Assembly: GCF_036347135.1 (NCBI RefSeq)
Contig: NZ_CP108938.1
Span: forward strand, 6,448,001-6,512,000
Source: Streptomyces sp. NBC_00775
GTDB lineage: Bacteria > Actinomycetota > Actinomycetes > Streptomycetales > Streptomycetaceae
DNA: 64,000 nucleotides
Reading direction: 5' to 3'
Shown here: positions 1 to 64,000 of the stretch, in pieces
Numbering within the stretch: position 1 is the stretch's first letter
How the letters are laid out: every line of letters begins with the position of its first letter
The notes under the pieces: generated by a model
The model's database searches: none
Told to the model about the DNA's origin: nothing
Seen by the model: the letters and a program-made list of their open reading frames with translations, nothing else
Position numbers and translations under genes: made by a program

Positions 1-797
1 GTCCAGGCGCCGCCCTTGGGGGCCGGGCCCTGGGGGAGGTCCGCGAGGGACTTCAGCGAGAGCAGCTTGAGGCCGCGCTCGGCGCCGAGGAAGTCCGCCA
101 CGAAGTCGTCCGCCGGGTGGGCCAGCAGCTCCGCGGGCGTCGCGCACTGCACCAGATGGCCGCCGGTGCGGAAGATCGCGATCTGGTCGCCGAGCCGTAC
201 CGCCTCGTCGATGTCGTGCGTGACGAAGACGATGGTCTTGCTCAACTCCTTCTGGAGGCGAAGGAGTTCGTCCTGGAGCTGGGTGCGCACGACCGGGTCG
301 ACCGCGCCGAAGGGCTCGTCCATGAGGAGGACGGGCGGGTCGGCGGCGAGCGCGCGGGCGACGCCGACGCGCTGCTGCTGGCCGCCGGAGAGCTGGTGCG
401 GGTACCGCTTCCCGGCGTCGGCGGCCAGGCCGACGGTCTCCAGGAGCTCGGCCGCCCTCGCCCGCGCCTTCTTGCGGCCCCAGCCGAGGAGGAGCGGCAC
501 GGTGGCGATGTTGTCGAGCACCGTGCGGTGCGGGAAGAGCCCCGACTGCTGGATGACGTAGCCGATGGAACGGCGCAGCTCGGCCGCGTCCTGTTCCAGG
601 ACGTCCTTGCCGCCGACCCGGATGGTGCCGGAGGTCGGATCGACCATCCGGTTGATCATCCTGAGGGTGGTCGTCTTACCGCAACCGGAAGATCCGACGA
701 GGACGGTCACGCCGCCTTCCGGCATTTCCAGGGAGAGGTCGTGGACGGCTGTCGTGCCGTTCGGGAAGCGCTTGTGGACCGTATCGAACTGGATCAT
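1..797 (-). CDS. Betaine/proline-type ABC transporter ATP-binding protein (3' end outside window)
   Basis: This is the ATPase subunit of a quaternary-amine (glycine betaine/proline/choline) importer, which energises uptake of osmoprotectants at the inner face of the membrane. Starting at the ATG whose complement is at 795-797, the protein has Walker A GSSGCGKTT at residues 35-43, a Q-loop YVIQQSGLFPHRTV, the signature LSGGQQQR, Walker B VLLMDEPFGAVDP and the switch histidine in FVTHD. The IDEAVRLGDQIAIF stretch after the H-loop is typical of the OpuCA/ProV group, and the substrate class is inferred from this overall resemblance. About 265 codons are visible and the C-terminus, possibly with CBS domains, lies outside the window. 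It is transcribed away from the lyase-like gene across a 142-bp gap. Permease and binding-protein genes would be expected beyond position 1. Confidence 0.85.
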   Translation of the reverse strand, partial: MIQFDTVHKRFPNGTTAVHDLSLEMPEGGVTVLVGSSGCGKTTTLRMINRMVDPTSGTIRVGGKDVLEQDAAELRRSIGYVIQQSGLFPHRTVLDNIATVPLLLGWGRKKARARAAELLETVGLAADAGKRYPHQLSGGQQQRVGVARALAADPPVLLMDEPFGAVDPVVRTQLQDELLRLQKELSKTIVFVTHDIDEAVRLGDQIAIFRTGGHLVQCATPAELLAHPADDFVADFLGAERGLKLLSLKSLADLPQGPAPKGGAW

Positions 798-816
798 GAG
801 GTGTCCCTTGCCCGGT

Positions 817-834
817 CTGCATATCGTCATGCAG
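817..834. promoter_or_regulatory. Inverted repeat in the divergent intergenic region
   Basis: CTGCAT-N6-ATGCAG is a perfect 6-bp inverted repeat just upstream of the ABC ATPase start and inside the divergent gap to the lyase-like gene. The placement suits an operator. The neighbouring RpiR-type regulator is one candidate binder, but this is inference only. Confidence 0.35.
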
Positions 835-939
835 AGTTCTCTGTACCTGAATAGGTTGTCAACGGTTCGGTGTTAATCGCCGGTTACTTATGACCGCCAG
901 GCAAGATCGAATGTCCGGATTGAGGGGAGTTTGGACGCT

Positions 940-2517
940 ATGTCGTCTCGAATTATGGACACGGCGCATGCGGTGACACCCCCGGCGTCGGTCGGTCTCG
1001 TGGTCCTGGACGGACGCAGCACCGGGGTCGAGGACGTCGTACGGCTCGCCGACGGGGCCGCGCGGCCGGTGCCCGGCACCGATGCGATGAAGCGCGTCGA
1101 GGAGTCCTGGGACGCGGCCCGGCAGATCGCCGCGACCGGCCGCGTCTATGGCCGCTCCACCGGCGTCGGCGCCAACCGGAACGAGGACGTGCCCACCGAG
1201 GCCGCCGCGGGGCACGGTCTGCGGCTGCTGCGCAGCCACGCCGGCGCCATCGGCGAGGAGCTTCCCGCCCGCCAGGTCCGGGCGATGCTCGCCGTCCGCG
1301 CCAACCAGCTCCTCGCCGGCGGCGCGGGCCTGCGCCCCACCGTCGTGACGGCGCTGTGCGAGGCGCTGGAGGCGGGGGTGTATCCCGTCGTGAACGAGTT
1401 CGGGTCCGTGGGCACCGGCGACATCGCGGCGCTGGCGCAGGTCGGCCTCGCGCTGGCGGGTGAGCACCCCTGGCGGGGGCCGGAGGGCGGGCACTCCCTC
1501 GCGGACCTCGCCCTGGAAGGCGGGCGTTCCCCGCAGGACCTCGCCCCCGAACCCCAGGCCCTCGACAACAACGACGCCCTCGCGCTCATCAGCAGCAACG
1601 CGCTCACCCTCGGGCAGGCGGCGCTTGCGTTGCACGAGCTGCGCGGGCTCATCGGGGCCACCCAGGTCGTCGCCGCGCTGTCGCTGCTGGCCGTCGACGG
1701 GTCGCACGAGGCGTACGCGGCGCCCGTGCACGCCGCCCGCCCGCACCAGGGCTCGGTGGAAGTGGCCCGCCGGATGCGGGAGTTGATCGGCGCCGCGGAC
1801 CGGCCGACGCCGCCGCTCGGGCGGATCCAGGACCCGTACGGTTTCCGGTGCGTCCCACAGATCCACGGCCCGGCGCACGACGCCGCGGACGCGCTCGAAG
1901 GGGTCCTCGCCGTCGAGATCAACGCCGCCGCCGAGAACCCCCTCATCTCCCCCGAGGACATGGCCGCGTACCACCACGGCGGCTTCTACCAGGCCCAACT
2001 CGCCCTCGCCCTGGACCACTTCAGGCTGGCGGTCACCCAGGTGGCGCGTCTGTCGACCTCGCGGCTCTCCACCCTCAACGAGCCCGCCTACACCCGGCTG
2101 CGCCCCTTCCTCGCCGACCACGAGCCCGCCTCGTCCGGCGTGATGATCCTCGAGTACGCCGCCGCTGCCGCCCTCGGCGATCTGCGGGCCTTCTCCGCAC
2201 CCGCCTCGCTCGGGCACGCTGTACTCTCCCGGGGCGTCGAGGAGCAGGCGAGCTTCGCCTCGCTCGCCGCACGTCAGACACTGCGGGCGTGCGGTGCGTA
2301 CCGTCTCGTCGTCGGCTGTGAACTGGTGGCCGCCGTACGGGCGCTGCGCCAGCGCGACCTGCGGCCCGAACCGGAACTGCCGGCCGGCCGCGCGCTGGAG
2401 CTGGCCGAGTCGGTGCTCGAACCGGACCAGGCCGACCGCCCGCTCACGGACGATGTGACGGCGGCGGCCGCACTGCTCGACCGGTTCACGGACATCTGGA
2501 GGGGGAGCGCGTCATGA
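940..2517 (+). CDS. Histidine/aromatic amino acid ammonia-lyase-like protein with altered MIO motif
   Basis: This is a member of the HAL/PAL lyase superfamily of about 525 residues, similar in length to bacterial HutH. Visible family features are the YGRSTGVG loop near residue 70 (Tyr position), the SHAGAIGE helix, an Asn-containing ISSNALTLG segment, QDPYGFRCVPQIHG (Tyr and Arg positions), ENPL, and EQASFASLAARQT near the C-terminus. The cofactor segment reads GSVGTGD at residues 155-161 (1402-1422), where the family has GSVGASGD. One residue is missing and with it the serine that becomes dehydroalanine in the MIO group. Ordinary ammonia-lyase activity is therefore doubtful. I prefer ATG 940, which sits about 10 nt after GGGGAG; TTG 931 and ATG 955 are alternatives. 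Its stop overlaps the next gene as ATGA, so it is co-translated with a MurR/RpiR regulator. Confidence 0.85.
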   Translation: MSSRIMDTAHAVTPPASVGLVVLDGRSTGVEDVVRLADGAARPVPGTDAMKRVEESWDAARQIAATGRVYGRSTGVGANRNEDVPTEAAAGHGLRLLRSHAGAIGEELPARQVRAMLAVRANQLLAGGAGLRPTVVTALCEALEAGVYPVVNEFGSVGTGDIAALAQVGLALAGEHPWRGPEGGHSLADLALEGGRSPQDLAPEPQALDNNDALALISSNALTLGQAALALHELRGLIGATQVVAALSLLAVDGSHEAYAAPVHAARPHQGSVEVARRMRELIGAADRPTPPLGRIQDPYGFRCVPQIHGPAHDAADALEGVLAVEINAAAENPLISPEDMAAYHHGGFYQAQLALALDHFRLAVTQVARLSTSRLSTLNEPAYTRLRPFLADHEPASSGVMILEYAAAAALGDLRAFSAPASLGHAVLSRGVEEQASFASLAARQTLRACGAYRLVVGCELVAAVRALRQRDLRPEPELPAGRALELAESVLEPDQADRPLTDDVTAAAALLDRFTDIWRGSAS

Positions 2518-3404
2518 GCATGGACAGGAGCACGGGCGTGGACGGGGACGGGGACAGGGACATGGGTGTGACGGACAGTCCCGCCGCGCGGCTTCAGGCG
2601 CTCTTCGAGGGGCACCGGCTGACGCCGACCCAGCGGCGCATCGCGCACAGCATGGTGCGGCGCGCCGGCGACGTGCCGTTCCTGTCCAGCGTCGAGCTGG
2701 CCGAGCTCGCCGGGGTCAGCCAGCCCTCGGTCACCCGCTTCGCGGTCGCGCTCGGCTTCGACGGCTACCCCGCGCTGCGCAAGCACCTGCGTGAGGTCGC
2801 GCCCGCCGAACCGGCCGTGGACACCGCCTCGTACAACGAGTACCAGCAGGCCGTCGAGGCCGAGATCGAGAACCTGAGGCATCTCGCGGAGGTGCTCGCC
2901 GACCCGCGCCCGGTCGCCAGGGCGGGCCGGCTGCTCGCGGCGTCCCGCCCGCTCCCGGTGCTCGGCCTGCGGGCCGCGGCCTCCCAGGCGTACGGCTTCG
3001 CCTACTTCGCCGCCAAGGTCCACCCCGACGTACGGCTGCTGCACGAGAGCGGCACGATGCTCCAGGACCGTATCGACGCGGCGGTCCGGGCCGGGGCGAG
3101 CGCCCTGCTGTGCTTCGCCCTGCCCCGGCACCCGCGCGAGGTCGTGGACTCGCTGGCATACGCGAAGGAGGCCGGGCTGACCGTCGTCACGGTCGCGGAC
3201 TCCGCCTTCGCGCCGGTGGCGAAGGTGTCGGACCTGCTGCTCCCCGCCGCCGTCGGCACCGGCCTCGCCTTCGACACGGCCTGTGCCCCGATGCTGCTGG
3301 GCCGCGTCCTGCTGGAGGCGATGTGCGACGACCTGCCGGACGCGCAGGCACGGCTGGAGGAGTTCGACGCGCGGGCCGCCGCACGGGGTCTGTTCGTGGA
3401 GTAG
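2514..3404 (+). CDS. MurR/RpiR-family transcriptional regulator (HTH + SIS domain)
   Basis: A 296-residue regulator with an N-terminal HTH_6 domain (about residues 20-100; helix-turn-helix around LAELAGVSQPSVTRFAVALGF) and a C-terminal SIS sugar-isomerase-like sensing domain (about 130-270). The SIS part shows LGLRAAASQAYGFAYFAAKV and a second strand-turn ending in VTVADSAFAPVAKVSDLLL. Proteins of this family usually sense a phosphorylated or small metabolite and control adjacent catabolic genes. It is translationally coupled (ATGA) to the lyase-like gene, so both probably respond to the same ligand. The ligand is not evident; in this setting an amino-acid or urocanate-like compound is as plausible as a sugar phosphate. 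No partner transporter lies downstream. Confidence 0.85.
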   Translation: MSMDRSTGVDGDGDRDMGVTDSPAARLQALFEGHRLTPTQRRIAHSMVRRAGDVPFLSSVELAELAGVSQPSVTRFAVALGFDGYPALRKHLREVAPAEPAVDTASYNEYQQAVEAEIENLRHLAEVLADPRPVARAGRLLAASRPLPVLGLRAAASQAYGFAYFAAKVHPDVRLLHESGTMLQDRIDAAVRAGASALLCFALPRHPREVVDSLAYAKEAGLTVVTVADSAFAPVAKVSDLLLPAAVGTGLAFDTACAPMLLGRVLLEAMCDDLPDAQARLEEFDARAAARGLFVE

Positions 3405-3535
3405 TCACCCTGTGGTGGACCGGCGGCGCTTCTCAGACTCGTCTCACCTTCCCTCGCTAGCGTGCGCGCCCGAAGACGCTGAAAGAAGCGCTGAAGGCGC
3501 TGAGAACGCTGAGAACGCTGGACGGGAGGCGGAAC

Positions 3536-4105
3536 GTGGCGCGCGGAGGGCAGGGGCTGGCTCGGGTGGCCGTCGTCGTGAGGGCCGGGGCGGCCCCACT
3601 GTGGTGGTTCGGGGTGTTCGCGGCCGGGATCGGAGTGCTGGTGCCGGGGCTGACCGGGCGCCGGATCGGGGTCATGGCCGGGGCCGTGCTGTTCATCGTC
3701 ACGGCCGCCGTGGTGGCGTACTGGCACAGGAAGCGGTACGCCGCCCTGGTCCGCGCCGCCGCCCGCGCCGGCAAGCACGACGTCCTCCAGGACCGCGCCG
3801 TGACGGTACGCAACTGGCGCCGGGGCCACCGCTGGTGGCTCGTCCTCGCCTGGGTGGCCGCGCTGGGCAGCTCGTTCGCGCTGCCCGCCGCGGGCGGCAT
3901 GATGCTCGCCGGTGCGGGCGTCGGCCTGTGGCTGAAGGCCGGCTGGCTCGGGCGCCGCGAACGCGCCGAGCAGGCGCTGATCTGGGTGCGCGTCGACTGG
4001 CTCGGCCGGCGCGCGGGCGCCCCTGCGGGCAAGCCGGTCAAGGCCTGCCGGGCCACCGGTGTCTCGGCGGGCGACGCCGCGCCCGGCGGAGCGCGGCGCC
4101 GCTGA
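3536..4105 (+). CDS. Small integral membrane protein of unknown function
   Basis: A 189-residue hypothetical protein beginning at GTG 3536. Hydrophobic segments are visible at about residues 20-37 and 42-62 (LWWFGVFAAGIGVLVPGL, then VMAGAVLFIVTAAVVAYW). A second pair lies at about 100-140 (WWLVLAWVAALGSS and ALPAAGGMMLAGAGVGLWL). This gives a likely four-helix topology with a basic cytoplasmic loop between the hairpins and a basic tail. I do not recognise a named family. It follows the RpiR gene by about 130 bp and converges on the roadblock operon, so no shared function can be inferred. Confidence 0.6.
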   Translation: MARGGQGLARVAVVVRAGAAPLWWFGVFAAGIGVLVPGLTGRRIGVMAGAVLFIVTAAVVAYWHRKRYAALVRAAARAGKHDVLQDRAVTVRNWRRGHRWWLVLAWVAALGSSFALPAAGGMMLAGAGVGLWLKAGWLGRRERAEQALIWVRVDWLGRRAGAPAGKPVKACRATGVSAGDAAPGGARRR

Positions 4106-4123
4106 CCGTGGAGAGGCGGACCG

Positions 4124-4498
4124 CTACACCTCCAGGTCCGCCTCGATCCTCTTCAGCTGGTGGCGGGCCATCGCCAGGTTGGACCGCTTGGCGTCGAGCA
4201 CCACGTACAGGAACAGGCCGTTGCCGCCGCGCCCCTTGATCAGTCGGATCAGGTGGTACTGGTCGGACAGCGTGATCAGGATGTCCTCGATCTCGCCCTT
4301 CAGCCCCAGGTGTTCCATGGTGCGCAGCTTCGCGCGTACGACGTCGGTGTTGCCGGCCGCCGCGACGGTGAGATCGAAGCTCTTGCTGCCGCCGATCGTG
4401 CCCAGCGCCATTCCGCTGGTGTAGTCGACGAGAGCGGCTCCGGTCGCGCCCTCGATGGATGCGAGCGCCTCTTTGAGCGCGGTTTCGGTGTTGGCCAT
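4124..4498 (-). CDS. Roadblock/LC7-domain protein
   Basis: A 124-residue single-domain roadblock/LC7 protein, beginning at the ATG complementary to 4496-4498, with an AAAGGAA ribosome-binding site about 9 nt upstream. The fold is shown by the pattern TALKEALASIEGATGAALVD, the glycine-rich turn SGMALGTIGG, and the central strand-helix with DQYHLIRLIKG followed by FLYVVLD. In actinobacteria, roadblock proteins usually regulate small Ras-like GTPases in conservons. It is the last gene of the leftward four-gene operon, and its ribosome-binding site overlaps the stop of the upstream gene. The C-terminal KRSNLAMARHQLKRIE resembles the end of the first gene's product, suggesting the two are paralogues. 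Confidence 0.8.
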   Translation of the reverse strand: MANTETALKEALASIEGATGAALVDYTSGMALGTIGGSKSFDLTVAAAGNTDVVRAKLRTMEHLGLKGEIEDILITLSDQYHLIRLIKGRGGNGLFLYVVLDAKRSNLAMARHQLKRIEADLEV

Positions 4499-4512
4499 GG
4501 TGCCGGTTCCTT

Positions 4513-5025
4513 TCAACTTTCCGATGTGGTGGGGGTGTTGGGGGTCTGGGTGGTGGCGCGGGAACTTGCCGTGCCGCGCGCCGTGCGCGTACGTGAGGGT
4601 GGGGAGGCGGTCTTCGCGGGAGCCCGCGCCGGGGCCACCGGTTCGCCGCGCGCCGTCGCGGCGTCCACGAGCTCGCCGATCCGGGTGCCGGAGCGGCGCC
4701 CCTCCAGGTGCAGCCGGCCGACGTTGACCCGGTCCTGGGCCAGCAGCGTCAGCACGGCGGAGGCACCCGCCGCGTACGTCGCCACATAACCGTGGACGCC
4801 GCGCACCAGCAGCTCGCGGAAGTCGCCCTGCCCGGTGGCGTCCGCCATCCGGACGGCGACGCCCAGCGCGGCCGCGGTGAGCGCGGCCAGGCCGTCCGGC
4901 TCCACGCCGGGGGTGTCGTGGGCGAGGACCAGACCGTCGGCGCTGGCCGCCAGCGCCCCGGTCAGCTGGGGCACTCGGGCCCTCAGCCGGTGCAGTTCGT
5001 CGAGGACTTCGGGCTCCGCCGCCAT
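4513..5025 (-). CDS. Roadblock/LC7-like protein with disordered basic tail
   Basis: A 170-residue protein. Residues about 5-115 form a roadblock-type domain (VLDELHRLRARVPQLTGALA, then ASADGLVLAHD, GLAALTAAALGVAVRMA, and FRELLVRGVHGYVATYAAG followed by AVLTLLA). This is followed by a short helix and about 45 residues rich in Ala, Pro, Ser, Thr and Arg that look disordered. I use the ATG at 5025 because GAGAGGAG lies 8 nt upstream; a GTG at about 5069 is an alternative. It is third in the operon, between the DUF4388 gene and the last roadblock gene. Residues of the EGLALA type are well kept, so dimerisation with the other roadblock proteins is plausible. The partner GTPase is not encoded here. 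Confidence 0.7.
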   Translation of the reverse strand: MAAEPEVLDELHRLRARVPQLTGALAASADGLVLAHDTPGVEPDGLAALTAAALGVAVRMADATGQGDFRELLVRGVHGYVATYAAGASAVLTLLAQDRVNVGRLHLEGRRSGTRIGELVDAATARGEPVAPARAPAKTASPPSRTRTARGTASSRATTQTPNTPTTSES

Positions 5026-5089
5026 CAGCAGTCTCCTCTCGGCACGCTGTCGTAGCGCGCGGATCACAAGGCCTCCCGCGGGTTGGGGC

Positions 5090-5902
5090 TCACAGGGCCT
5101 CCAGTGCGTCTCTGAGCCGCCGCAGCAACGCGACGTCGGGATCGGTGGAGGACTGCGTGAGCACACGGGGCACGGAAGGCGGCTCGGCCGGGGGTGCCGC
5201 CGTCACGAGTCCGGCGGCGGCCAGCCGTCGCAGCTCGACCAGGGTGTGGAACGCGGGCCGTCCCAGCGCGAGCGAGACGTCCGCCGCGGTGCGCACACCG
5301 TCCACCCGGCCGAGGACGGCTTCCTGGCGCAGCGGGACCGGCGGCCCGGCGGCGAGCCGGGAGCGCACCAGCGGTGCGGTGTCCGTCGCCGGGTCGGGCC
5401 AGATGCGGTGCAGCAGCTCGCGGCGGCGTACGGTCTCGCGCTCCAGCGCGGCCACCGGCACCGGGCGTACGGGGCCGAGCCAGTGCGCCGCCCCGTACCG
5501 GAAGCGGGTCGGGGTGCTGCTCGGCCCGAGCACGAAGTACGCCGCGTCGTACAGCGAGCCGAGGTGGCACAGCTCCAGCGCGCCCTCCGCGATCCGGCCG
5601 CTGTCGACCAGGAAGCGGCCGACCTCGCGGCGCGCCCCGGCCGCGGCGACGGCCTCCCGCCACACCTCGGCGTCCAGCACTCCCCGGGCGGCGAACAGCG
5701 CCTCCAGCCCGGGAGTGGCGGGGCTCTCGGCGTGCACCACGTCGCCGTCGGCGAGGTAGAGCGTGCCGCGCTCGCGCATCAGGACGCCGGTGGCCCGCTC
5801 GGCGGCGAGCCGGCTGAGCATCGGCGAGACGCCGCCGGCGGGGTCCGCCGCTCTGTCCCGGACCGGGAGCCGGGGCGGGGGAGGTGTCCTGACCGTCGTC
5901 AT
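5090..5902 (-). CDS. DUF4388-domain protein with C-terminal winged-helix-like region
   Basis: A 270-residue protein starting at the ATG that overlaps the preceding gene's stop (ATGA at 5899-5902). Residues about 25-150 match the DUF4388 pattern: ERATGVLMRERGTLYLADGD, VVHAESPATPGLEALFAARG, and later helices ending in LCHLGSLYDAAYFVLG. The C-terminal part (LVRSRLAAGPPVPLRQEAVL, then ADVSLALGRPAFHTLVELRR) looks like a winged helix. In other bacteria DUF4388 domains are often found in signalling proteins with gliding or GTPase modules. Its position between roadblock genes suggests a scaffold or effector for the same circuit. Biochemical function is unknown. Confidence 0.65.
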   Translation of the reverse strand: MTTVRTPPPPRLPVRDRAADPAGGVSPMLSRLAAERATGVLMRERGTLYLADGDVVHAESPATPGLEALFAARGVLDAEVWREAVAAAGARREVGRFLVDSGRIAEGALELCHLGSLYDAAYFVLGPSSTPTRFRYGAAHWLGPVRPVPVAALERETVRRRELLHRIWPDPATDTAPLVRSRLAAGPPVPLRQEAVLGRVDGVRTAADVSLALGRPAFHTLVELRRLAAAGLVTAAPPAEPPSVPRVLTQSSTDPDVALLRRLRDALEAL

Positions 5903-6297
5903 CCCAGCACCAGCCGTCCGGCCAGCTCGCCGAGCCGGATGCGGGCCAGCGCGAGATTGCCGTCGGCGCGGGCCAGCCACAGATGCAGGAACACACTGCT
6001 GTCGAAGGTCGTCCGCACGAACCGCAGCAGGTGGTAGCTGTCCCGGTTGCTGATGATCAGGTCCTCGACCGGTGTCTCCTGCTCGGACCAGTCGGAGCCG
6101 TCGGCCGGGGCGAACGCGCGGTGTTCGGCGGCGAGCCGGGCGAGCTCGGCGGCCTCCGCCGCGGTCGTCTCGTGATCACCGCCCGGCGCTTCCCCGACGG
6201 TGCCCAGGGCCAGGCCGCTGGTCCAGTCGACCACCGCGGCACCCCGGGCACCGGGCAGTGTCATGGCTTCCAGTAGGCACTCGTCGATTCCGGGCAC
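5899..6297 (-). CDS. Roadblock/LC7-domain protein, first gene of operon
   Basis: A 132-residue roadblock/LC7 protein beginning with GTG 6297 after a GGGAGGGGAG ribosome-binding site. It has the same layout as the fourth gene of the operon: an N-terminal helix, the turn WTSGLALGTVGE, the central RDSYHLLRFVR and the end NLALARIRLGELAG. An acidic insert (about residues 38-70: GGDHETTAAEAAEL and following) is specific to this copy. Its stop is coupled by ATGA to the DUF4388 gene. About 330 bp of upstream DNA before the tandem repeat should hold the operon promoter. Function is inferred to be regulatory. Confidence 0.8.
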   Translation of the reverse strand: MPGIDECLLEAMTLPGARGAAVVDWTSGLALGTVGEAPGGDHETTAAEAAELARLAAEHRAFAPADGSDWSEQETPVEDLIISNRDSYHLLRFVRTTFDSSVFLHLWLARADGNLALARIRLGELAGRLVLG

Positions 6298-6630
6298 CGT
6301 GTCTCCCCTCCCGCCAAGGGTTCGGCCGAGTGACGCCGAAGTTACGCAACGTGTGCGCGAGGGGTGAGGGATCTGGCATTTTCCTGTGGAACATGCCCGT
6401 GGTGACTAAGGTGGGTCAACTGACCATATTTTCTGGCCTGTTGGAGCCGCTTCGAAGGCTTACCGGGGCGTGCGCGAGGGCGCGCGAGGGTGTGCGGGGG
6501 CGCGCGGAGGCGTGGCGGGCGCCGCCGGTCCTGCGGGGTGAGTGCGGGCGGCGGGGTGCGCGAACGGGAATGCGGGCAAACGGCCTCGCGCGGCTCGCCG
6601 GAGACGGGCGAACACCCACAGAGCACCCGC
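6298..6630. other. Non-coding gap upstream of the roadblock operon
   Basis: No convincing gene is visible. The part next to 6297 is comparatively AT-rich for this genome (around 6400-6440) and probably holds the leftward operon promoter. I could not fix a -35/-10 pair. Beyond 6630 it grades into the tandem repeat. Confidence 0.5.
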
Positions 6631-6869
6631 CCGCCGGACACCGAGGCCTCGCGGGAGCCGTCCGTCGGAGGTCGAGGCTCTGTGGGAGGCGGCCTGTCGG
6701 GGGCGAGGGGTGCGCCGGTCCGCCGGAGGCCGAAGGTTCGTGGGAGTCGGTGTCCGCCGGAGGTCAACGTCCCACGGGAGCCGGTCCGTCGGAGGGTGAA
6801 GGCCCGGGGGAGCCGGCCCGGCGGGGCGAAGCGCAGGGCGCGCCCGTCTGGCGGAGGCTAAAGGCCCGT
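6631..6869. repeat. Degenerate ~31-bp tandem repeat, about 8 units
   Basis: Units starting near 6631, 6662, 6693, 6720, 6754, 6786, 6817 and 6848 share the frame CCGYCGGAGG-N3-GAAGG-N5-GGGAGYCGG with spacing of 27-34 bp, most often 31. A unit of 31 is not a multiple of three and the copies are diverged, so this is not a coding repeat. The last unit overlaps the final codons and stop of the decarboxylase-like gene (6858-6860). Confidence 0.7.
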
Positions 6870-8243
6870 CAGTGCCGACGGCTGTGCCCCGCCCGACTCC
6901 GCGACGATCTCGTCGAGGGTCTGCGGCTCCCGTGCGACCGCGAAGCGCACCCCGCCCTCCCCGTCCGGTGCGAAGCCGTAAATGCCCGGCCGGGCGAGGG
7001 AGTTGTACGCGTAGTGGTGGGCGAAGTAGTACGCGCCCGTGTCCAGCGCCGCCGCGTAGTCGCCCGGTTCGAGCAGGGGCAGTGCGCGCCCCTCGGCGAG
7101 CAGGTCGCCCGCGAAGCAGGCGGGGCCCGCGATGTCCTGGACGACGTCCGGTCCCGCCTTGGGCCGGCCTTTCGCGTCGTACGCGGCGATCCGCAGCGGC
7201 CAGGACGCGGGCGCGTACACCGTGCGGGCCGCCACCTGCACGCCCGCGTGCGTGACCGCGACCGCCCGGCCCCCGGCGGACTTCGTGTACTCGACCCGTG
7301 CGAGCACCGTCCCGTGCTTGGCGAGCAGCGACCGCCCGAACTCGGTGACCAGCCCGTACCGCCCGTCGAAGAGCCCGGGCACCGACTCGGCGAGCAGCCG
7401 CGCGTACTGGGCGTACGTCGGGCCCGTCGCCTCCGAGCCGAAGTTCACCGGCAGCCCGCCGCCGATGTCGATCGTGTCGACCTGCCGCCGCCCGAGCCGC
7501 CGGTTGATCTCCTCGGCCAGCGCGTACGTCTCCGCCACGCCCCGCGCCATCAGCGAGAGCGGCATGCCCTGCGACCCGGTGTGCGCGTGCAGCCGGGTCA
7601 GCCACGGGCGGTCGGCGTACGCCCCGACGATCCACTCCCGCGCGCCCTCGTCCCGCAGTGCAACGCCGAACTTGGAGGTCGCCGTGGCGGTGGACAGCGC
7701 CTCGATGGAACCCCCGCCGATCTGCGGGTTCACCCGGATTCCGAGGGGGGAGCGGGTGTTCGCGGACCGCACCAGGCCGTCGATACGGTCCAGCTCCTGC
7801 GGATTGTCCGCGTTGACCGCGATCCCCAGCGTCAGCGCCTCACGCAGTTCGGCGGGCGTCTTGGCGGGGGAGTCGAGCACGGTGCGGGCCGGCGGCACCC
7901 CGGCCGCCCGGGCGAGGGCGAGCTCCCCGGGGCTCGCCACCTCCGCGCCGATGCCCTGCTCGTACAGCAGCCGCAGCACGGGCACGAGCGGGGTCGCCTT
8001 CACCGCGAAGGCGTGCAGCACGGGGGTGCCGGGAGCGGTCACCGTGTCGAAGGCGGCCCGCAGGGAGGCCGCCGAGGCCCGGATGCCGGGGACGTCGAGG
8101 AGCGCGACGATGGGGGTTCCCGGCCCGACGAGCCCTTGCTCCAAGGCGGCCCGGACGGCTTCGTCGCGCCGGGCGACGCGGTCGGAGCCCTCCTTGTCCC
8201 AGCCGTGCGAAGACACCCCGGACCTGCCCGCCGCGTCGCCCAT
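6858..8243 (-). CDS. Fold-type III PLP decarboxylase, diverged diaminopimelate/amino-acid decarboxylase family
   Basis: A 461-residue enzyme of the LysA/ornithine-decarboxylase-like fold. The N-terminal barrel shows LLDVPGIRASAASLRAAF, the PLP lysine in HAFAVKATP, EVASPGELALA, LGIRVNPQIGGG, the phosphate-binding HTGSQGMP and DIGGGLPVNF. The C-terminal half has GPACFAGDLLAEG, carrying the catalytic cysteine where DapDC reads GPxCESGD, and a YYFAHHYAYNSLARPG region that differs from the usual substrate Tyr/Asn segment. These changes suggest a substrate other than meso-diaminopimelate, although the reaction (PLP-dependent alpha-decarboxylation) is likely kept. I start at the ATG complementary to 8241-8243, with GGGGA 8 nt upstream. 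It is divergent from hutU across about 190 bp and may share that control region. Confidence 0.75.
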   Translation of the reverse strand: MGDAAGRSGVSSHGWDKEGSDRVARRDEAVRAALEQGLVGPGTPIVALLDVPGIRASAASLRAAFDTVTAPGTPVLHAFAVKATPLVPVLRLLYEQGIGAEVASPGELALARAAGVPPARTVLDSPAKTPAELREALTLGIAVNADNPQELDRIDGLVRSANTRSPLGIRVNPQIGGGSIEALSTATATSKFGVALRDEGAREWIVGAYADRPWLTRLHAHTGSQGMPLSLMARGVAETYALAEEINRRLGRRQVDTIDIGGGLPVNFGSEATGPTYAQYARLLAESVPGLFDGRYGLVTEFGRSLLAKHGTVLARVEYTKSAGGRAVAVTHAGVQVAARTVYAPASWPLRIAAYDAKGRPKAGPDVVQDIAGPACFAGDLLAEGRALPLLEPGDYAAALDTGAYYFAHHYAYNSLARPGIYGFAPDGEGGVRFAVAREPQTLDEIVAESGGAQPSALTGL

Positions 8244-8321
8244 CGGATTCCCCGTCCTGTCCCTGTCCGCACCCATACATCCCAGCGAAACACCCACGAC
8301 GTGGCCGCGCTGGCCCCATGC

Positions 8322-8363
8322 AGCTATTGACTAGCTCTATTCAAGAAGTCAGGATGTGAATAG
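8322..8363 (+). promoter_or_regulatory. hutU promoter with nested inverted-repeat operators
   Basis: A -35-like TTGACT (8327-8332) and a -10-like CAGGAT (8350-8355) are 17 bp apart. Two perfect inverted repeats overlap them: AGCTA-N5-TAGCT at 8322-8336 encloses the -35, and CTATTCA-N13-TGAATAG at 8337-8363 encloses the -10. This is the architecture of a repressor site for the hut operon. The ribosome-binding site AGGAGG lies at 8418-8423. Confidence 0.6.
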
Positions 8364-8429
8364 CTACTGCAACACTCCGAACACTCCGCTGCACCATCAG
8401 CCGGAACGAGTCCGCACAGGAGGCAGACC

Positions 8430-10094
8430 ATGTCAGGACCCCGCCCCGTACGAGCGCCGCGCGGTACGGAACTGAGCGCCCTGGGATGGCAGCAGGAAGC
8501 CGCCCTGCGGATGCTGCAGAACAACCTCGACCCCGAGGTCGCCGAGCACCCCGACAAGCTCGTCGTCTACGGCGGCACCGGCAAGGCCGCCCGCGACTGG
8601 CGCTCCTTCGACGCCATGGTCCGCACGCTGCGCACCCTGAAGCAGGACGAGACGATGCTCGTCCAGTCCGGCCGCCCCGTCGGCGTCATGCAGACCCACG
8701 AGTGGGCCCCGCGCGTCCTCATCGCCAACTCCAACCTCGTCGGCGACTGGGCGAACTGGGAGGAGTTCCGCCGCCTGGAGGCCCTCGGCCTCACCATGTA
8801 CGGCCAGATGACCGCCGGTTCCTGGATCTACATCGGCACGCAGGGCATCCTCCAGGGCACCTACGAGACCTTCTCCGCCGTCGCCGCCAAGAAGTTCAAC
8901 GGCACGCTCGCGGGCACCATCACCCTGACCGCCGGTCTCGGCGGCATGGGCGGCGCCCAGCCGCTCGCCGTGACGATGAACGACGGCGTCGCGATCTGTA
9001 TCGACGTCGACCCGCGCGCCATCGAGCGCCGCATCGAGCACCGCTACCTCGACGTCAAGGCCGACAACCTGCGGCACGCGCTGGAGCTGGCCGTCGAGGC
9101 ACGCGACGCCCGCAAGCCGCTCTCCATCGGCCTGCTCGGCAACGCGGCCGAGCTGCTCCCGCAGATGCTGGCCGAGGGCGCCCCCATCGACATCGTGACC
9201 GACCAGACCTCGGCCCACGACCCGCTGGCCTACCTCCCCGTCGGCATCGACTTCGACGACATGGCCGACGCTGCCGCCAAGGACCCGGCGGGCTTCACCA
9301 CCCGCGCCCGTGAGTCCATGGCCAAGCACGTCGAGGCGATGGTCGGCTTCATGGACGCCGGCGCCGAGGTCTTCGACTACGGCAACTCGATCCGCGGCGA
9401 GGCCCAACTCGCCGGATACGAGCGGGCGTTCGCCTTCCCCGGCTTCGTCCCCGCCTACATCCGCCCCCTCTTCTCCGAGGGAAAGGGCCCCTTCCGCTGG
9501 GCCGCCCTGTCCGGCGAGGCCTCCGACATCCACAAGACCGACAAGGCGATCCTCGACCTCTTCCCGGAGAACGAGTCCCTGCACCGCTGGATCAAGATGG
9601 CGGGGGAAAGGGTCCACTTCCAGGGCCTGCCCGCCCGTATCTGCTGGCTCGGCTACGGCGAGCGCGACAAGGCCGGCGAGCGCTTCAACGACATGGTGGC
9701 GTCCGGCGAACTGGCCGCCCCCCTCGCCATCGGCCGCGACCACCTCGACTCCGGCTCCGTCGCCTCGCCCTACCGTGAGACCGAGGCCATGCTCGACGGC
9801 TCCGACGCGATCGCCGACTGGCCCCTCCTGAACGCCATGGTGAACGTCGCCTCCGGCGCCTCCTGGGTCTCCATCCACCACGGCGGCGGCGTCGGCATGG
9901 GCCGCTCCATCCACGCCGGCCAGGTCTCCGTCGCCGACGGCACCAAGCTCGCCGGCGAGAAGCTGCGCCGCGTGCTCACCAACGACCCCGGCATGGGTGT
10001 CATCCGGCACGTTGACGCCGGGTACGACATCGCGAAGTCGGTCGCCGACGAGCGCGGCGTGCGCGTGCCGATGCGCGAGGGTGGCGAGGCGTGA
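8430..10094 (+). CDS. hutU: Urocanate hydratase
   Basis: Converts urocanate to 4-imidazolone-5-propionate with tightly bound NAD, as the second step of histidine catabolism in the cytosol. The 554-residue length is normal for the family. Near-invariant segments are [11 protein letters not shown] (residues 48-58), [12 protein letters not shown], a glycine-rich NAD-binding [19 protein letters not shown], the catalytic cysteine in [15 protein letters not shown] (about residue 410), and [15 protein letters not shown]. The start is fixed by AGGAGG 6 nt upstream. It is the first gene of the hut operon and its stop overlaps the next GTG (GTGA). Regulation is probably by the inverted repeats in the upstream promoter. 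Confidence 0.97.
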
Positions 10095-11401
10095 CCCTTC
10101 CGGGAGATGAGCGGCGCGGCAGCCGTCCGGCCAGGGCGGACGTCTCGTCGCCGGGTGCGGGTCCGGCTGCGGCCGGCAGCTCGTTCCACGAGATGTGGCG
10201 CGAGCTGCTCCCCATCGGCAGGCACTCCGACTCCGGTGGCTACCGCCGCTTCGCCTGGACGGCTGCCGACGCCGAATGCCGGGCATGGTTCCGGGCGCAG
10301 GCGGAGTCCCGCGGGCTGACCTACGAACTGGACCGCAACGGGAACCAGTGGGCCTGGCTCGGGGATCCCGCCGAAGGGGACGCCGTCGTCACGGGGTCGC
10401 ATCTGGACTCCGTGCCGGACGGCGGGGCGTTCGACGGGCCCCTCGGGGTCGTGTCGTCCTTCGCCGCGCTGGACGAACTGCGCACCCGGCAGGTGGAGTT
10501 CACCCGGCCCCTCGCCATCGTGAACTTCGGTGACGAGGAGGGCGCCCGGTTCGGGCTGGCCTGCGTCGGGTCGCGGCTCGCCGCCGGACAGCTCACCGTC
10601 GAACAGGCGCACCGGCTCACGGACGGCGACGGCGTCACGCTGCCGCGGGCCATGGAGCGCGCCGGGTACGACCCCGACACCATCGGCCCGGACCCCGAGC
10701 GGCTCGGCCGGATCGGGGCCTTCGTGGAGCTGCACGTCGAGCAGGGGCGCGCCCTCGACCTGAGCGGCGACCAGGTCGGCATCGCGAGCGCCATCTGGCC
10801 GCACGGCCGCTGGCGGTTCGACTTCCGGGGCGAGGCCAACCACGCGGGCACCACCCGGCTCGTGGACCGCCGCGACCCGATGCTGTCGTACGCGGAGACG
10901 GTGCTGGCCGCCCGCCGCGAGGCCCAACTCGCGGGCGCCGTGGCCACCTTCGGCAAGATCTCCGTCGAGCCGAACGGCGTGAACGCCATCCCCTCCCTCG
11001 TCCGCGGCTGGCTCGACTCCCGCGCCGCCGACCAGACGGCCCTCGACACGGTCGTCACCGGCGTCGAGAAGGCGGCCCGCGAGTACGCGGAGGCGCACGG
11101 CGTCGAACTCGACGTCGTCCGCGAGTCGTTCACCCCCGTCGTGGAGTTCGAGCACGCCCTGCGCGACGAGCTCGCCCGCATCCTGGGCAAGGACCAGCAC
11201 GCGGGACTCACGGTCCCCGTTCTGGGCACGGGTGCCGGACACGACGCCGGAATCCTCTCCGGCACCGTCCCGACCGCCATGCTGTTCGTACGCAACCCCA
11301 CGGGTGTCTCGCACTCCCCGGCCGAGTACGCCGCCGAGGACGACTGCGTGGCCGGGGTGACCGCACTCGCCGACGTACTCGAAGGGCTGGCCTGCAGGTG
11401 A
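10091..11401 (+). CDS. M20-family amidohydrolase (allantoate amidohydrolase-like), candidate N-formylglutamate hydrolase
   Basis: A 436-residue dinuclear-metal hydrolase of the peptidase M20 / N-carbamoyl-amino-acid hydrolase group. Metal-site segments are [17 protein letters not shown] (His and Asp), [11 protein letters not shown] (Glu pair), ELHVEQG (His) and [11 protein letters not shown] near the C-terminus (His). Databases usually label such proteins allantoate amidohydrolase. Here it sits between hutU and hutF in one coupled operon. Histidine breakdown through N-formylglutamate needs a deformylase after HutF and no HutG is present, so this enzyme is the natural candidate. It could instead act on formiminoglutamate or be a true carbamoyl amidase. 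GTG 10091 overlaps the hutU stop. Confidence 0.85.
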
Positions 11402-12732
11402 CGCAGACGTACTGGCTGGAACACGCCTGGCTCGACACCCACGTCGAGCCGGGCGTGGCCCTGGAGGTGGCGGACGGCCGCATCACCGCCGTCCGCACGG
11501 GCGTCGACACCCCGCCCCCGGGCGCCGAGATCCTCCGCGGACTCACCCTCCCCGGGCTCGCGAACGCCCACTCGCACGCCTTCCACCGCGCCCTGCGCGG
11601 CACCGTCCAGGTCGGCTCCGGGACCTTCTGGACCTGGCGCGAGATCATGTACTCCTTCGCGGACCGGCTGACCCCGGAGACCTACCACGCGCTCGCGCGC
11701 GCCGTGTACGCCGAGATGGCGCTGGCCGGCGTCACGGCCGTCGGTGAGTTCCACTACGTGCACCACGCCCCGGGCGGCACCCCGTACGCCGACCCCAACG
11801 CGATGGGCGAGGCGCTGATCGCCGCCGCCGCCGAGGCCGGAATCCGTATCACCCTCCTCGACACCGCCTACCTCTCCGCCGGCTTCGGACAGCCGCCCAA
11901 CCAGCACCAGCTGCGCTTCTCCGACGGCACGGCCGACGCCTGGGCGGAACGCTGTTCAGTTCTCAAGGACCGGGATCACGCACGGATCGGTGCGGCCATT
12001 CACTCCGTACGGGCCGTGCCCGCGGGGCAGTTGGCGACGGTCGCGCGCTGGGCCGAGGAGCGGCGGGCCCCGCTGCATGTGCATCTGTCCGAGCAGACGG
12101 CGGAGAACGACGCCTGCCAGGCCACGCACGGCTGCACACCCACCCGGCTGCTCGCCGACCACGGTGTCCTCGGACCGCGCACGACCGGCGTCCACAACAC
12201 GCACCTCACGGACGAGGACATCGCCCTGATCGGCGGCTCCGGGACGGGCACCTGCATGTGTCCGACGACGGAGCGGGATCTGGCGGACGGCATCGGCCCC
12301 GCGGTCGCTCTCCAGAAAGCGGGCTCGCCGCTCTCCCTCGGGTCCGACAGCCACGCCGTCATCGACCTCTTCGAAGAGGCCCGCGCGATGGAGCTGAACG
12401 AGCGCCTGCGCACCCGCACCCGCGGTCACTGGACGGCGGCCGCCCTGCTGCGCGCCGCCTCCGCCGACGGCCACGCGGCCCTGGGCTGGGCCGACGCGGG
12501 CATCCTGGAGCCGGGCGCGCTCGCCGACTTCACGACGATCGCCCTCGACTCGGTCAGAACAGCGGGACCGCTGCCGCGCCTCGGTGCCGAGACGGCCGTA
12601 TTCGCCGCGACGGGAGCCGACGTACGCCATACGGTCGTGGCCGGCCGGCACGTCGTACGCGACGGTGAGCACACCCTCGTACCGCAGGTGCCGACGGCTC
12701 TCGCGGACGCCATCGACGCCCTGCGCGCCTGA
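11398..12732 (+). CDS. hutF: Formimidoylglutamate deiminase
   Basis: An amidohydrolase-superfamily enzyme of 444 residues that hydrolyses N-formimino-L-glutamate to N-formylglutamate and ammonia. The metal-binding HxH is in [16 protein letters not shown] (about residues 55-70). Other family marks are the FTWREIMY segment, [20 protein letters not shown] (metal His plus catalytic Glu), [12 protein letters not shown] and [10 protein letters not shown] (metal Asp). The start GTG overlaps the upstream stop (GTGA), so it is translationally coupled. Its presence implies the five-step pathway that ends in formylglutamate rather than direct formiminoglutamase. Confidence 0.92.
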
Positions 12733-12797
12733 CGCCCAGCAGCACGCCCGCGCGGCTCACCCCCGCCCGCCGCAGCCCGAGCCCCCACGAGGACGCC

Positions 12798-13994
12798 ATG
12801 AGCAGCAGGACCAGCACGACCAGCACGAACACGCTCATCACCAACATCGCCAGCCTGGTCACCAACGATCCCTCCCTCGGTGACGGATCCCCTCTCGGTC
12901 TGATCCAGAACGCGGCCGTCGTCATCGACGGCGACCGCATCGCGTGGACCGGTGAGAAAAGCAAAGCACCCGCCACTGACAATCAGGTCGACGCCGGTGG
13001 CCGCGCGGTGATCCCGGGCTTCGTCGACTCCCACTCGCACCTCGTCTTCGCGGGCGACCGCACCGAGGAGTTCAACGCCCGTATGTCGGGGCGCGGCTAC
13101 ACGGCGGGCGGCATTCGTACGACGGTGGCGGCGACGCGGGCGGCGAGTGACGAGGACCTGGAGCGCAACCTCGTCCACCACCTCGGCGAGGCCCTCCGCC
13201 AGGGCACCACCACCTTCGAGACCAAGTCCGGCTACGGCCTCACCGTCGAGGACGAGTCCCGTGCCCTGCGCATCGCGGCCGCGCACACCGACGAGGTCAC
13301 CTACCTCGGCGCGCACATCGTCTCGCCCGACTACGCCGACGACCCGGCCGAGTACGTGGCCCTGGTGACCGGCCAGATGCTCGACGCCTGTGTCCCGTAC
13401 GCCCGTTGGATCGACGTCTTCTGCGAAAAGGGCGCCTTCGACGGCGACCAGGCCCGCGCGATCCTCACCGCCGGCAAGGCGAAGGGCCTGCACCCGCGCG
13501 TCCACGCCAACCAGCTGTCGTACGGCCCCGGTGTCCAGCTCGCCGTCGAACTCGACGCGGCGAGCGCCGACCACTGCACGCACCTGACGGACGCCGACGT
13601 GGACGCGCTGGCGAACGGCAACACCGTGGCGACGCTGCTCCCCGGCGCCGAATTCTCCACCCGCGCCGAATGGCCCGACGCCCGCCGTCTCCTCGACGCG
13701 GGCGTGACCGTCGCCCTGTCCACCGACTGCAACCCGGGCTCGTCGTTCACCTCGTCCGTCCCGTTCTGCATCGCGCTGGCGGTACGGGACATGAGGATGA
13801 CGCCCGACGAGGCGATCTGGTCGGCGACGGCGGGCGGCGCGGCGGCCCTGCGCCGCACCGACATCGGCCGCATCACCCCCGGCGCCTACGCCGACCTGGC
13901 CTTCCTCGACGCCCCGAGCCATGTGCACCTGGCGTACCGGCCGGGCGTACCGCTCGTGTCGCGGGTGTGGCGGCGCGGAGTCCCGGTCGCGTAG
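12798..13994 (+). CDS. hutI: Imidazolonepropionase
   Basis: Opens the imidazolone ring of 4-imidazolone-5-propionate to give N-formimino-L-glutamate. The 398-residue amidohydrolase has the metal motif [12 protein letters not shown] (about residues 76-87), the substrate region [39 protein letters not shown] and the metal Asp in [11 protein letters not shown]. It starts at ATG 12798, 65 bp after hutF, with a GAGGA site upstream, and is the last gene of the operon. The N-terminal TSTTSTNT stretch is low-complexity and the true start could be slightly downstream. Confidence 0.95.
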
Positions 13995-14000
13995 GCGGGG

Positions 14001-15557
14001 TCACGCGGCGGAGCCCGCCCGCCACCGCTGGTCGTCCCGCCCCTGGTCATAGGCGAGCACGAGCCCGTCGCCGTACGGCGTGACCACGTGGTCCGGGGCG
14101 ATCCCCGGGCGGATCTCGCCGCGGGAGTCGACCGTGAAGCGCAGGTTCTGGCCGTTGGAGCCGTAGACCGAACTGCACTCCCAGATACCGACACCCCGGT
14201 CCGTGGAGCCGCGGCTGTCGAGGCAGAAGTCCGGGTCGGCGTACGACTGGAGGACGCCGCGGCCGGAGTCGACGCGCCACATCTGGGTGCGGGACGAAGT
14301 GCAGCGGGCCGTGATGACGTCGGTGCCCAGGTCCATGACGCCGTCGCGGATGTCCAGGCAGAGGCCCGAGCCGGCGTTCACCACCTGGGCGAAGGTGCTG
14401 TTCGGGGGGTGCGGGGCGGTGTGCGTCGGCGAGGGCTTCGGCGTCTTCGAGGGCGTGGGGGACGGGGACGGCTTCGACGTGTGCGTGGGCGAGGGGGACT
14501 TGGACGTGGCCGACGGCGACGGCGACGGGGACGGCGTGACCGAGACCGTCGCGGTCACCGTCACCGGGGGCGGCGCCTGCGGAGTGCGGACCACCCCGGC
14601 CGTCCGCGCGGGCTCCGAACCGCCCGATGTCAGCAGGAACATCAGCGCCGCCGCGACGCCGAGCGCGGCCGAGGCGAGGACGACGCGCCGCGAGGGCAGC
14701 CAGGCCCAGCCGGCCGCCGGCTCACGGGGAGTCCGGGTCTCGGCGCCCGTCATGACGTACGCCGCCCCGCCCCACGGCAGCAGCCCCTCCGCCAGCGCCT
14801 CGCGCGGGCTGTCCCGCAGGGCGCCCAGTTCCTCGTACGCGGCGGCGCAGTGCCCGCAGTGCGCCATGTGGGCGTGCAGGTCGGCGCTGTAGCGGGGGTT
14901 CTCGGGGTGCGCCGCCTCCTCGATCAGCCGGCGGAAGTCCTGGCAGCGGGGGTTGCCCGAACGGGCGAGGCGGGCCTTCAGGCAGGCCTGGCGCAGGGTC
15001 TGGAACGCGGGCTCCTTGCCGTACCTCACGTCCTGGGGTGTGGCCCCGAGCAGCATCGCGGTCCTGGCGTCGGGTTCCTCGTCGACGACGCCGTACCAGA
15101 CCAGTCCCTGTATCCGGGTCGGCAGCGCCTGGAACGCGTCGAGCATCGCCGGGTCGCGTCCGTGGGGGCCCGCCTCGGCGAGGTGGGTGAGCAGGTCCGG
15201 GTCCAGGCGGCTGCCGCGCTCGTCCATCGCCCAGGAAGCGGCCACCTGCCCTGCCAGGAGGAGCAGTTGGTGCCGCCAAGGCCCCCTGGGGTCGATGCCC
15301 CGCGCCGTGTCGCGCGCCGCGAGGGCGAACGCCTGCGCCGTGAGCTGCCGGGCGGCGGTCTCGTCCGCGGTGCACAGCCGGGCGTACGCGAGGACCGAGG
15401 GCCGGTGGCGCCCGCGCAGTTCGCGCAGCGCCGGATATGCCGTCGGAGTGTCGGCACGCAACAGTTCGGTGAGCTGAGCGTCGGACGCCGTGGCGTGTAT
15501 GCCGCCCTCGGCTCCTGCGTCCTCGTCCTCAGCGTCGGTCCGGCCGGCCCCAGCCAT
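14001..15557 (-). CDS. Sigma-like / zinc-finger / transmembrane / ricin-lectin fusion protein
   Basis: A 518-residue modular protein. Residues about 25-190 resemble an ECF sigma-factor helical region (LRADTPTAYPALRELRGRH, LTAQAFALAARD, LPTRIQGLVWYGVVDE). Residues about 215-250 contain an anti-sigma zinc-finger pattern HMAHCGHCAAAY (H-x3-C-x2-C). One transmembrane helix follows (VVLASAALGVAAALMFLL, about 300). A long Ser/Pro/Thr linker then leads to a C-terminal ricin-B-type lectin domain (SGLCLDIRDG, then DFCLDSRGS). The membrane segment would place the lectin outside and the sigma-like part inside, which suggests a carbohydrate-sensing regulator. The start ATG has GGAGG 9 nt upstream. It converges on hutI with only 6 bp between stops. 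Confidence 0.75.
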   Translation of the reverse strand: MAGAGRTDAEDEDAGAEGGIHATASDAQLTELLRADTPTAYPALRELRGRHRPSVLAYARLCTADETAARQLTAQAFALAARDTARGIDPRGPWRHQLLLLAGQVAASWAMDERGSRLDPDLLTHLAEAGPHGRDPAMLDAFQALPTRIQGLVWYGVVDEEPDARTAMLLGATPQDVRYGKEPAFQTLRQACLKARLARSGNPRCQDFRRLIEEAAHPENPRYSADLHAHMAHCGHCAAAYEELGALRDSPREALAEGLLPWGGAAYVMTGAETRTPREPAAGWAWLPSRRVVLASAALGVAAALMFLLTSGGSEPARTAGVVRTPQAPPPVTVTATVSVTPSPSPSPSATSKSPSPTHTSKPSPSPTPSKTPKPSPTHTAPHPPNSTFAQVVNAGSGLCLDIRDGVMDLGTDVITARCTSSRTQMWRVDSGRGVLQSYADPDFCLDSRGSTDRGVGIWECSSVYGSNGQNLRFTVDSRGEIRPGIAPDHVVTPYGDGLVLAYDQGRDDQRWRAGSAA

Positions 15558-15706
15558 TCCCGTGCCTCCTCGCACTCGCATCCCCGCCGCTCTGCCGGCC
15601 GGAGCCTTGAGCTACCGGCGGGTATGGGGGTGCCCATAGTGATGGAGGTGAACCTGTGGGAAAAGGGGTTTCCGGGGGTAACCCGGCCTGATGCCAAGCT
15701 GTGATT

Positions 15707-15752
15707 GCGTCCGACGCCCATCCGTCACTGCGTCCTACGCCCATCCGTAACT
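15707..15752. repeat. 23-bp tandem repeat, two full units
   Basis: GCGTCCNACGCCCATCCGTN-type units at 15707-15729 and 15730-15752 differ at two positions, and a partial third begins at 15753 and merges into the terminator arm. The repeat lies between the ricin-fusion gene and the sigma gene. Confidence 0.75.
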
Positions 15753-15787
15753 GCGTCCGGTGCCCCGGCGATTGGGGCACCGGACGC
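15753..15787 (-). terminator. Hairpin terminator downstream of the sigma-factor gene
   Basis: A perfect 14-bp stem (15753-15766 with 15774-15787) encloses a 7-nt loop. It lies 78 bp past the stop of the sigma gene and upstream of the ricin-fusion gene, so it should separate the two leftward transcripts. Confidence 0.7.
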
Positions 15788-15812
15788 GGTCCACGGCGTA
15801 CGGCCGGCTCAC

Positions 15813-15866
15813 AACTGACGTACCGAGCACAGCTGACGTACGGAGCGCAGCTGACGTACGGCCGTC
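15813..15866. repeat. 18-bp tandem repeat, three units
   Basis: Units at 15813-15830, 15831-15848 and 15849-15866 share AGCTGACGTACSGAGC and differ at a few bases. The third unit enters the stop codon of the sigma gene at 15865-15867. Confidence 0.7.
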
Positions 15867-16731
15867 ACTCCTCGACGGTCAGACCCCTCCGCAGCCGCAC
15901 CAGCGTCCGCGACAGCAGGCGCGACACATGCATCTGCGAGATGCCGAGTTCGTCGCCGATCTCGGACTGGGTCATGTTGGCGACGAAGCGCAGCGCGAGG
16001 ATCTTCCGGTCGCGCGGCGGGAGTTCGGCGATCAGGGGTTTCAGGGACTCGACGTACTCGATGCCTTCGATCCCGTGGTCCTCGTAGCCGATGCGGTCCG
16101 CGAGCGCGCCCTCGGAGTCGTCCTCCTCGGGCTGGGCGTCCAGCGAACTGGCCGTGTAGGCGTTCGATGCCGCCATGCCCTCGACGACCTCGTCGTTGGT
16201 GATGCCGAGGCGCTCCGCCAACTCGCCCACCGTCGGGGCGCGATCCAGCCGCTGGGCGAGTTCGTCGCCGGCCTTGGCCAGGTCGAGGCGGAGTTCCTGC
16301 AGTCTGCGCGGTACGCGCACGGACCACGAGGTGTCGCGGAAGAAGCGCTTGATCTCGCCGACGATCGTCGGCATCGCGAAGGTGGGGAATTCGACGCCGC
16401 GGCTCAGTTCGAAGCGGTCGATCGCCTTGATCAGGCCGATGGTGCCGACCTGGATGATGTCCTCCATCGGCTCGCTGCGGGAGCGGAACCGGGAGGCGGC
16501 GAACTTGACCAGCGCGAGGTTGAGCTCGACGAGAGTGTTGCGGACGTACGCGTAGTCGTGGGTGCCTTCTTCGAGGGACTCCAGCCGCTCGAAGAGTGTC
16601 TTGGACAGGGCCCGCGCGTCCACCGGCCCCACCTCGTCGTACGGGGGAATCTCCGGGAGCCCCTCAAGTCCTTCCGGAGAGGGTGTCGACGTCGCCGTCT
16701 GGGTCTGCGATGCGTCGAGCCGGGGTGACAT
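15865..16731 (-). CDS. RNA polymerase sigma factor, SigB/SigF family
   Basis: A 288-residue alternative sigma factor. Region 2 is RNTLVELNLALVKFAASRFR followed by the core-binding EDIIQVGTIGLIKAIDRFEL. Region 3 includes ELAERLGITNDEVVEGMAA. Region 4 contains LPPRDRKILALRFVANMTQS and the helix-turn-helix SEIGDELGISQMHVSRLLSR. These are hallmarks of the stress/differentiation SigB-SigF-type factors controlled by partner switching. The ATG complementary to 16729-16731 is preceded by GGAGG at 5 nt; an upstream ATG (MPRT...) is possible. It diverges from a STAS anti-sigma antagonist gene and an RsbW-like gene. The location beside the hut operon matches, as far as I recall, S. coelicolor sigI, but I do not assign the symbol. 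Confidence 0.92.
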   Translation of the reverse strand: MSPRLDASQTQTATSTPSPEGLEGLPEIPPYDEVGPVDARALSKTLFERLESLEEGTHDYAYVRNTLVELNLALVKFAASRFRSRSEPMEDIIQVGTIGLIKAIDRFELSRGVEFPTFAMPTIVGEIKRFFRDTSWSVRVPRRLQELRLDLAKAGDELAQRLDRAPTVGELAERLGITNDEVVEGMAASNAYTASSLDAQPEEDDSEGALADRIGYEDHGIEGIEYVESLKPLIAELPPRDRKILALRFVANMTQSEIGDELGISQMHVSRLLSRTLVRLRRGLTVEE

Positions 16732-16886
16732 GGTGTCCTCCATCGTTCTCGGCATATGGCCGCCGATGCCAATGCGTGCGCTGCGGTGTGCGGCGCCTCC
16801 GTAGCCGGTCGTGGTGAATAGGTGTCTCTACTAGCCCTACCCGCTTTCGCGAGGTCACCGCAAGTGCGATACGTGGTGAAATGTCC

Positions 16887-16910
16887 GTTTGCGGGCGGTT
16901 GTTCGGGTGT
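16887..16910 (+). promoter_or_regulatory. Candidate SigB-type promoter of the STAS gene
   Basis: GTTT (16887-16890) and GGGTGT (16905-16910) are separated by 14 bp, which fits the GTTT-N14-16-GGGTA(T/C)-like consensus of Streptomyces SigB-family promoters apart from one base. It lies about 70 bp before the STAS start, suggesting autoregulation by the divergent sigma factor. Confidence 0.4.
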
Positions 16911-16981
16911 CGGGGTGTGTGAGGAAGGCGTAGTGTTCGAGGGCGTACATCAGCAGTCGCGACGCTCGGGAGATGGACGGG

Positions 16982-17350
16982 ATGGACCGCGGGACGGTCG
17001 GCAGCGCACAGTCGGGCCGGCTTCTTGTCGAGGTGCGGGAAGAGGGCTCAAGCGCCGTCGTGACCCCCGCGGGTGAGTTGGATCACCACACGGCCGATGT
17101 GTTGCGTGAGCCACTCGACGACTGCCTGGAAAGAGGGTTCGCCCGCCTGGTCGTCGACTGTTCGCGCCTCGAATTCTGTGATTCCACCGGGCTCAACGTG
17201 CTGCTCGGCGCCCGGCTGAAGGCCGAGGCCGCGGGTGGCGGGGTCCATCTGACCGGGATGCAGCCGGTGGTGGCCCGGGTCTTCGAGATCACCGGGGTGG
17301 ATGCCGTCTTCACCGTCCACGAGACGCTCGAAGCGGCCCTGGCCGACTGA
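16982..17350 (+). CDS. Anti-sigma factor antagonist (STAS domain)
   Basis: A 122-residue single STAS-domain protein of the SpoIIAA/RsbV family. In its unphosphorylated form such a protein binds the anti-sigma kinase and frees the sigma factor. The phosphorylatable serine is in FCDSTGLNVLLGA (about residue 64). The N-terminal strand VEVREEGSSAVVTPAGELDH and the C-terminal GVHLTGMQPVVARVFEITGV are standard. I prefer the second ATG (16982), since GGGAG lies 9 nt upstream of it, while it abuts the first ATG at 16973. It is followed by an RsbW-like gene on the same strand and diverges from the sigma gene. Confidence 0.9.
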   Translation: MDRGTVGSAQSGRLLVEVREEGSSAVVTPAGELDHHTADVLREPLDDCLERGFARLVVDCSRLEFCDSTGLNVLLGARLKAEAAGGGVHLTGMQPVVARVFEITGVDAVFTVHETLEAALAD

Positions 17351-17618
17351 GCGGCCCCGGCCGCTCACCCCTCCGCCGCGGCCGCGCCCCGGCTGTCCCT
17401 GTGCGATCCGCGCGTTACCCGCGCTACCTGCGTTACTCGCGTCACATGTTCCGTGCCGAAAACGTGGGTGTTCGCACGGTTCGGTCGGGCAGGAGACATC
17501 CTGAATATGTCGGCAGCGCATATGTCGGCAGCCCAAGCGGCGAACGCGCCGTCGATCCATACGTACTGAGTGTCGAGTCTTGAATCATGAACTGGTGAAT
17601 CGGTGAGGTGAAGCGCTG

Positions 17619-18125
17619 ATGAGCACCACCCGGCCTTACTCGCCGGACGACCGCGGCCCGGAGCCGGACGACGGCGCCGCTGTGCCCTCCGCCGACCCCG
17701 CCGTACCCCCCGTCGGCCGCCAGGCCCGCAGGCTGAGCTTCGAGGGCGCGAGTGGTGTCGTACCGCTCGCCCGCGACTTCGCCCGTCAGGCGCTGTACGC
17801 GTGGGGCTGGTTGCCCGCCGCGAGCGCCGACCGGCGGGCCGCCGCCGAGGACGTCCTGCTGGTGGTCTCCGAACTCGTCACCAACGCCTGTCTGCACGCC
17901 GAGGGCCCGGACGAGCTCTGGATCGCCTGCGACAGCAAGGTGCTGCGCGTCGAGGTCTCCGACCGGGGTGCCGGCCAGCCCGCCCCGCGCACCCCGCACC
18001 GCGCCGGACGCCCGGGCGGCCACGGCATGTTCATCGTGCAGCGGCTGTGCCTCGACTGGGGGGTCGTACGGACTCCGGGGGTCGCGGGCAAGACCGTGTG
18101 GGCGGAACTCGGGGCACCCGCGTAG
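17619..18125 (+). CDS. RsbW-like ATP-binding anti-sigma factor (HATPase_c)
   Basis: A 168-residue protein with a GHKL ATPase fold. The N-box VVSELVTNACLHA (about residues 85-97) supplies the Mg/ATP asparagine, followed by LRVEVSDRGAGQP (G1) and GGHGMFIVQRLCLDWGV (G2). A disordered acidic N-terminus of about 40 residues precedes the domain. Such stand-alone kinases bind a SigB-type sigma and phosphorylate the cognate STAS antagonist. Sitting about 270 bp after the STAS gene and near the sigma gene, it is the likely third member of the switch. Pairing specificity cannot be proved from sequence, since Streptomyces has many paralogues. Confidence 0.85.
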   Translation: MSTTRPYSPDDRGPEPDDGAAVPSADPAVPPVGRQARRLSFEGASGVVPLARDFARQALYAWGWLPAASADRRAAAEDVLLVVSELVTNACLHAEGPDELWIACDSKVLRVEVSDRGAGQPAPRTPHRAGRPGGHGMFIVQRLCLDWGVVRTPGVAGKTVWAELGAPA

Positions 18126-18197
18126 CCCCACGTAACTCCTACCAGGGGTTACCCATGGTTCGACCAGCGTTCGAATCTCTCTTCGTACGCCATCGTA

Positions 18198-18229
18198 TGC
18201 GCGCCGGATCTCCTCAGATCCGGCGCGCA
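18198..18229 (+). terminator. Intrinsic terminator after the RsbW-like gene
   Basis: A perfect 14-bp stem (18198-18211 with 18216-18229) and a 4-nt loop CCTC are followed by CTTTGTCTT. It ends the partner-switching transcript about 70 bp after the stop. Confidence 0.85.
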
Positions 18230-18331
18230 CTTTGTCTTCCCTCCACAAGTGACCGGGCGTACTTTGAGCGCCCAATCTGATGTGCCGTCAGTAAATGCCG
18301 TCAGTGATTTCGGCGACGAGGGGACTTCGAG

Positions 18332-19030
18332 GTGTCGTACCGGACGTACCAGAAACGAACCGCCGCGCTCGCGTCCGCTGCGGCCCTGGCCGGCTCGGCG
18401 GTGCTGATGGCCGCTCCCGCCGCCCAGGCCGCCGTGGTGAACGTCAACTACCACTGCAAGACGCCGATCGGCGACAAGAGCGCCGTCTCGCCCATCGACA
18501 TCAAGAGCGTCAAGAGCGGCAGCGGCTACAAGCTCACCATGTCCTGGCAGAAGGGCGTCTCCTCCAGCCCGGTCGAGCTGGGCAAGGGCGCGATGAAGCC
18601 GAGCGCCGTCATCAAGCTGGGCGGCGCCGACAGCGGCACGGTGGCGGTGACCGGCCCGGCCAACGCGGCCGCGATCCCCGCCAACACCCCCATCAAAATC
18701 AGCGACTTGAGCGGCACATACACGCCGAAGAAGTCCGGCAAGGTCACCTTCACCGCGGGCGTACTCACCATCAAGGCGCTCGGTACGACGACCACGTGCA
18801 CTCCCACGAACAGTCCCAAGCCCTCGCTGACCCTCGACGTCACGGCCGCGAGCGGCGGTTCGGGCTCGTCGACGGGTGAGACCCAGAGCGGCTCGGACTC
18901 CGGCCAGCTCCCGCAGACCGGCCCCGAGGACTCGGCGGTCGCCCTCGGCACGCTCGGCGGCACGGTACTGCTCGCGGGCGCGGCGGGCGTCCTGTGGCTG
19001 ACGCGGAGGCATCAGGCGGCACGCCGCTGA
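18332..19030 (+). CDS. Sortase-anchored surface protein (LPQTG)
   Basis: A 232-residue secreted protein with a Sec signal peptide (about residues 1-34, basic start then ALASAAALAGSAVLMAAPAA and a cleavage-like AQAA). One extracellular beta domain begins at CKTPIGDKSA and ends near IKALGTTTTCTPT; two cysteines bracket it. A Ser/Gly/Thr linker follows. The C-terminus has the full sorting signal: LPQTG, a hydrophobic helix (VALGTLGGTVLLAGAAGVLW) and a basic RRHQAARR tail. The same domain recurs in the fourth gene of this operon. GTG 18332 has GAGGGG 8 nt upstream. The ligand is unknown; covalent linkage to peptidoglycan by a class E/F-type sortase is inferred. Confidence 0.8.
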   Translation: MSYRTYQKRTAALASAAALAGSAVLMAAPAAQAAVVNVNYHCKTPIGDKSAVSPIDIKSVKSGSGYKLTMSWQKGVSSSPVELGKGAMKPSAVIKLGGADSGTVAVTGPANAAAIPANTPIKISDLSGTYTPKKSGKVTFTAGVLTIKALGTTTTCTPTNSPKPSLTLDVTAASGGSGSSTGETQSGSDSGQLPQTGPEDSAVALGTLGGTVLLAGAAGVLWLTRRHQAARR

Positions 19031-19062
19031 GATCTCCGGGTACGACGATCAGGAGCCGTTCG

Positions 19063-20055
19063 ATGCCGTACGCACTCTCCGCTGCCCGCGTGCTGGGCCT
19101 GACCCTGATGTTGTCGATCACGGCACCGGCGACCCTGGCCCTGGCCGACGACGGCTGGTCCGTCGTGCCGTCCACGAGTACGTCGGACGCGGCGGCCGGC
19201 CGGCCGTACGTCTACGCGGAGGGCGCGCCCGGCACGGTCCTCCAGGACGCGGTGTCCGTGCTCAACCCGGGCGCCAAGCCGCTCACCGTCCGGCTGCGCG
19301 GCGCGGACGCCGACAACACCGCGGGCGGCGGCTTCACCGTACGGACCAAGTCGACGGACACGGGCGCGTGGATCGGCTTCGCGCGGGAGACGGACGGGCG
19401 GCGCGCGGCGGTGCGTTCGGTGTCCGTACGGGTCCCCGCGCACACCCGCGCCGACGTGCCGTTCACCCTGAGCGTCCCGGCGGGCGCGGCGCCCGGCGAC
19501 CACCCCGGCGCGATCGTCGCGAGCGGCGGCGGACGGTCCGCGGCGATGCGGATCCAACTGCGGGTGAGCGGGCCGACGTTGTCGGCGCTCACCGTCGAGC
19601 ACGTCACCGTGCGCGGCGGCCGGATCTCGTACGAACTGGTCAACCGTGGCACCACCGTCCTGACCCCGAAGCTCGCGGTGCACGCCGACGGTGTCTTCGG
19701 GGCGCTCCTCGACCGCGCCCCGCGCACCCTGCCCGTCGAACTCCTGCCGGGCCGCCGCGTCACGCTCAGCGAGCCGTGGCGCGACACCCCGGCGCTGGAC
19801 GCGGTCGACGTACGGCTGACGGTGACGGCGGCGGGCGGCGCGCACGACACGGGGACCGCGTCGGCGCGGTTCGTGCCGTGGGGTGCGGTGGCCGGGGCCG
19901 GGGGCGGCCTCGCGGCGGTGGGTGCCTGGTGGGCCGTACGGCGTCACAGGCGTCGTAGGGGACGGGGCGTACGGCAACGCGGGCGTCCCGCGGCGCACGG
20001 TGGGGCGAGTGAAGAGCCGCGTACGGAAGTCGAGTTGACGGGAGCGGTGTCGTGA
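19063..20055 (+). CDS. DUF916-like membrane-anchored surface protein
   Basis: A 330-residue protein starting at ATG 19063 with AGGAG about 9 nt upstream. A signal peptide ends near TLALADDG. The extracellular part has two Ig-like beta regions: about residues 25-165 (RPYVYAEGAPGTVLQDAVSV followed by VLNPGAKPLTVRLRG) and about 165-275 (LSALTVEHVTVRGGRISYEL). A transmembrane helix (WGAVAGAGGGLAAVGAWWAV) and a strongly basic cytoplasmic tail follow. This layout matches the DUF916/WxL-associated peptidoglycan-binding proteins of Firmicutes, which work with surface partners. Its stop overlaps the next GTG. Homology is by pattern only. Confidence 0.65.
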   Translation: MPYALSAARVLGLTLMLSITAPATLALADDGWSVVPSTSTSDAAAGRPYVYAEGAPGTVLQDAVSVLNPGAKPLTVRLRGADADNTAGGGFTVRTKSTDTGAWIGFARETDGRRAAVRSVSVRVPAHTRADVPFTLSVPAGAAPGDHPGAIVASGGGRSAAMRIQLRVSGPTLSALTVEHVTVRGGRISYELVNRGTTVLTPKLAVHADGVFGALLDRAPRTLPVELLPGRRVTLSEPWRDTPALDAVDVRLTVTAAGGAHDTGTASARFVPWGAVAGAGGGLAAVGAWWAVRRHRRRRGRGVRQRGRPAAHGGASEEPRTEVELTGAVS

Positions 20056-21173
20056 ACGGTGTCGTGAGCGGTGTCGTGAACGGCAGGCTGAGGATTCCGG
20101 CACTCGTGGCGGTGCTCGCGCTCGTCCTGGCCCCCCTGGTGGGTCCGGTGTCCTCCGCGTCCGCCGCCGGGAAGCCGAGCGTGAAACTGTCCAAGTCCCA
20201 GGCGGGGACGGGTGGTTCGATCACGGTGACCGGCAGTGGCTGGCGGCCGAAGACGTTGCTGATGATGCTGATCTGCGGGCAGTCCGTGCCGTCCCGGGGA
20301 GTGATCGGCGGCACCAACTCCTGTGCCAACTCCGACGGCCGGGCCGTCACCACCGACGCGAAGGGGAACTTCAGCAAGCAGCTGCCGGTCACCGAGCCGC
20401 CCAAGCCGTGTCCGTGCGTGGTGCACGTCGCCACGGTCACGGGGGAGAAGGCGGACGCCGACGCCATCTTCATGGTGGCCGGGCACTCGGTCGAGCCGCT
20501 GCCGAAGGAGGAGAGCGGCGGCCGGCTCTCGGTGCTGACGGACACCCGCCTCGACGGGTCGAGCGGTCTGCTTACCTGGTTCGGCTCGCCGCCCTCCCGC
20601 ACACTCGTCTTCACCGTCGGCAACGTCGGCACCGCCTCCGTGAAGAACCCCGTCTTCCAAGTCGGCACCTCCCACGGGGTGTTCGCCCCGCAGTGGGAGG
20701 AACAGCAGTGGCGCGGCACGATCGCGCCCGGCCGCAAGGCGCGGATCAAACTCCCGGTCGAACTGTCGGCCGGGGCGCACGGCGACTACACGGTCTCGCT
20801 GAAGTACGGCGGGAAGGTGCTCGCCGAACAGCCGTGGGGCGTCGGCCGCCCCTGGGGCGTGACCCTCTTCTGGATCCTGCTCTGCGTGGTCGTACCGGGC
20901 GCGGTGTTCCGTATCGGGATGGCCGTGGTGGACCGGGTGCGGCCACACAGGCCGATCGGGCGCGGCGGCCGTCACCGGGGCTTCCGGCTGCCCGAACTCA
21001 CCGTACGCATACCGAAGTTGAGTCCCTCACCGGCCTCCCCGCCGGTGTCACCGAAGACCTCCACGACCCCGTCCCTGCCGTGGTTCACACCCGACAGCGA
21101 TCCGGGGACCGTGGCGAACGGTCAGCTCTCCGCACCGCAAGAGAACAGCCCGACGACGAAGGGAAATACGTGA
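20052..21173 (+). CDS. Membrane-anchored Ig-like (neocarzinostatin-fold-like) surface protein
   Basis: A 373-residue protein. Three near-identical GGTGTCGTGA stretches at the start give MNGVVSGVVNG and several possible GTG starts; 20052 is chosen for the GGAG 7 nt upstream and the overlap with the previous stop. After a signal peptide (cleavage near SSASAAG) comes a beta domain opening KPSVKLSKSQAGTGGSITVT with a CGQ...C and PCPC cysteine set. A second beta region follows (about 170-275, SRTLVFTVGNVGTASVKNPV). A transmembrane helix (VTLFWILLCVVVPGAVFRIG) precedes a Pro/Ser-rich tail of about 70 residues. It is coupled to genes on both sides and probably forms a complex with the two sortase substrates. 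Confidence 0.65.
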   Translation: MNGVVSGVVNGRLRIPALVAVLALVLAPLVGPVSSASAAGKPSVKLSKSQAGTGGSITVTGSGWRPKTLLMMLICGQSVPSRGVIGGTNSCANSDGRAVTTDAKGNFSKQLPVTEPPKPCPCVVHVATVTGEKADADAIFMVAGHSVEPLPKEESGGRLSVLTDTRLDGSSGLLTWFGSPPSRTLVFTVGNVGTASVKNPVFQVGTSHGVFAPQWEEQQWRGTIAPGRKARIKLPVELSAGAHGDYTVSLKYGGKVLAEQPWGVGRPWGVTLFWILLCVVVPGAVFRIGMAVVDRVRPHRPIGRGGRHRGFRLPELTVRIPKLSPSPASPPVSPKTSTTPSLPWFTPDSDPGTVANGQLSAPQENSPTTKGNT

Positions 21174-22534
21174 GCACGCAACGGAGAGTGGTACCGGGAG
21201 CCGGACGGAGAATGAGCGCGGCCGGGGTCGCGCTGATGCTCGGCGGCGCGGGCATCCTGCTGGGTGTGACCGCGGCCCCGGCACAGGCCGCCGAGGTGTC
21301 GTACAAGACGGAGTGCATTCCGCCCTCGATCTCCGGTCTGCCCCCGGTCGAGGGCACGACGCAGGTCGAGATCACCGCGCCCGCCGAGGCGAAGGTGGGC
21401 GACGAGGTCACCATCACCTGGAAGTTCGTCCAGGCGGCGTCCAAGAACCCCGACGTCATCGACCTGGAGAAGGACACCGTCAAGCCGACCGGCACGCTGA
21501 AGGCGGGCGGCGCGCAGACCGCCGACATCGCGATGGAGGGGCCGCGGTCGAACCCCGCGATCCCCAAGAACAGCGCCATGAAGCTGTCCGACATGACGGG
21601 CAAGCTGAAACTGACGGCGGCCGGCGATGTGACGCTGACGCCGGACGCGTACAACATCAACGTCAGCAAGCCGGTGTCGACCGACACGAAGTGCTCCCCG
21701 AAGGAGACGGTGAAGTCGGCGGCGACGATCAAGGTGACGGGGAGCGGGGGAAGTTCGGGCGGCACGACGGGAGGACTCCCCACGGTGACGCCGACCCTGC
21801 CCACCGGCCTGCCGACGAGCCTGCCGACCCTGCCGACGGGCTCGGCCTCACCCTCGGCCAGCGCCAGTGAGATCGGCGGAACCGGCGGCAGCGACACGGG
21901 CGGTTCGACGGGTGGTGACAGCGGCGGTCAGACCGACTTCACGGGCAAGGAAGTCTCCATCCCCTACGCGTGCAAGACACCCATCGGAGACAAGAGCGCC
22001 ACGTCGCCCGTCCAGATCAACGCCACGAAGAACGGCGGGAGTTTCGACCTCACGGTCCAGTTCAAGAAGTCCGTGATGGACAGCCCGGCCGACATCCCCG
22101 CGGACTCCGTCAAGCCGTCGATGGAGGTCGTCCTGGGCGGCTCCGACAAGGGCACCGTCCATGTGGAGGGCCCGACCAACGCCAAGGAGATCAAGTCCGG
22201 CGACCCGATCGAGATCCCTGACCTCACGGGCACGTACAAGCCGGGCGCGAGCGGCAGCTCGACCCTCTCCCCGGGCGTCCTGACGGTGAAGGCCCTGGGC
22301 ACGACGACGACCTGCACGCCGACGAAGACGGAGGTCTCCCTGACCCTGGACACCACGCAGCAGGCGAGCGGCGCCTCGGGAGGCGACTCCTCGGGCACTT
22401 CGTCCAGCGGCGGCCTCGCGGAGACGGGCTCCGACAGCCACGGCTCCCTGAAGGCACTGGGGCTGGTTGCGGGGACGGTCATCCTGCTCGGCGGAGCGGT
22501 CTTCACCTTCATGCCGCACCGCAGGCTGCGCTGA
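21170..22534 (+). CDS. Two-domain sortase-anchored surface protein (LAETG)
   Basis: A 454-residue protein starting at GTG 21170, overlapping the upstream stop, with an AGGGAA site. After the signal peptide (ending near AQAAEV) there are two related beta domains. The first spans about residues 45-190 (ECIPPSISGLPPVEGTTQVE, ending KCSPKE), and the second about 265-400 (CKTPIGDKSATSP, ending TTTTCTPT). A Pro/Thr/Ser/Gly linker lies between them. The second is clearly homologous to the single domain of the first gene in this operon. The C-terminus carries LAETG, a hydrophobic helix (ALGLVAGTVILLGGAVFTF) and PHRRLR. LAxTG is the motif used by Streptomyces chaplins and class E sortases. Confidence 0.8.
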   Translation: MSTQRRVVPGAGRRMSAAGVALMLGGAGILLGVTAAPAQAAEVSYKTECIPPSISGLPPVEGTTQVEITAPAEAKVGDEVTITWKFVQAASKNPDVIDLEKDTVKPTGTLKAGGAQTADIAMEGPRSNPAIPKNSAMKLSDMTGKLKLTAAGDVTLTPDAYNINVSKPVSTDTKCSPKETVKSAATIKVTGSGGSSGGTTGGLPTVTPTLPTGLPTSLPTLPTGSASPSASASEIGGTGGSDTGGSTGGDSGGQTDFTGKEVSIPYACKTPIGDKSATSPVQINATKNGGSFDLTVQFKKSVMDSPADIPADSVKPSMEVVLGGSDKGTVHVEGPTNAKEIKSGDPIEIPDLTGTYKPGASGSSTLSPGVLTVKALGTTTTCTPTKTEVSLTLDTTQQASGASGGDSSGTSSSGGLAETGSDSHGSLKALGLVAGTVILLGGAVFTFMPHRRLR

Positions 22535-22600
22535 TCCCCCGCGCCTCCGCCCACGACCGACTCGGCAGGGCACCGGCCCGCACCTGACAGCAGACAAGAA

Positions 22601-22636
22601 CAGGGCCGCCGTATCCCAGCGGATACGGCGGCCCTG
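22601..22636. terminator. Bidirectional hairpin between convergent genes
   Basis: A perfect 16-bp stem (22601-22616 with 22621-22636) and a 4-nt loop CAGC lie between the stops of the surface operon (22534) and the POT transporter (22662). Confidence 0.85.
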
Positions 22637-22661
22637 TCAGGCGTCAGGCCTCAGGCGTACG

Positions 22662-24158
22662 TCAGTGGACGTCGCCCATCAGCTGCTTGACCTTCTTGCG
22701 GTACATCCACACCGCGACACCGGCAATCACGGCGAGCGTGGCCTCCAGGGCGACGATGCCCGTCTTGTTGAGGTCGACCTCGGCGATGGAGAGGAGACCG
22801 GTCGTGGCGTCACCGGCGGTGACGGCCAGGAACCAGACACCCATCATCTGGGAGGCGTACTTCGCGGGCGCCATCTTCGTGGTGACCGACAGACCCACGG
22901 GGGAAACGGTCAGCTCACCGACGGTCTGCACGAAGTAGATCGCGACCAGCCACATCGCGGCGGCCTTGTGGCCGTCCTGGGCGATCATCAGCGGGGCCAG
23001 GAAGAGGAAGAACGACGCGCCGATCAGGATCAGACCCGACGCGAACTTCGTGGCCGTGCTCGGCTCCTTGCCGCGCTTGTTCAGCGCCAGCCACGCCCAG
23101 GCGAAGACCGGGGCGAGCGCCATGATCATGACCGGGTTGACGGACTGGTACCAGGAGACCGGGAACTCCCAGCCGAAGATGGTGTTCTCGGCGGAGGAGT
23201 CGGCGAAGATCGACAGGGTCGAACCACCCTGGTCGTAGATCATCCAGAAGACGGCCGCGGCGACGAAGAACCAGATGTACGCGGACATCTTCTTCTGCTC
23301 GACGCGGTTCAGGTCCTTGTCCCGCTTGATACGGGAGATGACCATGATCGGGATGATCAGACCCGCGATCGTGATCGGGACCAGCAGCCAGTTCAGCGTG
23401 TAGTGGCCCGAGAAACCGACGATGCAGTAGAAGACGACGGCGACGGCGGCCCACATCGCGGACTTGCGCAGCGTCGCGGCCTTCTCCTCGGCGGACAGCG
23501 GCGTGGGGATGTCGCTGGAACGCGCGTTGAGGTGACGGCCGCCGAGCAGGTACTGGGCGAGGCCGAGGGCCATGCCGAGCGCGGCGAGCGCGAAGCCCAG
23601 GTGCCAGTTCACGTTCTCACCGACGGTGCCGATGATCAGCGGAGCGGCGAAGGCACCGAGGTTGATGCCGATGTAGAAGAGGGTGAAGCCACCGTCACGG
23701 CGCGGGTCGTCCGGGCCGTCGTAGAGGTGGCCGACCATCGTGGAGATGTTGGCCTTCAGCAGACCGGAACCGATCGCGACGAGCCCGAGGCCCGCGTAGA
23801 AGGTGCCGGCGGAGGGCAGGGCCAGCGTGAGGTGGCCCAGCATGATGATGATGCCCGCGACGGCGACCGTCTTACGGGGGCCGAGGACACGGTCGGCGAA
23901 CCAGCCGCCCGGCAGGGCGAGCAGGTACACCAGCGACAGGTACACCGAGTAGATCGCGGTCGCGGAGGCCGCGCTCATGTGCAGGCCGCCCGGTGCCACC
24001 AGGTACAGCGGGAGCAGTGCCTTCATGCCGTAGTAGGAGAAACGCTCCCACATCTCGGTCATGAAGAGGGTGGCCAGTCCGCGGGGGTGGCCGAAGAAGG
24101 TCCGCTCGGACCCGGGGGTGCCCGGGGTGACCGAGTCCTTCGTCAGGCTGGACGCCAT
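22662..24158 (-). CDS. POT/PTR-family proton-coupled peptide transporter
   Basis: A 498-residue integral membrane protein of the proton-dependent oligopeptide transporter family (DtpT-like), importing di- and tripeptides. The N-terminal family signature is EMWERFSYYGMKALLPLYL (ExxER-type motif in helix 1). Helix 4-5 carries the second signature GLLKANISTMVGHLY and DGGFTLFYIGINLGAF. Around 12-14 hydrophobic segments are visible, including the C-terminal FVQTVGELTVSPVGLSVTTK. The ATG complementary to 24156-24158 is preceded by AAGGAA at 8 nt. It is monocistronic and divergent from a two-component regulator across a 493-bp gap. Confidence 0.93.
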   Translation of the reverse strand: MASSLTKDSVTPGTPGSERTFFGHPRGLATLFMTEMWERFSYYGMKALLPLYLVAPGGLHMSAASATAIYSVYLSLVYLLALPGGWFADRVLGPRKTVAVAGIIIMLGHLTLALPSAGTFYAGLGLVAIGSGLLKANISTMVGHLYDGPDDPRRDGGFTLFYIGINLGAFAAPLIIGTVGENVNWHLGFALAALGMALGLAQYLLGGRHLNARSSDIPTPLSAEEKAATLRKSAMWAAVAVVFYCIVGFSGHYTLNWLLVPITIAGLIIPIMVISRIKRDKDLNRVEQKKMSAYIWFFVAAAVFWMIYDQGGSTLSIFADSSAENTIFGWEFPVSWYQSVNPVMIMALAPVFAWAWLALNKRGKEPSTATKFASGLILIGASFFLFLAPLMIAQDGHKAAAMWLVAIYFVQTVGELTVSPVGLSVTTKMAPAKYASQMMGVWFLAVTAGDATTGLLSIAEVDLNKTGIVALEATLAVIAGVAVWMYRKKVKQLMGDVH

Positions 24159-24651
24159 GGTCGTTCCTTGCTGGTCGGGACGCGCTGCTTGAGCGTCGCG
24201 CGCCCGGTGGGGGGGCGGCCGGCACCGGCGGGGTTCGACCGTCCGCCCCCACGCCCACGGGGGAGTCCGCTCCGGATTACGAAACGGTGGACGACGACCA
24301 CCGGGATCCACGCCCGTCACGCGTCGATGCGCTCGGGCCCGGCCACAGGTCATTCCTTTCAAGGCTGGCGAACACCAGCCCGCACACAAAAGAGACCTTC
24401 AGCATCAATCTGGCGCCAAAGGTCCCGGTGTGGTGCTACAGGCGTCTGGTCACCATACGACATGCCAATGTGGCATATGGAAGGACTTGAGAGATGGATC
24501 ACAGGCGATCATGGAACCAAGATCGCGCATTCGAAGGCACTTGCCAGGATCGCATCCCACAGCCGCAGGTAAGAATCACACGGGTGGCGGGTGTGAATCA
24601 CGGAGGCCGATCACCCCACAGCTGTCGTCCGGGGCGGACTACCATCACCCC
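24159..24651. other. Divergent regulatory gap between the POT transporter and response regulator
   Basis: I see no gene. The gap contains a small hairpin GGCTGG-N6-CCAGCC (24363-24380), which would lie in the leader of the transporter transcript, and a palindrome at 24462-24476 (listed separately). No ribosome-binding site precedes the response-regulator ATG, so that mRNA may be leaderless or weakly initiated. Confidence 0.5.
24462..24476. promoter_or_regulatory. Candidate operator palindrome ATGCCA-ATG-TGGCAT
   Basis: A perfect 6-bp inverted repeat with a 3-bp centre, flanked by a weaker CCATA/TATGG pair at 24453-24457 and 24476-24480. Its location in a divergent promoter region suits a dimeric regulator. 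The neighbouring OmpR-type protein usually prefers direct repeats, so a different factor may bind here. Confidence 0.35.
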
Positions 24652-25329
24652 ATGACCCGTGTACTGCTCGCCGAGGACGACGCGTCCATCTCGGAGCCGC
24701 TGGCCCGCGCACTGCGCCGGGAAGGTTACGAGGTCGAGGTGCGCGAGGACGGCCCCACCGCGCTCGACGCAGGAATGCAGGGCGGCGTCGACCTGGTCGT
24801 CCTGGACCTGGGCCTGCCCGGAATGGACGGCCTGGAAGTGGCCCGCCGACTGCGCGCCGAGGGACACACCGTCCCGATCCTCATCCTGACCGCGCGCGCC
24901 GACGAGGTGGACACCGTCGTCGGCCTCGATGCGGGCGCCGACGACTACGTCACCAAGCCGTTCCGCCTCGCCGAACTCCTCGCCCGCGTAAGGGCGCTGC
25001 TGCGGCGCGGTGCCGCCGAGCCCCAGCAGCCGCCCGCCACGCACGGCGTGCGGATCGACGTCGAGTCGCACCGCGCCTGGATGGGCGACGAGGAACTCCA
25101 GCTCACGGCCAAGGAGTTCGACCTGCTGCGGGTCCTTGTCCGCGACGCCGGCCGCGTCGTGACCCGCGACCAACTCATGCGCGAGGTCTGGGACACCACC
25201 TGGTGGTCCTCCACCAAGACCCTCGACATGCACATCTCCTGGCTCCGCAAGAAGCTTGGCGACGATGCGGCGAACCCTCGGTACATCGCGACGGTTCGGG
25301 GCGTCGGGTTCCGCTTCGAGAAGAGCTGA
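24652..25329 (+). CDS. OmpR-family response regulator
   Basis: A 225-residue two-component regulator. The receiver domain (1-118) has the acidic pair E8/D9/D10, the phosphoacceptor Asp52 in VVLDLGLPGMDG, the Thr switch in ILILTARA and Lys in DDYVTKPF. The C-terminal winged helix (about 130-225) has ELQLTAKEFDLLRVLVRDAG, recognition helix STKTLDMHISWLRKKLG and wing YIATVRGVGFRFEK. The partner kinase is the next gene, 302 bp downstream, with repeat DNA between them. The target genes are unknown. Confidence 0.95.
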   Translation: MTRVLLAEDDASISEPLARALRREGYEVEVREDGPTALDAGMQGGVDLVVLDLGLPGMDGLEVARRLRAEGHTVPILILTARADEVDTVVGLDAGADDYVTKPFRLAELLARVRALLRRGAAEPQQPPATHGVRIDVESHRAWMGDEELQLTAKEFDLLRVLVRDAGRVVTRDQLMREVWDTTWWSSTKTLDMHISWLRKKLGDDAANPRYIATVRGVGFRFEKS

Positions 25330-25394
25330 TCCGCTCCGCTTGGGTTGGGGCGCGTAGAGGTGGGTTCGTCGGGTGCGGGTGGGTGGGGGCTGGT

Positions 25395-25468
25395 CGCGCA
25401 GTTCCCCGCGCCCCTTAAAAGCACCCGGGGCGGGCCGGCGGTTGTTTAGGGGCGCGGGGAACTGCGCG
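25395..25468. repeat. Streptomyces intergenic palindromic repeat (inverted pair)
   Basis: Two perfectly complementary 21-bp arms (25395-25415 and 25448-25468, core GGGGCGCGGGGAACTGCGCG) are separated by 32 bp. The same core recurs at 53113-53133 and in altered form at 53164-53183 and 49493, so this is a dispersed family. Confidence 0.8.
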
Positions 25469-25501
25469 CCCAGCCCCCTCAGCCCCGCACCCGACGAACT
25501 A

Positions 25502-25536
25502 CCCGTCCTTCTGGGGCTGAGCCCCAGAAGGACGGG
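25502..25536. terminator. 16-bp perfect hairpin between response regulator and kinase genes
   Basis: Arms 25502-25517 and 25521-25536 pair perfectly around a TGA loop. It could terminate or attenuate the regulator transcript before the kinase gene. It also belongs to the repeat-rich spacer type seen elsewhere in this genome, so a purely repetitive origin is possible. Confidence 0.55.
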
Positions 25537-25631
25537 ACGGGTAGAAGCGCCGGGGGCGAAAACTCCCGCTCCAGCCCAGCGCAGCGGCAAGGCACACTGG
25601 AGCACGACCAGCCACCTGCCCGGAGGGCCCC

Positions 25632-26909
25632 GTGCGTCGCCGTCTCATCCAGTCCACACTCGCGGTGGTCCTCGTCGTGATCGCCGTCTTCGGCGTATCC
25701 CTCGTCATCGTCGAGACCCGCACGATCAGCAACAGCGCCCAGGAACGCGTGGACTCCGAGGCACTCCGCCTCGCCAGCATCGTGGACAGCCGCATCCTCG
25801 GCGACGAGAACATCACCGCGGAGACCTTCAAGAACCAGGTCACGGACCAGCGCTACGCCGTGATCAGGATCCCCGGCCGCCCGCCCATCGAGGTCGGCAC
25901 CAAGCCCACCGGCGACGTCATCCACTACACCGCCGACGGCGAGGAGGGAGAGACGGTCACCGTCCAGGAGCCACGCTCGTCGGTGACGAGGGAAGTCGGC
26001 CGTACGCTCCTGATCATCGGCGCGGTCGCCCTGCTCGCGATCGTCGCCGCCGTGCTTCTGGCCGTCCGCCAGGCCAACCGTCTCGCCTCACCCCTCACCG
26101 ACCTCGCCGAGACCGCGGAACGGCTGGGCTCCGGCGACCCCCGCCCGCGCCACAAGCGGTACGGCGTCCCCGAGCTGGACCGCGTCGCCGACGTCCTGGA
26201 CAGCAGCGCGGAGCGGATCGCGCGGATGCTGACCGCCGAGCGCCGCCTCGCCGCCGACGCCTCCCACCAGCTCCGTACGCCTCTCACGGCGCTCTCCATG
26301 CGCCTGGAGGAGATCACCCTCACCGACGATCCCGACACGGTGAAGGAAGAGGCGACCATCGCGCTGACGCAGGTGGAACGCCTCACGGACGTGGTGGAAC
26401 GACTCCTCACCAACGCCCGCGACCCCCGCACCGGCTCGGCCGTCTCCTTCGACCTCGACGAGGTCATCAAGCAGCAGCTGGAGGAGTGGCGCCCGGCCTA
26501 CCGCAGTGAGGGCCGCGCCATCGTCAGCTCGGGCAAACGGCACCTGCGGGCGGTGGGCACCCCCGGCGCGGTCGCCCAGGTCCTGGCGGCGCTGATCGAG
26601 AACTCGCTCATGCACGGTGGCGGCACGGTCGCCCTGCGCACCCGCGTCACCGGCAACCAGGCGGTCGTCGAGGTCACGGACGAGGGCCCCGGCGTCCCCA
26701 CCGACCTGGGCGCCCGCATCTTCGAGCGCACGATCAGCGGCCGCAACTCCACGGGCATCGGCCTCGCCGTAGCCCGCGACCTCGCGGAGGCCGACGGCGG
26801 CCGCCTGGAGATGCTCCAGGCCCAGCCTCCGGTCTTCGGTCTGTTCCTGTCCCGCACACCGATGAAGAGGCCACCGATGACGGAGGAGGACGAGCGGACG
26901 GTCAGGTAG
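25632..26909 (+). CDS. Sensor histidine kinase
   Basis: A 425-residue membrane kinase. TM1 is at about residues 8-27 ([20 protein letters not shown]). A short extracellular sensor of about 85 residues follows, then TM2 ([20 protein letters not shown]) and a HAMP-like linker ([20 protein letters not shown]). The HisKA domain has the phosphoacceptor in [13 protein letters not shown]. The ATPase domain has LIENSLMHG (N-box), VTDEGPGVP (G1) and a shortened G2 [23 protein letters not shown] 25632 follows GGAGGG. It pairs with the preceding OmpR-type regulator. The small sensor domain gives no ligand clue. Confidence 0.92.
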
Positions 26910-26934
26910 AGCGGAGGCCGACGGGGCCTGGCAC

Positions 26935-27345
26935 GGGTCGCTGTTCCAGCCGGGGTCTCGGCTTCAGCTCGGGACTCGGTTCGAGTTCGGGTCTCGGCTT
27001 CAGCCGGGTCTCGGCTCTAGCTCGGGATTCAGCTTCGGGATTCAGCTCCGGTTCGGGATTCGGCTCCGGTTCGGGCCTCGGCTTCAGCTCGGGTCTCGGC
27101 TCCGGTTCGGGCCTCGGCTTTAGCTCGGGTCTCGGCTCCGGTTCGGGCCTCGGTTCCAGCCGGGTCTCGGCTTCAGCTCGGGTCTCGGCCCCAGCTCGGG
27201 ATTCAGCTCCGGCCCGGATCTCAGCTCCAGCTCCGGTCTCAGCCCCGCCCTGGGATGCAGCCCCGCCCCGCGATTCAGCCCCAGCCCTGGACCAAGCCCC
27301 AGCCCTGGACCAAGCCCCAGCCCCAGCCCCAAACCCCAGCCCCAC
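26935..27345. repeat. Low-complexity tandem repeat (36-bp and 18-bp related units)
   Basis: The region is built from CTCGGCTTCAGCTCGGGT-type 18-mers. Best-kept 36-bp units lie at 27066-27101, 27102-27137 and 27138-27172, and toward 27345 it degenerates into CCAGCCCTGGACCAAGC repeats. Both strands have open frames (leftward it would encode [22 protein letters not shown] peptide), but no ribosome-binding site or conserved domain supports a gene. It fills most of the 540-bp gap between the kinase and GtrA genes. Confidence 0.75.
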
Positions 27346-27449
27346 GCCCTACCCGCACGGGTGGGTGGGAAACCCCCGCCGCGGAGCGGCGAAGAGGCGG
27401 CGCGGAGCGCCGGGAGGCGGCGGGCGCGGAGCGGTCGGATCGCTGAGGC

Positions 27450-27986
27450 TCAGTTCACCCTGGCGCGCGGCCGCGACTCCGCCCCCGCGTCAAGGAACGA
27501 TTCCGCACTCGCCACGGCCTCCCGCGCCGGCAGCGCCGTGAACACCCACGTGCGGTACGACCAGAACCGGAAGAGCGTCGCGATCCCGATGCCGAGGAAC
27601 TTGAACACGTTGCTCTGCAGCGAGCTGTCCCACCCGAACCCGTACGTCGCCGCGTACAGCACCCCGTTCTCGATGACGAGCCCGATCGCGCTGAACAGCA
27701 GGAAGAGCGTCAGCTCCTTGGTGCGCCCACCCTTGTCACGGTCCCGGTAGGTGAAGTAGCGGAACCCGATGTAGTTGAAGACGATCGCGACGACGGTGGC
27801 GATGACACTGGCCCGTACGACCTGCAGCCCGGTGACGTTGCGTACGAGGTTGAACACGAGCAGGTTGACGAGCAACCCCGCCCCGCCGACCGCACCGAAC
27901 TTGGCGGCCTCCCGAATGAGCAGGTCGAACCGGCGGCGAACCGCGCTGCGAGGCCTCGCATGAGCCCCCGATGAAGCACTGCCCAT
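27450..27986 (-). CDS. GtrA-like family membrane protein
   Basis: A small four-helix membrane protein of about 178 residues in the GtrA/DPMS-like family. Such proteins are thought to help move lipid-linked sugars across the membrane. The family pattern is clear: KFGAVGGAGLLVNLLVFNLV (TM1), VVRASVIATVVAIVFNYIGF with RYFTYRD (TM2), LTLFLLFSAIGLVIENGVLY (TM3) and FKFLGIGIATLFRFWSYRTW with VF (TM4). I use the ATG complementary to 27984-27986; a GTG at 28028 (MNDRQ...) would add 14 residues. It diverges from purK. GtrA next to purK-purE is also seen in mycobacteria. Confidence 0.85.
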   Translation of the reverse strand: MGSASSGAHARPRSAVRRRFDLLIREAAKFGAVGGAGLLVNLLVFNLVRNVTGLQVVRASVIATVVAIVFNYIGFRYFTYRDRDKGGRTKELTLFLLFSAIGLVIENGVLYAATYGFGWDSSLQSNVFKFLGIGIATLFRFWSYRTWVFTALPAREAVASAESFLDAGAESRPRARVN

Positions 27987-28096
27987 GGTGTCGCTAGCCC
28001 CCGTCGGTCGGATTTGTCGGTCGTTCACGTCACGTACGTCAACGCAGCAATGCTAACCAGCGGGCTTCGCCGATGCCTGTGCACGGGCTCACAGGT

Positions 28097-28203
28097 AAGA
28101 AAAGATGCGGTCACTGGCAAAGAAAAGCTGCGGTCACCGGCGCGGGAAGACCGGCTTACCGGCGCTGAAAGACCGGTTTACCGGAGCGGAAACCGGCCAC
28201 CGT
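28097..28203. repeat. Short direct repeats upstream of purK
   Basis: AAGAAAAGNTGCGGTCACYG occurs at about 28097 and 28120. It is followed by three GACCGGYTTACCG-like copies at about 28149, 28171 and 28190. They occupy the divergent GtrA-purK gap directly upstream of the purK -10 box and could bind a regulator, for example of purine metabolism. Confidence 0.45.
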
Positions 28204-28212
28204 GGCGCGGCC

Positions 28213-28229
28213 GATACTCTTGGTGCGTG
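28213..28229 (+). promoter_or_regulatory. Probable leaderless promoter of purK
   Basis: GATACT (28213-28218) fits a -10 element and is 8 nt from GTG 28227. No Shine-Dalgarno sequence lies between them, so transcription probably begins at or next to the start codon. Confidence 0.5.
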
Positions 28230-29393
28230 ACGTTCCCGGTAGTCGGCATGGTCGGCGGGGGCCAGCTCGCTCGTATGACACACGAGGCGGGCATCCCGCT
28301 CGGCATCAAGTTCAAGCTCCTCAGTGACACCCCTCAGGATTCCGCGGCGCAGGTCGTCAGCGATGTCGTCATCGGCGACTATCGCGACCTCGACACGCTG
28401 CGTGACTTCGCGAGGGGCTGCGATGTGATCACCTTTGATCACGAACACGTACCCACCGAGCACCTGCGTGCCCTGGAGGCGGACGGCATCCCCGTCCGCC
28501 CAGGGCCCGACGCACTCGTGCACGCCCAGGACAAGGGCGTGATGCGGGCGAAGCTCGACGAGATCGGCGTGCCGTGCCCGAGGCACCGCATCGTGAGCGA
28601 CGCCGACGACGTCGTGGCGTTCGCGGCCGAGGGCCTCGCGGAAGGCGACGAGGGCGACGGCTTCCCCGTCATCCTCAAGACCGTCCGCGGCGGCTACGAC
28701 GGCAAGGGCGTGTGGTTCATCCGTTCCGCCGACGACGCGGCCCTGGCCGAACCCTTCCGCGCGGGCGTCGCCGTCCTCGCCGAGGAGAAGGTCGACTTCG
28801 TACGGGAACTCGCGGCGAACGTCGTCCGCTCCCCGCACGGCCAGGCGGTCGCGTACCCCGTCGTCGAGTCCCGGCAGGTCGACGGCGTCTGCGACACGGT
28901 CATCGCCCCGGCCCCCGGAATAGCGGACGGGCTGGCGCTGCGGGCGGAGGAACTCGCCCTGCGCATCGCGAAGGAACTCGGAGTCGTCGGCCACCTGGCC
29001 GTGGAGCTCTTCGAAACCCGCGACGGCCGCATCCTCGTCAACGAACTGGCCATGCGCCCGCACAACTCGGGCCACTGGACCCAGGACGGCGCGATCACCT
29101 CCCAGTTCGCCAACCACGTCCGCGCGGTCCTCGACCTCCCTCTCGGCGACCCGCGCCCGCGCGCCAAGTGGACGGTCATGGCGAACGTCCTCGGCGGCGA
29201 CTACCCGGACATGTACTCCGCGTACCTGCACTGCATGGCCCGCGACCCCCAGCTGAAGATCCACATGTACGGCAAGGACGTGAAGCACGGCCGTAAGGTC
29301 GGCCACGTCAACACCTACGGCGACGACTTGGACGACGTCCTTGAGCGTGCCCACCACGCAGCCGGCTACCTGAGAGGCACGATCACCGAATGA
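28227..29393 (+). CDS. purK: 5-(carboxyamino)imidazole ribonucleotide synthase
   Basis: An ATP-grasp enzyme of purine biosynthesis that carboxylates AIR to N5-CAIR using bicarbonate and ATP. The 388-residue protein begins [20 protein letters not shown]. Ligand segments include [11 protein letters not shown], the ATP-grasp [56 protein letters not shown] with [10 protein letters not shown], and a C-terminal [19 protein letters not shown] 28227 is chosen from the N-terminus of the family and the leaderless context; an extended upstream frame has no support. It is coupled to purE by an ATGA overlap. Confidence 0.96.
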
Positions 29394-29914
29394 GCCCCGT
29401 TGTAGGCATCGTCATGGGGTCGGACTCCGACTGGCCCGTCATGGAAGCGGCCGCCCAGGCCCTCGACGAGTTCGAGATCGAGTACGAGGTCGACGTCGTC
29501 TCCGCGCACCGCATGCCGCACGAGATGATCGCGTACGGCGAGCAGGCCGCCGAGCGCGGGCTCAAGGCGATCATCGCGGGGGCCGGGGGCGCCGCCCACC
29601 TGCCCGGCATGCTCGCGTCCGTGACCCCGCTGCCCGTGATCGGCGTACCGGTCCCGCTGAAGTACCTCGACGGTATGGACAGCCTTCTGTCGATCGTGCA
29701 GATGCCGGCGGGTGTCCCGGTCGCGACCGTCTCGGTCGGCGGTGCGCGCAACGCTGGCCTGCTGGCCGCCCGGATCCTCGCCACGCACGACGAGGAACTC
29801 CTCGGCCGGATGCGGGAGTTCCAGCAGGAACTGAACGACCAGGCCACCGAGAAGGGCAAGCGGCTGCGCGCCAAGGTCGAGGGCGCGGCCGGCGGCTTCG
29901 GCTTCGGGAAGTGA
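29390..29914 (+). CDS. purE: N5-carboxyaminoimidazole ribonucleotide mutase
   Basis: Class I PurE, which moves the carboxylate of N5-CAIR to C4 to give CAIR, the step after PurK. The 174-residue length is normal. Conserved sites are [14 protein letters not shown] (phosphate loop), [11 protein letters not shown] with the catalytic His, [24 protein letters not shown] and [20 protein letters not shown]. It overlaps purK by ATGA and is followed, again overlapping, by an M19 dipeptidase gene, so the three form one operon. Confidence 0.97.
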
Positions 29915-31098
29915 CGCGCATGTCGTCTCTCGACCAGGCCCGTGCGCTCCTCGCCGAGTTCCCCGTCGTCGACGGCCACAACGACCTCCCCTGGGCGCTG
30001 CGCCAGCAGGTCGGCTACGACCTCGGCGCCCGCGACATCGCCACCGACCAGAGCGCGCACCTGCACACGGACCTGGCCCGCCTGCGCGCGGGCGGGGTCG
30101 GCGCCCAGTACTGGTCGGTGTACGTCCGCTCGGACCTGCCCGGCGCGGTCACCGCGACGCTCGAACAGATCGACTGCGTACGGCAGTTGATCGACCGCTA
30201 CCCGTCGGACCTGCGCGCCGCGCTGACGGCGGCCGACATGGAGGCGGCGCGGGCGGAGGGCCGTATCGCCTCGCTCATGGGCGCGGAGGGCGGCCACTCC
30301 ATCGACAACTCCCTCGCCGCGCTGCGGGGGTTGTACGCCCTGGGCGTCCGCTACATGACCCTCACCCACAACGACAACATCGCGTGGGCGGACTCGGCGA
30401 CGGACGTCCCCGCCGTGGGCGGCCTGACGGCCTTCGGCCGTGAGGTCGTACGGGAGATGAACCGCGAGGGCATGCTCGTGGACCTCTCGCACGTCGCGGC
30501 GACGACCATGCGGGACGCGCTCGACACGACCAGTGCGCCGGTGATCTTCTCGCACTCCTCCGCGCGCGCGGTCTGCGACCACCCGCGCAACATCCCGGAC
30601 GACGTCCTGGAGCGGCTGCCCGCCAACGGGGGAGTGGCGATGGTGACGTTCGTGCCGAAGTTCGTCCTCCAGGCGGCGGTCGACTGGACGGCCGCGGCCG
30701 ACGACAACATGCGGGCGAACGGCTTCCACCACCTCGACACCACCCCCGAGGGCATGAAGGTCCACCGCGTCTTCGAGGAGTCCCACCCGCGCCCCGTCGC
30801 CACGGTCTCGACGGTCGCCGACCACCTCGACCACATGCGCGAGGTCGCCGGCATCGACCACCTCGGCGTCGGCGGCGACTACGACGGCACGGCGTTCACC
30901 CCGGACGGCCTGGACGACGTCTCCGGCTACCCGAACCTCATCGCCGAGCTGTACGGCCGCGGCTGGTCGAAGGCCGACCTCGCCAAGCTGACCTGGCAGA
31001 ACGCGGTACGGGTGCTGGGCGCGGCCGAGGACGTGGCCCGCGACCTCCAGGCGCGGCGTGCCCCGTCCAACGCGACGCTGGAGCAGCTGGACGGCTGA
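29911..31098 (+). CDS. M19-family membrane-type dipeptidase (intact metal site)
   Basis: A 395-residue zinc dipeptidase of the renal dipeptidase family. All expected binuclear zinc ligands are visible: HxD in [13 protein letters not shown] (about residues 24-36), Glu in [12 protein letters not shown], His in VDLSHVA, His in [10 protein letters not shown], and Asp in GVGGDYDGT. There is no signal peptide, so it is cytoplasmic. It is coupled to purE (start GTG 29911; an in-frame ATG is at 29920). Bacterial relatives hydrolyse L-D or L-L dipeptides; the exact substrate is unknown. A degenerate paralogue follows 157 bp downstream. Confidence 0.93.
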
Positions 31099-31255
31099 CA
31101 TCCCCGCTGGTGGGTGGGGCGTACCCGTGCGACGTACCCGGGGGTGCACCCGTGGGACGTACCCCCGAACGCCCCACCCACCAGGAAGCCCCCCGGGCTC
31201 CGTGCCACGGTGACGGTACTGCGATCGATCACCGTCCACCCCACGGAGTCCCGTC

Positions 31256-32446
31256 ATGGCAGAACTGCAGGACGAACTGAAAACCACCGCGGAGGTGGGA
31301 GAGCTCGACCAGCCCGCTGCCGTCTGGCCGGAGGCCGAACAGCTTTCCCCCGGGCTCCCCGAGCTCCCCGAGCTCCCCAAGCCCTCTGAGCTCCCCAGGT
31401 CCCCCGAGCTCCCTGAGAGCGCCGAGCCCGACGCCGCTGCCGACCCGCTGGAGCGGGCCCACGCCTTCCTCGCCGGCCACCCCGTCGCCGACGGCTACAG
31501 CGGTCTGCCCTGGGCGTTGCGCCATCTGCCCTGGTTCGACCTGGAGCTGGGCGAGAGCGCTGTGGACACGGACGTCCCCCGGATGAGGGAAGGCCATGTG
31601 GGCGCGCTGTTCTGGTCGTTGCACCTGCCCGAGGGCCTCGCCGGGGACCGGGCCGTCGGCGCGACCCTGGAGCAGCTGGACCTCGTGACGACGGTGGTCC
31701 AGGCGCACCCCGAGGGCCTGCGTATGACGCGCAGCGCCTCCGCGGTCACCGACGCCCGCAACTGCGGCCGTGTCGCCGTCGTGCTCGGCCCCGCCGGAGC
31801 GTCCGCGCTCGGCGACTCGCTCGGCATTCTGCGCGGCCTGCACGCGCTCGGCCTGCGCGTCCTGACCCTCGCGGGCGCCTCCTGGGCGAGCGAGGCGGGC
31901 CTGACCCGGTTCGGTGAGGAGGTGCTGCGCGAGATGAACCGCCTCGGCGTGCTCGCCGACCTCTCCGGCACCTCGGAAGCCACCATCAGCCGCGCCTTCG
32001 TCGCCTCCAAGGCCCCGGTCCTCTTCACCCGCTCCGCGGCCCGCGCGCTGCGCCCCCACCCGGCCAACCTCCCCGACGACGTCCTCGTCGAACTGGGCGC
32101 GGCCAAGGGCCTGTGCCTCGTCCCGCTCACGGCCGAGCAGACGGGCCCGTCCGTACGGGACGTCGCCGATCACCTCGACCACGTCCGCGCCCTCGCCGGG
32201 CCGGAGTGCGTCGGCCTCTCGGGGACGTACGACTCCGGAGCCGCCCACCCGCAGGACCTCGCCGACGCGTCCTGCTACCCGAACCTGATCGCCGAGCTCT
32301 TCTCCCGCGGCTGGTCCGAGACCGACCTCGCCCTGCTCACCTGGGGCAATGTCCAACGGGTCCTGCGCAGCGCGGACTTCACGGCCCGCGCCGCCCAGCA
32401 GCGCCGCGCACCGTCATCGGCGAAGATCGCGGAACTCGACGGCTGA
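31256..32446 (+). CDS. M19 dipeptidase paralogue lacking all metal ligands (pseudoenzyme)
   Basis: A 396-residue protein homologous along its length to the preceding dipeptidase (shared [45 protein letters not shown]). Every zinc-ligand position is replaced: HND becomes YSG in DGYSGLPW, GAEGGHS becomes GPAGASA, DLSHV becomes DLSGT, FSHSSAR becomes FTRSAAR, and GGDYDG becomes SGTYDSG. The reading frame is intact and codon use is normal, so it looks like a maintained non-catalytic protein rather than a decaying gene. An N-terminal extension of about 60 residues is rich in Leu-Pro-Glu (SPGLPELPELPKPSELP). It may bind peptides or regulate its neighbour. Confidence 0.85.
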   Translation: MAELQDELKTTAEVGELDQPAAVWPEAEQLSPGLPELPELPKPSELPRSPELPESAEPDAAADPLERAHAFLAGHPVADGYSGLPWALRHLPWFDLELGESAVDTDVPRMREGHVGALFWSLHLPEGLAGDRAVGATLEQLDLVTTVVQAHPEGLRMTRSASAVTDARNCGRVAVVLGPAGASALGDSLGILRGLHALGLRVLTLAGASWASEAGLTRFGEEVLREMNRLGVLADLSGTSEATISRAFVASKAPVLFTRSAARALRPHPANLPDDVLVELGAAKGLCLVPLTAEQTGPSVRDVADHLDHVRALAGPECVGLSGTYDSGAAHPQDLADASCYPNLIAELFSRGWSETDLALLTWGNVQRVLRSADFTARAAQQRRAPSSAKIAELDG

Positions 32447-32500
32447 CACCCGTCTTTCACGGGTGCTCGATCCACCCGTCTCTCAGGGGTGCTCGATCCG
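32447..32500. repeat. Direct repeat, about 26 bp, two copies
   Basis: CACCCGTCTYTCANGGGTGC followed by TCGATC occurs twice in tandem between the M19 pseudoenzyme stop and the VOC fragment. Each copy can also fold as CACCCGT...ACGGGTG. Confidence 0.5.
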
Positions 32501-32557
32501 GCAGCGGCAGGACGGATGCCCCGCCGGATCGGCGTACACCTGGAAGTCCCAGCAGGA
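32481..32557 (-). pseudogene. Remnant of a second VOC-family C-terminus
   Basis: Immediately after the stop of the VOC gene and in the same frame, the leftward strand reads SCWDFQVYADPAGHPSCRCR then IEHP and a stop. This is a second version of the VOC gene's own C-terminus (WRVYTDPAGHPFCLCAC), with matching DNA at 32508-32545 and 32577-32614. It is a fragment left from tandem duplication or recombination. Alternatively, the VOC gene once extended through it and acquired an earlier stop. Confidence 0.55.
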
Positions 32558-32917
32558 TCAGCAGGCGCACAGACAGAACGGATGCCCCGCCGGGTCGGTG
32601 TACACACGCCAGGACCGCGACCGGTCCCCGGCGTCCAGCGGCTTCGCGCCGAGCGCCAGCACGCCCTTCTCCGCCGCGTCCAGGTCGTCGACGGTCAGGT
32701 CCAGATGGAACTGCTGCGAGTCGTCGGGCGCGGGCCACTTCGGCGGTACGTGACCGGGCGCGGCCTGGAACGCCAGCGGCTGACCGCCGGGCACGTCGAG
32801 GTCGACCCAGTCGCCCTCGCCCTGGACCGTGCCGCCCAGCACCTCGGCGTAGAACCCGGCGAGCGCACCCGGGTCGGGACAGTCCAGGACGACGACACCC
32901 AGCTTGGCGAGAGCCAT
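32558..32917 (-). CDS. VOC/glyoxalase-like family protein
   Basis: A 119-residue vicinal-oxygen-chelate-fold protein. The pattern is VVLDCPDPGALAGFYAEVLG at the N-terminus, DWVDLDVPGGQPLAFQ and a second half QQFHLDLTVDDLDAAEKGVL ending WRVYTDPAGHPFCLC. This subgroup (glyoxalase_6-like) is common in Streptomyces and its substrates are mostly unknown; some members give antibiotic resistance. The ATG complementary to 32915-32917 is preceded by GGAGGAG. It diverges from a CGNR zinc-finger gene with a palindrome between them. Confidence 0.85.
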   Translation of the reverse strand: MALAKLGVVVLDCPDPGALAGFYAEVLGGTVQGEGDWVDLDVPGGQPLAFQAAPGHVPPKWPAPDDSQQFHLDLTVDDLDAAEKGVLALGAKPLDAGDRSRSWRVYTDPAGHPFCLCAC

Positions 32918-32962
32918 GACTCCTCCTAGGGAAGATGGGTTACCTGTAGAACCCTGTAAGGG

Positions 32963-32973
32963 GTAACGGTTAC
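32963..32973. promoter_or_regulatory. GTAACGGTTAC palindrome in divergent VOC/CGNR promoter
   Basis: GTAAC-G-GTTAC is a perfect inverted repeat. Related GGTTACC and GGTAACG half-sites occur at about 32938-32943 and 32992-32999, giving three spaced GGTAAC-like sites between the divergent genes. The CGNR protein is a candidate binder. Confidence 0.45.
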
Positions 32974-33007
32974 TGCATGCTCCCGCACAAGAGGTAACGT
33001 CGCAACC

Positions 33008-33508
33008 ATGAATGACCGCGCGCCCGCACCCGGCGGCCTGGCCCTGATCCAGTCCCTGGTGAACACCCTCGACCTCGGATCGGGCGCCGACTCCCTGGAC
33101 ACGGCCGAGGGGCTGGCCCGCTTCGGCCTGGCGCAGGGCGAGGCGGAGGCGGCACGCGAGCTGCGCGAGTCGCTGCGCGTGGTCTGCCTGGCGCACGCGG
33201 GCCACCCGGCGCACCGGACCGTCGTCCCCCTCGGTGAGCTGCTGGCCCGGGCACCCCTGCACATCACGGTCGACGAACGCGACGGCGGCGCGGGGTTCGC
33301 CCTCGCCGGCTCCGCACCCCTCGCCTCCCGCGTCGCGGTGGCGATCGCCGAGTCCCTAGTCGACGGCACCTGGCCGCGCCTGAAGGCCTGCGAGGCTCCT
33401 GACTGCCACGGGGCGTACTACGACCGCTCCCCGGCGGGCAGGGGCCGCTGGTGCTCGATGTCGGTGTGCGGGGCGCGCGCGAAGATGCGCCGATACCGCG
33501 CCAAGTAG
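33008..33508 (+). CDS. CGNR zinc-finger domain transcriptional regulator-like protein
   Basis: A 166-residue protein of the ABATE/CGNR family. Residues about 8-110 form the N-terminal ABATE region (LIQSLVNTLDLGSGADSLDT, GLAQGEAEAARELRESLRVV). The C-terminal zinc finger is CEAPDCHGAYYDRSPAGRGR followed by WCSMSVCGARAK. The four cysteines are present, but the name-giving CGNR reads CGAR here. Such proteins are predicted stress-linked DNA-binding regulators. ATG 33008 lies about 90 bp from the divergent VOC start, suggesting it regulates that gene. Confidence 0.85.
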   Translation: MNDRAPAPGGLALIQSLVNTLDLGSGADSLDTAEGLARFGLAQGEAEAARELRESLRVVCLAHAGHPAHRTVVPLGELLARAPLHITVDERDGGAGFALAGSAPLASRVAVAIAESLVDGTWPRLKACEAPDCHGAYYDRSPAGRGRWCSMSVCGARAKMRRYRAK

Positions 33509-33576
33509 CGTTCGGGCGCGGGGAGTCGGGCGGACACCACTCGATGCACAGCAGCGTGGTGCAGAATGCAACAGAC

Positions 33577-33611
33577 GCCGGTCCGGCCGACTGAGCCTCG
33601 GCCGGACCGGC
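33577..33611. terminator. Bidirectional hairpin terminator
   Basis: A perfect 14-bp stem (33577-33590 with 33598-33611) and a 7-nt loop lie between the convergent CGNR and UDP-glucose dehydrogenase genes. Its 3' arm overlaps the first unit of the 37-bp repeat. Confidence 0.75.
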
Positions 33612-33714
33612 GTCGTCCTGAAAGTCTCAGGTGACCGTCCGGACCGGCGTCGTCCTGAAAGTCCTGGGCGATCGGCCGGACCGGCGTCGTCCTGAAAGTC
33701 CTAGGCGGTCGGCC
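33604..33714. repeat. 37-bp tandem repeat, three units
   Basis: Units begin at 33604, 33641 and 33678 and share GGACCGGCGTCGTCCTGAAA plus a GTC and a variable GGCC end. The last unit contains the stop codon and final codons of the UDP-glucose dehydrogenase gene (33701-33714), so expansion proceeded from or into the gene end. Confidence 0.85.
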
Positions 33715-35044
33715 GCCCCATCGCCCGGTACGTCCACCCGGCCCGGCGCCACACCTCGGGGTCGAGGGCGTTGCGCCCGTCGAGCACCACCCGGGCCGTG
33801 ACCGCCTCGCCGAGCGCCGCCGGGTCCAGCTCACGGAACTCACGCCACTCCGTCAGATGCAGTACGACGTCGGCGCCGCGCACGGCCTCGACGGCGGAGT
33901 CGGCGTACCCGAGCGTCGGGAAGAGTCGCTTGGCGTTCGCCATGCCCTTCGGGTCGTAGACGGTGACCTGGCCGCCCTGGAGGTGGATCTGCCCGGCGAC
34001 GTTCAGCGCGGGCGAGTCCCGGACGTCGTCCGAGTCGGGCTTGAAGGTCGCGCCGAGTACGGCGACCCGCTTGCCGAGGAAGGACCCGCCCCCCAGCGCC
34101 TCCCGGGCCATCTCCACCATCTGGCCGCGCTGGCGCATGTTGATGGAGTCGATCTCGCGCAGGAAGGTGAGCGCCTGGTCGGCACCGAGCTCACCGGCAC
34201 GGGCCATGAAGGCGCGGATGTCCTTGGGCAGACAGCCACCGCCGAAGCCGATCCCGGCCCGCAGGAACTTCTTCCCGATCCGCTCGTCGTGCCCGATGGC
34301 CTCGGCCAGCTTGGCGACATCGCCGCCGGCGGCCTCGCAGACCTCGGCCATCGCGTTGATGAAGGAGATCTTGGTGGCGAGGAAGGAGTTCGCGGAGGTC
34401 TTCACCAGTTCGGCGGTCGGGAAGTCGGTCACCACGAACGGCGAGCCCGCGGCGACCGGCGTTGTGTACACCTCGCGCAGCAGTTTCTCCGCCCGCTCGC
34501 TGCGCACACCCACCACGATCCGGTCGGGGTGCAGCGTGTCGTTCACGGCGAAGCCCTCGCGCAGGAACTCCGGGTTCCAGGCGAGCTCGGCGTCCTCACC
34601 GGCGGGCGCGAGTTCGGCGAGCCGCGCGGCCAGCCGCTCCGCGGAGCCGACGGGCACGGTGGACTTGCCGACGACGAGGGCGGCCCCGCGCAGATGCGGC
34701 GCGAGCGATTCGAAGGCGGCATCGACGTACGACATGTCGGCCGCGTACTCACCGTGCTTCTGCGGCGTGTTCACACAGACGAAGTGGACGTCGCCGAATT
34801 CCCCGACCTCGGCCCAGTCCATGGTGAACCGGAGCCGCCCGGTGGACCCCTCGATCCCCGCGACATGCTTGCGCAGCAGCTCCTCGAGCCCGGGCTCGTA
34901 CATCGGTACTTCGCCCCGCCGCAGCATGTCGATCTTCTCTTCCACGACATCCAGCCCGAGGACCTCGAAACCGAGCTCGGCCATGGCCGCGGCGTGCGTG
35001 GCGCCGAGGTAGCCGGTGCCGATCACGGTGATCTTGAGGGCCAT
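33701..35044 (-). CDS. UDP-glucose/GDP-mannose-type nucleotide-sugar 6-dehydrogenase
   Basis: A 447-residue enzyme that oxidises a UDP-hexose (most likely UDP-glucose to UDP-glucuronate) using two NAD. The Rossmann motif is KITVIGTGYLGATHAAAMAE at the N-terminus. Further marks are VNTPQ, GKSTVPVG, WNPEFLREG, the Lys-Asn pair in ELVKTSANSFLATKISFINA, the catalytic cysteine in GIGFGGGCLPKDIRAF, and GATFKPDSDDVRDSP. The ATG complementary to 35042-35044 follows AGGAG. UDP-glucuronate would feed cell-wall glycopolymers, consistent with the LCP cluster downstream. It diverges from the acyl-CoA dehydrogenase gene. Confidence 0.94.
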   Translation of the reverse strand: MALKITVIGTGYLGATHAAAMAELGFEVLGLDVVEEKIDMLRRGEVPMYEPGLEELLRKHVAGIEGSTGRLRFTMDWAEVGEFGDVHFVCVNTPQKHGEYAADMSYVDAAFESLAPHLRGAALVVGKSTVPVGSAERLAARLAELAPAGEDAELAWNPEFLREGFAVNDTLHPDRIVVGVRSERAEKLLREVYTTPVAAGSPFVVTDFPTAELVKTSANSFLATKISFINAMAEVCEAAGGDVAKLAEAIGHDERIGKKFLRAGIGFGGGCLPKDIRAFMARAGELGADQALTFLREIDSINMRQRGQMVEMAREALGGGSFLGKRVAVLGATFKPDSDDVRDSPALNVAGQIHLQGGQVTVYDPKGMANAKRLFPTLGYADSAVEAVRGADVVLHLTEWREFRELDPAALGEAVTARVVLDGRNALDPEVWRRAGWTYRAMGRPTA

Positions 35045-35244
35045 GGATGCTCCTGGGGTATACGGCAGAGGTGCGCTGCCCGAGCATAGTCGGGGCGTGC
35101 GGGGCCCCCTCATGGGGCAGATCTCCCCTTGTTTTCCCTCTGTCGCCAAGCTCACGTATCACTCCCGTGGGCGGGCCCCTAAAATTTGGGTTACTTAACG
35201 GTAGTTAGCGCCACCATCACAGCATCCTTGGAGCGTGAGAGACC

Positions 35245-36402
35245 TTGGCCGGATCGGCTGATTTCGACCTGTACCGCCCGTCCGAGGAGCACGACATGCT
35301 CCGGGACGCGATCCGCTCGCTGGCCGAGGCGAAAATCGCGCCGTACGCCGCAGCGGTGGACGAGGAAGCCCGTTTCCCCCAGGAGGCCCTGGACGCGCTG
35401 GTCACCTCCGACCTGCACGCGGTGCACGTACCCGAGGAGTACGGCGGCGCGGGCGCCGACGCGCTGGCCACGGTCATCGTGATCGAAGAGGTGGCGCGGG
35501 TCTGCGCGTCCTCCTCCCTGATCCCGGCGGTGAACAAGCTGGGCTCGCTCCCGGTCATCCTGTCCGGCTCCGAGGCCCTGAAGAAGAAGTACATGACCCC
35601 GCTCGCCAAGGGCGACGGCATGTTCTCGTACTGCCTCTCCGAGCCGGACGCGGGTTCGGACGCGGCGGGCATGAAGACGAAGGCGGTCCGCGACGGCGAC
35701 TTCTACGTCCTCAACGGCGTGAAGCGCTGGATCACCAACGCCGGCGAGTCCGAGTACTACACGGTGATGGCGGTCACGGACCCCACCAAGCGCTCCAAGG
35801 GCATCTCGGCCTTCGTGGTCGAGAAGTCGGACGAGGGTGTCTCCTTCGGCGCCCCGGAGAAGAAGCTCGGCATCAAGGGCAGCCCGACGCGCGAGGTCTA
35901 CCTCGACAACGTCCGCATCCCGGCCGACCGCATGATCGGCGACGAAGGCACCGGCTTCGCCACCGCCATGAAGACCCTGGACCACACCCGCATCACGATC
36001 GCGGCCCAGGCCCTCGGCATCGCCCAGGGAGCCCTCGACTACGCCAAGGGATACGTCCAGGAGCGCAAGCAGTTCGGCAAGCCGATCGCCGACTTCCAGG
36101 GCATCCAGTTCATGCTCGCCGACATGGCCATGAAGATCGAGGCCGCCCGCCAGCTCACGTACGCGGCCGCGGCCAAGTCGCAGCGCGGCGACGCGGACCT
36201 CACCTTCCAGGGCGCGGCGGCCAAGTGCTTCGCCTCGGACGTCGCCATGGAGGTCACGACGGACGCGGTCCAGCTGCTGGGCGGCTACGGCTACACCCGT
36301 GACTACCCGGTCGAGCGCATGATGCGCGACGCCAAGATCACGCAGATCTATGAGGGCACGAACCAGGTCCAGCGCATCGTCATGGCCCGCAACCTGCCGT
36401 AA
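35245..36402 (+). CDS. Acyl-CoA dehydrogenase
   Basis: A 385-residue flavoenzyme catalysing alpha,beta-dehydrogenation of an acyl-CoA. The N-terminal helical domain opens EEHDMLRDAIRSLAEAKIAP. FAD and substrate segments are YCLSEPDAGSDAAGM, KRWITNAGESEYYTVMAV and GIKGSPTREVYLDNVRIP. The C-terminal domain has FGKPIADFQGIQFMLADMAM, LLGGYGYTRDYPVERMMRDA and the catalytic base Glu in IYEGTNQVQRIVMARNL. TTG 35245 is used because the family N-terminus is reached there. A fadE25-type dehydrogenase close to purK-purE is also found in mycobacteria. Confidence 0.94.
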   Translation: MAGSADFDLYRPSEEHDMLRDAIRSLAEAKIAPYAAAVDEEARFPQEALDALVTSDLHAVHVPEEYGGAGADALATVIVIEEVARVCASSSLIPAVNKLGSLPVILSGSEALKKKYMTPLAKGDGMFSYCLSEPDAGSDAAGMKTKAVRDGDFYVLNGVKRWITNAGESEYYTVMAVTDPTKRSKGISAFVVEKSDEGVSFGAPEKKLGIKGSPTREVYLDNVRIPADRMIGDEGTGFATAMKTLDHTRITIAAQALGIAQGALDYAKGYVQERKQFGKPIADFQGIQFMLADMAMKIEAARQLTYAAAAKSQRGDADLTFQGAAAKCFASDVAMEVTTDAVQLLGGYGYTRDYPVERMMRDAKITQIYEGTNQVQRIVMARNLP

Positions 36403-36428
36403 CCGCGATTCCGGCAGCAGGCTCAGGT

Positions 36429-36461
36429 GAGAGGCACCCGAAAGGGTGCCTCTCTTCTTTT
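36429..36461 (+). terminator. Intrinsic terminator of the acyl-CoA dehydrogenase gene
   Basis: GAGAGGCACCC-GAAA-GGGTGCCTCTC (11-bp perfect stem, tetraloop) is followed by TTCTTTT, a textbook factor-independent terminator 27 bp after the stop. Confidence 0.95.
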
Positions 36462-36543
36462 GCGCGCGGCGAAATGAGGGGCGGTCACCATCTGGGCCGC
36501 GGCGACCGGCTGGGATCCCGCACCCCGCGGCTGACGTGCGCGG

Positions 36544-37188
36544 TCACAGGCCGCCGGCCAGCGCCCGCCGCAGGTCCTCCGGTTCGCGGTAGTGGACCGC
36601 TCGCATGCCGAGCCCGGCCGCCGCCTCCACGTTCTCGATGGTGTCGTCCACGAAGAGGCACCGCTCGGCGGGGACCCCGGCCCGTTCGACGGCGATCTCG
36701 AAGATGCGCCGGTCGGGCTTGGCGATCCCGACGCGCGCGCTGCTGACGACGTCGTCGGCGAGGTCCGTCAGCCCCAGCACCTCCAGGTCCTCCTCCAGCT
36801 GGACGCTGGCGTTGGAGACGAGGACCAGGCGGAGCCCCTGGGTGCGGGCCCCGCGCAGCAGGGCCACGACCGTCCCGTCGGCCCGGAAGGGGGAGCGGGC
36901 GAGCGCCGTGCCGAGTTCCCGGGCCGTCACCTGGGACACGAGCCCGGTCAGGCCGCGCGCGACCGACTCCGCCCACTCATCCGGCGTGATGCGGCCGACC
37001 AGCAGCGGCAGTACCGTCTCCGGCGCGAACGCCACCTTCATGACGGTGCCCGCGGCCAGTCCGGCGGCTTGTTCCAGCGCGGACACGGGGGCCGGGTCGT
37101 AGATCCGGATCACATTGTCGACGTCACAGAGCACCGCGTCGAAGGGCGGTCTACCGGACGGCGGTTCCGGGGGCAGGGGGATCGTCAT
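36544..37188 (-). CDS. HAD-family hydrolase
   Basis: A 214-residue haloacid-dehalogenase-superfamily phosphatase. Motif I is VLCDVDNVIR (nucleophile and acid/base aspartates), motif II Ser in LVLVSNAS, motif III Lys in GIAKPDRRIF and motif IV CLFVDDTIENVEAA. The helical cap between motifs I and II places it in the IA subfamily. I start at the ATG complementary to 37186-37188; an upstream GTG (VFP...) is possible. It is monocistronic and convergent with the acyl-CoA dehydrogenase. The substrate is unknown. Confidence 0.88.
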   Translation of the reverse strand: MTIPLPPEPPSGRPPFDAVLCDVDNVIRIYDPAPVSALEQAAGLAAGTVMKVAFAPETVLPLLVGRITPDEWAESVARGLTGLVSQVTARELGTALARSPFRADGTVVALLRGARTQGLRLVLVSNASVQLEEDLEVLGLTDLADDVVSSARVGIAKPDRRIFEIAVERAGVPAERCLFVDDTIENVEAAAGLGMRAVHYREPEDLRRALAGGL

Positions 37189-37481
37189 GGGGAACACCCT
37201 GACATCCGCCCCCGGCGGGCCACCGGCCAGGGCGCGGTTGCCCGCCCCCGCCCCTGACTCCGCCCTGACCCCGACTCGACCCCGACGCGTCGGCCCGTAC
37301 GTACCGATCGGCGTATTGGCACCCCACCCCCCAGGGAGATTATGGAAGCTTTTGTCCCTTCGGTGGTGAGGCATTCGTAGCGGATTGTTCACGTCTGCCC
37401 GATGGCGCGGGACGGTCGGCAGGCGTACGACGGAAGGGCACCCCGGGCCCGACCCGGGCCCCACCACCACGAGGAGGAGCC
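37189..37481. other. Divergent gap between the HAD and copper-storage-like genes
   Basis: No gene is supported. A CCCGGGCCCGACCCGGGCCC palindrome just before the downstream ribosome-binding site (GAGGAGGAG) may be structural or regulatory. I could not find a clear CsoR-type operator. Confidence 0.4.
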
Positions 37482-37844
37482 ATGCAGCAGCACGGAACCA
37501 TGAACGCCATGACCAAGGAGATGCAGGACTGCGTCGAGGCGTGCATGTCCTGCCACACCGTGTGCGAGGAGACCATGAGCTCGTGCATGCAGATGGGCGG
37601 ACAGGCCCAGATGCAGATCATGCGCGCACTCATGGACTGCTCCGAGATGACCCGCATGTGTGCCGACATGATGATGCGCAGGTCGCCCATGTCGGCCGAG
37701 ATGTGCGTCCTGTGCGCCAAGGCGTGCGACATGTGCGCCGAGGCGTGTATGTCCATGCCGGACGATCCCCAGATGATGCGCTGCGCCGAGTCCTGTCGCC
37801 GCTGCGCGGAGATGTGCCGCACGATGGCGGGCGCACGGATGTGA
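37482..37844 (+). CDS. Four-helix-bundle copper-storage (Csp-like) protein
   Basis: A 120-residue cytosolic protein with 16 Cys and about 26 Met, together roughly a third of all residues. The cysteines recur at helix spacing (DCVEACMSCHTVCEE, EMCVLCAKACDMCAEACMSM, RCAESCRRCAEMCRTM). This is the signature of Csp/DUF326 four-helix bundles that load Cu(I) into the bundle core. No signal peptide is present, so it resembles the cytosolic Csp3 type. It starts at ATG 37482 with GGAGGAG upstream and is followed by a terminator. The known role of the family is copper storage and tolerance; the role here is inferred. Confidence 0.88.
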   Translation: MQQHGTMNAMTKEMQDCVEACMSCHTVCEETMSSCMQMGGQAQMQIMRALMDCSEMTRMCADMMMRRSPMSAEMCVLCAKACDMCAEACMSMPDDPQMMRCAESCRRCAEMCRTMAGARM

Positions 37845-37862
37845 CACCTGCCTGACCGGCTT

Positions 37863-37888
37863 CAAGGACACCCTCCCGGGTGTCCTTG
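37863..37888 (+). terminator. Hairpin after the copper-storage-like gene
   Basis: An 11-bp perfect stem (37863-37873 with 37878-37888) and a TCCC loop lie 18 bp past the stop. The downstream T-run is weak. Confidence 0.75.
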
Positions 37889-37913
37889 ATCCGTTGTAGG
37901 GCAGGGTGGAGCC

Positions 37914-38432
37914 GTGACCGACCCCGCCGCCCCGCCGCCCCTGCCCTACTTCCCGTACCACCCCGACCCGTTGGCCACGGGCTCGCTGGTGCCGTCGCGG
38001 ACGCGCTGCGCGTGCTGTGGGCAGCCACGCGGTTACGTGTACGCGGGACCGGTGTACGCCGTCGCCGGCCTCAGCCATGCGCTGTGCCCGTGGTGCCTCG
38101 CGGACGGCAGCGCCGCCGCGCGCTACGAGGCGCAGTTCACCGAGGTGGACGGCCGCGTGCCGGCGGATGTCGTGCGCACCGTCGAGCAGCGCACCCCGGG
38201 CTTCGGTGGCTGGCAGCAGGAGCGGTGGCTGACTCACTGCGAGGACGCTGCCGTCTTCCTCGGCCGTGCCGGGATCCGCGAACTGACGCCGCACCCGGAC
38301 GCACTGGAGGCCCTGGCCGCGGACTTCGGTGAGGAGTTCCTGTCCGTTCTGGACGCCGACGGCCAGCCCACGGCCTACCTCTTCCGCTGCCGTCACTGTG
38401 CACGGCACCTGGCCTACGCGGACTTCACATGA
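37914..38432 (+). CDS. CbrC family protein (UPF0167)
   Basis: A 172-residue protein of the CbrC/UPF0167 family. The N-terminus has PYFPYHPDPLATGSLVP, followed by two CxxC pairs (RCACCGQPRG and LCPWCLADG). The middle has TEVDGRVPADVVRTVEQRTP, GWQQERWLTHCEDAAVFLG, and the C-terminus a third cysteine pair FRCRHCARHLAYAD. The family is linked to colicin E2 tolerance in E. coli, but its biochemical function is unknown. GTG 37914 is used. Its end overlaps the methyltransferase start by ATGA, so the two genes are coupled. Confidence 0.85.
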   Translation: MTDPAAPPPLPYFPYHPDPLATGSLVPSRTRCACCGQPRGYVYAGPVYAVAGLSHALCPWCLADGSAAARYEAQFTEVDGRVPADVVRTVEQRTPGFGGWQQERWLTHCEDAAVFLGRAGIRELTPHPDALEALAADFGEEFLSVLDADGQPTAYLFRCRHCARHLAYADFT

Positions 38433-39241
38433 GGCGCCCGGCGGAGACCTTCGACGCCATTGAGCGGACCATGTGGGACGGGCGGGCAGAGGCCTACGCG
38501 GCAAGCTTCGCGCGGCTGTGTGCGTACCCGGTGGGGGCGCTGCTCGACGCGGCGGAGGTGACGGCGGGGACGTACCTCCTCGATGCCGGCACCGGGACGG
38601 GGACGGCGGCCATGGCGGCGCGGCGGCGCGGGGCGCGCGTCCGTGCTGTGGACGCCGACGCGGGGATGGTGGCGGCCGCGCGTGCCGCCGGTGTCGATGC
38701 CCGCCTCGCCGCCCTGCCGGAACTTCCCTTCGCCGACGGTGAGTTCGATGCCGTCGTCGCCAACTTCGTCCTCAACCATGTCGGCCGCCCGCGCGCCGCG
38801 CTCGCCGAACTGCGCCGCGTACTGCGCCCCGGCAGCCGCCTTGTGCTGACTCTGTGGAGCGCCCGGCGCGGCGCCGGGCAGGACCTGCTCGTGCGGGCCT
38901 GCGAGGCGGGCGGGGCCGTACCGCCGGCCGGTCTGCCCCGGCGCGACCCGGCCGAGGACTTCGCCCGGACGCCGGAAGGGCTCGCGGAGCTGCTGGAGGA
39001 AGCCGCGTTCACCGCGGTGGAATCCACCGAACTGGAGTGGGACCACCGCGCCACCGTCGAGGAGTGGTGGGGCGGCGCCGCGGCCGGCGTCGCCACCATC
39101 GGCCTCGTCGTCACCTCGCAGGAACCGGAGACGGTCGTACGGATCAGGCAGGAGTACGAGCGGTTGAGCGGCGAGTTCGCGGATGGGGGAGGGCGGCTGG
39201 CCCTCCCCCATGTCGCGCTGCTCGCCCACGCGCGGGCGTAG
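38429..39241 (+). CDS. Class I SAM-dependent methyltransferase
   Basis: A 270-residue Rossmann methyltransferase. The SAM-binding motif I is LLDAGTGTGTAAMAARRRGA (about residues 51-70), motif II the acidic VRAVDADAGMV, then LPFADGEFDAVVANFVLNHV and LRRVLRPGSRLVLTLWS. This pattern matches methyltransferase_11/25-type enzymes acting on small molecules. It is coupled to the CbrC-like gene by ATGA and convergent with an LCP gene. The substrate is unknown. Confidence 0.88.
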   Translation: MRRPAETFDAIERTMWDGRAEAYAASFARLCAYPVGALLDAAEVTAGTYLLDAGTGTGTAAMAARRRGARVRAVDADAGMVAAARAAGVDARLAALPELPFADGEFDAVVANFVLNHVGRPRAALAELRRVLRPGSRLVLTLWSARRGAGQDLLVRACEAGGAVPPAGLPRRDPAEDFARTPEGLAELLEEAAFTAVESTELEWDHRATVEEWWGGAAAGVATIGLVVTSQEPETVVRIRQEYERLSGEFADGGGRLALPHVALLAHARA

Positions 39242-39271
39242 GCGCGGGCCGCCCAGGTGGCGGTGACGGCG

Positions 39272-40579
39272 TCAGTTGCCGCTCACCGTCACCTTCTCGT
39301 CGTTCTGCAACTCGTTCACCAGCGTCTTCACCTTGGCCTTGTCCCAGACGAGGTTGCCGCCCGTGGAGCCGGAGACCGGCATGTTCATGGACGTGCCGTC
39401 GCCGCCGGTCACGCCCTTCATCGCCCAGAACATGTCGGCCAGGTCCCACAGGCTCATGTCCTTGTCGACGGTGAGCGAGTCCAGGCCCGCACCCATCGTC
39501 GGGTACAGCTTGAAGGGGTTCAGGATCGTGCCCGGCGTCGCGACCTGGTGCGCCAGGGCCGCCAGGAACTTCTGCTGGTTCTTCGTGCGCTGGAGGTCCG
39601 ACGCCGCGAAGGCGTGCCGCGTGCGGACGAAGGCGAGGGCCTGCTCGCCGTTGAGGGTCTGCTTGCCCTTCTTGAAGTCCGCGCCCGAGTACTTGTCCTT
39701 GAAGCCCTGGTCGAGGTTCATCTCCACGCCACCGACCGCGTCGACGATGCTCGCGAAGCCGGCGAAGCCGATCTCCACGTAGTGGTCTATGTGCAGACCG
39801 GTGTTGGCCTCGATGGTGCGGACCAGCAGCGTCGGCCCGTCCTCCGCGTACGCCGCGTTCAGCTTCACCTGGCGGCCCGTGCCCTGGAAGGTCTTGCCGG
39901 ACGTGGATCCCTTGTACGTGGGAATCGTCACGTTCGAGTCGCGGGGCAGCGAGATGAGGGTCGAGCCGTTGTCGCCGGTGTGCAGGATCATCATCGAGTC
40001 CGTGCGCTTGCCCTCGGCGGACCCGGTGTGCAGCTTCTTCTTCTCCGCGGCGGACATGCCGGCGCGGCTGTCGGAACCGACGATCAGATAGTTCGTGCCC
40101 TCGCCCGCGTCGGGCCGGTCGATGACCGTCGAGAGATCCACGTCACGGTGGAGCTTGGAGTCCGCCCAGAAGTACGTGCTCACGGACACCACGACCAGCA
40201 GCGTGACCAGCGTGATCGCGGTCCACTTGATCCGGCGCCGCCAGTTCGGCGCGGGGCGCGGGCCGCGCGAGCCGCCACCGCCGGGGCCCTGCGGACCGCC
40301 GGGCCCGTTCGGGGACCCGTACACCTGGCCCGTGTTGTAGCCGGAGTCGTACTGGTCGTCGTACCCCTGCCCGTCGTACGTCGGCTGCTGGGGCACCCCG
40401 CCGTACGACGGCGGCGCGGCCGGGCCGCCCGGAGCGGGCGCCGCCGGACCACGCCGGACCTGCCGCATGACGCGGGCGCCCTCAGGCTGTGCGCCTGCGC
40501 TGCCGCGTCCGTAGCGGTTGCCGCCGTTGCCGCCGTTGCTGCGGTTGTCTCCGGACCACCCGTCGGGCCAATCGTTCAT
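39272..40579 (-). CDS. LytR-CpsA-Psr (LCP) family protein 1
   Basis: A 435-residue type II membrane protein that should attach an undecaprenyl-linked glycopolymer to peptidoglycan outside the cell. The cytoplasmic N-terminus (about 120 residues) is Gly/Pro/Tyr-rich and disordered. One TM helix (IKWTAITLVTLLVVVSVSTY) is followed by the LCP domain: NYLIVGSDSRAG, LISLPRDSNVTIP, VKLNAAYAEDGPTLLVRTIE, DHYVEIGFAGFASIVDAVGG and ALAFVRTRHAF. There is no C-terminal LytR_C domain, unlike LCP 2-4 here. I start at the ATG complementary to 40577-40579 (MNDWPDGW), which has a weak ribosome-binding site. It diverges from a thioesterase gene. Confidence 0.92.
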   Translation of the reverse strand: MNDWPDGWSGDNRSNGGNGGNRYGRGSAGAQPEGARVMRQVRRGPAAPAPGGPAAPPSYGGVPQQPTYDGQGYDDQYDSGYNTGQVYGSPNGPGGPQGPGGGGSRGPRPAPNWRRRIKWTAITLVTLLVVVSVSTYFWADSKLHRDVDLSTVIDRPDAGEGTNYLIVGSDSRAGMSAAEKKKLHTGSAEGKRTDSMMILHTGDNGSTLISLPRDSNVTIPTYKGSTSGKTFQGTGRQVKLNAAYAEDGPTLLVRTIEANTGLHIDHYVEIGFAGFASIVDAVGGVEMNLDQGFKDKYSGADFKKGKQTLNGEQALAFVRTRHAFAASDLQRTKNQQKFLAALAHQVATPGTILNPFKLYPTMGAGLDSLTVDKDMSLWDLADMFWAMKGVTGGDGTSMNMPVSGSTGGNLVWDKAKVKTLVNELQNDEKVTVSGN

Positions 40580-40685
40580 GCCGACCAGTGTGCAGGGCAC
40601 CACTGTGCGCCTTACAAGAGAGTGGGGAGATCTGGGTCACGCCTGTTGCAGAGCTGATGCAAAGCAGCCCTTGCGAGCCCCGGCA

Positions 40686-40701
40686 TAGGGTGGATGGCAT
40701 G
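40686..40701 (+). promoter_or_regulatory. Probable leaderless promoter of the thioesterase gene
   Basis: TAGGGT (40686-40691) resembles a -10 box and ends 7 nt before ATG 40699. No Shine-Dalgarno sequence is present. Confidence 0.45.
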
Positions 40702-41247
40702 ACAGACCAGGCGCCCACCCCGGAATCCGATATTCCGGGCAAGCCGACTTCCGCGTCCCGGACCACCCTCAGCCACATCATGACCCACAACGACACCAAC
40801 CTTCTCGGCACGGTGCACGGCGGAGTCATCATGAAGCTCGTCGACGACGCGGCGGGTGCGGTGGCCGGGCGGCACTCCGGCGGGCCCGCCGTCACCGCCT
40901 CCATGGACGAGATGGCCTTCCTGGAACCCGTCCGCGTAGGCGACCTCGTCCATGTGAAGGCTCAGGTCAACTGGACCGGACGTACCTCGATGGAGGTCGG
41001 CGTCCGCGTCCTCGCCGAGCGTTGGAACGAGGCCGCGCCGGCCCAGCAGGTCGGCTCGGCCTACCTCGTCTTCGCCGCCGTCGACGCCGACGGCAAGCCC
41101 CGCCGCGTCCCCCCGGTGCTCCCGGAGACCGACCGCGACGAGCGCCGCTGCCAGGAGGCCCAGATCCGCCGCACCCACCGCCTGGCCCGCCGCCGCGCGA
41201 TCATGGAACTGCGCGAGAAGCGCGCGGCGGAAGGCCTCGACGACTAG
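40699..41247 (+). CDS. Acyl-CoA thioesterase (hot-dog fold, YciA/BFIT-like)
   Basis: A 182-residue hot-dog thioesterase that hydrolyses acyl-CoA to free acid and CoA. The fold shows LSHIMTHNDTNLLGTVHGGV with IMKLVDDAAGAVA (catalytic Asn/Asp region and HGG turn), then VTASMDEMAFLEPVRVGDLV and VKAQVNWTGRTSMEVGVRVL. A C-terminal basic helix (RRTHRLARRRAIMELREKRA) is extra. The start is ATG 40699. It is sandwiched between LCP genes on the opposite strand; no direct link to glycopolymer work is evident. A cytosolic housekeeping role in fatty-acyl-CoA turnover is likely. Confidence 0.9.
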   Translation: MTDQAPTPESDIPGKPTSASRTTLSHIMTHNDTNLLGTVHGGVIMKLVDDAAGAVAGRHSGGPAVTASMDEMAFLEPVRVGDLVHVKAQVNWTGRTSMEVGVRVLAERWNEAAPAQQVGSAYLVFAAVDADGKPRRVPPVLPETDRDERRCQEAQIRRTHRLARRRAIMELREKRAAEGLDD

Positions 41248-41367
41248 CGACGCCCGTCAGGGAGACGACCGGCGACGGCTGTCAGGGACGACGGCTGTCA
41301 GGGATACGGAGACCAGGGCGCCGCGGATTGGTGTCCGGACAAGCCGGGCTGCCCGAACGAGCCAGGC

Positions 41368-42840
41368 CTACGGACACATCACCTGATCCCCCGTCACCAC
41401 CCCGAACTCCCCCTGATACGGATCCTCCGCCCGCACCCGCCTGACCTCCTTGAAGTCCGCCCCGGCGGTCACCTTCAGCACCGGCCCCTGCCCCTGGACC
41501 GCGCGCAGCTCGGCGCCGGGCAGCGCGGTCGCGAGGGACTGCGCCGAGCGGTCCCAGCCGGGGTCGTACGAGACGACGGTGCGCCGCAGAGTCCGGTCCA
41601 CCGCGCTGGTGGGCCGGTGCGTCGTACGGAACCCGGTGGCGGCGAGCGCGCTGTCGACCCGCTTGCCGAGGCCCGCCGTGGCCGTCCCGTTCTCCACCTG
41701 GACCTGGATCTGCTGCGGGGCCACGTCGACGCGCAGGGCCCTGGGCCCTGCCTTGTGCACCGCGAGCGGTTTGTCGTCGCGCAGCGCCTGGAAGAGCTTC
41801 TGCGACTTCGCCGGGTCCCACTTCAGCGTCGAACCGATGCCCTTCACGGCGAATCCCATCTGCCCGATCGGCACGGTCGTGAACTCCGACGAGGAGGGGG
41901 AGAAGTTCCGCATCGCCCGGCCCAGGTCCAGCAGCTCGTCCGTGCCGAAGCCCTTGTCGGCCCGCACCGAGCCGAGCACCGCCCGCGTCACGTCGCGGAA
42001 CCTCATCGGGTTCATCAGCACCCCGGACGAGGTCGCCTGCGAGACCAGCGCCGCCAGGAACCGCTGCTGGCGCTGCATCCGGCCGAGGTCGGAGGACCCG
42101 TCGGCGTGCCGCGAGCGGACGTACTGCAAGGCCTCCCCGCCGTTCAGATCGTGCGTCCCCGCCGCCAGATCGAGTCCGGTGTACGAGTCCTTCAGCGGCT
42201 GCGCGGTGCAGATCCGCACGCCGCCGAGGACGTCCACCGTCTTCATGAAGCTGGTGAAGTCGACCTCCAGATAGTGGTCGATCTTGACGTGGGTCATGTT
42301 CTCGACGGTCCGCACGGTCAGGTTCGGGCCGCCCTCCGCGTACGCCGCGTTGAGCTTGACCGGGTGGGGGCCGTGCCGCTCGCCGGTGGTCTCGTCGATG
42401 TGCGCGGGCGTGTCGGCGTACGAGTCACGCGGCAGGCTGACGATGCTGGCCCGCCCCCGGTCCTCCGAGATGTGCACGATCATGATCGTGTCGGTGCAGT
42501 GGCAGGGCGCGCCGCCCAGCCGGTACTTCAACCGCTCCGTCTCCGTGATCTTGTCCCGGCCGTCGGTGCCGACGAGCAGCACGTTCATGCCGTGGCCGGC
42601 CCGGGGGCGGTTCTTCATGTCCTTGAACGGGTCGACCCGGGCGATGTCCGCGTCCAGGCTGGTGACCACCGCGTGCCCGATGCCCGCCGAGGCGAGGACC
42701 ACCACGGAGAGGGTGGTCACCACCCGCATGGCCCAGCGCGGCTTCTTGCGCCGCACGGGCGGCTGCACAGGTGGCCGCCGGGAGCGGGACGGCTGCGGGT
42801 GGCGCTGGGGGCGGACGGGGGAGCGGGGCGGCGTGGACAA
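41368..42840 (-). CDS. LCP family protein 2 with LytR_C domain
   Basis: A 490-residue type II membrane protein. A basic Pro-rich cytoplasmic start leads to one TM helix (AMRVVTTLSVVVLASAGIGH). The LCP domain has MNVLLVGTDGRDKIT, ASIVSLPRDSYADTP, PVKLNAAYAEGGPNLTVRTV, DHYLEVDFTSFMKTVDVLGG and ALQYVRSRHADGSSDLGRMQ. The C-terminal LytR_C domain (about 370-480) has VQVQVENGTATAGLGKRVDS. The TTG complementary to 42838-42840 is preferred, because GGAGG lies 8 nt upstream; a GTG at 42849 is closer to the same site. Glycopolymer-to-peptidoglycan ligation is the known family role. It diverges from the glycosyltransferase gene. Confidence 0.92.
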   Translation of the reverse strand: MSTPPRSPVRPQRHPQPSRSRRPPVQPPVRRKKPRWAMRVVTTLSVVVLASAGIGHAVVTSLDADIARVDPFKDMKNRPRAGHGMNVLLVGTDGRDKITETERLKYRLGGAPCHCTDTIMIVHISEDRGRASIVSLPRDSYADTPAHIDETTGERHGPHPVKLNAAYAEGGPNLTVRTVENMTHVKIDHYLEVDFTSFMKTVDVLGGVRICTAQPLKDSYTGLDLAAGTHDLNGGEALQYVRSRHADGSSDLGRMQRQQRFLAALVSQATSSGVLMNPMRFRDVTRAVLGSVRADKGFGTDELLDLGRAMRNFSPSSSEFTTVPIGQMGFAVKGIGSTLKWDPAKSQKLFQALRDDKPLAVHKAGPRALRVDVAPQQIQVQVENGTATAGLGKRVDSALAATGFRTTHRPTSAVDRTLRRTVVSYDPGWDRSAQSLATALPGAELRAVQGQGPVLKVTAGADFKEVRRVRAEDPYQGEFGVVTGDQVMCP

Positions 42841-42850
42841 GGGGGACACC

Positions 42851-42935
42851 TCCGCGAGGCTGGACGGGGGATGCGTTCCGCGAGGACGCGGGAGGGATGC
42901 GTACCGCGAGGCTGGGCGTGGGGATCCGTGAGCAC
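42851..42935. repeat. Short direct repeat around CCGCGAGG, three copies
   Basis: TCCGCGAGG-like units with a trailing GGGGATGCG recur at about 42851, 42877 and 42903, giving a period of about 26 bp. They cover the LCP 2 ribosome-binding region and its upstream promoter area. Confidence 0.5.
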
Positions 42936-43004
42936 GGTAGGCCCATACGATCTGCGGCCCGGGCCTTAGGCCGGGCGGCGCGCGCCCGTGTCCCCCATTC
43001 GCGG

Positions 43005-43020
43005 TAACGTGACGTCCGAT
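43005..43020 (+). promoter_or_regulatory. Possible leaderless promoter of the glycosyltransferase gene
   Basis: TAACGT (43005-43010) resembles a -10 box and ends 8 nt before ATG 43019 with no ribosome-binding site between. The -35 region is not clear. Confidence 0.35.
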
Positions 43021-44050
43021 GAGCGAGAAGTCTGACGTGCGGCCCCCCGCCGTTTCTGTGATCATGCCCGTCCTCGACGAGGAGCGGCATCTGCGCGGGG
43101 CCGTCCAAGCGATCCTGGCGCAGGAGTACGACGGCGAGATGGAGGTGGTGATCGCCATCGGTCCGTCCTCGGACCGTACGGAGGAGATCGCCGCCGAGCT
43201 CGTACGCGAAGACCCGCGCGTCCACACCGTCCCGAACCCGACCGGTCGCACCCCGGCCGCGCTGAACGCGGCGATCAAGGCGTCCCGGCACCCCATCGTC
43301 GTACGCGTCGACGGGCACGGCATGCTCTCGCCGAACTACATCGCGACCGCCGTACGCCTCCTGGAGGAGACCGGCGCGCAGAACGTCGGCGGCATCATGC
43401 ACGCCGAGGGCGAGAACGACTGGGAGCACGCGGTCGCCGCCGCGATGACCTCGAAGATCGGTGTCGGGAACGCCGCCTTCCACACGGGTGGCGAGGCCGC
43501 TCCCGCCGACACCGTCTACCTCGGTGTCTTCCGGCGCGAGGCGCTGGAGCAGCAGGGCGGCTACAACGAGGAGTTCATCCGCGCCCAGGACTGGGAGCTG
43601 AACTTCCGGATCCGGGAAGCGGGCGGCCTCATCTGGTTCTCGCCCGAGCTGCGGGTGTCGTACCGGCCGCGGCCGAGCGTGCGCGCCCTTGCCAAGCAGT
43701 ACAAGGACTACGGGCGCTGGCGGCACGTCGTCGCCCGCTATCACGAGGGTTCCATCAACCTGCGCTACCTCGCCCCGCCGACCGCCGTGTGCGCGATCGC
43801 GGCGGGAGTCGTCGTGGGCGCCGCGCTGACCCCCTGGGGCTTCCTCGTCCCCGGCGGCTACCTCGCGGCCATCGCGCTCGGCTCGCTGCCCGCGGGCAAG
43901 GGGCTGCCGCTGAAGGCGCGCCTCCAGATTCCCGTCGCCCTCGCGACCATGCACATGTCGTGGGGCTTCGGCTTCCTCACCAGCCCGAAGGCGCTGGCCA
44001 AGAAGGTCATCGCGTCGCGGCGGCCGGCGGTGCTCAGCGGTTCCAACTGA
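43019..44050 (+). CDS. Glycosyltransferase family 2 membrane protein
   Basis: A 343-residue inverting GT-A glycosyltransferase. The nucleotide-sugar region is AVSVIMPVLDEERHLRGAVQ, the metal motif lies in VVRVDGHGMLSPNYIA, and the acceptor/base region is FIRAQDWELNFRIREAGG (ED-type aspartate). Later come SVRALAKQYKDYGRWRHVVA and two C-terminal hydrophobic segments (VCAIAAGVVVGAALTPWGFL, YLAAIALGSLPAG). This succinoglycan ExoA-like layout suggests assembly of an extracellular or wall glycan on a lipid carrier. It sits between LCP genes, whose products would ligate such a polymer. Confidence 0.9.
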   Translation: MSEKSDVRPPAVSVIMPVLDEERHLRGAVQAILAQEYDGEMEVVIAIGPSSDRTEEIAAELVREDPRVHTVPNPTGRTPAALNAAIKASRHPIVVRVDGHGMLSPNYIATAVRLLEETGAQNVGGIMHAEGENDWEHAVAAAMTSKIGVGNAAFHTGGEAAPADTVYLGVFRREALEQQGGYNEEFIRAQDWELNFRIREAGGLIWFSPELRVSYRPRPSVRALAKQYKDYGRWRHVVARYHEGSINLRYLAPPTAVCAIAAGVVVGAALTPWGFLVPGGYLAAIALGSLPAGKGLPLKARLQIPVALATMHMSWGFGFLTSPKALAKKVIASRRPAVLSGSN

Positions 44051-44077
44051 GCTCCTGCATATACGAGTTGAGCTCCT

Positions 44078-44131
44078 GTACAGACGAGTGGGGCCCCTCC
44101 CGGTTTCGAGAGGGGCCCCACTCGTCTGTAC
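44078..44131. terminator. Long bidirectional hairpin terminator
   Basis: A perfect 22-bp stem (44078-44099 with 44110-44131) and a 10-nt loop lie between the convergent glycosyltransferase and LCP 3 genes. Confidence 0.9.
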
Positions 44132-44141
44132 GTGCCGCCGG

Positions 44142-45926
44142 CTAGGACCAGATGTAGTCCGGGTCGACGTGCATGCACGCCTTGGTGTCCGTGCCCTTGT
44201 CCAGCTTCGCGGACGCCGGCGTCTTGTCGTCGTCCTCCGGCGCCGTGTACGTGGTGCCCGACCGCCAGTCGGCGCCGACGACCAGGGTGACCCCGGAGAC
44301 GTCCGTCGACTTCTTCACCGCGCTGAACGGGATGCCGAGGGACTTGGCGACCCGCTGGGCGTCACCCTCCAGGTCGGCGCTCGGATAGCGGATGACCGTC
44401 GTGGCCTCGGTGGTCGCCGTCGTCGTGTCGGCCTTGGCCTCGGTGAAGCCCTTGCCGACGAGCAGCTCGGTCACCGCGCTCGCGCGCCCGCTGACCGGGG
44501 CCAGCGTCGAGGTCCGGGTGCCGTTCTGCACCTGCACCGCGATCGCGTCGTCCGCCGCGGCCGGGTCGGACGAGGCCTTGTCCTTGGTGGTCTTCTTCTT
44601 GTCCTTGCCGTCCAGCGCGATGTCCTCGCGCAGCAGACGCCAGACCTTCGCCGCGTCGGTCGGCTTGGGCACCACCCGGCCGCTGGTGGGCGACAAGTAC
44701 TGCCACGGCATCGTCGTCATGCTGATGCGCTTGGTGGGGACCTTCTTCAGTTCCTTGCTCAGGTCGTACAGCTTCGTCACGGTGCCGAGGGCGTCGTCCA
44801 CGGTGAGCGAGGTGGTGGCCGTCTCCGCGAGCTTGCGCAGCTTGCCCGGGTTGCCGAGCGTGGCGTTCTCCCGCAGCTGGCGCACCATCGAGTTCATGTA
44901 CTGGTGCTGGGCCTTGGTCCGGGCTATGTCCGTGTCGTCCTCGAAGCCGTAGCGCGTGCGCAGCCACTGGAGGGCCTGCTTGCCCTTGATGGACGTGGTG
45001 CCCTTCTCCAGCTTCAGGCCGGAGCCGTGGCCGGTGGAGGTGTGCGAGTAGATGTTGGCGTCCACGCAGACCGGGACACCGCCGATGGCGTCCGCCATCG
45101 ACACCACACCCGAGAAGTCGACCATCATGAAGTGGTCGATGTGGATGTCGGTCAGCTTCTCCCAGGTGGCGACCGTGCAGCCGGGGCCGCCGCGGCCCAG
45201 CGAGTCGTTCGTCATCACGTTCGTCTCGGCCGCGTAGACCTTGCCGGTGTCCGGGTCCGTGCACTTGGGGATGTCCACCAGCGTGTCGCGCGGCATGCTC
45301 ACCACCGACATGTTGGAGCGGTCCGCCGACACGTGCAGCAGCATCTGGACGTCCGCGCGGGCCGGTGTGCCGAAGGTGTCCTTGGCGCCGCCGAGCTTCT
45401 GGTTCTCCGTGGAGTCCCGGGCGTCCGAACCGATCAGCAGGATGTTCAGCGGGGTCTGGCCCGCCGCGTTCGCCTTCGACTTGGCGGCCCGGTCCTTCGG
45501 GTCGCCGATGTTCAGGTCCTTCTTTTTGATGTTCGCGTTCAGGTGCTGGTAGTAGAGATAGCCGGCACCGGCGGTGCCAAGTATCAGGACCGCCAGGACG
45601 ATCGCGGACCAGCGCAGGATGCGACGTCTGCGACGCGGGCGCCCCCCGCCCCCGCGCCGACGGCCGCCACCGCCGCCGTGCCGCCCGTGGCCCTGCGGCT
45701 TCAGCGGCATCGTGTCGTCGGCCGCCGCACGGACTCCGTTGCCGTCGGCCGTCCGAGCCCCATGGCCGTCGGCCGTCCGTACCGAACCGTCGTCCACCCG
45801 GTGAACGGGATCACCGTTCTCGTCGTACAGACTGTCGTCCCAGCCGTGCGCACCGGCTCCGCCGGACCCGCCGGCGTGCCGGACGCGTGGTCGTGCTCCC
45901 TCCCCACGCACACCGCTTTGAGCCAT
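44142..45926 (-). CDS. LCP family protein 3 with LytR_C domain
   Basis: A 594-residue type II membrane protein, the largest of the five LCPs. The cytoplasmic part (about 105 residues) has repeated VRTADGHGARTADGNGVRAA and a Gly/Arg-rich patch before the TM helix (WSAIVLAVLILGTAGAGYLY). The LCP core has LNILLIGSDARDSTENQKLG, MSVVSMPRDTLVDIPKC, DHFMMVDFSGVVSMADAIGG and ALQWLRTRYGFEDDTDIART. It lacks the usual KLNAAYA, having AETNVMTNDSLGRGGPGCTV instead, as in mycobacterial-type LCPs. A LytR_C domain (VQVQNGTRTSTLAPVSGRAS) and a short tail follow. ATG 45926 is preceded by GGCGGAGAG. Confidence 0.92.
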   Translation of the reverse strand: MAQSGVRGEGARPRVRHAGGSGGAGAHGWDDSLYDENGDPVHRVDDGSVRTADGHGARTADGNGVRAAADDTMPLKPQGHGRHGGGGGRRRGGGGRPRRRRRILRWSAIVLAVLILGTAGAGYLYYQHLNANIKKKDLNIGDPKDRAAKSKANAAGQTPLNILLIGSDARDSTENQKLGGAKDTFGTPARADVQMLLHVSADRSNMSVVSMPRDTLVDIPKCTDPDTGKVYAAETNVMTNDSLGRGGPGCTVATWEKLTDIHIDHFMMVDFSGVVSMADAIGGVPVCVDANIYSHTSTGHGSGLKLEKGTTSIKGKQALQWLRTRYGFEDDTDIARTKAQHQYMNSMVRQLRENATLGNPGKLRKLAETATTSLTVDDALGTVTKLYDLSKELKKVPTKRISMTTMPWQYLSPTSGRVVPKPTDAAKVWRLLREDIALDGKDKKKTTKDKASSDPAAADDAIAVQVQNGTRTSTLAPVSGRASAVTELLVGKGFTEAKADTTTATTEATTVIRYPSADLEGDAQRVAKSLGIPFSAVKKSTDVSGVTLVVGADWRSGTTYTAPEDDDKTPASAKLDKGTDTKACMHVDPDYIWS

Positions 45927-45999
45927 CTCTCCGCCCTCCCCACCCTGCGCCTGACAAACGGGTCCGTCACGCGCCCTGCCGGACGCTTCCAGCGCCCGG

Positions 46000-46020
46000 C
46001 AGGACGCTTCTCGCGTCCTG
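46000..46020 (-). terminator. Hairpin downstream of LCP 4
   Basis: CAGGACGC-N5-GCGTCCTG, an 8-bp perfect stem, lies 29 bp past the stop of LCP 4 and upstream of LCP 3. A GGACGCTTC direct repeat at 45981 and 46002 overlaps it. No clear T-run follows on the leftward strand. Confidence 0.5.
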
Positions 46021-46048
46021 TTAGACGCCTGACAGACCCGTTAGGTCA

Positions 46049-47788
46049 TCAACTGGCGCACACCGTCTTGTCCGCCGTCGACTTGTCGACGTCGGGCGCC
46101 TTCGTCGGGGTGGTCATCGACACCCCGGCGCCCTTGAAGTCCTTGCCCAGGGTCAGCACGATCGCGGGCAGACCCTGTGAGTTCTTCTCGCTCTTGCCAG
46201 GCTTCATCGCCGAAGCGGACAGCCCCATGAGATCCGCCAGTTTGCGTGCCTGATCGGCCTGGTCGGGAGAGTACTCCAGGGTCGTCTTGCTGAGTGTTTC
46301 GTCAGCGTTTCCGAGCTGGCTGGATTTGAGCACGCCCTCATCATTCTGCAGCCAGTTAAGAGTTGCCTGTGCGGAGCCGGCATCGGCGCCGCCGTTGTAG
46401 ATGTCGACGCGGATGTCGGCGGCGGCGGAGCGGGTGCCCTTGAGGCGGGCGGCCACCGCGGCCTTCTCCTTTTTCTCCTTCTGCTTCACCGCGGTGAAGG
46501 AGACGTCGTTCTTGATGGCGTCGAAGACCTCGGGTGCCGTCGTCGGGTTGACGACGACCGTCGCGTGGACCTTCTCGGTCGGGTTGTCGATCACCGGCAC
46601 CGTGGTGAAGGTGATGTTCTTCGCCGGCACCTTCTTCAGCTCCAGGGCGATGTCCTTGAGCGTGCTCACCTTGCCGATGCCGGTGTCCACGGTGAGCGCC
46701 TTGGTGGCGGCCTCGGCCAGCTTTATCAGCTTGGTGGGGCTGGTGAGGGTGTTGCTGGAGCTCATCTTGCGCATCAGGGAGCCCATGAACTGCTGCTGCA
46801 CCTTGATGCGGTCGAGGTCGCCCTGGTTGCCGAAGCTGTGCCGGGTCCGCACGAAGGCCAGCGCCTGCTCACCCTCGACAACGGACTTGCCCTTGGGCAG
46901 CTTGAGCTTCGACTCCTTGTCGTTGACGGCGTGGGCCACGCAGACCTCGACACCGCCCACGGCCGTGGTCAGCGTCTTGACCGCGTTGAAGTCGACCATC
47001 ATGAAGTGGTCCGGTGCGATGCCGGTGACCGCCTTGACCGTGTTCATGGTGCAGCCCGGGTCGCGGCCCTCCTGGCCGAGGCTCGTGTTGAAGCGGACGT
47101 TCTGCGTGCCCCCGATGACCTTCGTGGTGCCGTCGGACTGAACCGTCGGGCAGTCCGGGACATCGACGATCAGGTCGCGCGGAATGCTCATCGCGGTCGC
47201 GTTCGTACGGTCCTTGGAGACGTGCAGCAGGATGTTGGTGTCGGCGTGCCCGACGCTGTTCTTGTCGCCGTAGCCCTCGTTGCCCTTACCGGTGCGCTTG
47301 TCCGTACCGATGATCAGGATGTTGAAGGCCTCGTCCTTGCTGAAGCCCTTCTTGCCCGCGCTGCCGATGTCCGTCGTGTTGACGTTGCCCTCAAGGTGCT
47401 TGAGGTAGGCGTACGCGGCGGCCGAGACGGCGACCAGCACGAAGGCCATGGTGCCGCCGGTCCACAGCAGTATCTTCTTCGCCTTCGACTTCTTGGGCTT
47501 CGTACGCCCCCGCCGGCGGCCCGGAACAGGCTCCGGCGGCTCCGCCCGGCGCCTGCGCGGACCCGGCACATCGCGGCTCGGGGTCTCGCGACCGGGAGCC
47601 TCGCGGTCCCGGCCGGGCGCGGTGCGGGCACGCGCTCCCGCGGGGGCGCTCCGCCGCGGTCTCGGTACCCCCCCTGACTGCGGTGCGGAAGGGGTCAGTC
47701 GCAGTTCGTATTCGCCGGTGCTCGGGTTGAGTACCCACTGGTCTGCGGGGTCGATGTTGTCCGCCCGCCCACGGCCTTGCGCGTCCAC
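46049..47788 (-). CDS. LCP family protein 4 with LytR_C-like domain
   Basis: A 579-residue type II membrane protein starting at GTG 47788 (GGAGGA about 11 nt upstream). Its N-terminus begins with a short conserved-looking module (ADQWVLNPSTGEYELRLTPS) before an Arg/Pro-rich linker. After the TM helix (GGTMAFVLVAVSAAAYAYLK), the LCP core has FNILIIGTDKRTGKGNEGYG, ATAMSIPRDLIVDVPDC, VRFNTSLGQEGRDPGCTMNT, DHFMMVDFNAVKTLTTAVGG and ALAFVRTRHSFGNQGDLDRI. The C-terminal LytR_C-like part has IRVDIYNGGADAGSAQATLN. It shares the GQEGxDPGCT variant with LCP 3, so those two are closest relatives. Confidence 0.92.
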   Translation of the reverse strand: MDAQGRGRADNIDPADQWVLNPSTGEYELRLTPSAPQSGGVPRPRRSAPAGARARTAPGRDREAPGRETPSRDVPGPRRRRAEPPEPVPGRRRGRTKPKKSKAKKILLWTGGTMAFVLVAVSAAAYAYLKHLEGNVNTTDIGSAGKKGFSKDEAFNILIIGTDKRTGKGNEGYGDKNSVGHADTNILLHVSKDRTNATAMSIPRDLIVDVPDCPTVQSDGTTKVIGGTQNVRFNTSLGQEGRDPGCTMNTVKAVTGIAPDHFMMVDFNAVKTLTTAVGGVEVCVAHAVNDKESKLKLPKGKSVVEGEQALAFVRTRHSFGNQGDLDRIKVQQQFMGSLMRKMSSSNTLTSPTKLIKLAEAATKALTVDTGIGKVSTLKDIALELKKVPAKNITFTTVPVIDNPTEKVHATVVVNPTTAPEVFDAIKNDVSFTAVKQKEKKEKAAVAARLKGTRSAAADIRVDIYNGGADAGSAQATLNWLQNDEGVLKSSQLGNADETLSKTTLEYSPDQADQARKLADLMGLSASAMKPGKSEKNSQGLPAIVLTLGKDFKGAGVSMTTPTKAPDVDKSTADKTVCAS

Positions 47789-48035
47789 GGTTGTCTGAAT
47801 CCTCCGTCGGGGCCACGCGGCGCCTTTCCCCCCTCTAAAGGCGCTCGGGTCTCGGTCAACCAGTGCGCGACCTCCAGGACGGACCTCGTGGCCGGGTGCA
47901 CCGGATCGCTCACACTATCCGCCCAGTTCAGCGTCGAGCGACGGCCGTGACAAATTCAACGCCCCTACAACTGGGCAATCCGCCCTATTTCTCAGAGACT
48001 TCTTAGCTCAGCAGTTCCCCGCCTTGGTGTGCGCT

Positions 48036-49361
48036 TTACCCGCAGGCGTCCTCGGCCGCCGTGTTCCCCCGGAAAGTCGGCGTGGGTTCGGGGGTGCCGG
48101 CCGGTCCGCCGGGCCGTTTTCCCCTCGACTTTCCGTCGTCGTGGGACTCCTCTTCGTAGTTGTACGAGGAGTCGTGAGACGAGCCGCGGGAGTAGTCGCC
48201 CGGGGAGTCGTACGCGCTTTCGCCTGTCGTATTGCTGCTCTTTGTGGCGGAAACCGCATTGCTGCTCTTTGTGGCGGATACCTCCGGAAGGGCGGCGGAA
48301 TCCTCCGGAAGGTTCTTCGAGACCACCAGCGGCGCGTCCGCCCGCAGCCGCGCGAAGAGTTCCGCCGCCGCGGGCTCCACGAGCTGGTCGCGATTCACGT
48401 TCAGGACGTACGACGTCCGGGGCACCGTCAGGAACTGCACACGTTCCGTGGGGATGTTGCGCATGCCGCGCACCAGGTCGTACAGCCCGCGCAGGCTCGC
48501 CAGTTCCGGGTCCGTGGTGAGCGACGAGGTGGCCGCGTCGAGCACGGGATAGAGCTTCGCCGGATTGAGCAGGACGTCATTGCTGCGCACCTTGTTGACG
48601 AGCGCGCCGAGGAACCGCTGCTGGCGGTCCATCCGGTCGGTGTCGCTGCCGTCGCCGATGCTCTTACGGGCGCGGACGTAGCCGAGAGCCTGCTCGCCGC
48701 TGAGCACGACCTTGCCCGCGGGCAGCTTCAGCTTGGCTTCCTTGTCGTCGATGGGTTCCTTCAGGCACACCTCGACACCGTCCACGGCATCGACCATGTC
48801 CTTGAACCCGTGGAAGTCGACGACCATGTGGTGGTCGACGCGGATGTTCGTGAGCTTCTCGACGGTCCGGATCGTGCAGGCCGAACCGCCCACCTCGAAA
48901 GCCGAGTTGAACATCGCGAACACCGGCTTGGTGCGGCTGCCGTCCGGCCGCCGGCAGCTCGGCATGTCCACCATCAGATCGCGGGGCAGCGAGACGGCGG
49001 TCGCGCTGCGCCGGTTCGCGGCCAGGTGCAGCAGGATCGTGGTGTCGGAGCGCTCGGTCCCGGAGTCCCGCCCGTACTTCTGGTTCCCGTCCCCCGAGCG
49101 CGAGTCCGACCCGATCAGCAGGACGTTCTGCGCGTCCCCCACCAGCGCGGTGGGCCGCTCCTTCTCGTACCGGGCGAGCTCGGCGGCGGCGGCCTCGTCC
49201 GGCGTGATGTTCGCGTTCAGCTTCTCGTACGCCGCCCAGCCGACCCCCACGGCGCCCAGCATCACGACGGCCACACCGATCGCCGTGTAACGCAGCCACC
49301 GCCGCCGACGACGTATGAGCCCGCCTCCGCTGGGCGACGCCCCGAGCCCGGTGTCGGTCAC
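48036..49361 (-). CDS. LCP family protein 5, C-terminal low-complexity tail
   Basis: A 441-residue type II membrane protein. A short basic N-terminus leads to TM (YTAIGVAVVMLGAVGVGWAA) and the LCP core: QNVLLIGSDSRSGDGNQKYG, ATAVSLPRDLMVDMPSC, MFNSAFEVGGSACTIRTVEK, DHHMVVDFHGFKDMVDAVDG and ALGYVRARKSIGDGSDTDRM. Instead of LytR_C it ends in a Ser/Asp/Tyr-rich tail with a duplicated SATKSSN, caused by a 27-bp DNA duplication at 48231-48278. I choose GTG 49361 (MTDTGLG), about 11 nt after GAGGGG; GTG 49373 would touch that site. The tail probably lies outside the membrane. Confidence 0.9.
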   Translation of the reverse strand: MTDTGLGASPSGGGLIRRRRRWLRYTAIGVAVVMLGAVGVGWAAYEKLNANITPDEAAAAELARYEKERPTALVGDAQNVLLIGSDSRSGDGNQKYGRDSGTERSDTTILLHLAANRRSATAVSLPRDLMVDMPSCRRPDGSRTKPVFAMFNSAFEVGGSACTIRTVEKLTNIRVDHHMVVDFHGFKDMVDAVDGVEVCLKEPIDDKEAKLKLPAGKVVLSGEQALGYVRARKSIGDGSDTDRMDRQQRFLGALVNKVRSNDVLLNPAKLYPVLDAATSSLTTDPELASLRGLYDLVRGMRNIPTERVQFLTVPRTSYVLNVNRDQLVEPAAAELFARLRADAPLVVSKNLPEDSAALPEVSATKSSNAVSATKSSNTTGESAYDSPGDYSRGSSHDSSYNYEEESHDDGKSRGKRPGGPAGTPEPTPTFRGNTAAEDACG

Positions 49362-49492
49362 GTGTCGGTCCACCCCTCATGGCGTACGAGCGTGTCGAAC
49401 TGCTCTTACGACCATGGCTCGGAGGAGGCGGGTAGGGGGGCCTTTGATGGGCCGAACGGATGACTCAAGGGGATGGCGGCCCCCTTGCTTCT

Positions 49493-49570
49493 AGGGGCGC
49501 GGGGCTGTGCCGATATGCGGCTCCGCCGCGTGGGCGCGACCAGCCGCAGACGGCCCGCAGCCGACGAACA
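49493..49570. repeat. Streptomyces intergenic palindromic repeat (GGGGCGCGGGGCTGTG type)
   Basis: A copy of the dispersed GGGGCGCGGGG element, followed by CCGATATGCGGCTCCGCCGC (with the hairpin GCGGC-TCC-GCCGC at 49517-49529) and CGTGGGCGCGACCAGCCGCA. It sits between LCP 5 and the TIGR03089 gene end. Confidence 0.7.
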
Positions 49571-49585
49571 ACCCCCACGGCTCCC

Positions 49586-50341
49586 TCAGCGAGCGGTCGC
49601 GGTCACCCGCTCACTCTCCACCCGCTTGGCCACCGCATCCTCCCCGAGCTGATCCAAATGGCGGCACAGCACCACGGACCCCCCGGTGGCGAGCGGCGCG
49701 TACAACCCGGCGCTGAGCCCCTCCCACGTGTCATAGGGGAGCGCCGACAGAATCCGGGACCCCGGCCCCGTGAGATCGAACCCGGGGGCGTCGGCCCGAG
49801 CCCGCTCGACAACCTCGGCCCCCGTGTACTCGGCCCCGGCGACGATCAGCGCCGGCTCCTCCGGATCCACCGGCGCGTACGGCTGGAACCGATCCCCCTG
49901 CGTCGGCACCTCGACGGCGTAGTCGGCGTACCCGGCGGGCGGCGTCGGGAAGCGGCGCCCCAGCGGTGCGAGCGAGAGGGCGATGCGCTCGCCGGAGCAG
50001 GCGAGCCCGGCCTCGAACGCGCCGGGCCCGGCGACGACGTGGTCCGCCGCGGCCGGGTCGCCCCCGACATCGGCGATGACGCCGACCGAGGAACAGGCGA
50101 GCAGCCACGCCGCCGTCTGCCAGTGCGCGGGCAGCAGCAGCGCGACCCGTTCGCCGGGCTCGGCGGACAGCTCGTTCTGGAGCAGATTGGCGGTCTTGGC
50201 CACCCAATTGGCGAAGGTGGCCACGGACAATTCGACACGTTCGCCCGTGGCGTCGTCGTAGAAGGTCACCAGGGGGCGCGCGGGGTCCGCGGCGAGCGCG
50301 GATCGCAGCAGGTCGGCGGGGGTGCGGTCGGTGGCGTTCAC
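49586..50341 (-). CDS. TIGR03089 family protein (AMP-binding-like fragment)
   Basis: A 251-residue actinobacterial protein resembling the N-terminal part of acyl-CoA synthetase/AMP-binding enzymes. It begins TPADLLRSALAADPARPLVT and shows ELSVATFANWVAKTANLLQN, PGERVALLLPAHWQTAAWLL, GFDLTGPGSRILSALPYDTW and GLYAPLATGGSVVLCRHLDQ. The C-terminal adenylation subdomain is absent, so ligase activity is unlikely. GTG 50341 is preceded 7 nt upstream by TACGCT and no ribosome-binding site, suggesting a leaderless message. Its place between an LCP gene and a nucleotidyltransferase is conserved in actinobacteria such as mycobacteria. Function is unknown. Confidence 0.85.
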   Translation of the reverse strand: MNATDRTPADLLRSALAADPARPLVTFYDDATGERVELSVATFANWVAKTANLLQNELSAEPGERVALLLPAHWQTAAWLLACSSVGVIADVGGDPAAADHVVAGPGAFEAGLACSGERIALSLAPLGRRFPTPPAGYADYAVEVPTQGDRFQPYAPVDPEEPALIVAGAEYTGAEVVERARADAPGFDLTGPGSRILSALPYDTWEGLSAGLYAPLATGGSVVLCRHLDQLGEDAVAKRVESERVTATAR

Positions 50342-50446
50342 GCCGGCAAGCGTACGCGGGGGCGGCGCGCGGGACCGGCCGCCCGCGCCACCGGTTCGGA
50401 CGAGCGCCCCCCGACGGTCCGTCAATTCCCCGATGGACAGATATGT

Positions 50447-51844
50447 ATGACTATGTCCACGATCGGGGGCATGCGCGGATTCCTTGCTTCCTCGGTCGGC
50501 GTCACCTGCGCGGCCGCACTCGCCCTTCCACTGGCCCTGACCGCCCCGGCGCAGGCAGAGCCCCCGGCGGGGACGTCCGAGCCGGCCGTCCCCGGCAGCA
50601 CCCAGTCCCTGCCGCTCGCCCCGCTCTCCGGCGAGCGCTCTCTCGGCTCCGCCGCGCCCGAACAGGGGCTCACGCGACGGGACGTACGGCCGTTCTCCCT
50701 GGTCGGTGTCGTCTGGGACAACCCGGACAGTGAGCTGTACGGACGCGTCCAGGTCCGTACCCGTACGGTCGCGAACGGCGACTGGTCCGGCTGGCAGGAC
50801 GTCGAGACGCACAACCACGAGCACGCGGCCGACCCGGACACCGCCGAGGGCGAATCGGGCCGGGTGCGCGGCTCCACGGCGCCCCTGTGGGTGGGGAACT
50901 CGGACGGCGTCGAAGTGCGCGTCCAGGCGGAGGAGGACGAGCGGGCGACGGCTCCGGGCGACTCGCCGCTCCCCAGGGGGCTCCACCTCGAACTCGTCGA
51001 CCCCGGCGCGGACGCCCCATCCGCGGGCGCACCGGTGGGAGACCTGCGCCTGAGCGCTCACGAGAGCGCCGGCATGGACGATTCGCGCTCCGGCGCACTC
51101 TCCCCCGAGGCCGCCGTCACGTCCGCCGTCAACGCCGATCTCGCGCCCCTCGGCGCCCTGGAGATCCCCGCGCTCTCCCAGGAGGAGACGGAGCGCGAAT
51201 TCCTCGCCGCACGCCGGGGCGAGCAGCGCGCGAAGCCGTACATCGGCGCACGCCCGCGCATCATCACGCGCCGCGGCTGGGGCGCGAACGAGAGCCTGCG
51301 CGAGCGCGGCTTCGTCTACACGAAGAAGGTCAAGGCCGCCTTCGTTCACCACACGGCCTCGGGCAACAACTACAGCTGCTCCCAAGCCCCTTCGGTCATC
51401 CGCAGTATCTACCGCTACCACGTGGTGAGCAGCGGCTGGCGCGACATCGGCTACAACTTCCTCGTCGACAAGTGCGGAAACATCTACGAGGGGCGCGCCG
51501 GGGGCGTGGCGAAGGCCGTCAGGGGCGCCCACACTCTCGGTTTCAACACCAACAGCATGGGGATCGCCGTACTCGGCACCTTCGGCAAGACGAAGCCGTC
51601 GAGTGCCGCAGTCCAAGCCATCGCGCGTCTCACGGCCTGGAAACTCGGCCTCTACGGAGCGAATCCGCGTGGCAAGACATACCTGACGTCGGGCGGTGGC
51701 AATCTCTACCAAAAGGGAAAGAGCGTGCGACTGAACGTGATCTCCGGCCATCGGGACGGATTCGCGACGGAGTGCCCAGGAAGGCTCCTGTACGGCAAGC
51801 TCGGTTCGGCCCGCAAGGCGGCGGCCCGCTACCAGGGACGGTAG
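50447..51844 (+). CDS. Secreted PGRP-type N-acetylmuramoyl-L-alanine amidase
   Basis: A 465-residue exported amidase. The signal peptide (about residues 1-35, FLASSVGVTCAAALALPLAL ending near AQAE) precedes a 200-residue linker/beta region. The C-terminal PGRP/amidase_2 domain (about 265-420) starts RIITRRGWGANESLRERGF. Zinc ligands are the first His of AFVHHTASGNNYSCS, His in NVISGHRDGFATEC and the Cys of that segment. The catalytic Tyr lies in DIGYNFLVDKCGNIYEGRAG. It cleaves the stem peptide from muramic acid. Two ATGs (50447, 50453) are close; 50447 has GGACAG upstream. It diverges from the TIGR03089 gene. Confidence 0.93.
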   Translation: MTMSTIGGMRGFLASSVGVTCAAALALPLALTAPAQAEPPAGTSEPAVPGSTQSLPLAPLSGERSLGSAAPEQGLTRRDVRPFSLVGVVWDNPDSELYGRVQVRTRTVANGDWSGWQDVETHNHEHAADPDTAEGESGRVRGSTAPLWVGNSDGVEVRVQAEEDERATAPGDSPLPRGLHLELVDPGADAPSAGAPVGDLRLSAHESAGMDDSRSGALSPEAAVTSAVNADLAPLGALEIPALSQEETEREFLAARRGEQRAKPYIGARPRIITRRGWGANESLRERGFVYTKKVKAAFVHHTASGNNYSCSQAPSVIRSIYRYHVVSSGWRDIGYNFLVDKCGNIYEGRAGGVAKAVRGAHTLGFNTNSMGIAVLGTFGKTKPSSAAVQAIARLTAWKLGLYGANPRGKTYLTSGGGNLYQKGKSVRLNVISGHRDGFATECPGRLLYGKLGSARKAAARYQGR

Positions 51845-52006
51845 GGCGCCCGACCCAGGGGGCAGAACGGGGCAGACAGAACCACCAGCCATCAGAGGGT
51901 CATCGAACGACACCGCACAGCCGTCGAAGGCGCCATCGAACAGTCTGCATACACTGGCCGGCCGAAACACAGTTCGGCCGGTCCCGGCAGGAAGCAGAGA
52001 CGACAG

Positions 52007-53089
52007 GTGACAGAAGCGATCCTCCTGGTCGGCGGCAGAGGCACCCGGCTGCGTCCGCTCACGGTGCACACCCCCAAGCCGATGGTTCCGGCGGCCGGGG
52101 TCCCCTTCCTCACACACCAGCTGGCGCGGGCGAGGGCGGCGGGCGTCGAGCACATCGTCCTGGCGACCTCCTACCTGGCCGAGGTCTTCGAGCCGTACTT
52201 CGGCGACGGCTCCTCCCTGGGCCTCCACCTCGAGTACGTCACCGAGGAAGAGCCCCTCGGCACGGGCGGCGCCATCCGCAACGTGGCGTCCCGGCTCCAC
52301 TCGGGACCCGACGACCCGGTACTGATCTTCAACGGTGACATCCTCACGGGCCTGGACATCCCGGCCCTGGTCCGCACCCACGAGACGACCGGCGCGGACG
52401 TCTCCCTCCACCTCACCCGTGTCGAGGACCCGCGCGCGTACGGCCTGGTCCCCACGGATGCCACCGGCCGCGTCACGGCCTTCCTGGAGAAGCCCCAGAC
52501 GCCCGAGGAGATCGTCACCGACCAGATCAACGCGGGGGCGTACGTCTTCCGCCGCGCGGTCATCGACACGATCCCCGAGGGCCGCCCGGTCTCGGTCGAA
52601 CGCGAGACCTTCCCCGAGCTGCTGGCCACCGGTGCCCACCTCCAGGGCATGGTGGACTCCACCTACTGGCTGGACCTGGGCACCCCGCAGGCCTTCGTCC
52701 GCGGCTCCGCGGACCTCGTCCTCGGCCGCGCCCCGTCCCCGGCCGTCCCCGGCCGCTGCGGCGACCGCCTGATCCTGCCCACGGCCACGGTCGCTCCCGA
52801 CGCCAAACTCACCGGCGGCACGGTGGTGGGCGACGGCGCCCGCGTCGGCGAGGGCGCCCGCATCACCGGCAGCACGATCCTCTCGGGCGCGGTGATCGCC
52901 CCCGGCGCCGTCATCACCGACTCCCTCATCGGCGCCCGCGCCCACATCGGCGAACGCACCATCCTCACCAACACGGTCATCGGCGACGGCGCGACCGTAG
53001 GCCCCGACAACGAACTCCGCGAGGGCGTACGCGTCTGGTGCGACGCCCACATTCCAGCGGCCTCACTCCGCTTCTCCTCGGACCAGTAG
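52007..53089 (+). CDS. NDP-sugar pyrophosphorylase (GDP-mannose pyrophosphorylase-like)
   Basis: A 360-residue sugar-1-phosphate nucleotidyltransferase. The nucleotide-binding signature is AILLVGGRGTRLRPLTVHTP with the Lys of KPMVP. Later come EEEPLGTGGAIRN, the metal-binding IFNGDILTG, FLEKPQTPEEIVTDQINAG and STYWLDLGTPQAFVRG. The C-terminal third (about 255-340) is a left-handed beta-helix of hexapeptide repeats (DAKLTGGTVVGDGARVGEGA). GDP-mannose is the most likely product, from its similarity to mycobacterial ManB/ManC and the equivalent gene order. GTG 52007 follows AGGTGACA with GACGACAG upstream. It should feed the neighbouring glycosyltransferases. Confidence 0.88.
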   Translation: MTEAILLVGGRGTRLRPLTVHTPKPMVPAAGVPFLTHQLARARAAGVEHIVLATSYLAEVFEPYFGDGSSLGLHLEYVTEEEPLGTGGAIRNVASRLHSGPDDPVLIFNGDILTGLDIPALVRTHETTGADVSLHLTRVEDPRAYGLVPTDATGRVTAFLEKPQTPEEIVTDQINAGAYVFRRAVIDTIPEGRPVSVERETFPELLATGAHLQGMVDSTYWLDLGTPQAFVRGSADLVLGRAPSPAVPGRCGDRLILPTATVAPDAKLTGGTVVGDGARVGEGARITGSTILSGAVIAPGAVITDSLIGARAHIGERTILTNTVIGDGATVGPDNELREGVRVWCDAHIPAASLRFSSDQ

Positions 53090-53100
53090 CCCCCAGCTGC

Positions 53101-53216
53101 CCGCGCCCCGTTAGGGGCGCGGGGAACTGCGCGAGCAACCCCCACCGCCCCGCAGACGCATTCAGGGGCGCGGGGAACGGCGCAATCTTTCAGGGGGGTC
53201 CGGGGGCGCAGCCCCC
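53101..53216. repeat. Cluster of Streptomyces intergenic palindromic repeats
   Basis: Two copies of the GGGGCGCGGGGAAC element (53114-53133 and 53165-53183) and two hairpins (CCGCGCCCC-GTTA-GGGGCGCGG at 53101-53122, GGGGGC-GCA-GCCCCC at 53202-53216) fill the convergent gap. They may also serve as terminators. Confidence 0.75.
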
Positions 53217-53253
53217 AGGAACGGGATGGGACGGGTAGGGGCGGCGGGGGCGA

Positions 53254-54255
53254 TCACAACCGCCCAATATCCCCGCGGGGCATCTTCGGCACACGCCGCG
53301 GCGGCGTCCGCCCCGACAGCAGAATGAGCCGAGCCGCCCGATGCCGCTGCCCCGCATACGGCTCGAGCAGCGAGAGCATCACAGAGTCATCCGCATCCCG
53401 GTCATCCGCCAGGGCATACCCCACGATGCCGGGAAGATGAAGATCCCCCACGGTCACCGCATCCGCCGCCCCATGACTCCGCTGCACAACCTCCGCAGAG
53501 GTCCAGGGCCCCACCCCGGACACCAACTCAAGCCGAGCCTGAGCCCGCACGGAATCGAACGACACGGCCTCCTCAAGCCGCGCAGCGACCCGCACAGCCC
53601 GAAGAACCGTAGAAGCCCTCTTGTTGTCGACCCCGGCCCGATGCCACTCCCAGGACGGGATCAACGCCCAGGTCCGCGGCGCCGGCATGACGTACATCCG
53701 CTCCGGCGCGGGCCCCGGCGCGGGCTCCCCGAACTTCCGCACGAGCAACCGCCACGCCCGATAAGCCTCGTCCGTGGTCACCTTCTGCTCCAGCACGGAC
53801 GGAATCAGCGACTCCAGCACGAGCCCGGTACGCGTCAGCCGCAGCCCCGGCCGCCGATGCCGCGTGAGCGCGACCAGCCGGTGCCGTGGCTCGAAGGCGT
53901 CCGGATCGTCCGCCGCCCCGAGCAGTTCGGGAAGCCGATCGAGCAGCCACTCGGCCCCCGGCCCCCACGCCTCGCCCTGAACCACCCCGCCCCGCAGCAC
54001 GACCCGCAGGGTCCCGGGCCCGGCGGGCGTAAGGCTGGCCCGCCACACGGCCCCGTCCGCCGTCGCCCGGAACGTCGGATCGCCCGGCCCACGCCGCAGC
54101 GGCCCGAGCACGAGCCCGAGATCGAGTGGTCCGGCCGGTGTCCACGTACGGCTGCGTCCGGCCACAGGCGCCTGGCGAGGCACCCCGCCAGGCACGACGA
54201 CATGCCCGCCGCGCACGGTCGTACGCGTCGGCCGAGGAGCGAAACGTCCAGCCAC
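53254..54255 (-). CDS. AlkA-like DNA-3-methyladenine glycosylase family protein
   Basis: A 333-residue helix-hairpin-helix DNA glycosylase. The HhH is RLELVSGVGPWTSAEVVQRS and the catalytic aspartate lies in DAVTVGDLHLPG, about 22 residues later. The N-terminal beta half (WTPAGPLDLGLVLGPLRRGP, then FRATADGAVWRASLTPAGPG) resembles the AlkA_N region. The protein should excise alkylated purines to start base-excision repair. It starts at GTG 54255 and lies just downstream of the F420 genes on the same strand. Similar DNA repair genes flank fbiB in other Streptomyces as far as I recall. Confidence 0.85.
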   Translation of the reverse strand: MAGRFAPRPTRTTVRGGHVVVPGGVPRQAPVAGRSRTWTPAGPLDLGLVLGPLRRGPGDPTFRATADGAVWRASLTPAGPGTLRVVLRGGVVQGEAWGPGAEWLLDRLPELLGAADDPDAFEPRHRLVALTRHRRPGLRLTRTGLVLESLIPSVLEQKVTTDEAYRAWRLLVRKFGEPAPGPAPERMYVMPAPRTWALIPSWEWHRAGVDNKRASTVLRAVRVAARLEEAVSFDSVRAQARLELVSGVGPWTSAEVVQRSHGAADAVTVGDLHLPGIVGYALADDRDADDSVMLSLLEPYAGQRHRAARLILLSGRTPPRRVPKMPRGDIGRL

Positions 54256-54336
54256 GAATGAGGTCCTACACGAATGAGGTCCTGATGGAGGTCGAGGTCC
54301 CAGGGCCGCCGATGGAGGTCCCAGGGATGCTCAGGG
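54254..54336. repeat. Short direct repeats between fbiB and the glycosylase gene
   Basis: CACGAATGAGGTCCT occurs twice at a 16-bp period (54254-54285), followed by two GATGGAGGTC/GTCCCAGGG copies to about 54330. Together they occupy most of the gap and the glycosylase start codon. Confidence 0.6.
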
Positions 54337-54384
54337 TGCCTTACGAGAGTAGGCGCTGCGGATGCCCCGTAGGCGCCGGACGCC

Positions 54385-55698
54385 TCAGCGCACCTCGATG
54401 AACGCCTCCGCGTCCCGCTCCGGCCGGGCCCGCGGCGCCTCCGCGGCATGCCCCACGGCGACGGCCCCCATCGGATCCCAACCCTCCGGCAGCCCCAGCG
54501 CCTCCCGTACGACATCCCGGCAGAACATCGTCGACGACACCCACGCGGAGCCGAGCCGCTCCCCGGCCAGCGCGACCAGGAAGTTCTGCACCCCCGCACC
54601 GGCGGCGACCACGAACATCTCGCGCTCGGCCCCGTCCCGGCGTACGTCGCCGTACATATGGGACCCGTCCATCACCAGGCACGGCACCACGAGGTACGGC
54701 GCGTTGCGCAGCACGTCCCCCCGTCGCACCCGCTTGGCGATGGATTCCTCGCTCTTCTCATCCCCCCGCAGATCCGCGATCCACGCGTCCCGCATGGCGT
54801 CGAGCAGCCGCGTCCGGGACTCCTGCGACTCAAGGAGGACGAACCGCCATGGAGTGGTGTGATGCGGCGCCGGAGCGGTCACCGCCGCGGCGACCGCCCG
54901 CCGTACGGCACCGGGGTCGACGGGCTCGTCGGTGAACGCCCGTACGGTACGCCGCTGGGTCACCGCCTCCCGTACTGCTTCCGAGGTGCCCAGCCGGAAC
55001 ATGTCGTCGTGCGCGCCGCGCACCATCGCCCGCGCCCCTTCGCCGTCGTCCTCGGCCACCACGTGCGGCAGCCCGCGCACGACGGCGACGGGCAGCCCGG
55101 AGGCCTTGCCTTTGACCAGGTCACCGGCGGAGGCGAGCTCGTCGGCGGTGGCGACGACGGTCGCGCTCAGCGGATTGCCGTACGCGTCCGTGCCGCCGCG
55201 CAGATCGTCGAGTACGTGTACGCCCGCGGCGCCGATGGCGACATCGGTGAGCCCGGTGCGCCAGGGCCGCCCGAAGGTGTCGGTGATCACGACACCGACC
55301 TCGACCCCGAGTGTGTCCCGCAGCCCTTCCCGGATCGCCCGCGCCGACGCGTCGGGGTCCTCGGGCAGCAACAGCACGGTCCCGGCGGGGGTGTTGGAGG
55401 CATCGACACCGGCGGCGGCCATGACGAGCCCCTGCCGGTTCTCCACGATCCGCAGGGTCCCGCGCCGCGCCACGACCCGCACGGTCTCGGCGTCGATGGC
55501 GGCCTCACGGTCGACGGCCTCGACGATCCGCCCCTCAGCCTTGGACACGATCTTGGAGGTGACGAGGAGTACGTCCCCGTCGACGAGCCCGGGCTCGGTC
55601 GCGGCGATGAGCTTCGCGAGGTCGTCGCCCTGACGAACCTCAGGAAGCCCGTCCAACGCCCAGACCCGATAGCCCGTGGCATCACCCTGTCCGCTCAA
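54385..55698 (-). CDS. fbiB: Coenzyme F420-0:L-glutamate ligase / dehydro-F420 reductase, bifunctional
   Basis: A 437-residue two-domain enzyme. Residues about 1-245 are the CofE-like gamma-glutamyl ligase ([60 protein letters not shown]). Residues about 250-437 are a nitroreductase-like FMN domain ([39 protein letters not shown] segment, [20 protein letters not shown]). The fusion is characteristic of actinobacterial FbiB, which polyglutamylates F420-0 and reduces the dehydro precursor. TTG 55698 overlaps the fbiA stop (TTGA), so translation is coupled. Confidence 0.95.
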
Positions 55699-56678
55699 GA
55701 CGCCCGTACCTCCTCCGCCAGTGCCAGCGCCTCACGCGCCATCTGCGCCGTCGCGTCGAGGTCGGCCATCATCAGGGGCACGGCCCGGCACCGGATTCCG
55801 GCCGCCTCCACACGCTCCACGGCGGAAGCGTCCACCGTGTCGACGAGCCAGCCGTCGAGGAGCCCCGAGCCGTAGTGCTCGGCGACCGCCGCGGCCGTGG
55901 ACTCGACGCCCACCGCGGCGAGCACCTTGTCGGCCATGCCGCGCACCGGCGCGTCCCCGACGATGGGGGAGAGGCCGACCACGGGCACGCCCGCGTCGGC
56001 GATGGCCTCGCGGATGCCGGGCACGGCGAGGATGGTGCCGACGGACACGACGGGGTTGGACGGCGGGAAGAGCACGACGTCCGCCTCGGCGATGGCTTCG
56101 AGCACCCCGGGCGCGGGCTTGGCCTGCTCGGCGCCGACCGGCACGATCGCCTCGGCCGGGACGGAGGCCCGCAGCCGCACCCAGTACTCCTGGAAGTGGA
56201 CGACCTTGCGCTCGCCGGAGCCGGAGCCGGAGCCGTCGGCGGGCAGCGTGACGGCGACATGCGTCTCGACGCGGTCGTCGGACATGGGGATGAGCCGGAC
56301 GCCCGGCTTCCACCGGTCGCACAGCGCCTCGGTGACGGCGCTGAGCGGATAGCCCGCGCCCAGCATCTGCGTCCGCACGATGTGCGTCGCGAAGTCGCGG
56401 TCGCCGAGCCCGAACCACTCAGGCCCGACCCCGTACGCCGCGAGCTCCTCCTTCAGATGGAAGGTCTCCTCGGCCCGACCCCAGCCCTGCTCCTCGTTGA
56501 TGCCGCCGCCGAGCGTGTACATCACCGTGTCGAGGTCCGGGCAGACCTTCAGCCCGAAGAGGTGGATGTCGTCGCCGGTGTTGCCGATGACCGTGATGTC
56601 CGCGTCCGGCACGGCCCGCTGGAGACCACGCAGGAACCGGGCACCACCGATACCGCCTGCCAGAACCACAATGCGCAT
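55695..56678 (-). CDS. fbiA: LPPG/EPPG:FO transferase (F420 biosynthesis)
   Basis: A 327-residue CofD-family transferase that joins the phospho-lactyl/phosphoenolpyruvyl moiety of a GDP-linked donor to FO, giving (dehydro-)F420-0. Visible motifs are [20 protein letters not shown] at the N-terminus, [49 protein letters not shown] and [23 protein letters not shown] 56678 has no ribosome-binding site, suggesting a leaderless mRNA. It is coupled to fbiB downstream. [10 protein letters not shown] insert near residue 155 is a low-complexity loop. Confidence 0.96.
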
Positions 56679-56720
56679 GAGACTCAGTCTTGCAGGCGGG
56701 TACGACAACGCGTCACGCGG

Positions 56721-57209
56721 TCACGAGACCTCGGCGACGGCGCACTGCGCGGCGTGCATCGGCATCTCGGTAAGACCCGGGTAATAAACGTGCAGGCTCA
56801 CGGCCGGTTCGAGGGAGTCGTTGACGACCTCGTGGATGTAGCCGGGCGCGAACACCCGCTGCGATCCGGCGCTCAACGCGCGCGTGCCGCGCTCCGTGCG
56901 CTCGGTCAGCGCGCCGTCCAGGACCGTCAGTACGCCGGAGGAGCCGCCGTGGTCGTGCAGCCCGCTGCCCTGCCCGGGCACCCAGGAGAGCAGCCACACC
57001 TCGTAGCCGGGGCCGGTGCGCAGCCGGTGGTACCAGCGCGAGGTCGCGTCGTACTGGACGAGGTGCTCCCACTGGGAGCGGTCGGCGGCGATGGAGCGGG
57101 CGAGGCCGACGAACTCGGCCACGGTGCCGGGGTGCTCGCGCGGCGGCTGGAGCAGGTGCGGTACTTCGAGGATGTCGCCGGCGATCTGGAGGTCGTTGTC
57201 GCTGTTCAT
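56721..57209 (-). CDS. Cysteine dioxygenase family protein
   Basis: A 162-residue cupin that should oxidise cysteine to cysteine sulfinate with a mononuclear iron. The metal His pair is in GLHDHGGSSGVLTVLDG and the third His in GYIHEVVND. Further marks are QYDATSRWYHRL and YEVWLLSWVPGQGS. ATG 57209 is used. It is followed by fbiA 42 bp downstream on the same strand and may be co-transcribed. The usual rhodanese partner of CDO genes is absent from the flanks. Confidence 0.9.
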   Translation of the reverse strand: MNSDNDLQIAGDILEVPHLLQPPREHPGTVAEFVGLARSIAADRSQWEHLVQYDATSRWYHRLRTGPGYEVWLLSWVPGQGSGLHDHGGSSGVLTVLDGALTERTERGTRALSAGSQRVFAPGYIHEVVNDSLEPAVSLHVYYPGLTEMPMHAAQCAVAEVS

Positions 57210-57918
57210 GGGGTGCGGTGGTTCCTCGGCGGGAGAGTGCTGGGGTGTCGCGGACCATTTCCGTCCGGGTTACGAACGGGAGGGGTGCCCTGGTGTGGGC
57301 GTTCGCCCTGGAAGGGGGCGGGGATTCGCCTCAGTGGCGGCGAGGCAGCCGGAGCGCGGTGAGGCTCAACAGCTGGAACAGCAACAACAGCTACAGCGAG
57401 CGCGGGCAGCACCGTGGGACCCGGCGGTGCGGGTCGAGGTGAGTGCCAAGTTCGCGAGCATGCCCATAAGGTCCCCGGTTCACACTCCCACTGTCAACTT
57501 CATGTCCGCTATGTGGGAGATGTTTCACCTCATCCGGTTCATCTGACAGGCGAAAGGTTTGTTCAGGAGCCGCCCCGGACACATGGCGCACAACCGGGCG
57601 CACAAACCTCACTGCGACCCCGTGATCGAAATGTGATCCGGTTCGCTTCAGGGTCCGCGTCGGAACGAGATCGAACTCCTGGGCGTCCTCCCCTGTGAAG
57701 GGGCCGGGCGCCCGACCGGGACTCCTTGGGCTGTCAGGGTTTATGCCGATTTGAACACTTTCCGCATAGCCTTGGTTCCGCAGAGTGAATAAGGGGCCCA
57801 ATAGCAGATCTCGGCTTGACTGGCCCGGATCGGCACACTTGTAATTTCACTCGTGTCGTTCAACCGAAATCGGTGACGGCAGCATCACGGGGACGCGAAA
57901 GACAGACGAGGGGCGCAC
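57210..57918. other. 709-bp divergent gap upstream of whiB
   Basis: The right half is AT-richer than its surroundings and holds the whiB promoter (57816-57845). The left half should hold the leftward promoter of the cysteine dioxygenase gene. Several open frames exist on both strands, but none has a ribosome-binding site plus plausible composition. The length is large for this genome and fits complex developmental control of whiB. Confidence 0.5.
57816..57845 (+). promoter_or_regulatory. whiB promoter
   Basis: TTGACT (57816-57821) and TGTAAT (57840-57845) with an 18-bp spacer form a strong housekeeping-type promoter about 70 bp before the whiB start. S. coelicolor whiB is reported to have two promoters; a second upstream one was not resolved here. 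Confidence 0.65.
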
Positions 57919-58182
57919 ATGACCGAGCTGGTGCAGCAACTGCTGGTCGACGACGCGGACGAGGAACTCGGCTGGCAGGAGCGCGCGCTGTGCGCCCAGA
58001 CCGACCCCGAGTCCTTCTTCCCCGAGAAGGGCGGATCCACCCGCGAGGCCAAGAAGGTCTGCCTCGCCTGTGAGGTCCGCTCCGAGTGCCTCGAATACGC
58101 GCTCGCCAACGACGAGCGGTTCGGCATCTGGGGTGGTCTGTCCGAGCGTGAGCGGCGTCGCCTGAAGAAGGCAGCCGTCTGA
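57919..58182 (+). CDS. whiB: WhiB, iron-sulfur transcriptional regulator of sporulation
   Basis: An 87-residue Wbl protein. Four cysteines (C25, C48, C51, C57) ligate a [4Fe-4S] cluster, in ALCAQTD, KKVCLACEVRSEC. The GIWGGLSERERRRLKK turn plus basic tail at the C-terminus is the DNA-contacting part. The length and sequence match the WhiB of Streptomyces that starts aerial-hypha septation together with WhiA. WhiB acts with the housekeeping sigma factor region 4 and WhiA. ATG 57919 follows a purine-rich GAGGGG. It is monocistronic, and the same position relative to fbiAB is held by whiB2 in mycobacteria. Confidence 0.97.
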   Translation: MTELVQQLLVDDADEELGWQERALCAQTDPESFFPEKGGSTREAKKVCLACEVRSECLEYALANDERFGIWGGLSERERRRLKKAAV

Positions 58183-58433
58183 AAGAAGCGGTACGAAGCG
58201 TACTGAGAACATACGAAGCGGTACTGAGAACAGTCGTACGCGCGCGTGTGTGTGCCCCTGACCAAACGGCACACACTCCTACGTAACGAACGGCCCGTCG
58301 CAGGTGGGTTATCCACAGGCGGCGGGCCGCCGTCTTGCCCAGCCGTTAGTGTGGGCCCTCGTCCGAGACGTCCCGCTGTCCCCGCCGGACACAGACGTCC
58401 ACCGCAGTCCATCGAACCGGGGCCCGTACCTCG

Positions 58434-61400
58434 ATGTCCGTGCACAGCCATTCGGCAGCCCATCAAGACGCCGCCGCCACCCCTGAGTTCCCGCGCCACG
58501 TGGTGACCGCGGTGCTCGTCTCCCACGACGGCGCCCGCTGGCTGCCCGAGGCGCTCGCCGGGCTGCTCGGCCAGGAGCGCCCCGTGCAGAACGCGGTGGC
58601 GGCCGACACCGGCAGCGCGGACGACTCCGCCCAGCTGCTCACCGACGCCCTCGGCGCCGACCGTGTGCTGCATCTCGCCCGCCGCACCGGTTTCGGCCAG
58701 GCCGTCGAAGAGGCCACCCGCAGCGCCAGTGTGCTCACCCCGGACGACTTGCCCTACCTGAAGCGCCCCAGCGGCTGGGACCCGGTCACGCGCACGTGGC
58801 GCGACGACGCGTACGACATGCCGGACCTCCCGCACGGCGAGCCCGAGCAGTGGCTGTGGCTGCTGCACGACGACAGTGCCCCCGAGCCGGACGCCCTGGC
58901 ACAGATGCTGCGGGTCGTGGAGAACGAGCGGGAGGTCGGCCAGGAAGTCGCCGTCGTGGGCCCCAAGCTCCGCGGCTGGTACGACCGCCGTCAGCTGCTC
59001 GAAGTCGGCGTCACCATCGCCAACTCCGGCCGCCGCTGGACGGGTCTGGACCGCCGCGAACAGGACCAGGGCCAGCACGACCACGTCCACCCCGTGCTGT
59101 CCGTCTCCACCGCCGGAATGCTGATCCGGCGCGATGTCTTCGAGGAACTCGGCGGCTTCGACCGCCGACTGCCGCTGATGCGCGACGACGTCGACCTGTG
59201 CTGGCGCGCCCAGACCGCGGGCCACCGCGTCCTCGTCGCCCCCGAAGCGGTCGTACGGCACGCCGAGGCGGCCTCCCGCGAGCGCCGCACCGTCGACTGC
59301 GTGGGCCGCACCTCCGCGTCCCCGCACAAGGTCGACAAGGCGGGCGCCGTCTACACCCTCCTCGTCAACGCCCGTACCGCGCAGCTGCCCTGGATCCTGA
59401 TCCGCCTGGTCCTGGGCACCCTGCTGCGCACGGTCGCGTATCTCGTCGGCAAGGTCCCTGGACAGGCGGTCGACGAGATCCGCGGTCTCCTGGGCACCCT
59501 GCTGCGCCCGGAGCGGATCATCGCGGGCCGCCGCAGGCGCGGCCGGCCCCAGATCGACAAGGGCGAGCTGCGGGCGCTGTTCCCGCCGCCCGGCGCGACC
59601 GTACGGGCCACCGTCGAACAGGTCGCGAGCAACTTCGGGGGCAGCTCCGACCCCGAGGCCACGGCCGGTGCCGGACGGCACGGCAGCGCGGTCGAGTCCG
59701 GACCGGGCGGCGACGACGCGGACTTCCTGGAGATCGAGCAGTTCGCGCGGCTCAAGCGGGTCGCCCGCAACCCCGGTCCGATGCTCTTCCTGGTGCTGCT
59801 GTTCGTCTCGCTCCTGGCCTGCCGCCAACTGCTCGGCAGCGGGGCGCTCGCGGGCGGCGCGCTGCTGCCCGCGCCCGCGGACTCCTCCGAGCTGTGGTCG
59901 CGCTACCTCGACGGCTGGCATCCGGTGGGCGCGGGCGGCACCCAGTCCGCGCCGCCCTACCTCGCGCTCGTCGCGCTGCTGTCCTCGCTGCTCCTCGGCT
60001 CCACCGGGCTCGCGGTCACCGTGCTCCTGGTGGCCTCCGTGCCGCTCGCCGGCTTCGCCGCGTACTTCGCCTCGCGCCCCCTCGTCGAGTCGCGCCTGCT
60101 GCGCGCCTGGGCGTCCGTGGCGTACGCCTTCCTGCCCGCCGCCACCGGCGCGCTCGCGGGCGGCCGTATCGGCACCGCCGTCCTCGCGATCCTGCTGCCG
60201 CTCATCGCGCGCGCGGGCATGGCCGCGAGCGGGCTGACGCACTCCTCCGGGGCGCGCGGCAGCTGGCGCGCCACCTGGGCCTACGCCCTGCTGCTGACGT
60301 TCACCACGGCGTTCACGCCGATCGTGTGGCCCATCGCGCTGGTCCTTGGCATCGCACTCCTCGTAGTGCGCAGGAACGAGATCGTCGCCTACGGGTTGCG
60401 TTTCCTGGCCCAGCTCGGCACCCCGCTGCTGATCCTCGCCCCCTGGTCGCTGACGCTGCTCCCGTTCGGCTTCTTCAAGGAAGCCGGTCTGGAGTACGGC
60501 GACAGCGCGGCCTCCGCGCTCGACCTGCTCGGCGCCAGCCCCGGCGGCCCCGGGACCGTCAGCGGGCTGATGCTGTTCGGCATCGTGCTGGCCGCGCTGG
60601 CCGCCCTGCTGCGCGGCGGGCGACAGCAGTCGGTGTGGGTCGCCTGGGCTGCCGCCCTGGTCGCGCTCGTCTTCGCCGTGCTGTCCAACAGCTCCACCTG
60701 GGCCGGGCCCGCGACCCTCGTCTACGGCCTCGGGCTCCTTGCCGCCGCCGCGGTCGGCGCCGACGGGGCACGCGCGCGTGTGGCCGAGCAGAGCTTCGGC
60801 TGGCGCCAGCCGGTGGCCGCGCTCATCGCCTTCGCCTGCGCGGCGGGGCCGCTGCTCGTCGCCGCCGGGTGGATCATCGGGGGCGCCGACGGGCCCGTGG
60901 AGCGCCGCGACCCGGTGCAGGTGCCCGCGTTCGTCGCCGAGGAGAGCGGCACGCGCGACCAGGCCCGCACCCTCGTCCTCGACAGCCGCTCGGCCGCCAA
61001 GGTCGGCTACACCCTCGTGCGCGGCTCCGGCGCCCGCCTCGGCGACGCCGAACTCGCGGCGGCGGACGGCGCGAACAAGAAGCTCGACAAGGTCGTCGCC
61101 AACCTCGTGGCCGGCTCCGGCGCCGACCAGGCCGACGAACTCGGCGGCTTCGCCGTGCGCTATGTCCTCGTCCGCAAGGGCGCGCCCCGCGAGATGAGCC
61201 GCGTCCTGGACGCCACACCGGGCCTGACCCGGCTCAGCCAGCAGGACGGCAGCGCCCTGTGGCGCGTCGACCGGCAGGTCTCGCGCGCCGCGATCGTCCC
61301 CAAGTCCGGCGACGCGACGTCCATCGCGGCCGGACCCGTCGAACTGCACACGACCATCCCCGCCGGAGCCGACGGCCGCGTCCTGCGCCTCGCCGACACG

Positions 61401-62120
61401 GCCAACGAGGGCTGGACGGCGACCCTGGACGGAAAGCCGCTCACCCGCACCACGGTCGACGGCTGGGCGCAGGGCTTCGAACTGCCCACCACCGGCGGCA
61501 CGTTGGACGTCACCTTCGACGCTCCGGTGAGCCACACCGCCTGGCTGTGGGCGCAGGGCGCGCTCGCCGTCGTCCTCGTGGTGCTCGCCCTGCCCGGGCG
61601 GCGCCGGGACGTCGACGACGACCTCCCCGAGGAGCAGGCCGTCCCCGCCCAGGACGTCACGGGCGAGGGCCGCCGCGCCCGCCGTCTGCGCGCCCAGGCC
61701 GAGGCGGAGGCCGAGCAGGCCGCCGAGAACGCCGAGCCCACCGAGGGCGCCGACACCCTTCCTCCTCCGGAGGAGGAGGTCCCGGCCGCCGTCCCGCAAC
61801 AGCAGGCGTACGGCGAGTGGGACACACCGAGCTACGCGGGCGCCGACTACGGCACCTACGGCGGCGAGCAGTACCAGGGCCAGCAGCAGTACCCGGCGGG
61901 CACCTACGAGCAGCCGTACCAGGCGGACCCCTACCAGAGCGGCCAGTACGACCCGTACGCCTACGGGGGCACCACGTCGTACGACCAGACGTACGGCGGC
62001 CAGGGCTACGACGCGGCGGGCCAGGGCTACGACCCGGCGTACGACCCGGCGCAGCCCCCGATGCCCGCGCAGCCGCCGCACGGCACCGACAGTGAGCGCC
62101 CCGACGGGAGCCAGCAGTGA
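58434..62120 (+). CDS. Large membrane glycosyltransferase (GT2 plus multi-TM) with Tyr/Gly/Gln-rich tail
   Basis: A 1228-residue protein. Residues about 20-330 form a GT-A domain (VVTAVLVSHDGARWLPEALA, WLWLLHDDSAPEPDALAQML with the DxD-like DDS, GGFDRRLPLMRDDVDLCWRA). Residues about 440-850 contain roughly 10-12 transmembrane helices (MLFLVLLFVSLLACRQLLGS, YALLLTFTTAFTPIVWPIAL). Residues 850-1040 are a predicted extracellular beta region, then one more helix (TAWLWAQGALAVVLVVLALP). The last about 130 residues repeat YGGQGYDAAGQGYDPAYDPA-like units and are disordered. It overlaps the next gene by GTGA. This family occurs beside whiB in actinobacteria and probably builds a wall glycan; substrate unknown. 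Confidence 0.88.
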   Translation: MSVHSHSAAHQDAAATPEFPRHVVTAVLVSHDGARWLPEALAGLLGQERPVQNAVAADTGSADDSAQLLTDALGADRVLHLARRTGFGQAVEEATRSASVLTPDDLPYLKRPSGWDPVTRTWRDDAYDMPDLPHGEPEQWLWLLHDDSAPEPDALAQMLRVVENEREVGQEVAVVGPKLRGWYDRRQLLEVGVTIANSGRRWTGLDRREQDQGQHDHVHPVLSVSTAGMLIRRDVFEELGGFDRRLPLMRDDVDLCWRAQTAGHRVLVAPEAVVRHAEAASRERRTVDCVGRTSASPHKVDKAGAVYTLLVNARTAQLPWILIRLVLGTLLRTVAYLVGKVPGQAVDEIRGLLGTLLRPERIIAGRRRRGRPQIDKGELRALFPPPGATVRATVEQVASNFGGSSDPEATAGAGRHGSAVESGPGGDDADFLEIEQFARLKRVARNPGPMLFLVLLFVSLLACRQLLGSGALAGGALLPAPADSSELWSRYLDGWHPVGAGGTQSAPPYLALVALLSSLLLGSTGLAVTVLLVASVPLAGFAAYFASRPLVESRLLRAWASVAYAFLPAATGALAGGRIGTAVLAILLPLIARAGMAASGLTHSSGARGSWRATWAYALLLTFTTAFTPIVWPIALVLGIALLVVRRNEIVAYGLRFLAQLGTPLLILAPWSLTLLPFGFFKEAGLEYGDSAASALDLLGASPGGPGTVSGLMLFGIVLAALAALLRGGRQQSVWVAWAAALVALVFAVLSNSSTWAGPATLVYGLGLLAAAAVGADGARARVAEQSFGWRQPVAALIAFACAAGPLLVAAGWIIGGADGPVERRDPVQVPAFVAEESGTRDQARTLVLDSRSAAKVGYTLVRGSGARLGDAELAAADGANKKLDKVVANLVAGSGADQADELGGFAVRYVLVRKGAPREMSRVLDATPGLTRLSQQDGSALWRVDRQVSRAAIVPKSGDATSIAAGPVELHTTIPAGADGRVLRLADTANEGWTATLDGKPLTRTTVDGWAQGFELPTTGGTLDVTFDAPVSHTAWLWAQGALAVVLVVLALPGRRRDVDDDLPEEQAVPAQDVTGEGRRARRLRAQAEAEAEQAAENAEPTEGADTLPPPEEEVPAAVPQQQAYGEWDTPSYAGADYGTYGGEQYQGQQQYPAGTYEQPYQADPYQSGQYDPYAYGGTTSYDQTYGGQGYDAAGQGYDPAYDPAQPPMPAQPPHGTDSERPDGSQQ

Positions 62121-63616
62121 ACCGCACCACCCTGTCCCTGATCGCCGGCGCGACCGCGCTCGCCGCCGTCACCGGATTCGCCGCGCTCAGCGCACCGGCC
62201 GCCTCCGGCGACGCGAGCACCGCCAGGACGGCCGCCCAACTGCCCGTGGAGCGCACCAGCCTGCTCTGCCCGCAGCCCAGCACCTCCGACATCGCGGACA
62301 CCGCGTACACGTCCTTCACGCCCGTCTCGAAGGGCACCGGTGACAGCGGCAAGGCCGAACTCCAGTCGGCTACCGAGGAGTCGGCGGGCGCGGCCGGCGG
62401 CAAGAAGAGCGGCAAGAGTGCCGACAAGCCGGTTGTGACACCCAAGGAGCCCGGCAAGCCGGCCACCGGCGACAGCTCGGGCGCCGAGGCGCCCGCCCTC
62501 GTCGGCACCGCCGAGGGCAGGTTCGCGCCGGGCTGGACCGTCCAGGAGACCACCGAGGTCGCCGCGGGCACCGGGCGCGGTCTGCTCGGCACCAACTGCA
62601 CCGCCCCGGACACCGAGTTCTGGTTCCCGGGCGCCAGCACCGCCGCCGACCGCACCGACTACGTGCACCTGACCAACCCCGACGACTCGGCCGCCGTCGT
62701 CGACATCGAGCTGTACGGCAAGGACGGTGCCCTCAAGTCCACGGTGGGCGACGGGATCACGGTCCAGCCCCACGCCAGCGAGCCGATCCTGCTGAACACG
62801 CTCACCGACGACGCGCAGACCAACCTCACGGTGCACGTGACGGTCCGCAGCGGCCGCGTCGGAGCCACCGTGCAGGCCCTGGACGACAAGCTCGGCGGCG
62901 ACTGGCTGGCCGCCTCCACCGACCCCGCGCGCAGCCTCGTCCTGCCGGGCATCCCCAAGGACGCCACCTCCGTGCGCCTGGTCGCCTTCGTGCCCGGCGA
63001 CACCGACGCCGACCTGAAGGTGCGCCTCGCCACCCCTTCGGGGCTGATCACGCCCGCGGGGCACGAGACGCTGCACGTGAAGGCCGGCATGACCGCCGCG
63101 ATCGACCTCGGTGACGTCACACGGGGCGAAGCGGGCTCCCTGGTGCTGACGCCGACCGGCACGTCGGTTCCGGTCGTCGCCGCCCTGCGGGTCGTCCGCG
63201 GCACGGGCGCCAAGCAGGAGACCGCTTTCATCCCCGCCACCAGCCAGGTCGGCACGCGCGCGACGGTCGCGGACAACAGCTCCAAGGGCACCACGCTCGC
63301 CCTGGCCGCCCCCGGTCGCGCTGCTCAGGTCAAGGTCACCGCGTCCGCGGGCAGCGGTGGCGGTACGGCCGTGACGAAGACGTTCACGATCAAGGCCGGC
63401 ACGACCCAGAACGTCGAGGCACCGGTCCCGGCCGGCCTCAAGGGGACGTACGCGCTCACGGTCGAACCGGTCTCCGGAGGCCCCGTCTACGCCTCCCGGA
63501 TGCTCGCCGTCACCGAGGAGGGCGTCCCCGGCTTCACGGTCCAGACCCTCCCGGACGACCGCGGAACGGTCGCGGTACCGGCGGCCGATCAGGATCTCTC
63601 GGTGCTGCTGAAGTAG
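62117..63616 (+). CDS. DUF5719 family secreted/membrane-anchored protein
   Basis: A 499-residue protein coupled to the large glycosyltransferase (GTG 62117). The N-terminus is a signal peptide or anchor (TLSLIAGATALAAVTGFAAL). A Lys/Gly/Ser linker (about 90-125) and several beta repeats follow, including TEFWFPGASTAADRTDYVHL and SLVLPGIPKDATSVRLVAFV with the final VYASRMLAVTEEGVPGFTVQ. The pattern is the DUF5719 family. Cysteines at LLCPQ and TNCTAP may form a disulfide. Obligate neighbourhood with the glycosyltransferase suggests it assists or anchors that enzyme's product; no catalytic motif is visible. Confidence 0.8.
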   Translation: MNRTTLSLIAGATALAAVTGFAALSAPAASGDASTARTAAQLPVERTSLLCPQPSTSDIADTAYTSFTPVSKGTGDSGKAELQSATEESAGAAGGKKSGKSADKPVVTPKEPGKPATGDSSGAEAPALVGTAEGRFAPGWTVQETTEVAAGTGRGLLGTNCTAPDTEFWFPGASTAADRTDYVHLTNPDDSAAVVDIELYGKDGALKSTVGDGITVQPHASEPILLNTLTDDAQTNLTVHVTVRSGRVGATVQALDDKLGGDWLAASTDPARSLVLPGIPKDATSVRLVAFVPGDTDADLKVRLATPSGLITPAGHETLHVKAGMTAAIDLGDVTRGEAGSLVLTPTGTSVPVVAALRVVRGTGAKQETAFIPATSQVGTRATVADNSSKGTTLALAAPGRAAQVKVTASAGSGGGTAVTKTFTIKAGTTQNVEAPVPAGLKGTYALTVEPVSGGPVYASRMLAVTEEGVPGFTVQTLPDDRGTVAVPAADQDLSVLLK

Positions 63617-63640
63617 GGCCGGCCGGAGAAAACGGGCTCC

Positions 63641-63725
63641 ACGCGCGCGTGCGGGGTGCTTGCGAGAGTTTTCGCCCCGCACACGTGCGTGCCGGAAACT
63701 CTCGCAGCACCCCGCACGCGCGCGT
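63641..63725. terminator. Long imperfect hairpin between convergent genes
   Basis: Arms 63641-63674 and 63692-63725 pair over about 33 bp with one bulge and a mismatch around an 17-nt loop. The stem core is ACGCGCGCGTGCGGGGTGC. It lies between the DUF5719 stop and the stop of the leftward metallopeptidase-family gene. Confidence 0.85.
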
Positions 63726-63775
63726 TCCGTGAAGTCGTAGTACTCGTACGGGTGTCAGTTCGCCCCGTATGGGTG

Positions 63776-64000
63776 TCAGTCCTCGCCGTACCGCGGATCC
63801 ACCGTCTCCGGTGTCAGCCCCAGCAGTTCCGCGACCTGCTCCACGACGACCTCGTGCACCAGGGCGGCGCGCTCGTCGCGGCCCTTGGTGCGGATCTCGA
63901 CCGGGCGGCGGTAGACGACCACGCGCGCGGGGCGGCCCTCGTGTGCCGGAATCGTGCCGCCCAGAGGCACCGCCTCGTCGCTCCAGCCGTCGCCGGAGCC
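63776..64000 (-). CDS. Metallopeptidase-family protein, C-terminal part (start outside window)
   Basis: The last 74 codons of a leftward gene, open to the window edge. It reads WSDEAVPLGGTIPAHEGRPA, RVVVYRRPVEIRTKGRDERA, then ALVHEVVVEQVAELLGLTPE and a short acidic end. This resembles the C-terminus of the zincin-like metallopeptidase family found near whiB in actinobacteria (the Rv3259-type gene). In typical members the zinc helix is HExxH; here only HE is visible and the second His position is Val, so zinc binding is doubtful. Identification rests on context plus short similarity. Confidence 0.55.
   Translation of the reverse strand, partial: GSGDGWSDEAVPLGGTIPAHEGRPARVVVYRRPVEIRTKGRDERAALVHEVVVEQVAELLGLTPETVDPRYGED

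Follow-up and report, generated by a model that had tools for sequence, protein, structure and literature searches.

An actinobacterial lyase family related to ergothionase and lacking the MIO tripeptide, with hercynine as its most likely substrate

The window, a 64,000-nucleotide stretch of a Streptomyces genome, contains a gene for a protein of the histidine ammonia-lyase (HAL) fold, which overlaps a gene for an RpiR-type regulator and is faced by a divergent gene for an importer ATPase. The features are summarized in Table 1. The portion of the ATPase inside the window has TIGR01186 (proV) as its best NCBIfam match, with 311.3 bits against a cut-off of 326.6. The 3' end of its gene, two permease genes (PF00528 twice) and a binding protein gene (PF04069, C1:6445501-6446430) are situated just outside the window (C1:6445501-6447757), which makes the importer complete. 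In the Pfam search of the RpiR-type protein, HTH_6 is the only domain shown. The lyase module is separated by 6 kb from hutU-hutF-hutI. A pyridoxal-dependent decarboxylase gene (Orn_Arg_deC_N, Orn_DAP_Arg_deC; 6858-8297, minus strand) is located between the module and the hut genes, divergent from hutU. The first-pass annotation had assigned the lyase gene to an operon with the RpiR-type regulator rather than to the hut operon; the gene overlap and the position outside the hut operon agree with this, yet hutU, the M20-type gene, hutF and hutI are present in the same window.

Table 1. Features of the lyase locus and the neighbouring hut genes (window coordinates)
Feature	Position	Strand	Remarks
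OpuC/ProV-type (quaternary amine) ABC importer ATPase gene	1..830	-	divergent from lyase; PF00005
Palindrome TGCATATCGTCATGCA	818..833	.	divergent promoter region; candidate operator
MIO-less HAL-fold lyase, 528 aa	931..2517	+	start TTG 931 or ATG 940 or 955
Tyr equivalent to HAL Tyr53, in YGRSTGVG	1147..1149	+	kept in 364/364 rows without SGD
GSVGTGD in place of GSVGASGD	1402..1422	+	MIO tripeptide one residue short, no Ser
Ser-Ser-Asn replacing HAL Asn195-Gly-Thr	1591..1599	+	second change in common with ergothionase
rpiR-type regulator gene (HTH_6, PF01418)	2514..3404	+	overlaps lyase stop by 4 bases
hutU, urocanate hydratase	8430..10094	+	only copy found in genome; TIGR01228 899 bits vs 375
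M20-type amidohydrolase (NF006770), hut gene group	10091..11401	+	ErtE model NF058540 missed, 284.3 vs 520
hutF, formimidoylglutamate deiminase	11398..12732	+	
hutI, imidazolonepropionase	12798..13994	+	

In HAL, Ala-Ser-Gly at positions 142-144 is the precursor of the MIO electrophile. The corresponding codons of the window gene, GGG TCC GTG GGC ACC GGC GAC, are in frame within the open reading frame and encode GSVGTGD. Alignment with P. putida HAL places the deletion at residue 142 and puts Thr at 143 and Gly at 144; Ser143 of HAL is named in the reference list of PMC3903478. The MIO tripeptide (x-Ser-Gly; Ala-Ser-Gly in HAL), by which MIO-dependent HAL, PAL and TAL enzymes are recognized, is thus absent. 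Codons and alignment bear out the earlier reading of a loop that is one residue short and devoid of serine, and the flanks said to be retained, YGRSTGVG, QDPYGFRCVPQIHG and EEQASFASLAARQT, are all found.

A sequencing error restoring ASG, which the first-pass annotation had named as one of the points on which its reading could fail, was checked and is ruled out, because the same loop is carried by all of the best 120 of 3131 homologues (E<=0.001) and by a second gene of the same genome. The core VGTGDI is accompanied by SSN at 195-197 in each of these 120 proteins, the nearest being a Streptomyces protein with 98% identity, and the paralogue (C1:1518259-1519800), which is 57% identical to the window lyase, also reads GSVGTGD. 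Streptomyces paralogues in four further genomes (L066-L069; G107, G013, G110 and G111) match in two pieces, as if an extra segment were present near query residues 160-200.

The protein passes the Pfam model Lyase_aromatic (PF00221) with 396.4 bits against a gathering cut-off of 27.3. The database names of the best 120 of the 3131 homologues are variants of aromatic amino acid lyase or ammonia-lyase, apart from one hypothetical protein and entries without a name. Taken at face value, these names describe an ordinary ammonia-lyase or HutH, whose loop would then have to contain an error. Such a reading is very improbable: besides the loop common to all 120, the window protein reaches 315.6 bits with the HutH equivalog model TIGR01225, below the cut-off of 539.15, whereas the genuine HutH of the same genome (C1:3960569-3962026), a distant relative with CSG in its loop, passes with 706.1, and the tree described below also contradicts it.

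The wider family was compared in an alignment of 392 rows, of which 151 came from fetched loci, 240 from two protein searches (the ergothionase relatives being the best 120 of 1138) and one is a HAL fragment; matches with a span below 380 residues were excluded, and some genes are represented by two loci (L033 and L077 being an example). All 28 rows with SGD have Asn-Gly-Thr at 195-197. Among the 364 rows without SGD, the loop is one residue shorter in 363, Asn195 occurs in none, and Ser-x-Asn occupies 195-197 in 345. The single exception to the shortening is the second gene in L073, which reads VGAAGEI, and a serine lies within the shortened loop in 2 of the 363 rows (L165 and L093). The ergothionase-type rows have Asn197 in 120/120 and Ser195 in 112/120. 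The window protein carries both the loop deletion and S-x-N in place of N195-G-T, the marks of the MIO-less branch that contains ergothionase. The remaining active-site positions are highly conserved in the 364 rows: Y53, R283 and E414 are kept in every row, Q277, N313 and F329 in 363, and H83 in 362. The ergothionase group has Glu at position 143, with Gln or Ala as rare alternatives, where the window protein has Thr; the catalytic detail is therefore not identical to that of ergothionase. We also note that actinobacterial HutHs mostly have Cys-Ser-Gly rather than Ala-Ser-Gly at the MIO site (loci L003, L188-L196, L199, L200 and L202-L206), as seen in 15 of the 28 SGD rows and in 16 of the 19 best HutH-like rows of the genome survey.

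An unrooted tree of 61 rows hand-picked from the 392 was computed by a quick method with SH-aLRT values and no bootstrap, motif columns being included. A branch with a support of 100 parts the MIO-bearing HAL and TAM/TAL rows from the MIO-less rows. The latter comprise the ergothionase group, the clade of the window protein and a set of proteins reading GSVGQAD; one of the three rows of the TAM/TAL outgroup reaches the TIGR03832 cut-off. The 11 ergothionase-type rows form a clade of their own with a support of 100 and the window protein outside it; for the window clade in its entirety, the support is only 74. A single loss of MIO would be the simplest reading of this tree. The GSVGQAD proteins, a third MIO-less type with Ser-Ala-Asn, form a distinct clade (L077, L078 and L079, from G319, G308 and G361); all three are near OpuC-type importer genes, L078 and L079 are near an rpiR-type gene, and a urocanase was confirmed in L079.

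In a sequence search of solved structures, the third best match is the Treponema denticola ergothionase 6s7j, in which SSIGEGD is aligned with GSVGTGD without a gap. An AlphaFold2 model of the window protein has a pLDDT of 93.1, and Foldseek returned 6s7j chains as its top three matches (best E 3.6e-32; TM 0.88 and 0.91), with HALs close behind. VIA-align gave a near tie between tyrosine aminomutase (43.0), ergothionase (42.9) and HAL (41.8). Two ergothionase-type proteins scanned against NCBIfam showed no ergothionase model and also missed the HutH cut-off. Work by Maurer and colleagues from 2019 reportedly identified four essential catalytic residues in ergothionase. Ergothionase itself is described in PMC13405746 as a trimethylamine lyase that functions without MIO; the enzyme called “MIO-less” in PMC3903478 is an engineered mutant.

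The assignment of the window protein to the same MIO-less branch of the HAL/PAL fold as ergothionase is well supported, and the protein is almost certainly MIO-independent. One of the two possibilities raised at the outset, a MIO-independent enzyme, gains support from a whole family that lacks the tripeptide, groups with MIO-less ergothionase and keeps the other active-site residues. The second, that the protein merely senses or binds a ligand such as histidine or urocanate, to which a betaine may be added, would be in line with the loss of the electrophile and with the pairing with a transcription regulator gene. It is nevertheless improbable and not favoured, since the presumed base E414 is kept together with Y53 and R283 in all 364 rows and the partner is a solute importer; moreover, ergothionase, a characterised enzyme of the same branch, works without MIO according to PMC13405746.

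The family is widespread. Matches at E<=1e-70 were obtained in 60 of 121 genomes of the genus, the window's own included; the loop letters were read only in matches whose sequence was retrieved. Across the phylum, 22 of the 396 genomes sampled contain a match at E<=1e-60, but in four of them (G153, G294, G444 and G453) the matching protein has ASG. A role as a replacement for HutH is ruled out: a HutH-like protein with SGD and NGT is found besides the lyase in 19 of 19 genomes searched, and the lyase is therefore no substitute for HutH.

The gene neighbourhood was surveyed in 80 named loci out of at least 573 confirmed, and the counts that follow refer to this sample. The lyase has an rpiR-type gene nearby in 32 of the 39 loci from Streptomycetaceae and in 37 of the 80 overall. 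The RpiR linkage noted at the outset is thus real but belongs mainly to one clade. OpuC-type importer parts occur near 43 of the 80. Instead of an OpuC-type importer, an MFS transporter seems to accompany the lyase in L065, L125, L146 and L170 (Sugar_tr/MFS_1 confirmed for L146 and L170). The paralogue in the window's own genome has an OpuC-type binding protein directly upstream (L015, lyase at 12223-13803), with the ATPase and permeases about 5-8 kb off, beyond other genes. The presence of an importer beside both lyase copies would be unlikely by chance, because the genome of 11.1 Mb (11,096,612 bases, one contig) holds only 10 PF04069 matches.

hutU is located within about 9 kb of the lyase in 33 of the 80 loci, comprising 26 of 39 in Streptomycetaceae and 7 of 41 in other groups: Thermomonosporaceae 2/7, Streptosporangiaceae 2/4, Micromonosporaceae 1/1, Thermoleophilaceae 1/1, unassigned Actinomycetes 1/3, Pseudonocardiaceae 0/20 and the remaining 0/5. 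Absences of hutU and of the importer are partly due to short flanks, as 5 kb or more of sequence on each side is available for only 64 of the 80 loci. In Streptomyces, hutU is mostly downstream on the same strand at about 3-9 kb with other genes in between, not in one operon, and in L136 and L160 it is about 8 kb away on the opposite side of the lyase. The arrangement differs elsewhere. In Actinoallomurus, Actinomadura and one Streptosporangiaceae genome, hutU and hutH are found on the far side of the importer, hutI-hutF-M20-hutU-rpiR precedes the lyase in Sphaerisporangium, and hutU-hutH precedes it in Thermoleophilaceae. The GSVGQAD member of G361 (L079) is accompanied by a urocanase gene as well as by genes of the M20 and rpiR types.

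The corresponding models were run on ten linked hydratases: one from the window, one from L079 and eight from the 33 named loci that have hutU nearby. With 893-931 bits, all lie above the hutU cut-off of 375, and all miss the cut-offs for thiourocanate hydratase (642-678 vs 930) and S-methyl-thiourocanate hydratase (680-716 vs 880), the window protein scoring 648.3 with the former model (NF058530). Since the ten linked hydratases are urocanases, urocanate rather than thiourocanate is indicated as the product of the lyase.

The binding protein of the importer deviates from the residue set by which EgtU binds ergothioneine. At the positions of EgtU Gly244, Phe293, Tyr341, Tyr419 and Tyr443 it has Phe, Tyr, Phe or Asp (the alignments disagree), Phe and Gln, and Lys242 is replaced by Ala in an ungapped extension. 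Comparison of 38 binding proteins (the window protein, that of the paralogue and those of 36 named loci, matches of up to 600 bases or with an internal stop being left out) reveals the series Tyr, Asp, Asp, Glu, Arg, Phe, Gln in 33, the second and third positions being alignment-sensitive. The L074 binding protein comes near the canonical cage with Tyr, Asn, Tyr, Glu, Arg, Phe, Tyr. The pocket, in which the equivalents of Arg379 and Glu375 are kept, could also suit a less methylated or a plain amino acid.

These observations bear on the possibility that the lyase is itself an ergothionase, converting ergothioneine to trimethylamine and thiourocanate, which absorbs at 311 nm according to PMC11089744, and served by an OpuC-type importer acting like EgtUV. 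Within the MIO-less branch, ergothionase is the one characterised enzyme that our searches turned up, and actinobacteria are described in PMC7653990 as synthesising ergothioneine. Ergothioneine is nonetheless a less likely substrate, and the whole reading is improbable: the ten hydratases fall below both thiourocanate-type cut-offs and the M20-type protein of the window below that of ErtE, the binding protein has Phe at the invariant Gly244 of EgtU and Ala at Lys242, and position 143 of the lyase is Thr, not Glu.

Hercynine (N-alpha-trimethyl-L-histidine, or histidine betaine) is proposed as the substrate because it would join the betaine-type importer, the kept histidine pocket and the urocanase. 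In HAL, H83 binds the imidazole, R283 binds the carboxylate and E414 serves as the base. The equivalents of Y53, H83, R283, F329 and E414 are kept in the window protein; as H83, R283 and E414 are among them, an imidazole-propanoate skeleton should still fit the pocket. In the putative mechanism, the OpuC-type importer would bring in the substrate, H83 and R283 would hold the imidazole and the carboxylate, and E414 would take the beta proton. The amine would have to leave unaided by MIO, so that a quaternary trimethylammonium group, which could depart without the electrophile, would be suitable, as in ergothionase. The urocanate produced, a compound with a UV band near 277 nm, would then enter the hut pathway via HutU. 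Hercynine might also arise inside the cell, given one PF10017 (EgtD-family) match in the genome, but this is a weak sign of such synthesis, since the E. coli control is hit by this search as well.

Judged from the sequences and their genomic context, the protein probably acts as a lyase on an N-methylated histidine-type substrate. The more specific description, a MIO-independent lyase of the ergothionase kind rather than an ammonia-lyase, most likely converting hercynine to urocanate and trimethylamine, has in our estimate an even chance of being right. For hercynine in particular we would put the chance somewhat below even. Several observations count against this reading: the binding protein lacks the complete aromatic cage of known quaternary-amine binders, the Pseudonocardiaceae lyases have no hutU nearby, the Streptomyces hut genes mostly stand apart from the lyase, position 143 differs from that of ergothionase, VIA-align gives a near tie, and the window clade has a support of only 74.

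A lyase without MIO could instead act on another N-methylated or activated amino acid, such as N,N-dimethylhistidine or another aromatic betaine, with substrates that differ between clades. The transporter partner indeed varies by clade between an OpuC-type importer, an MFS protein and none seen, and the conserved acidic pocket residues of the binding protein suggest a ligand whose amine may be incompletely methylated. Within the 80 loci, hutU was not seen near any of the 20 Pseudonocardiaceae lyases and the importer is absent from 18 of the 20, and the substrate may therefore differ between clades; examples mostly without importer or hut genes are L098, L100, L103, L104, L105 and L107 (Lentzea, Prauserella). 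This alternative is nevertheless unlikely for the window protein. H83 belongs to an SH motif that, according to PMC3903478, marks HALs as opposed to PALs, and it is kept in 362 of 364 rows; linkage to hut genes recurs; and a less methylated amine would be a poorer leaving group without MIO.

With respect to regulation, the RpiR-type protein may control both genes through the palindrome TGCATATCGTCATGCA. The divergent promoter region appears by eye to be conserved in 27 relatives. The genome holds one exact copy of the palindrome and four with 2 mismatches, compared with three for a reversed control pattern. A 23-base extended form was found in 24 of 185 loci, some of which cover the same site twice. 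An operator in common was not seen at hutU, the only other match in the window within 3 mismatches being at 50444-50459.

If hercynine is the substrate, the family would break histidine betaine down to urocanate and trimethylamine. Soil actinobacteria with a dedicated importer would in this way feed the betaine into the hut pathway as urocanate and release trimethylamine. We tentatively regard hercynine trimethylamine-lyase, with an importer dedicated to this purpose, as a new MIO-independent activity that would be encoded in about half of the sampled Streptomyces genomes and in several other actinobacterial families. The genes for trimethylamine production in Streptomyces had not yet been cloned or mapped as of 2025 according to PMC12211087, and a candidate trimethylamine-lyase in the genus is therefore directly testable.

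A role in the trimethylamine of S. venezuelae “exploration” was considered and rejected. Genome G015 (8.2 Mb, one contig) has a single match to the lyase at E<=1e-5, a HutH that reads GSLGCSGD and is 33% identical. The chloramphenicol phosphotransferase of G015 matches PDB 1grq and companions with identity at 173 of 173 residues. The source organism of 1grq we take to be S. venezuelae, and G015 is treated as that species; on this assumption, the window-type lyase is not the source of S. venezuelae trimethylamine. The mere presence of a chloramphenicol phosphotransferase is no species marker, as PF07931 matches occur in 290 of 392 genomes.

The widespread, mislabelled family of MIO-less lyases of the ergothionase kind is real, and hercynine is its most likely substrate. 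This actinobacteria-wide family carries the name of ammonia-lyase for a chemistry that is almost certainly beyond its reach. The branch further illustrates how the HAL fold can work without its electrophile, ergothionase being the only described member found. The literature searched, largely outside subscription journals, yielded neither a MIO-less actinobacterial clade nor a hercynine lyase.

Comparison with known systems places the window lyase closest to ergothionase (6s7j), with which it shares the HAL fold, a loop shortened by one residue and without the serine of ASG, the S-x-N motif at 195-197, and Y53, H83, Q277, R283, F329 and E414; both also fall on one side of the tree. The two proteins differ in that their identity is about 25%, their clades are separate, and Thr takes the place of Glu143 in the window family. 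Moreover, the substrate of ergothionase is published, whereas that of the window lyase is predicted and the gene is linked to urocanase genes. With HutH (TIGR01225), the window lyase has in common the fold, the imidazole, carboxylate and base residues and the nearby hut genes. In contrast to HutH, it lacks the MIO tripeptide and Asn195 and scores below the HutH cut-off, and the genome has its own HutH elsewhere. The importer resembles the EgtUV/OpuC-type systems (Nat Commun 2022, PMC9732360) in its PF04069 binding protein of the ProX/EgtU type with the Glu375 and Arg379 equivalents kept; it differs from them in the Phe at Gly244 and in cage positions that are acidic or Gln in 33 of the 38 aligned proteins, so that the full aromatic cage is missing. 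Finally, the general scheme of a lyase followed by a hydratase would be shared with the ergothioneine degradation set (NCBIfam NF058530 and ErtE NF058540), whereas the hydratase and amidohydrolase of the window miss these two models and match those of hutU and NF006770.
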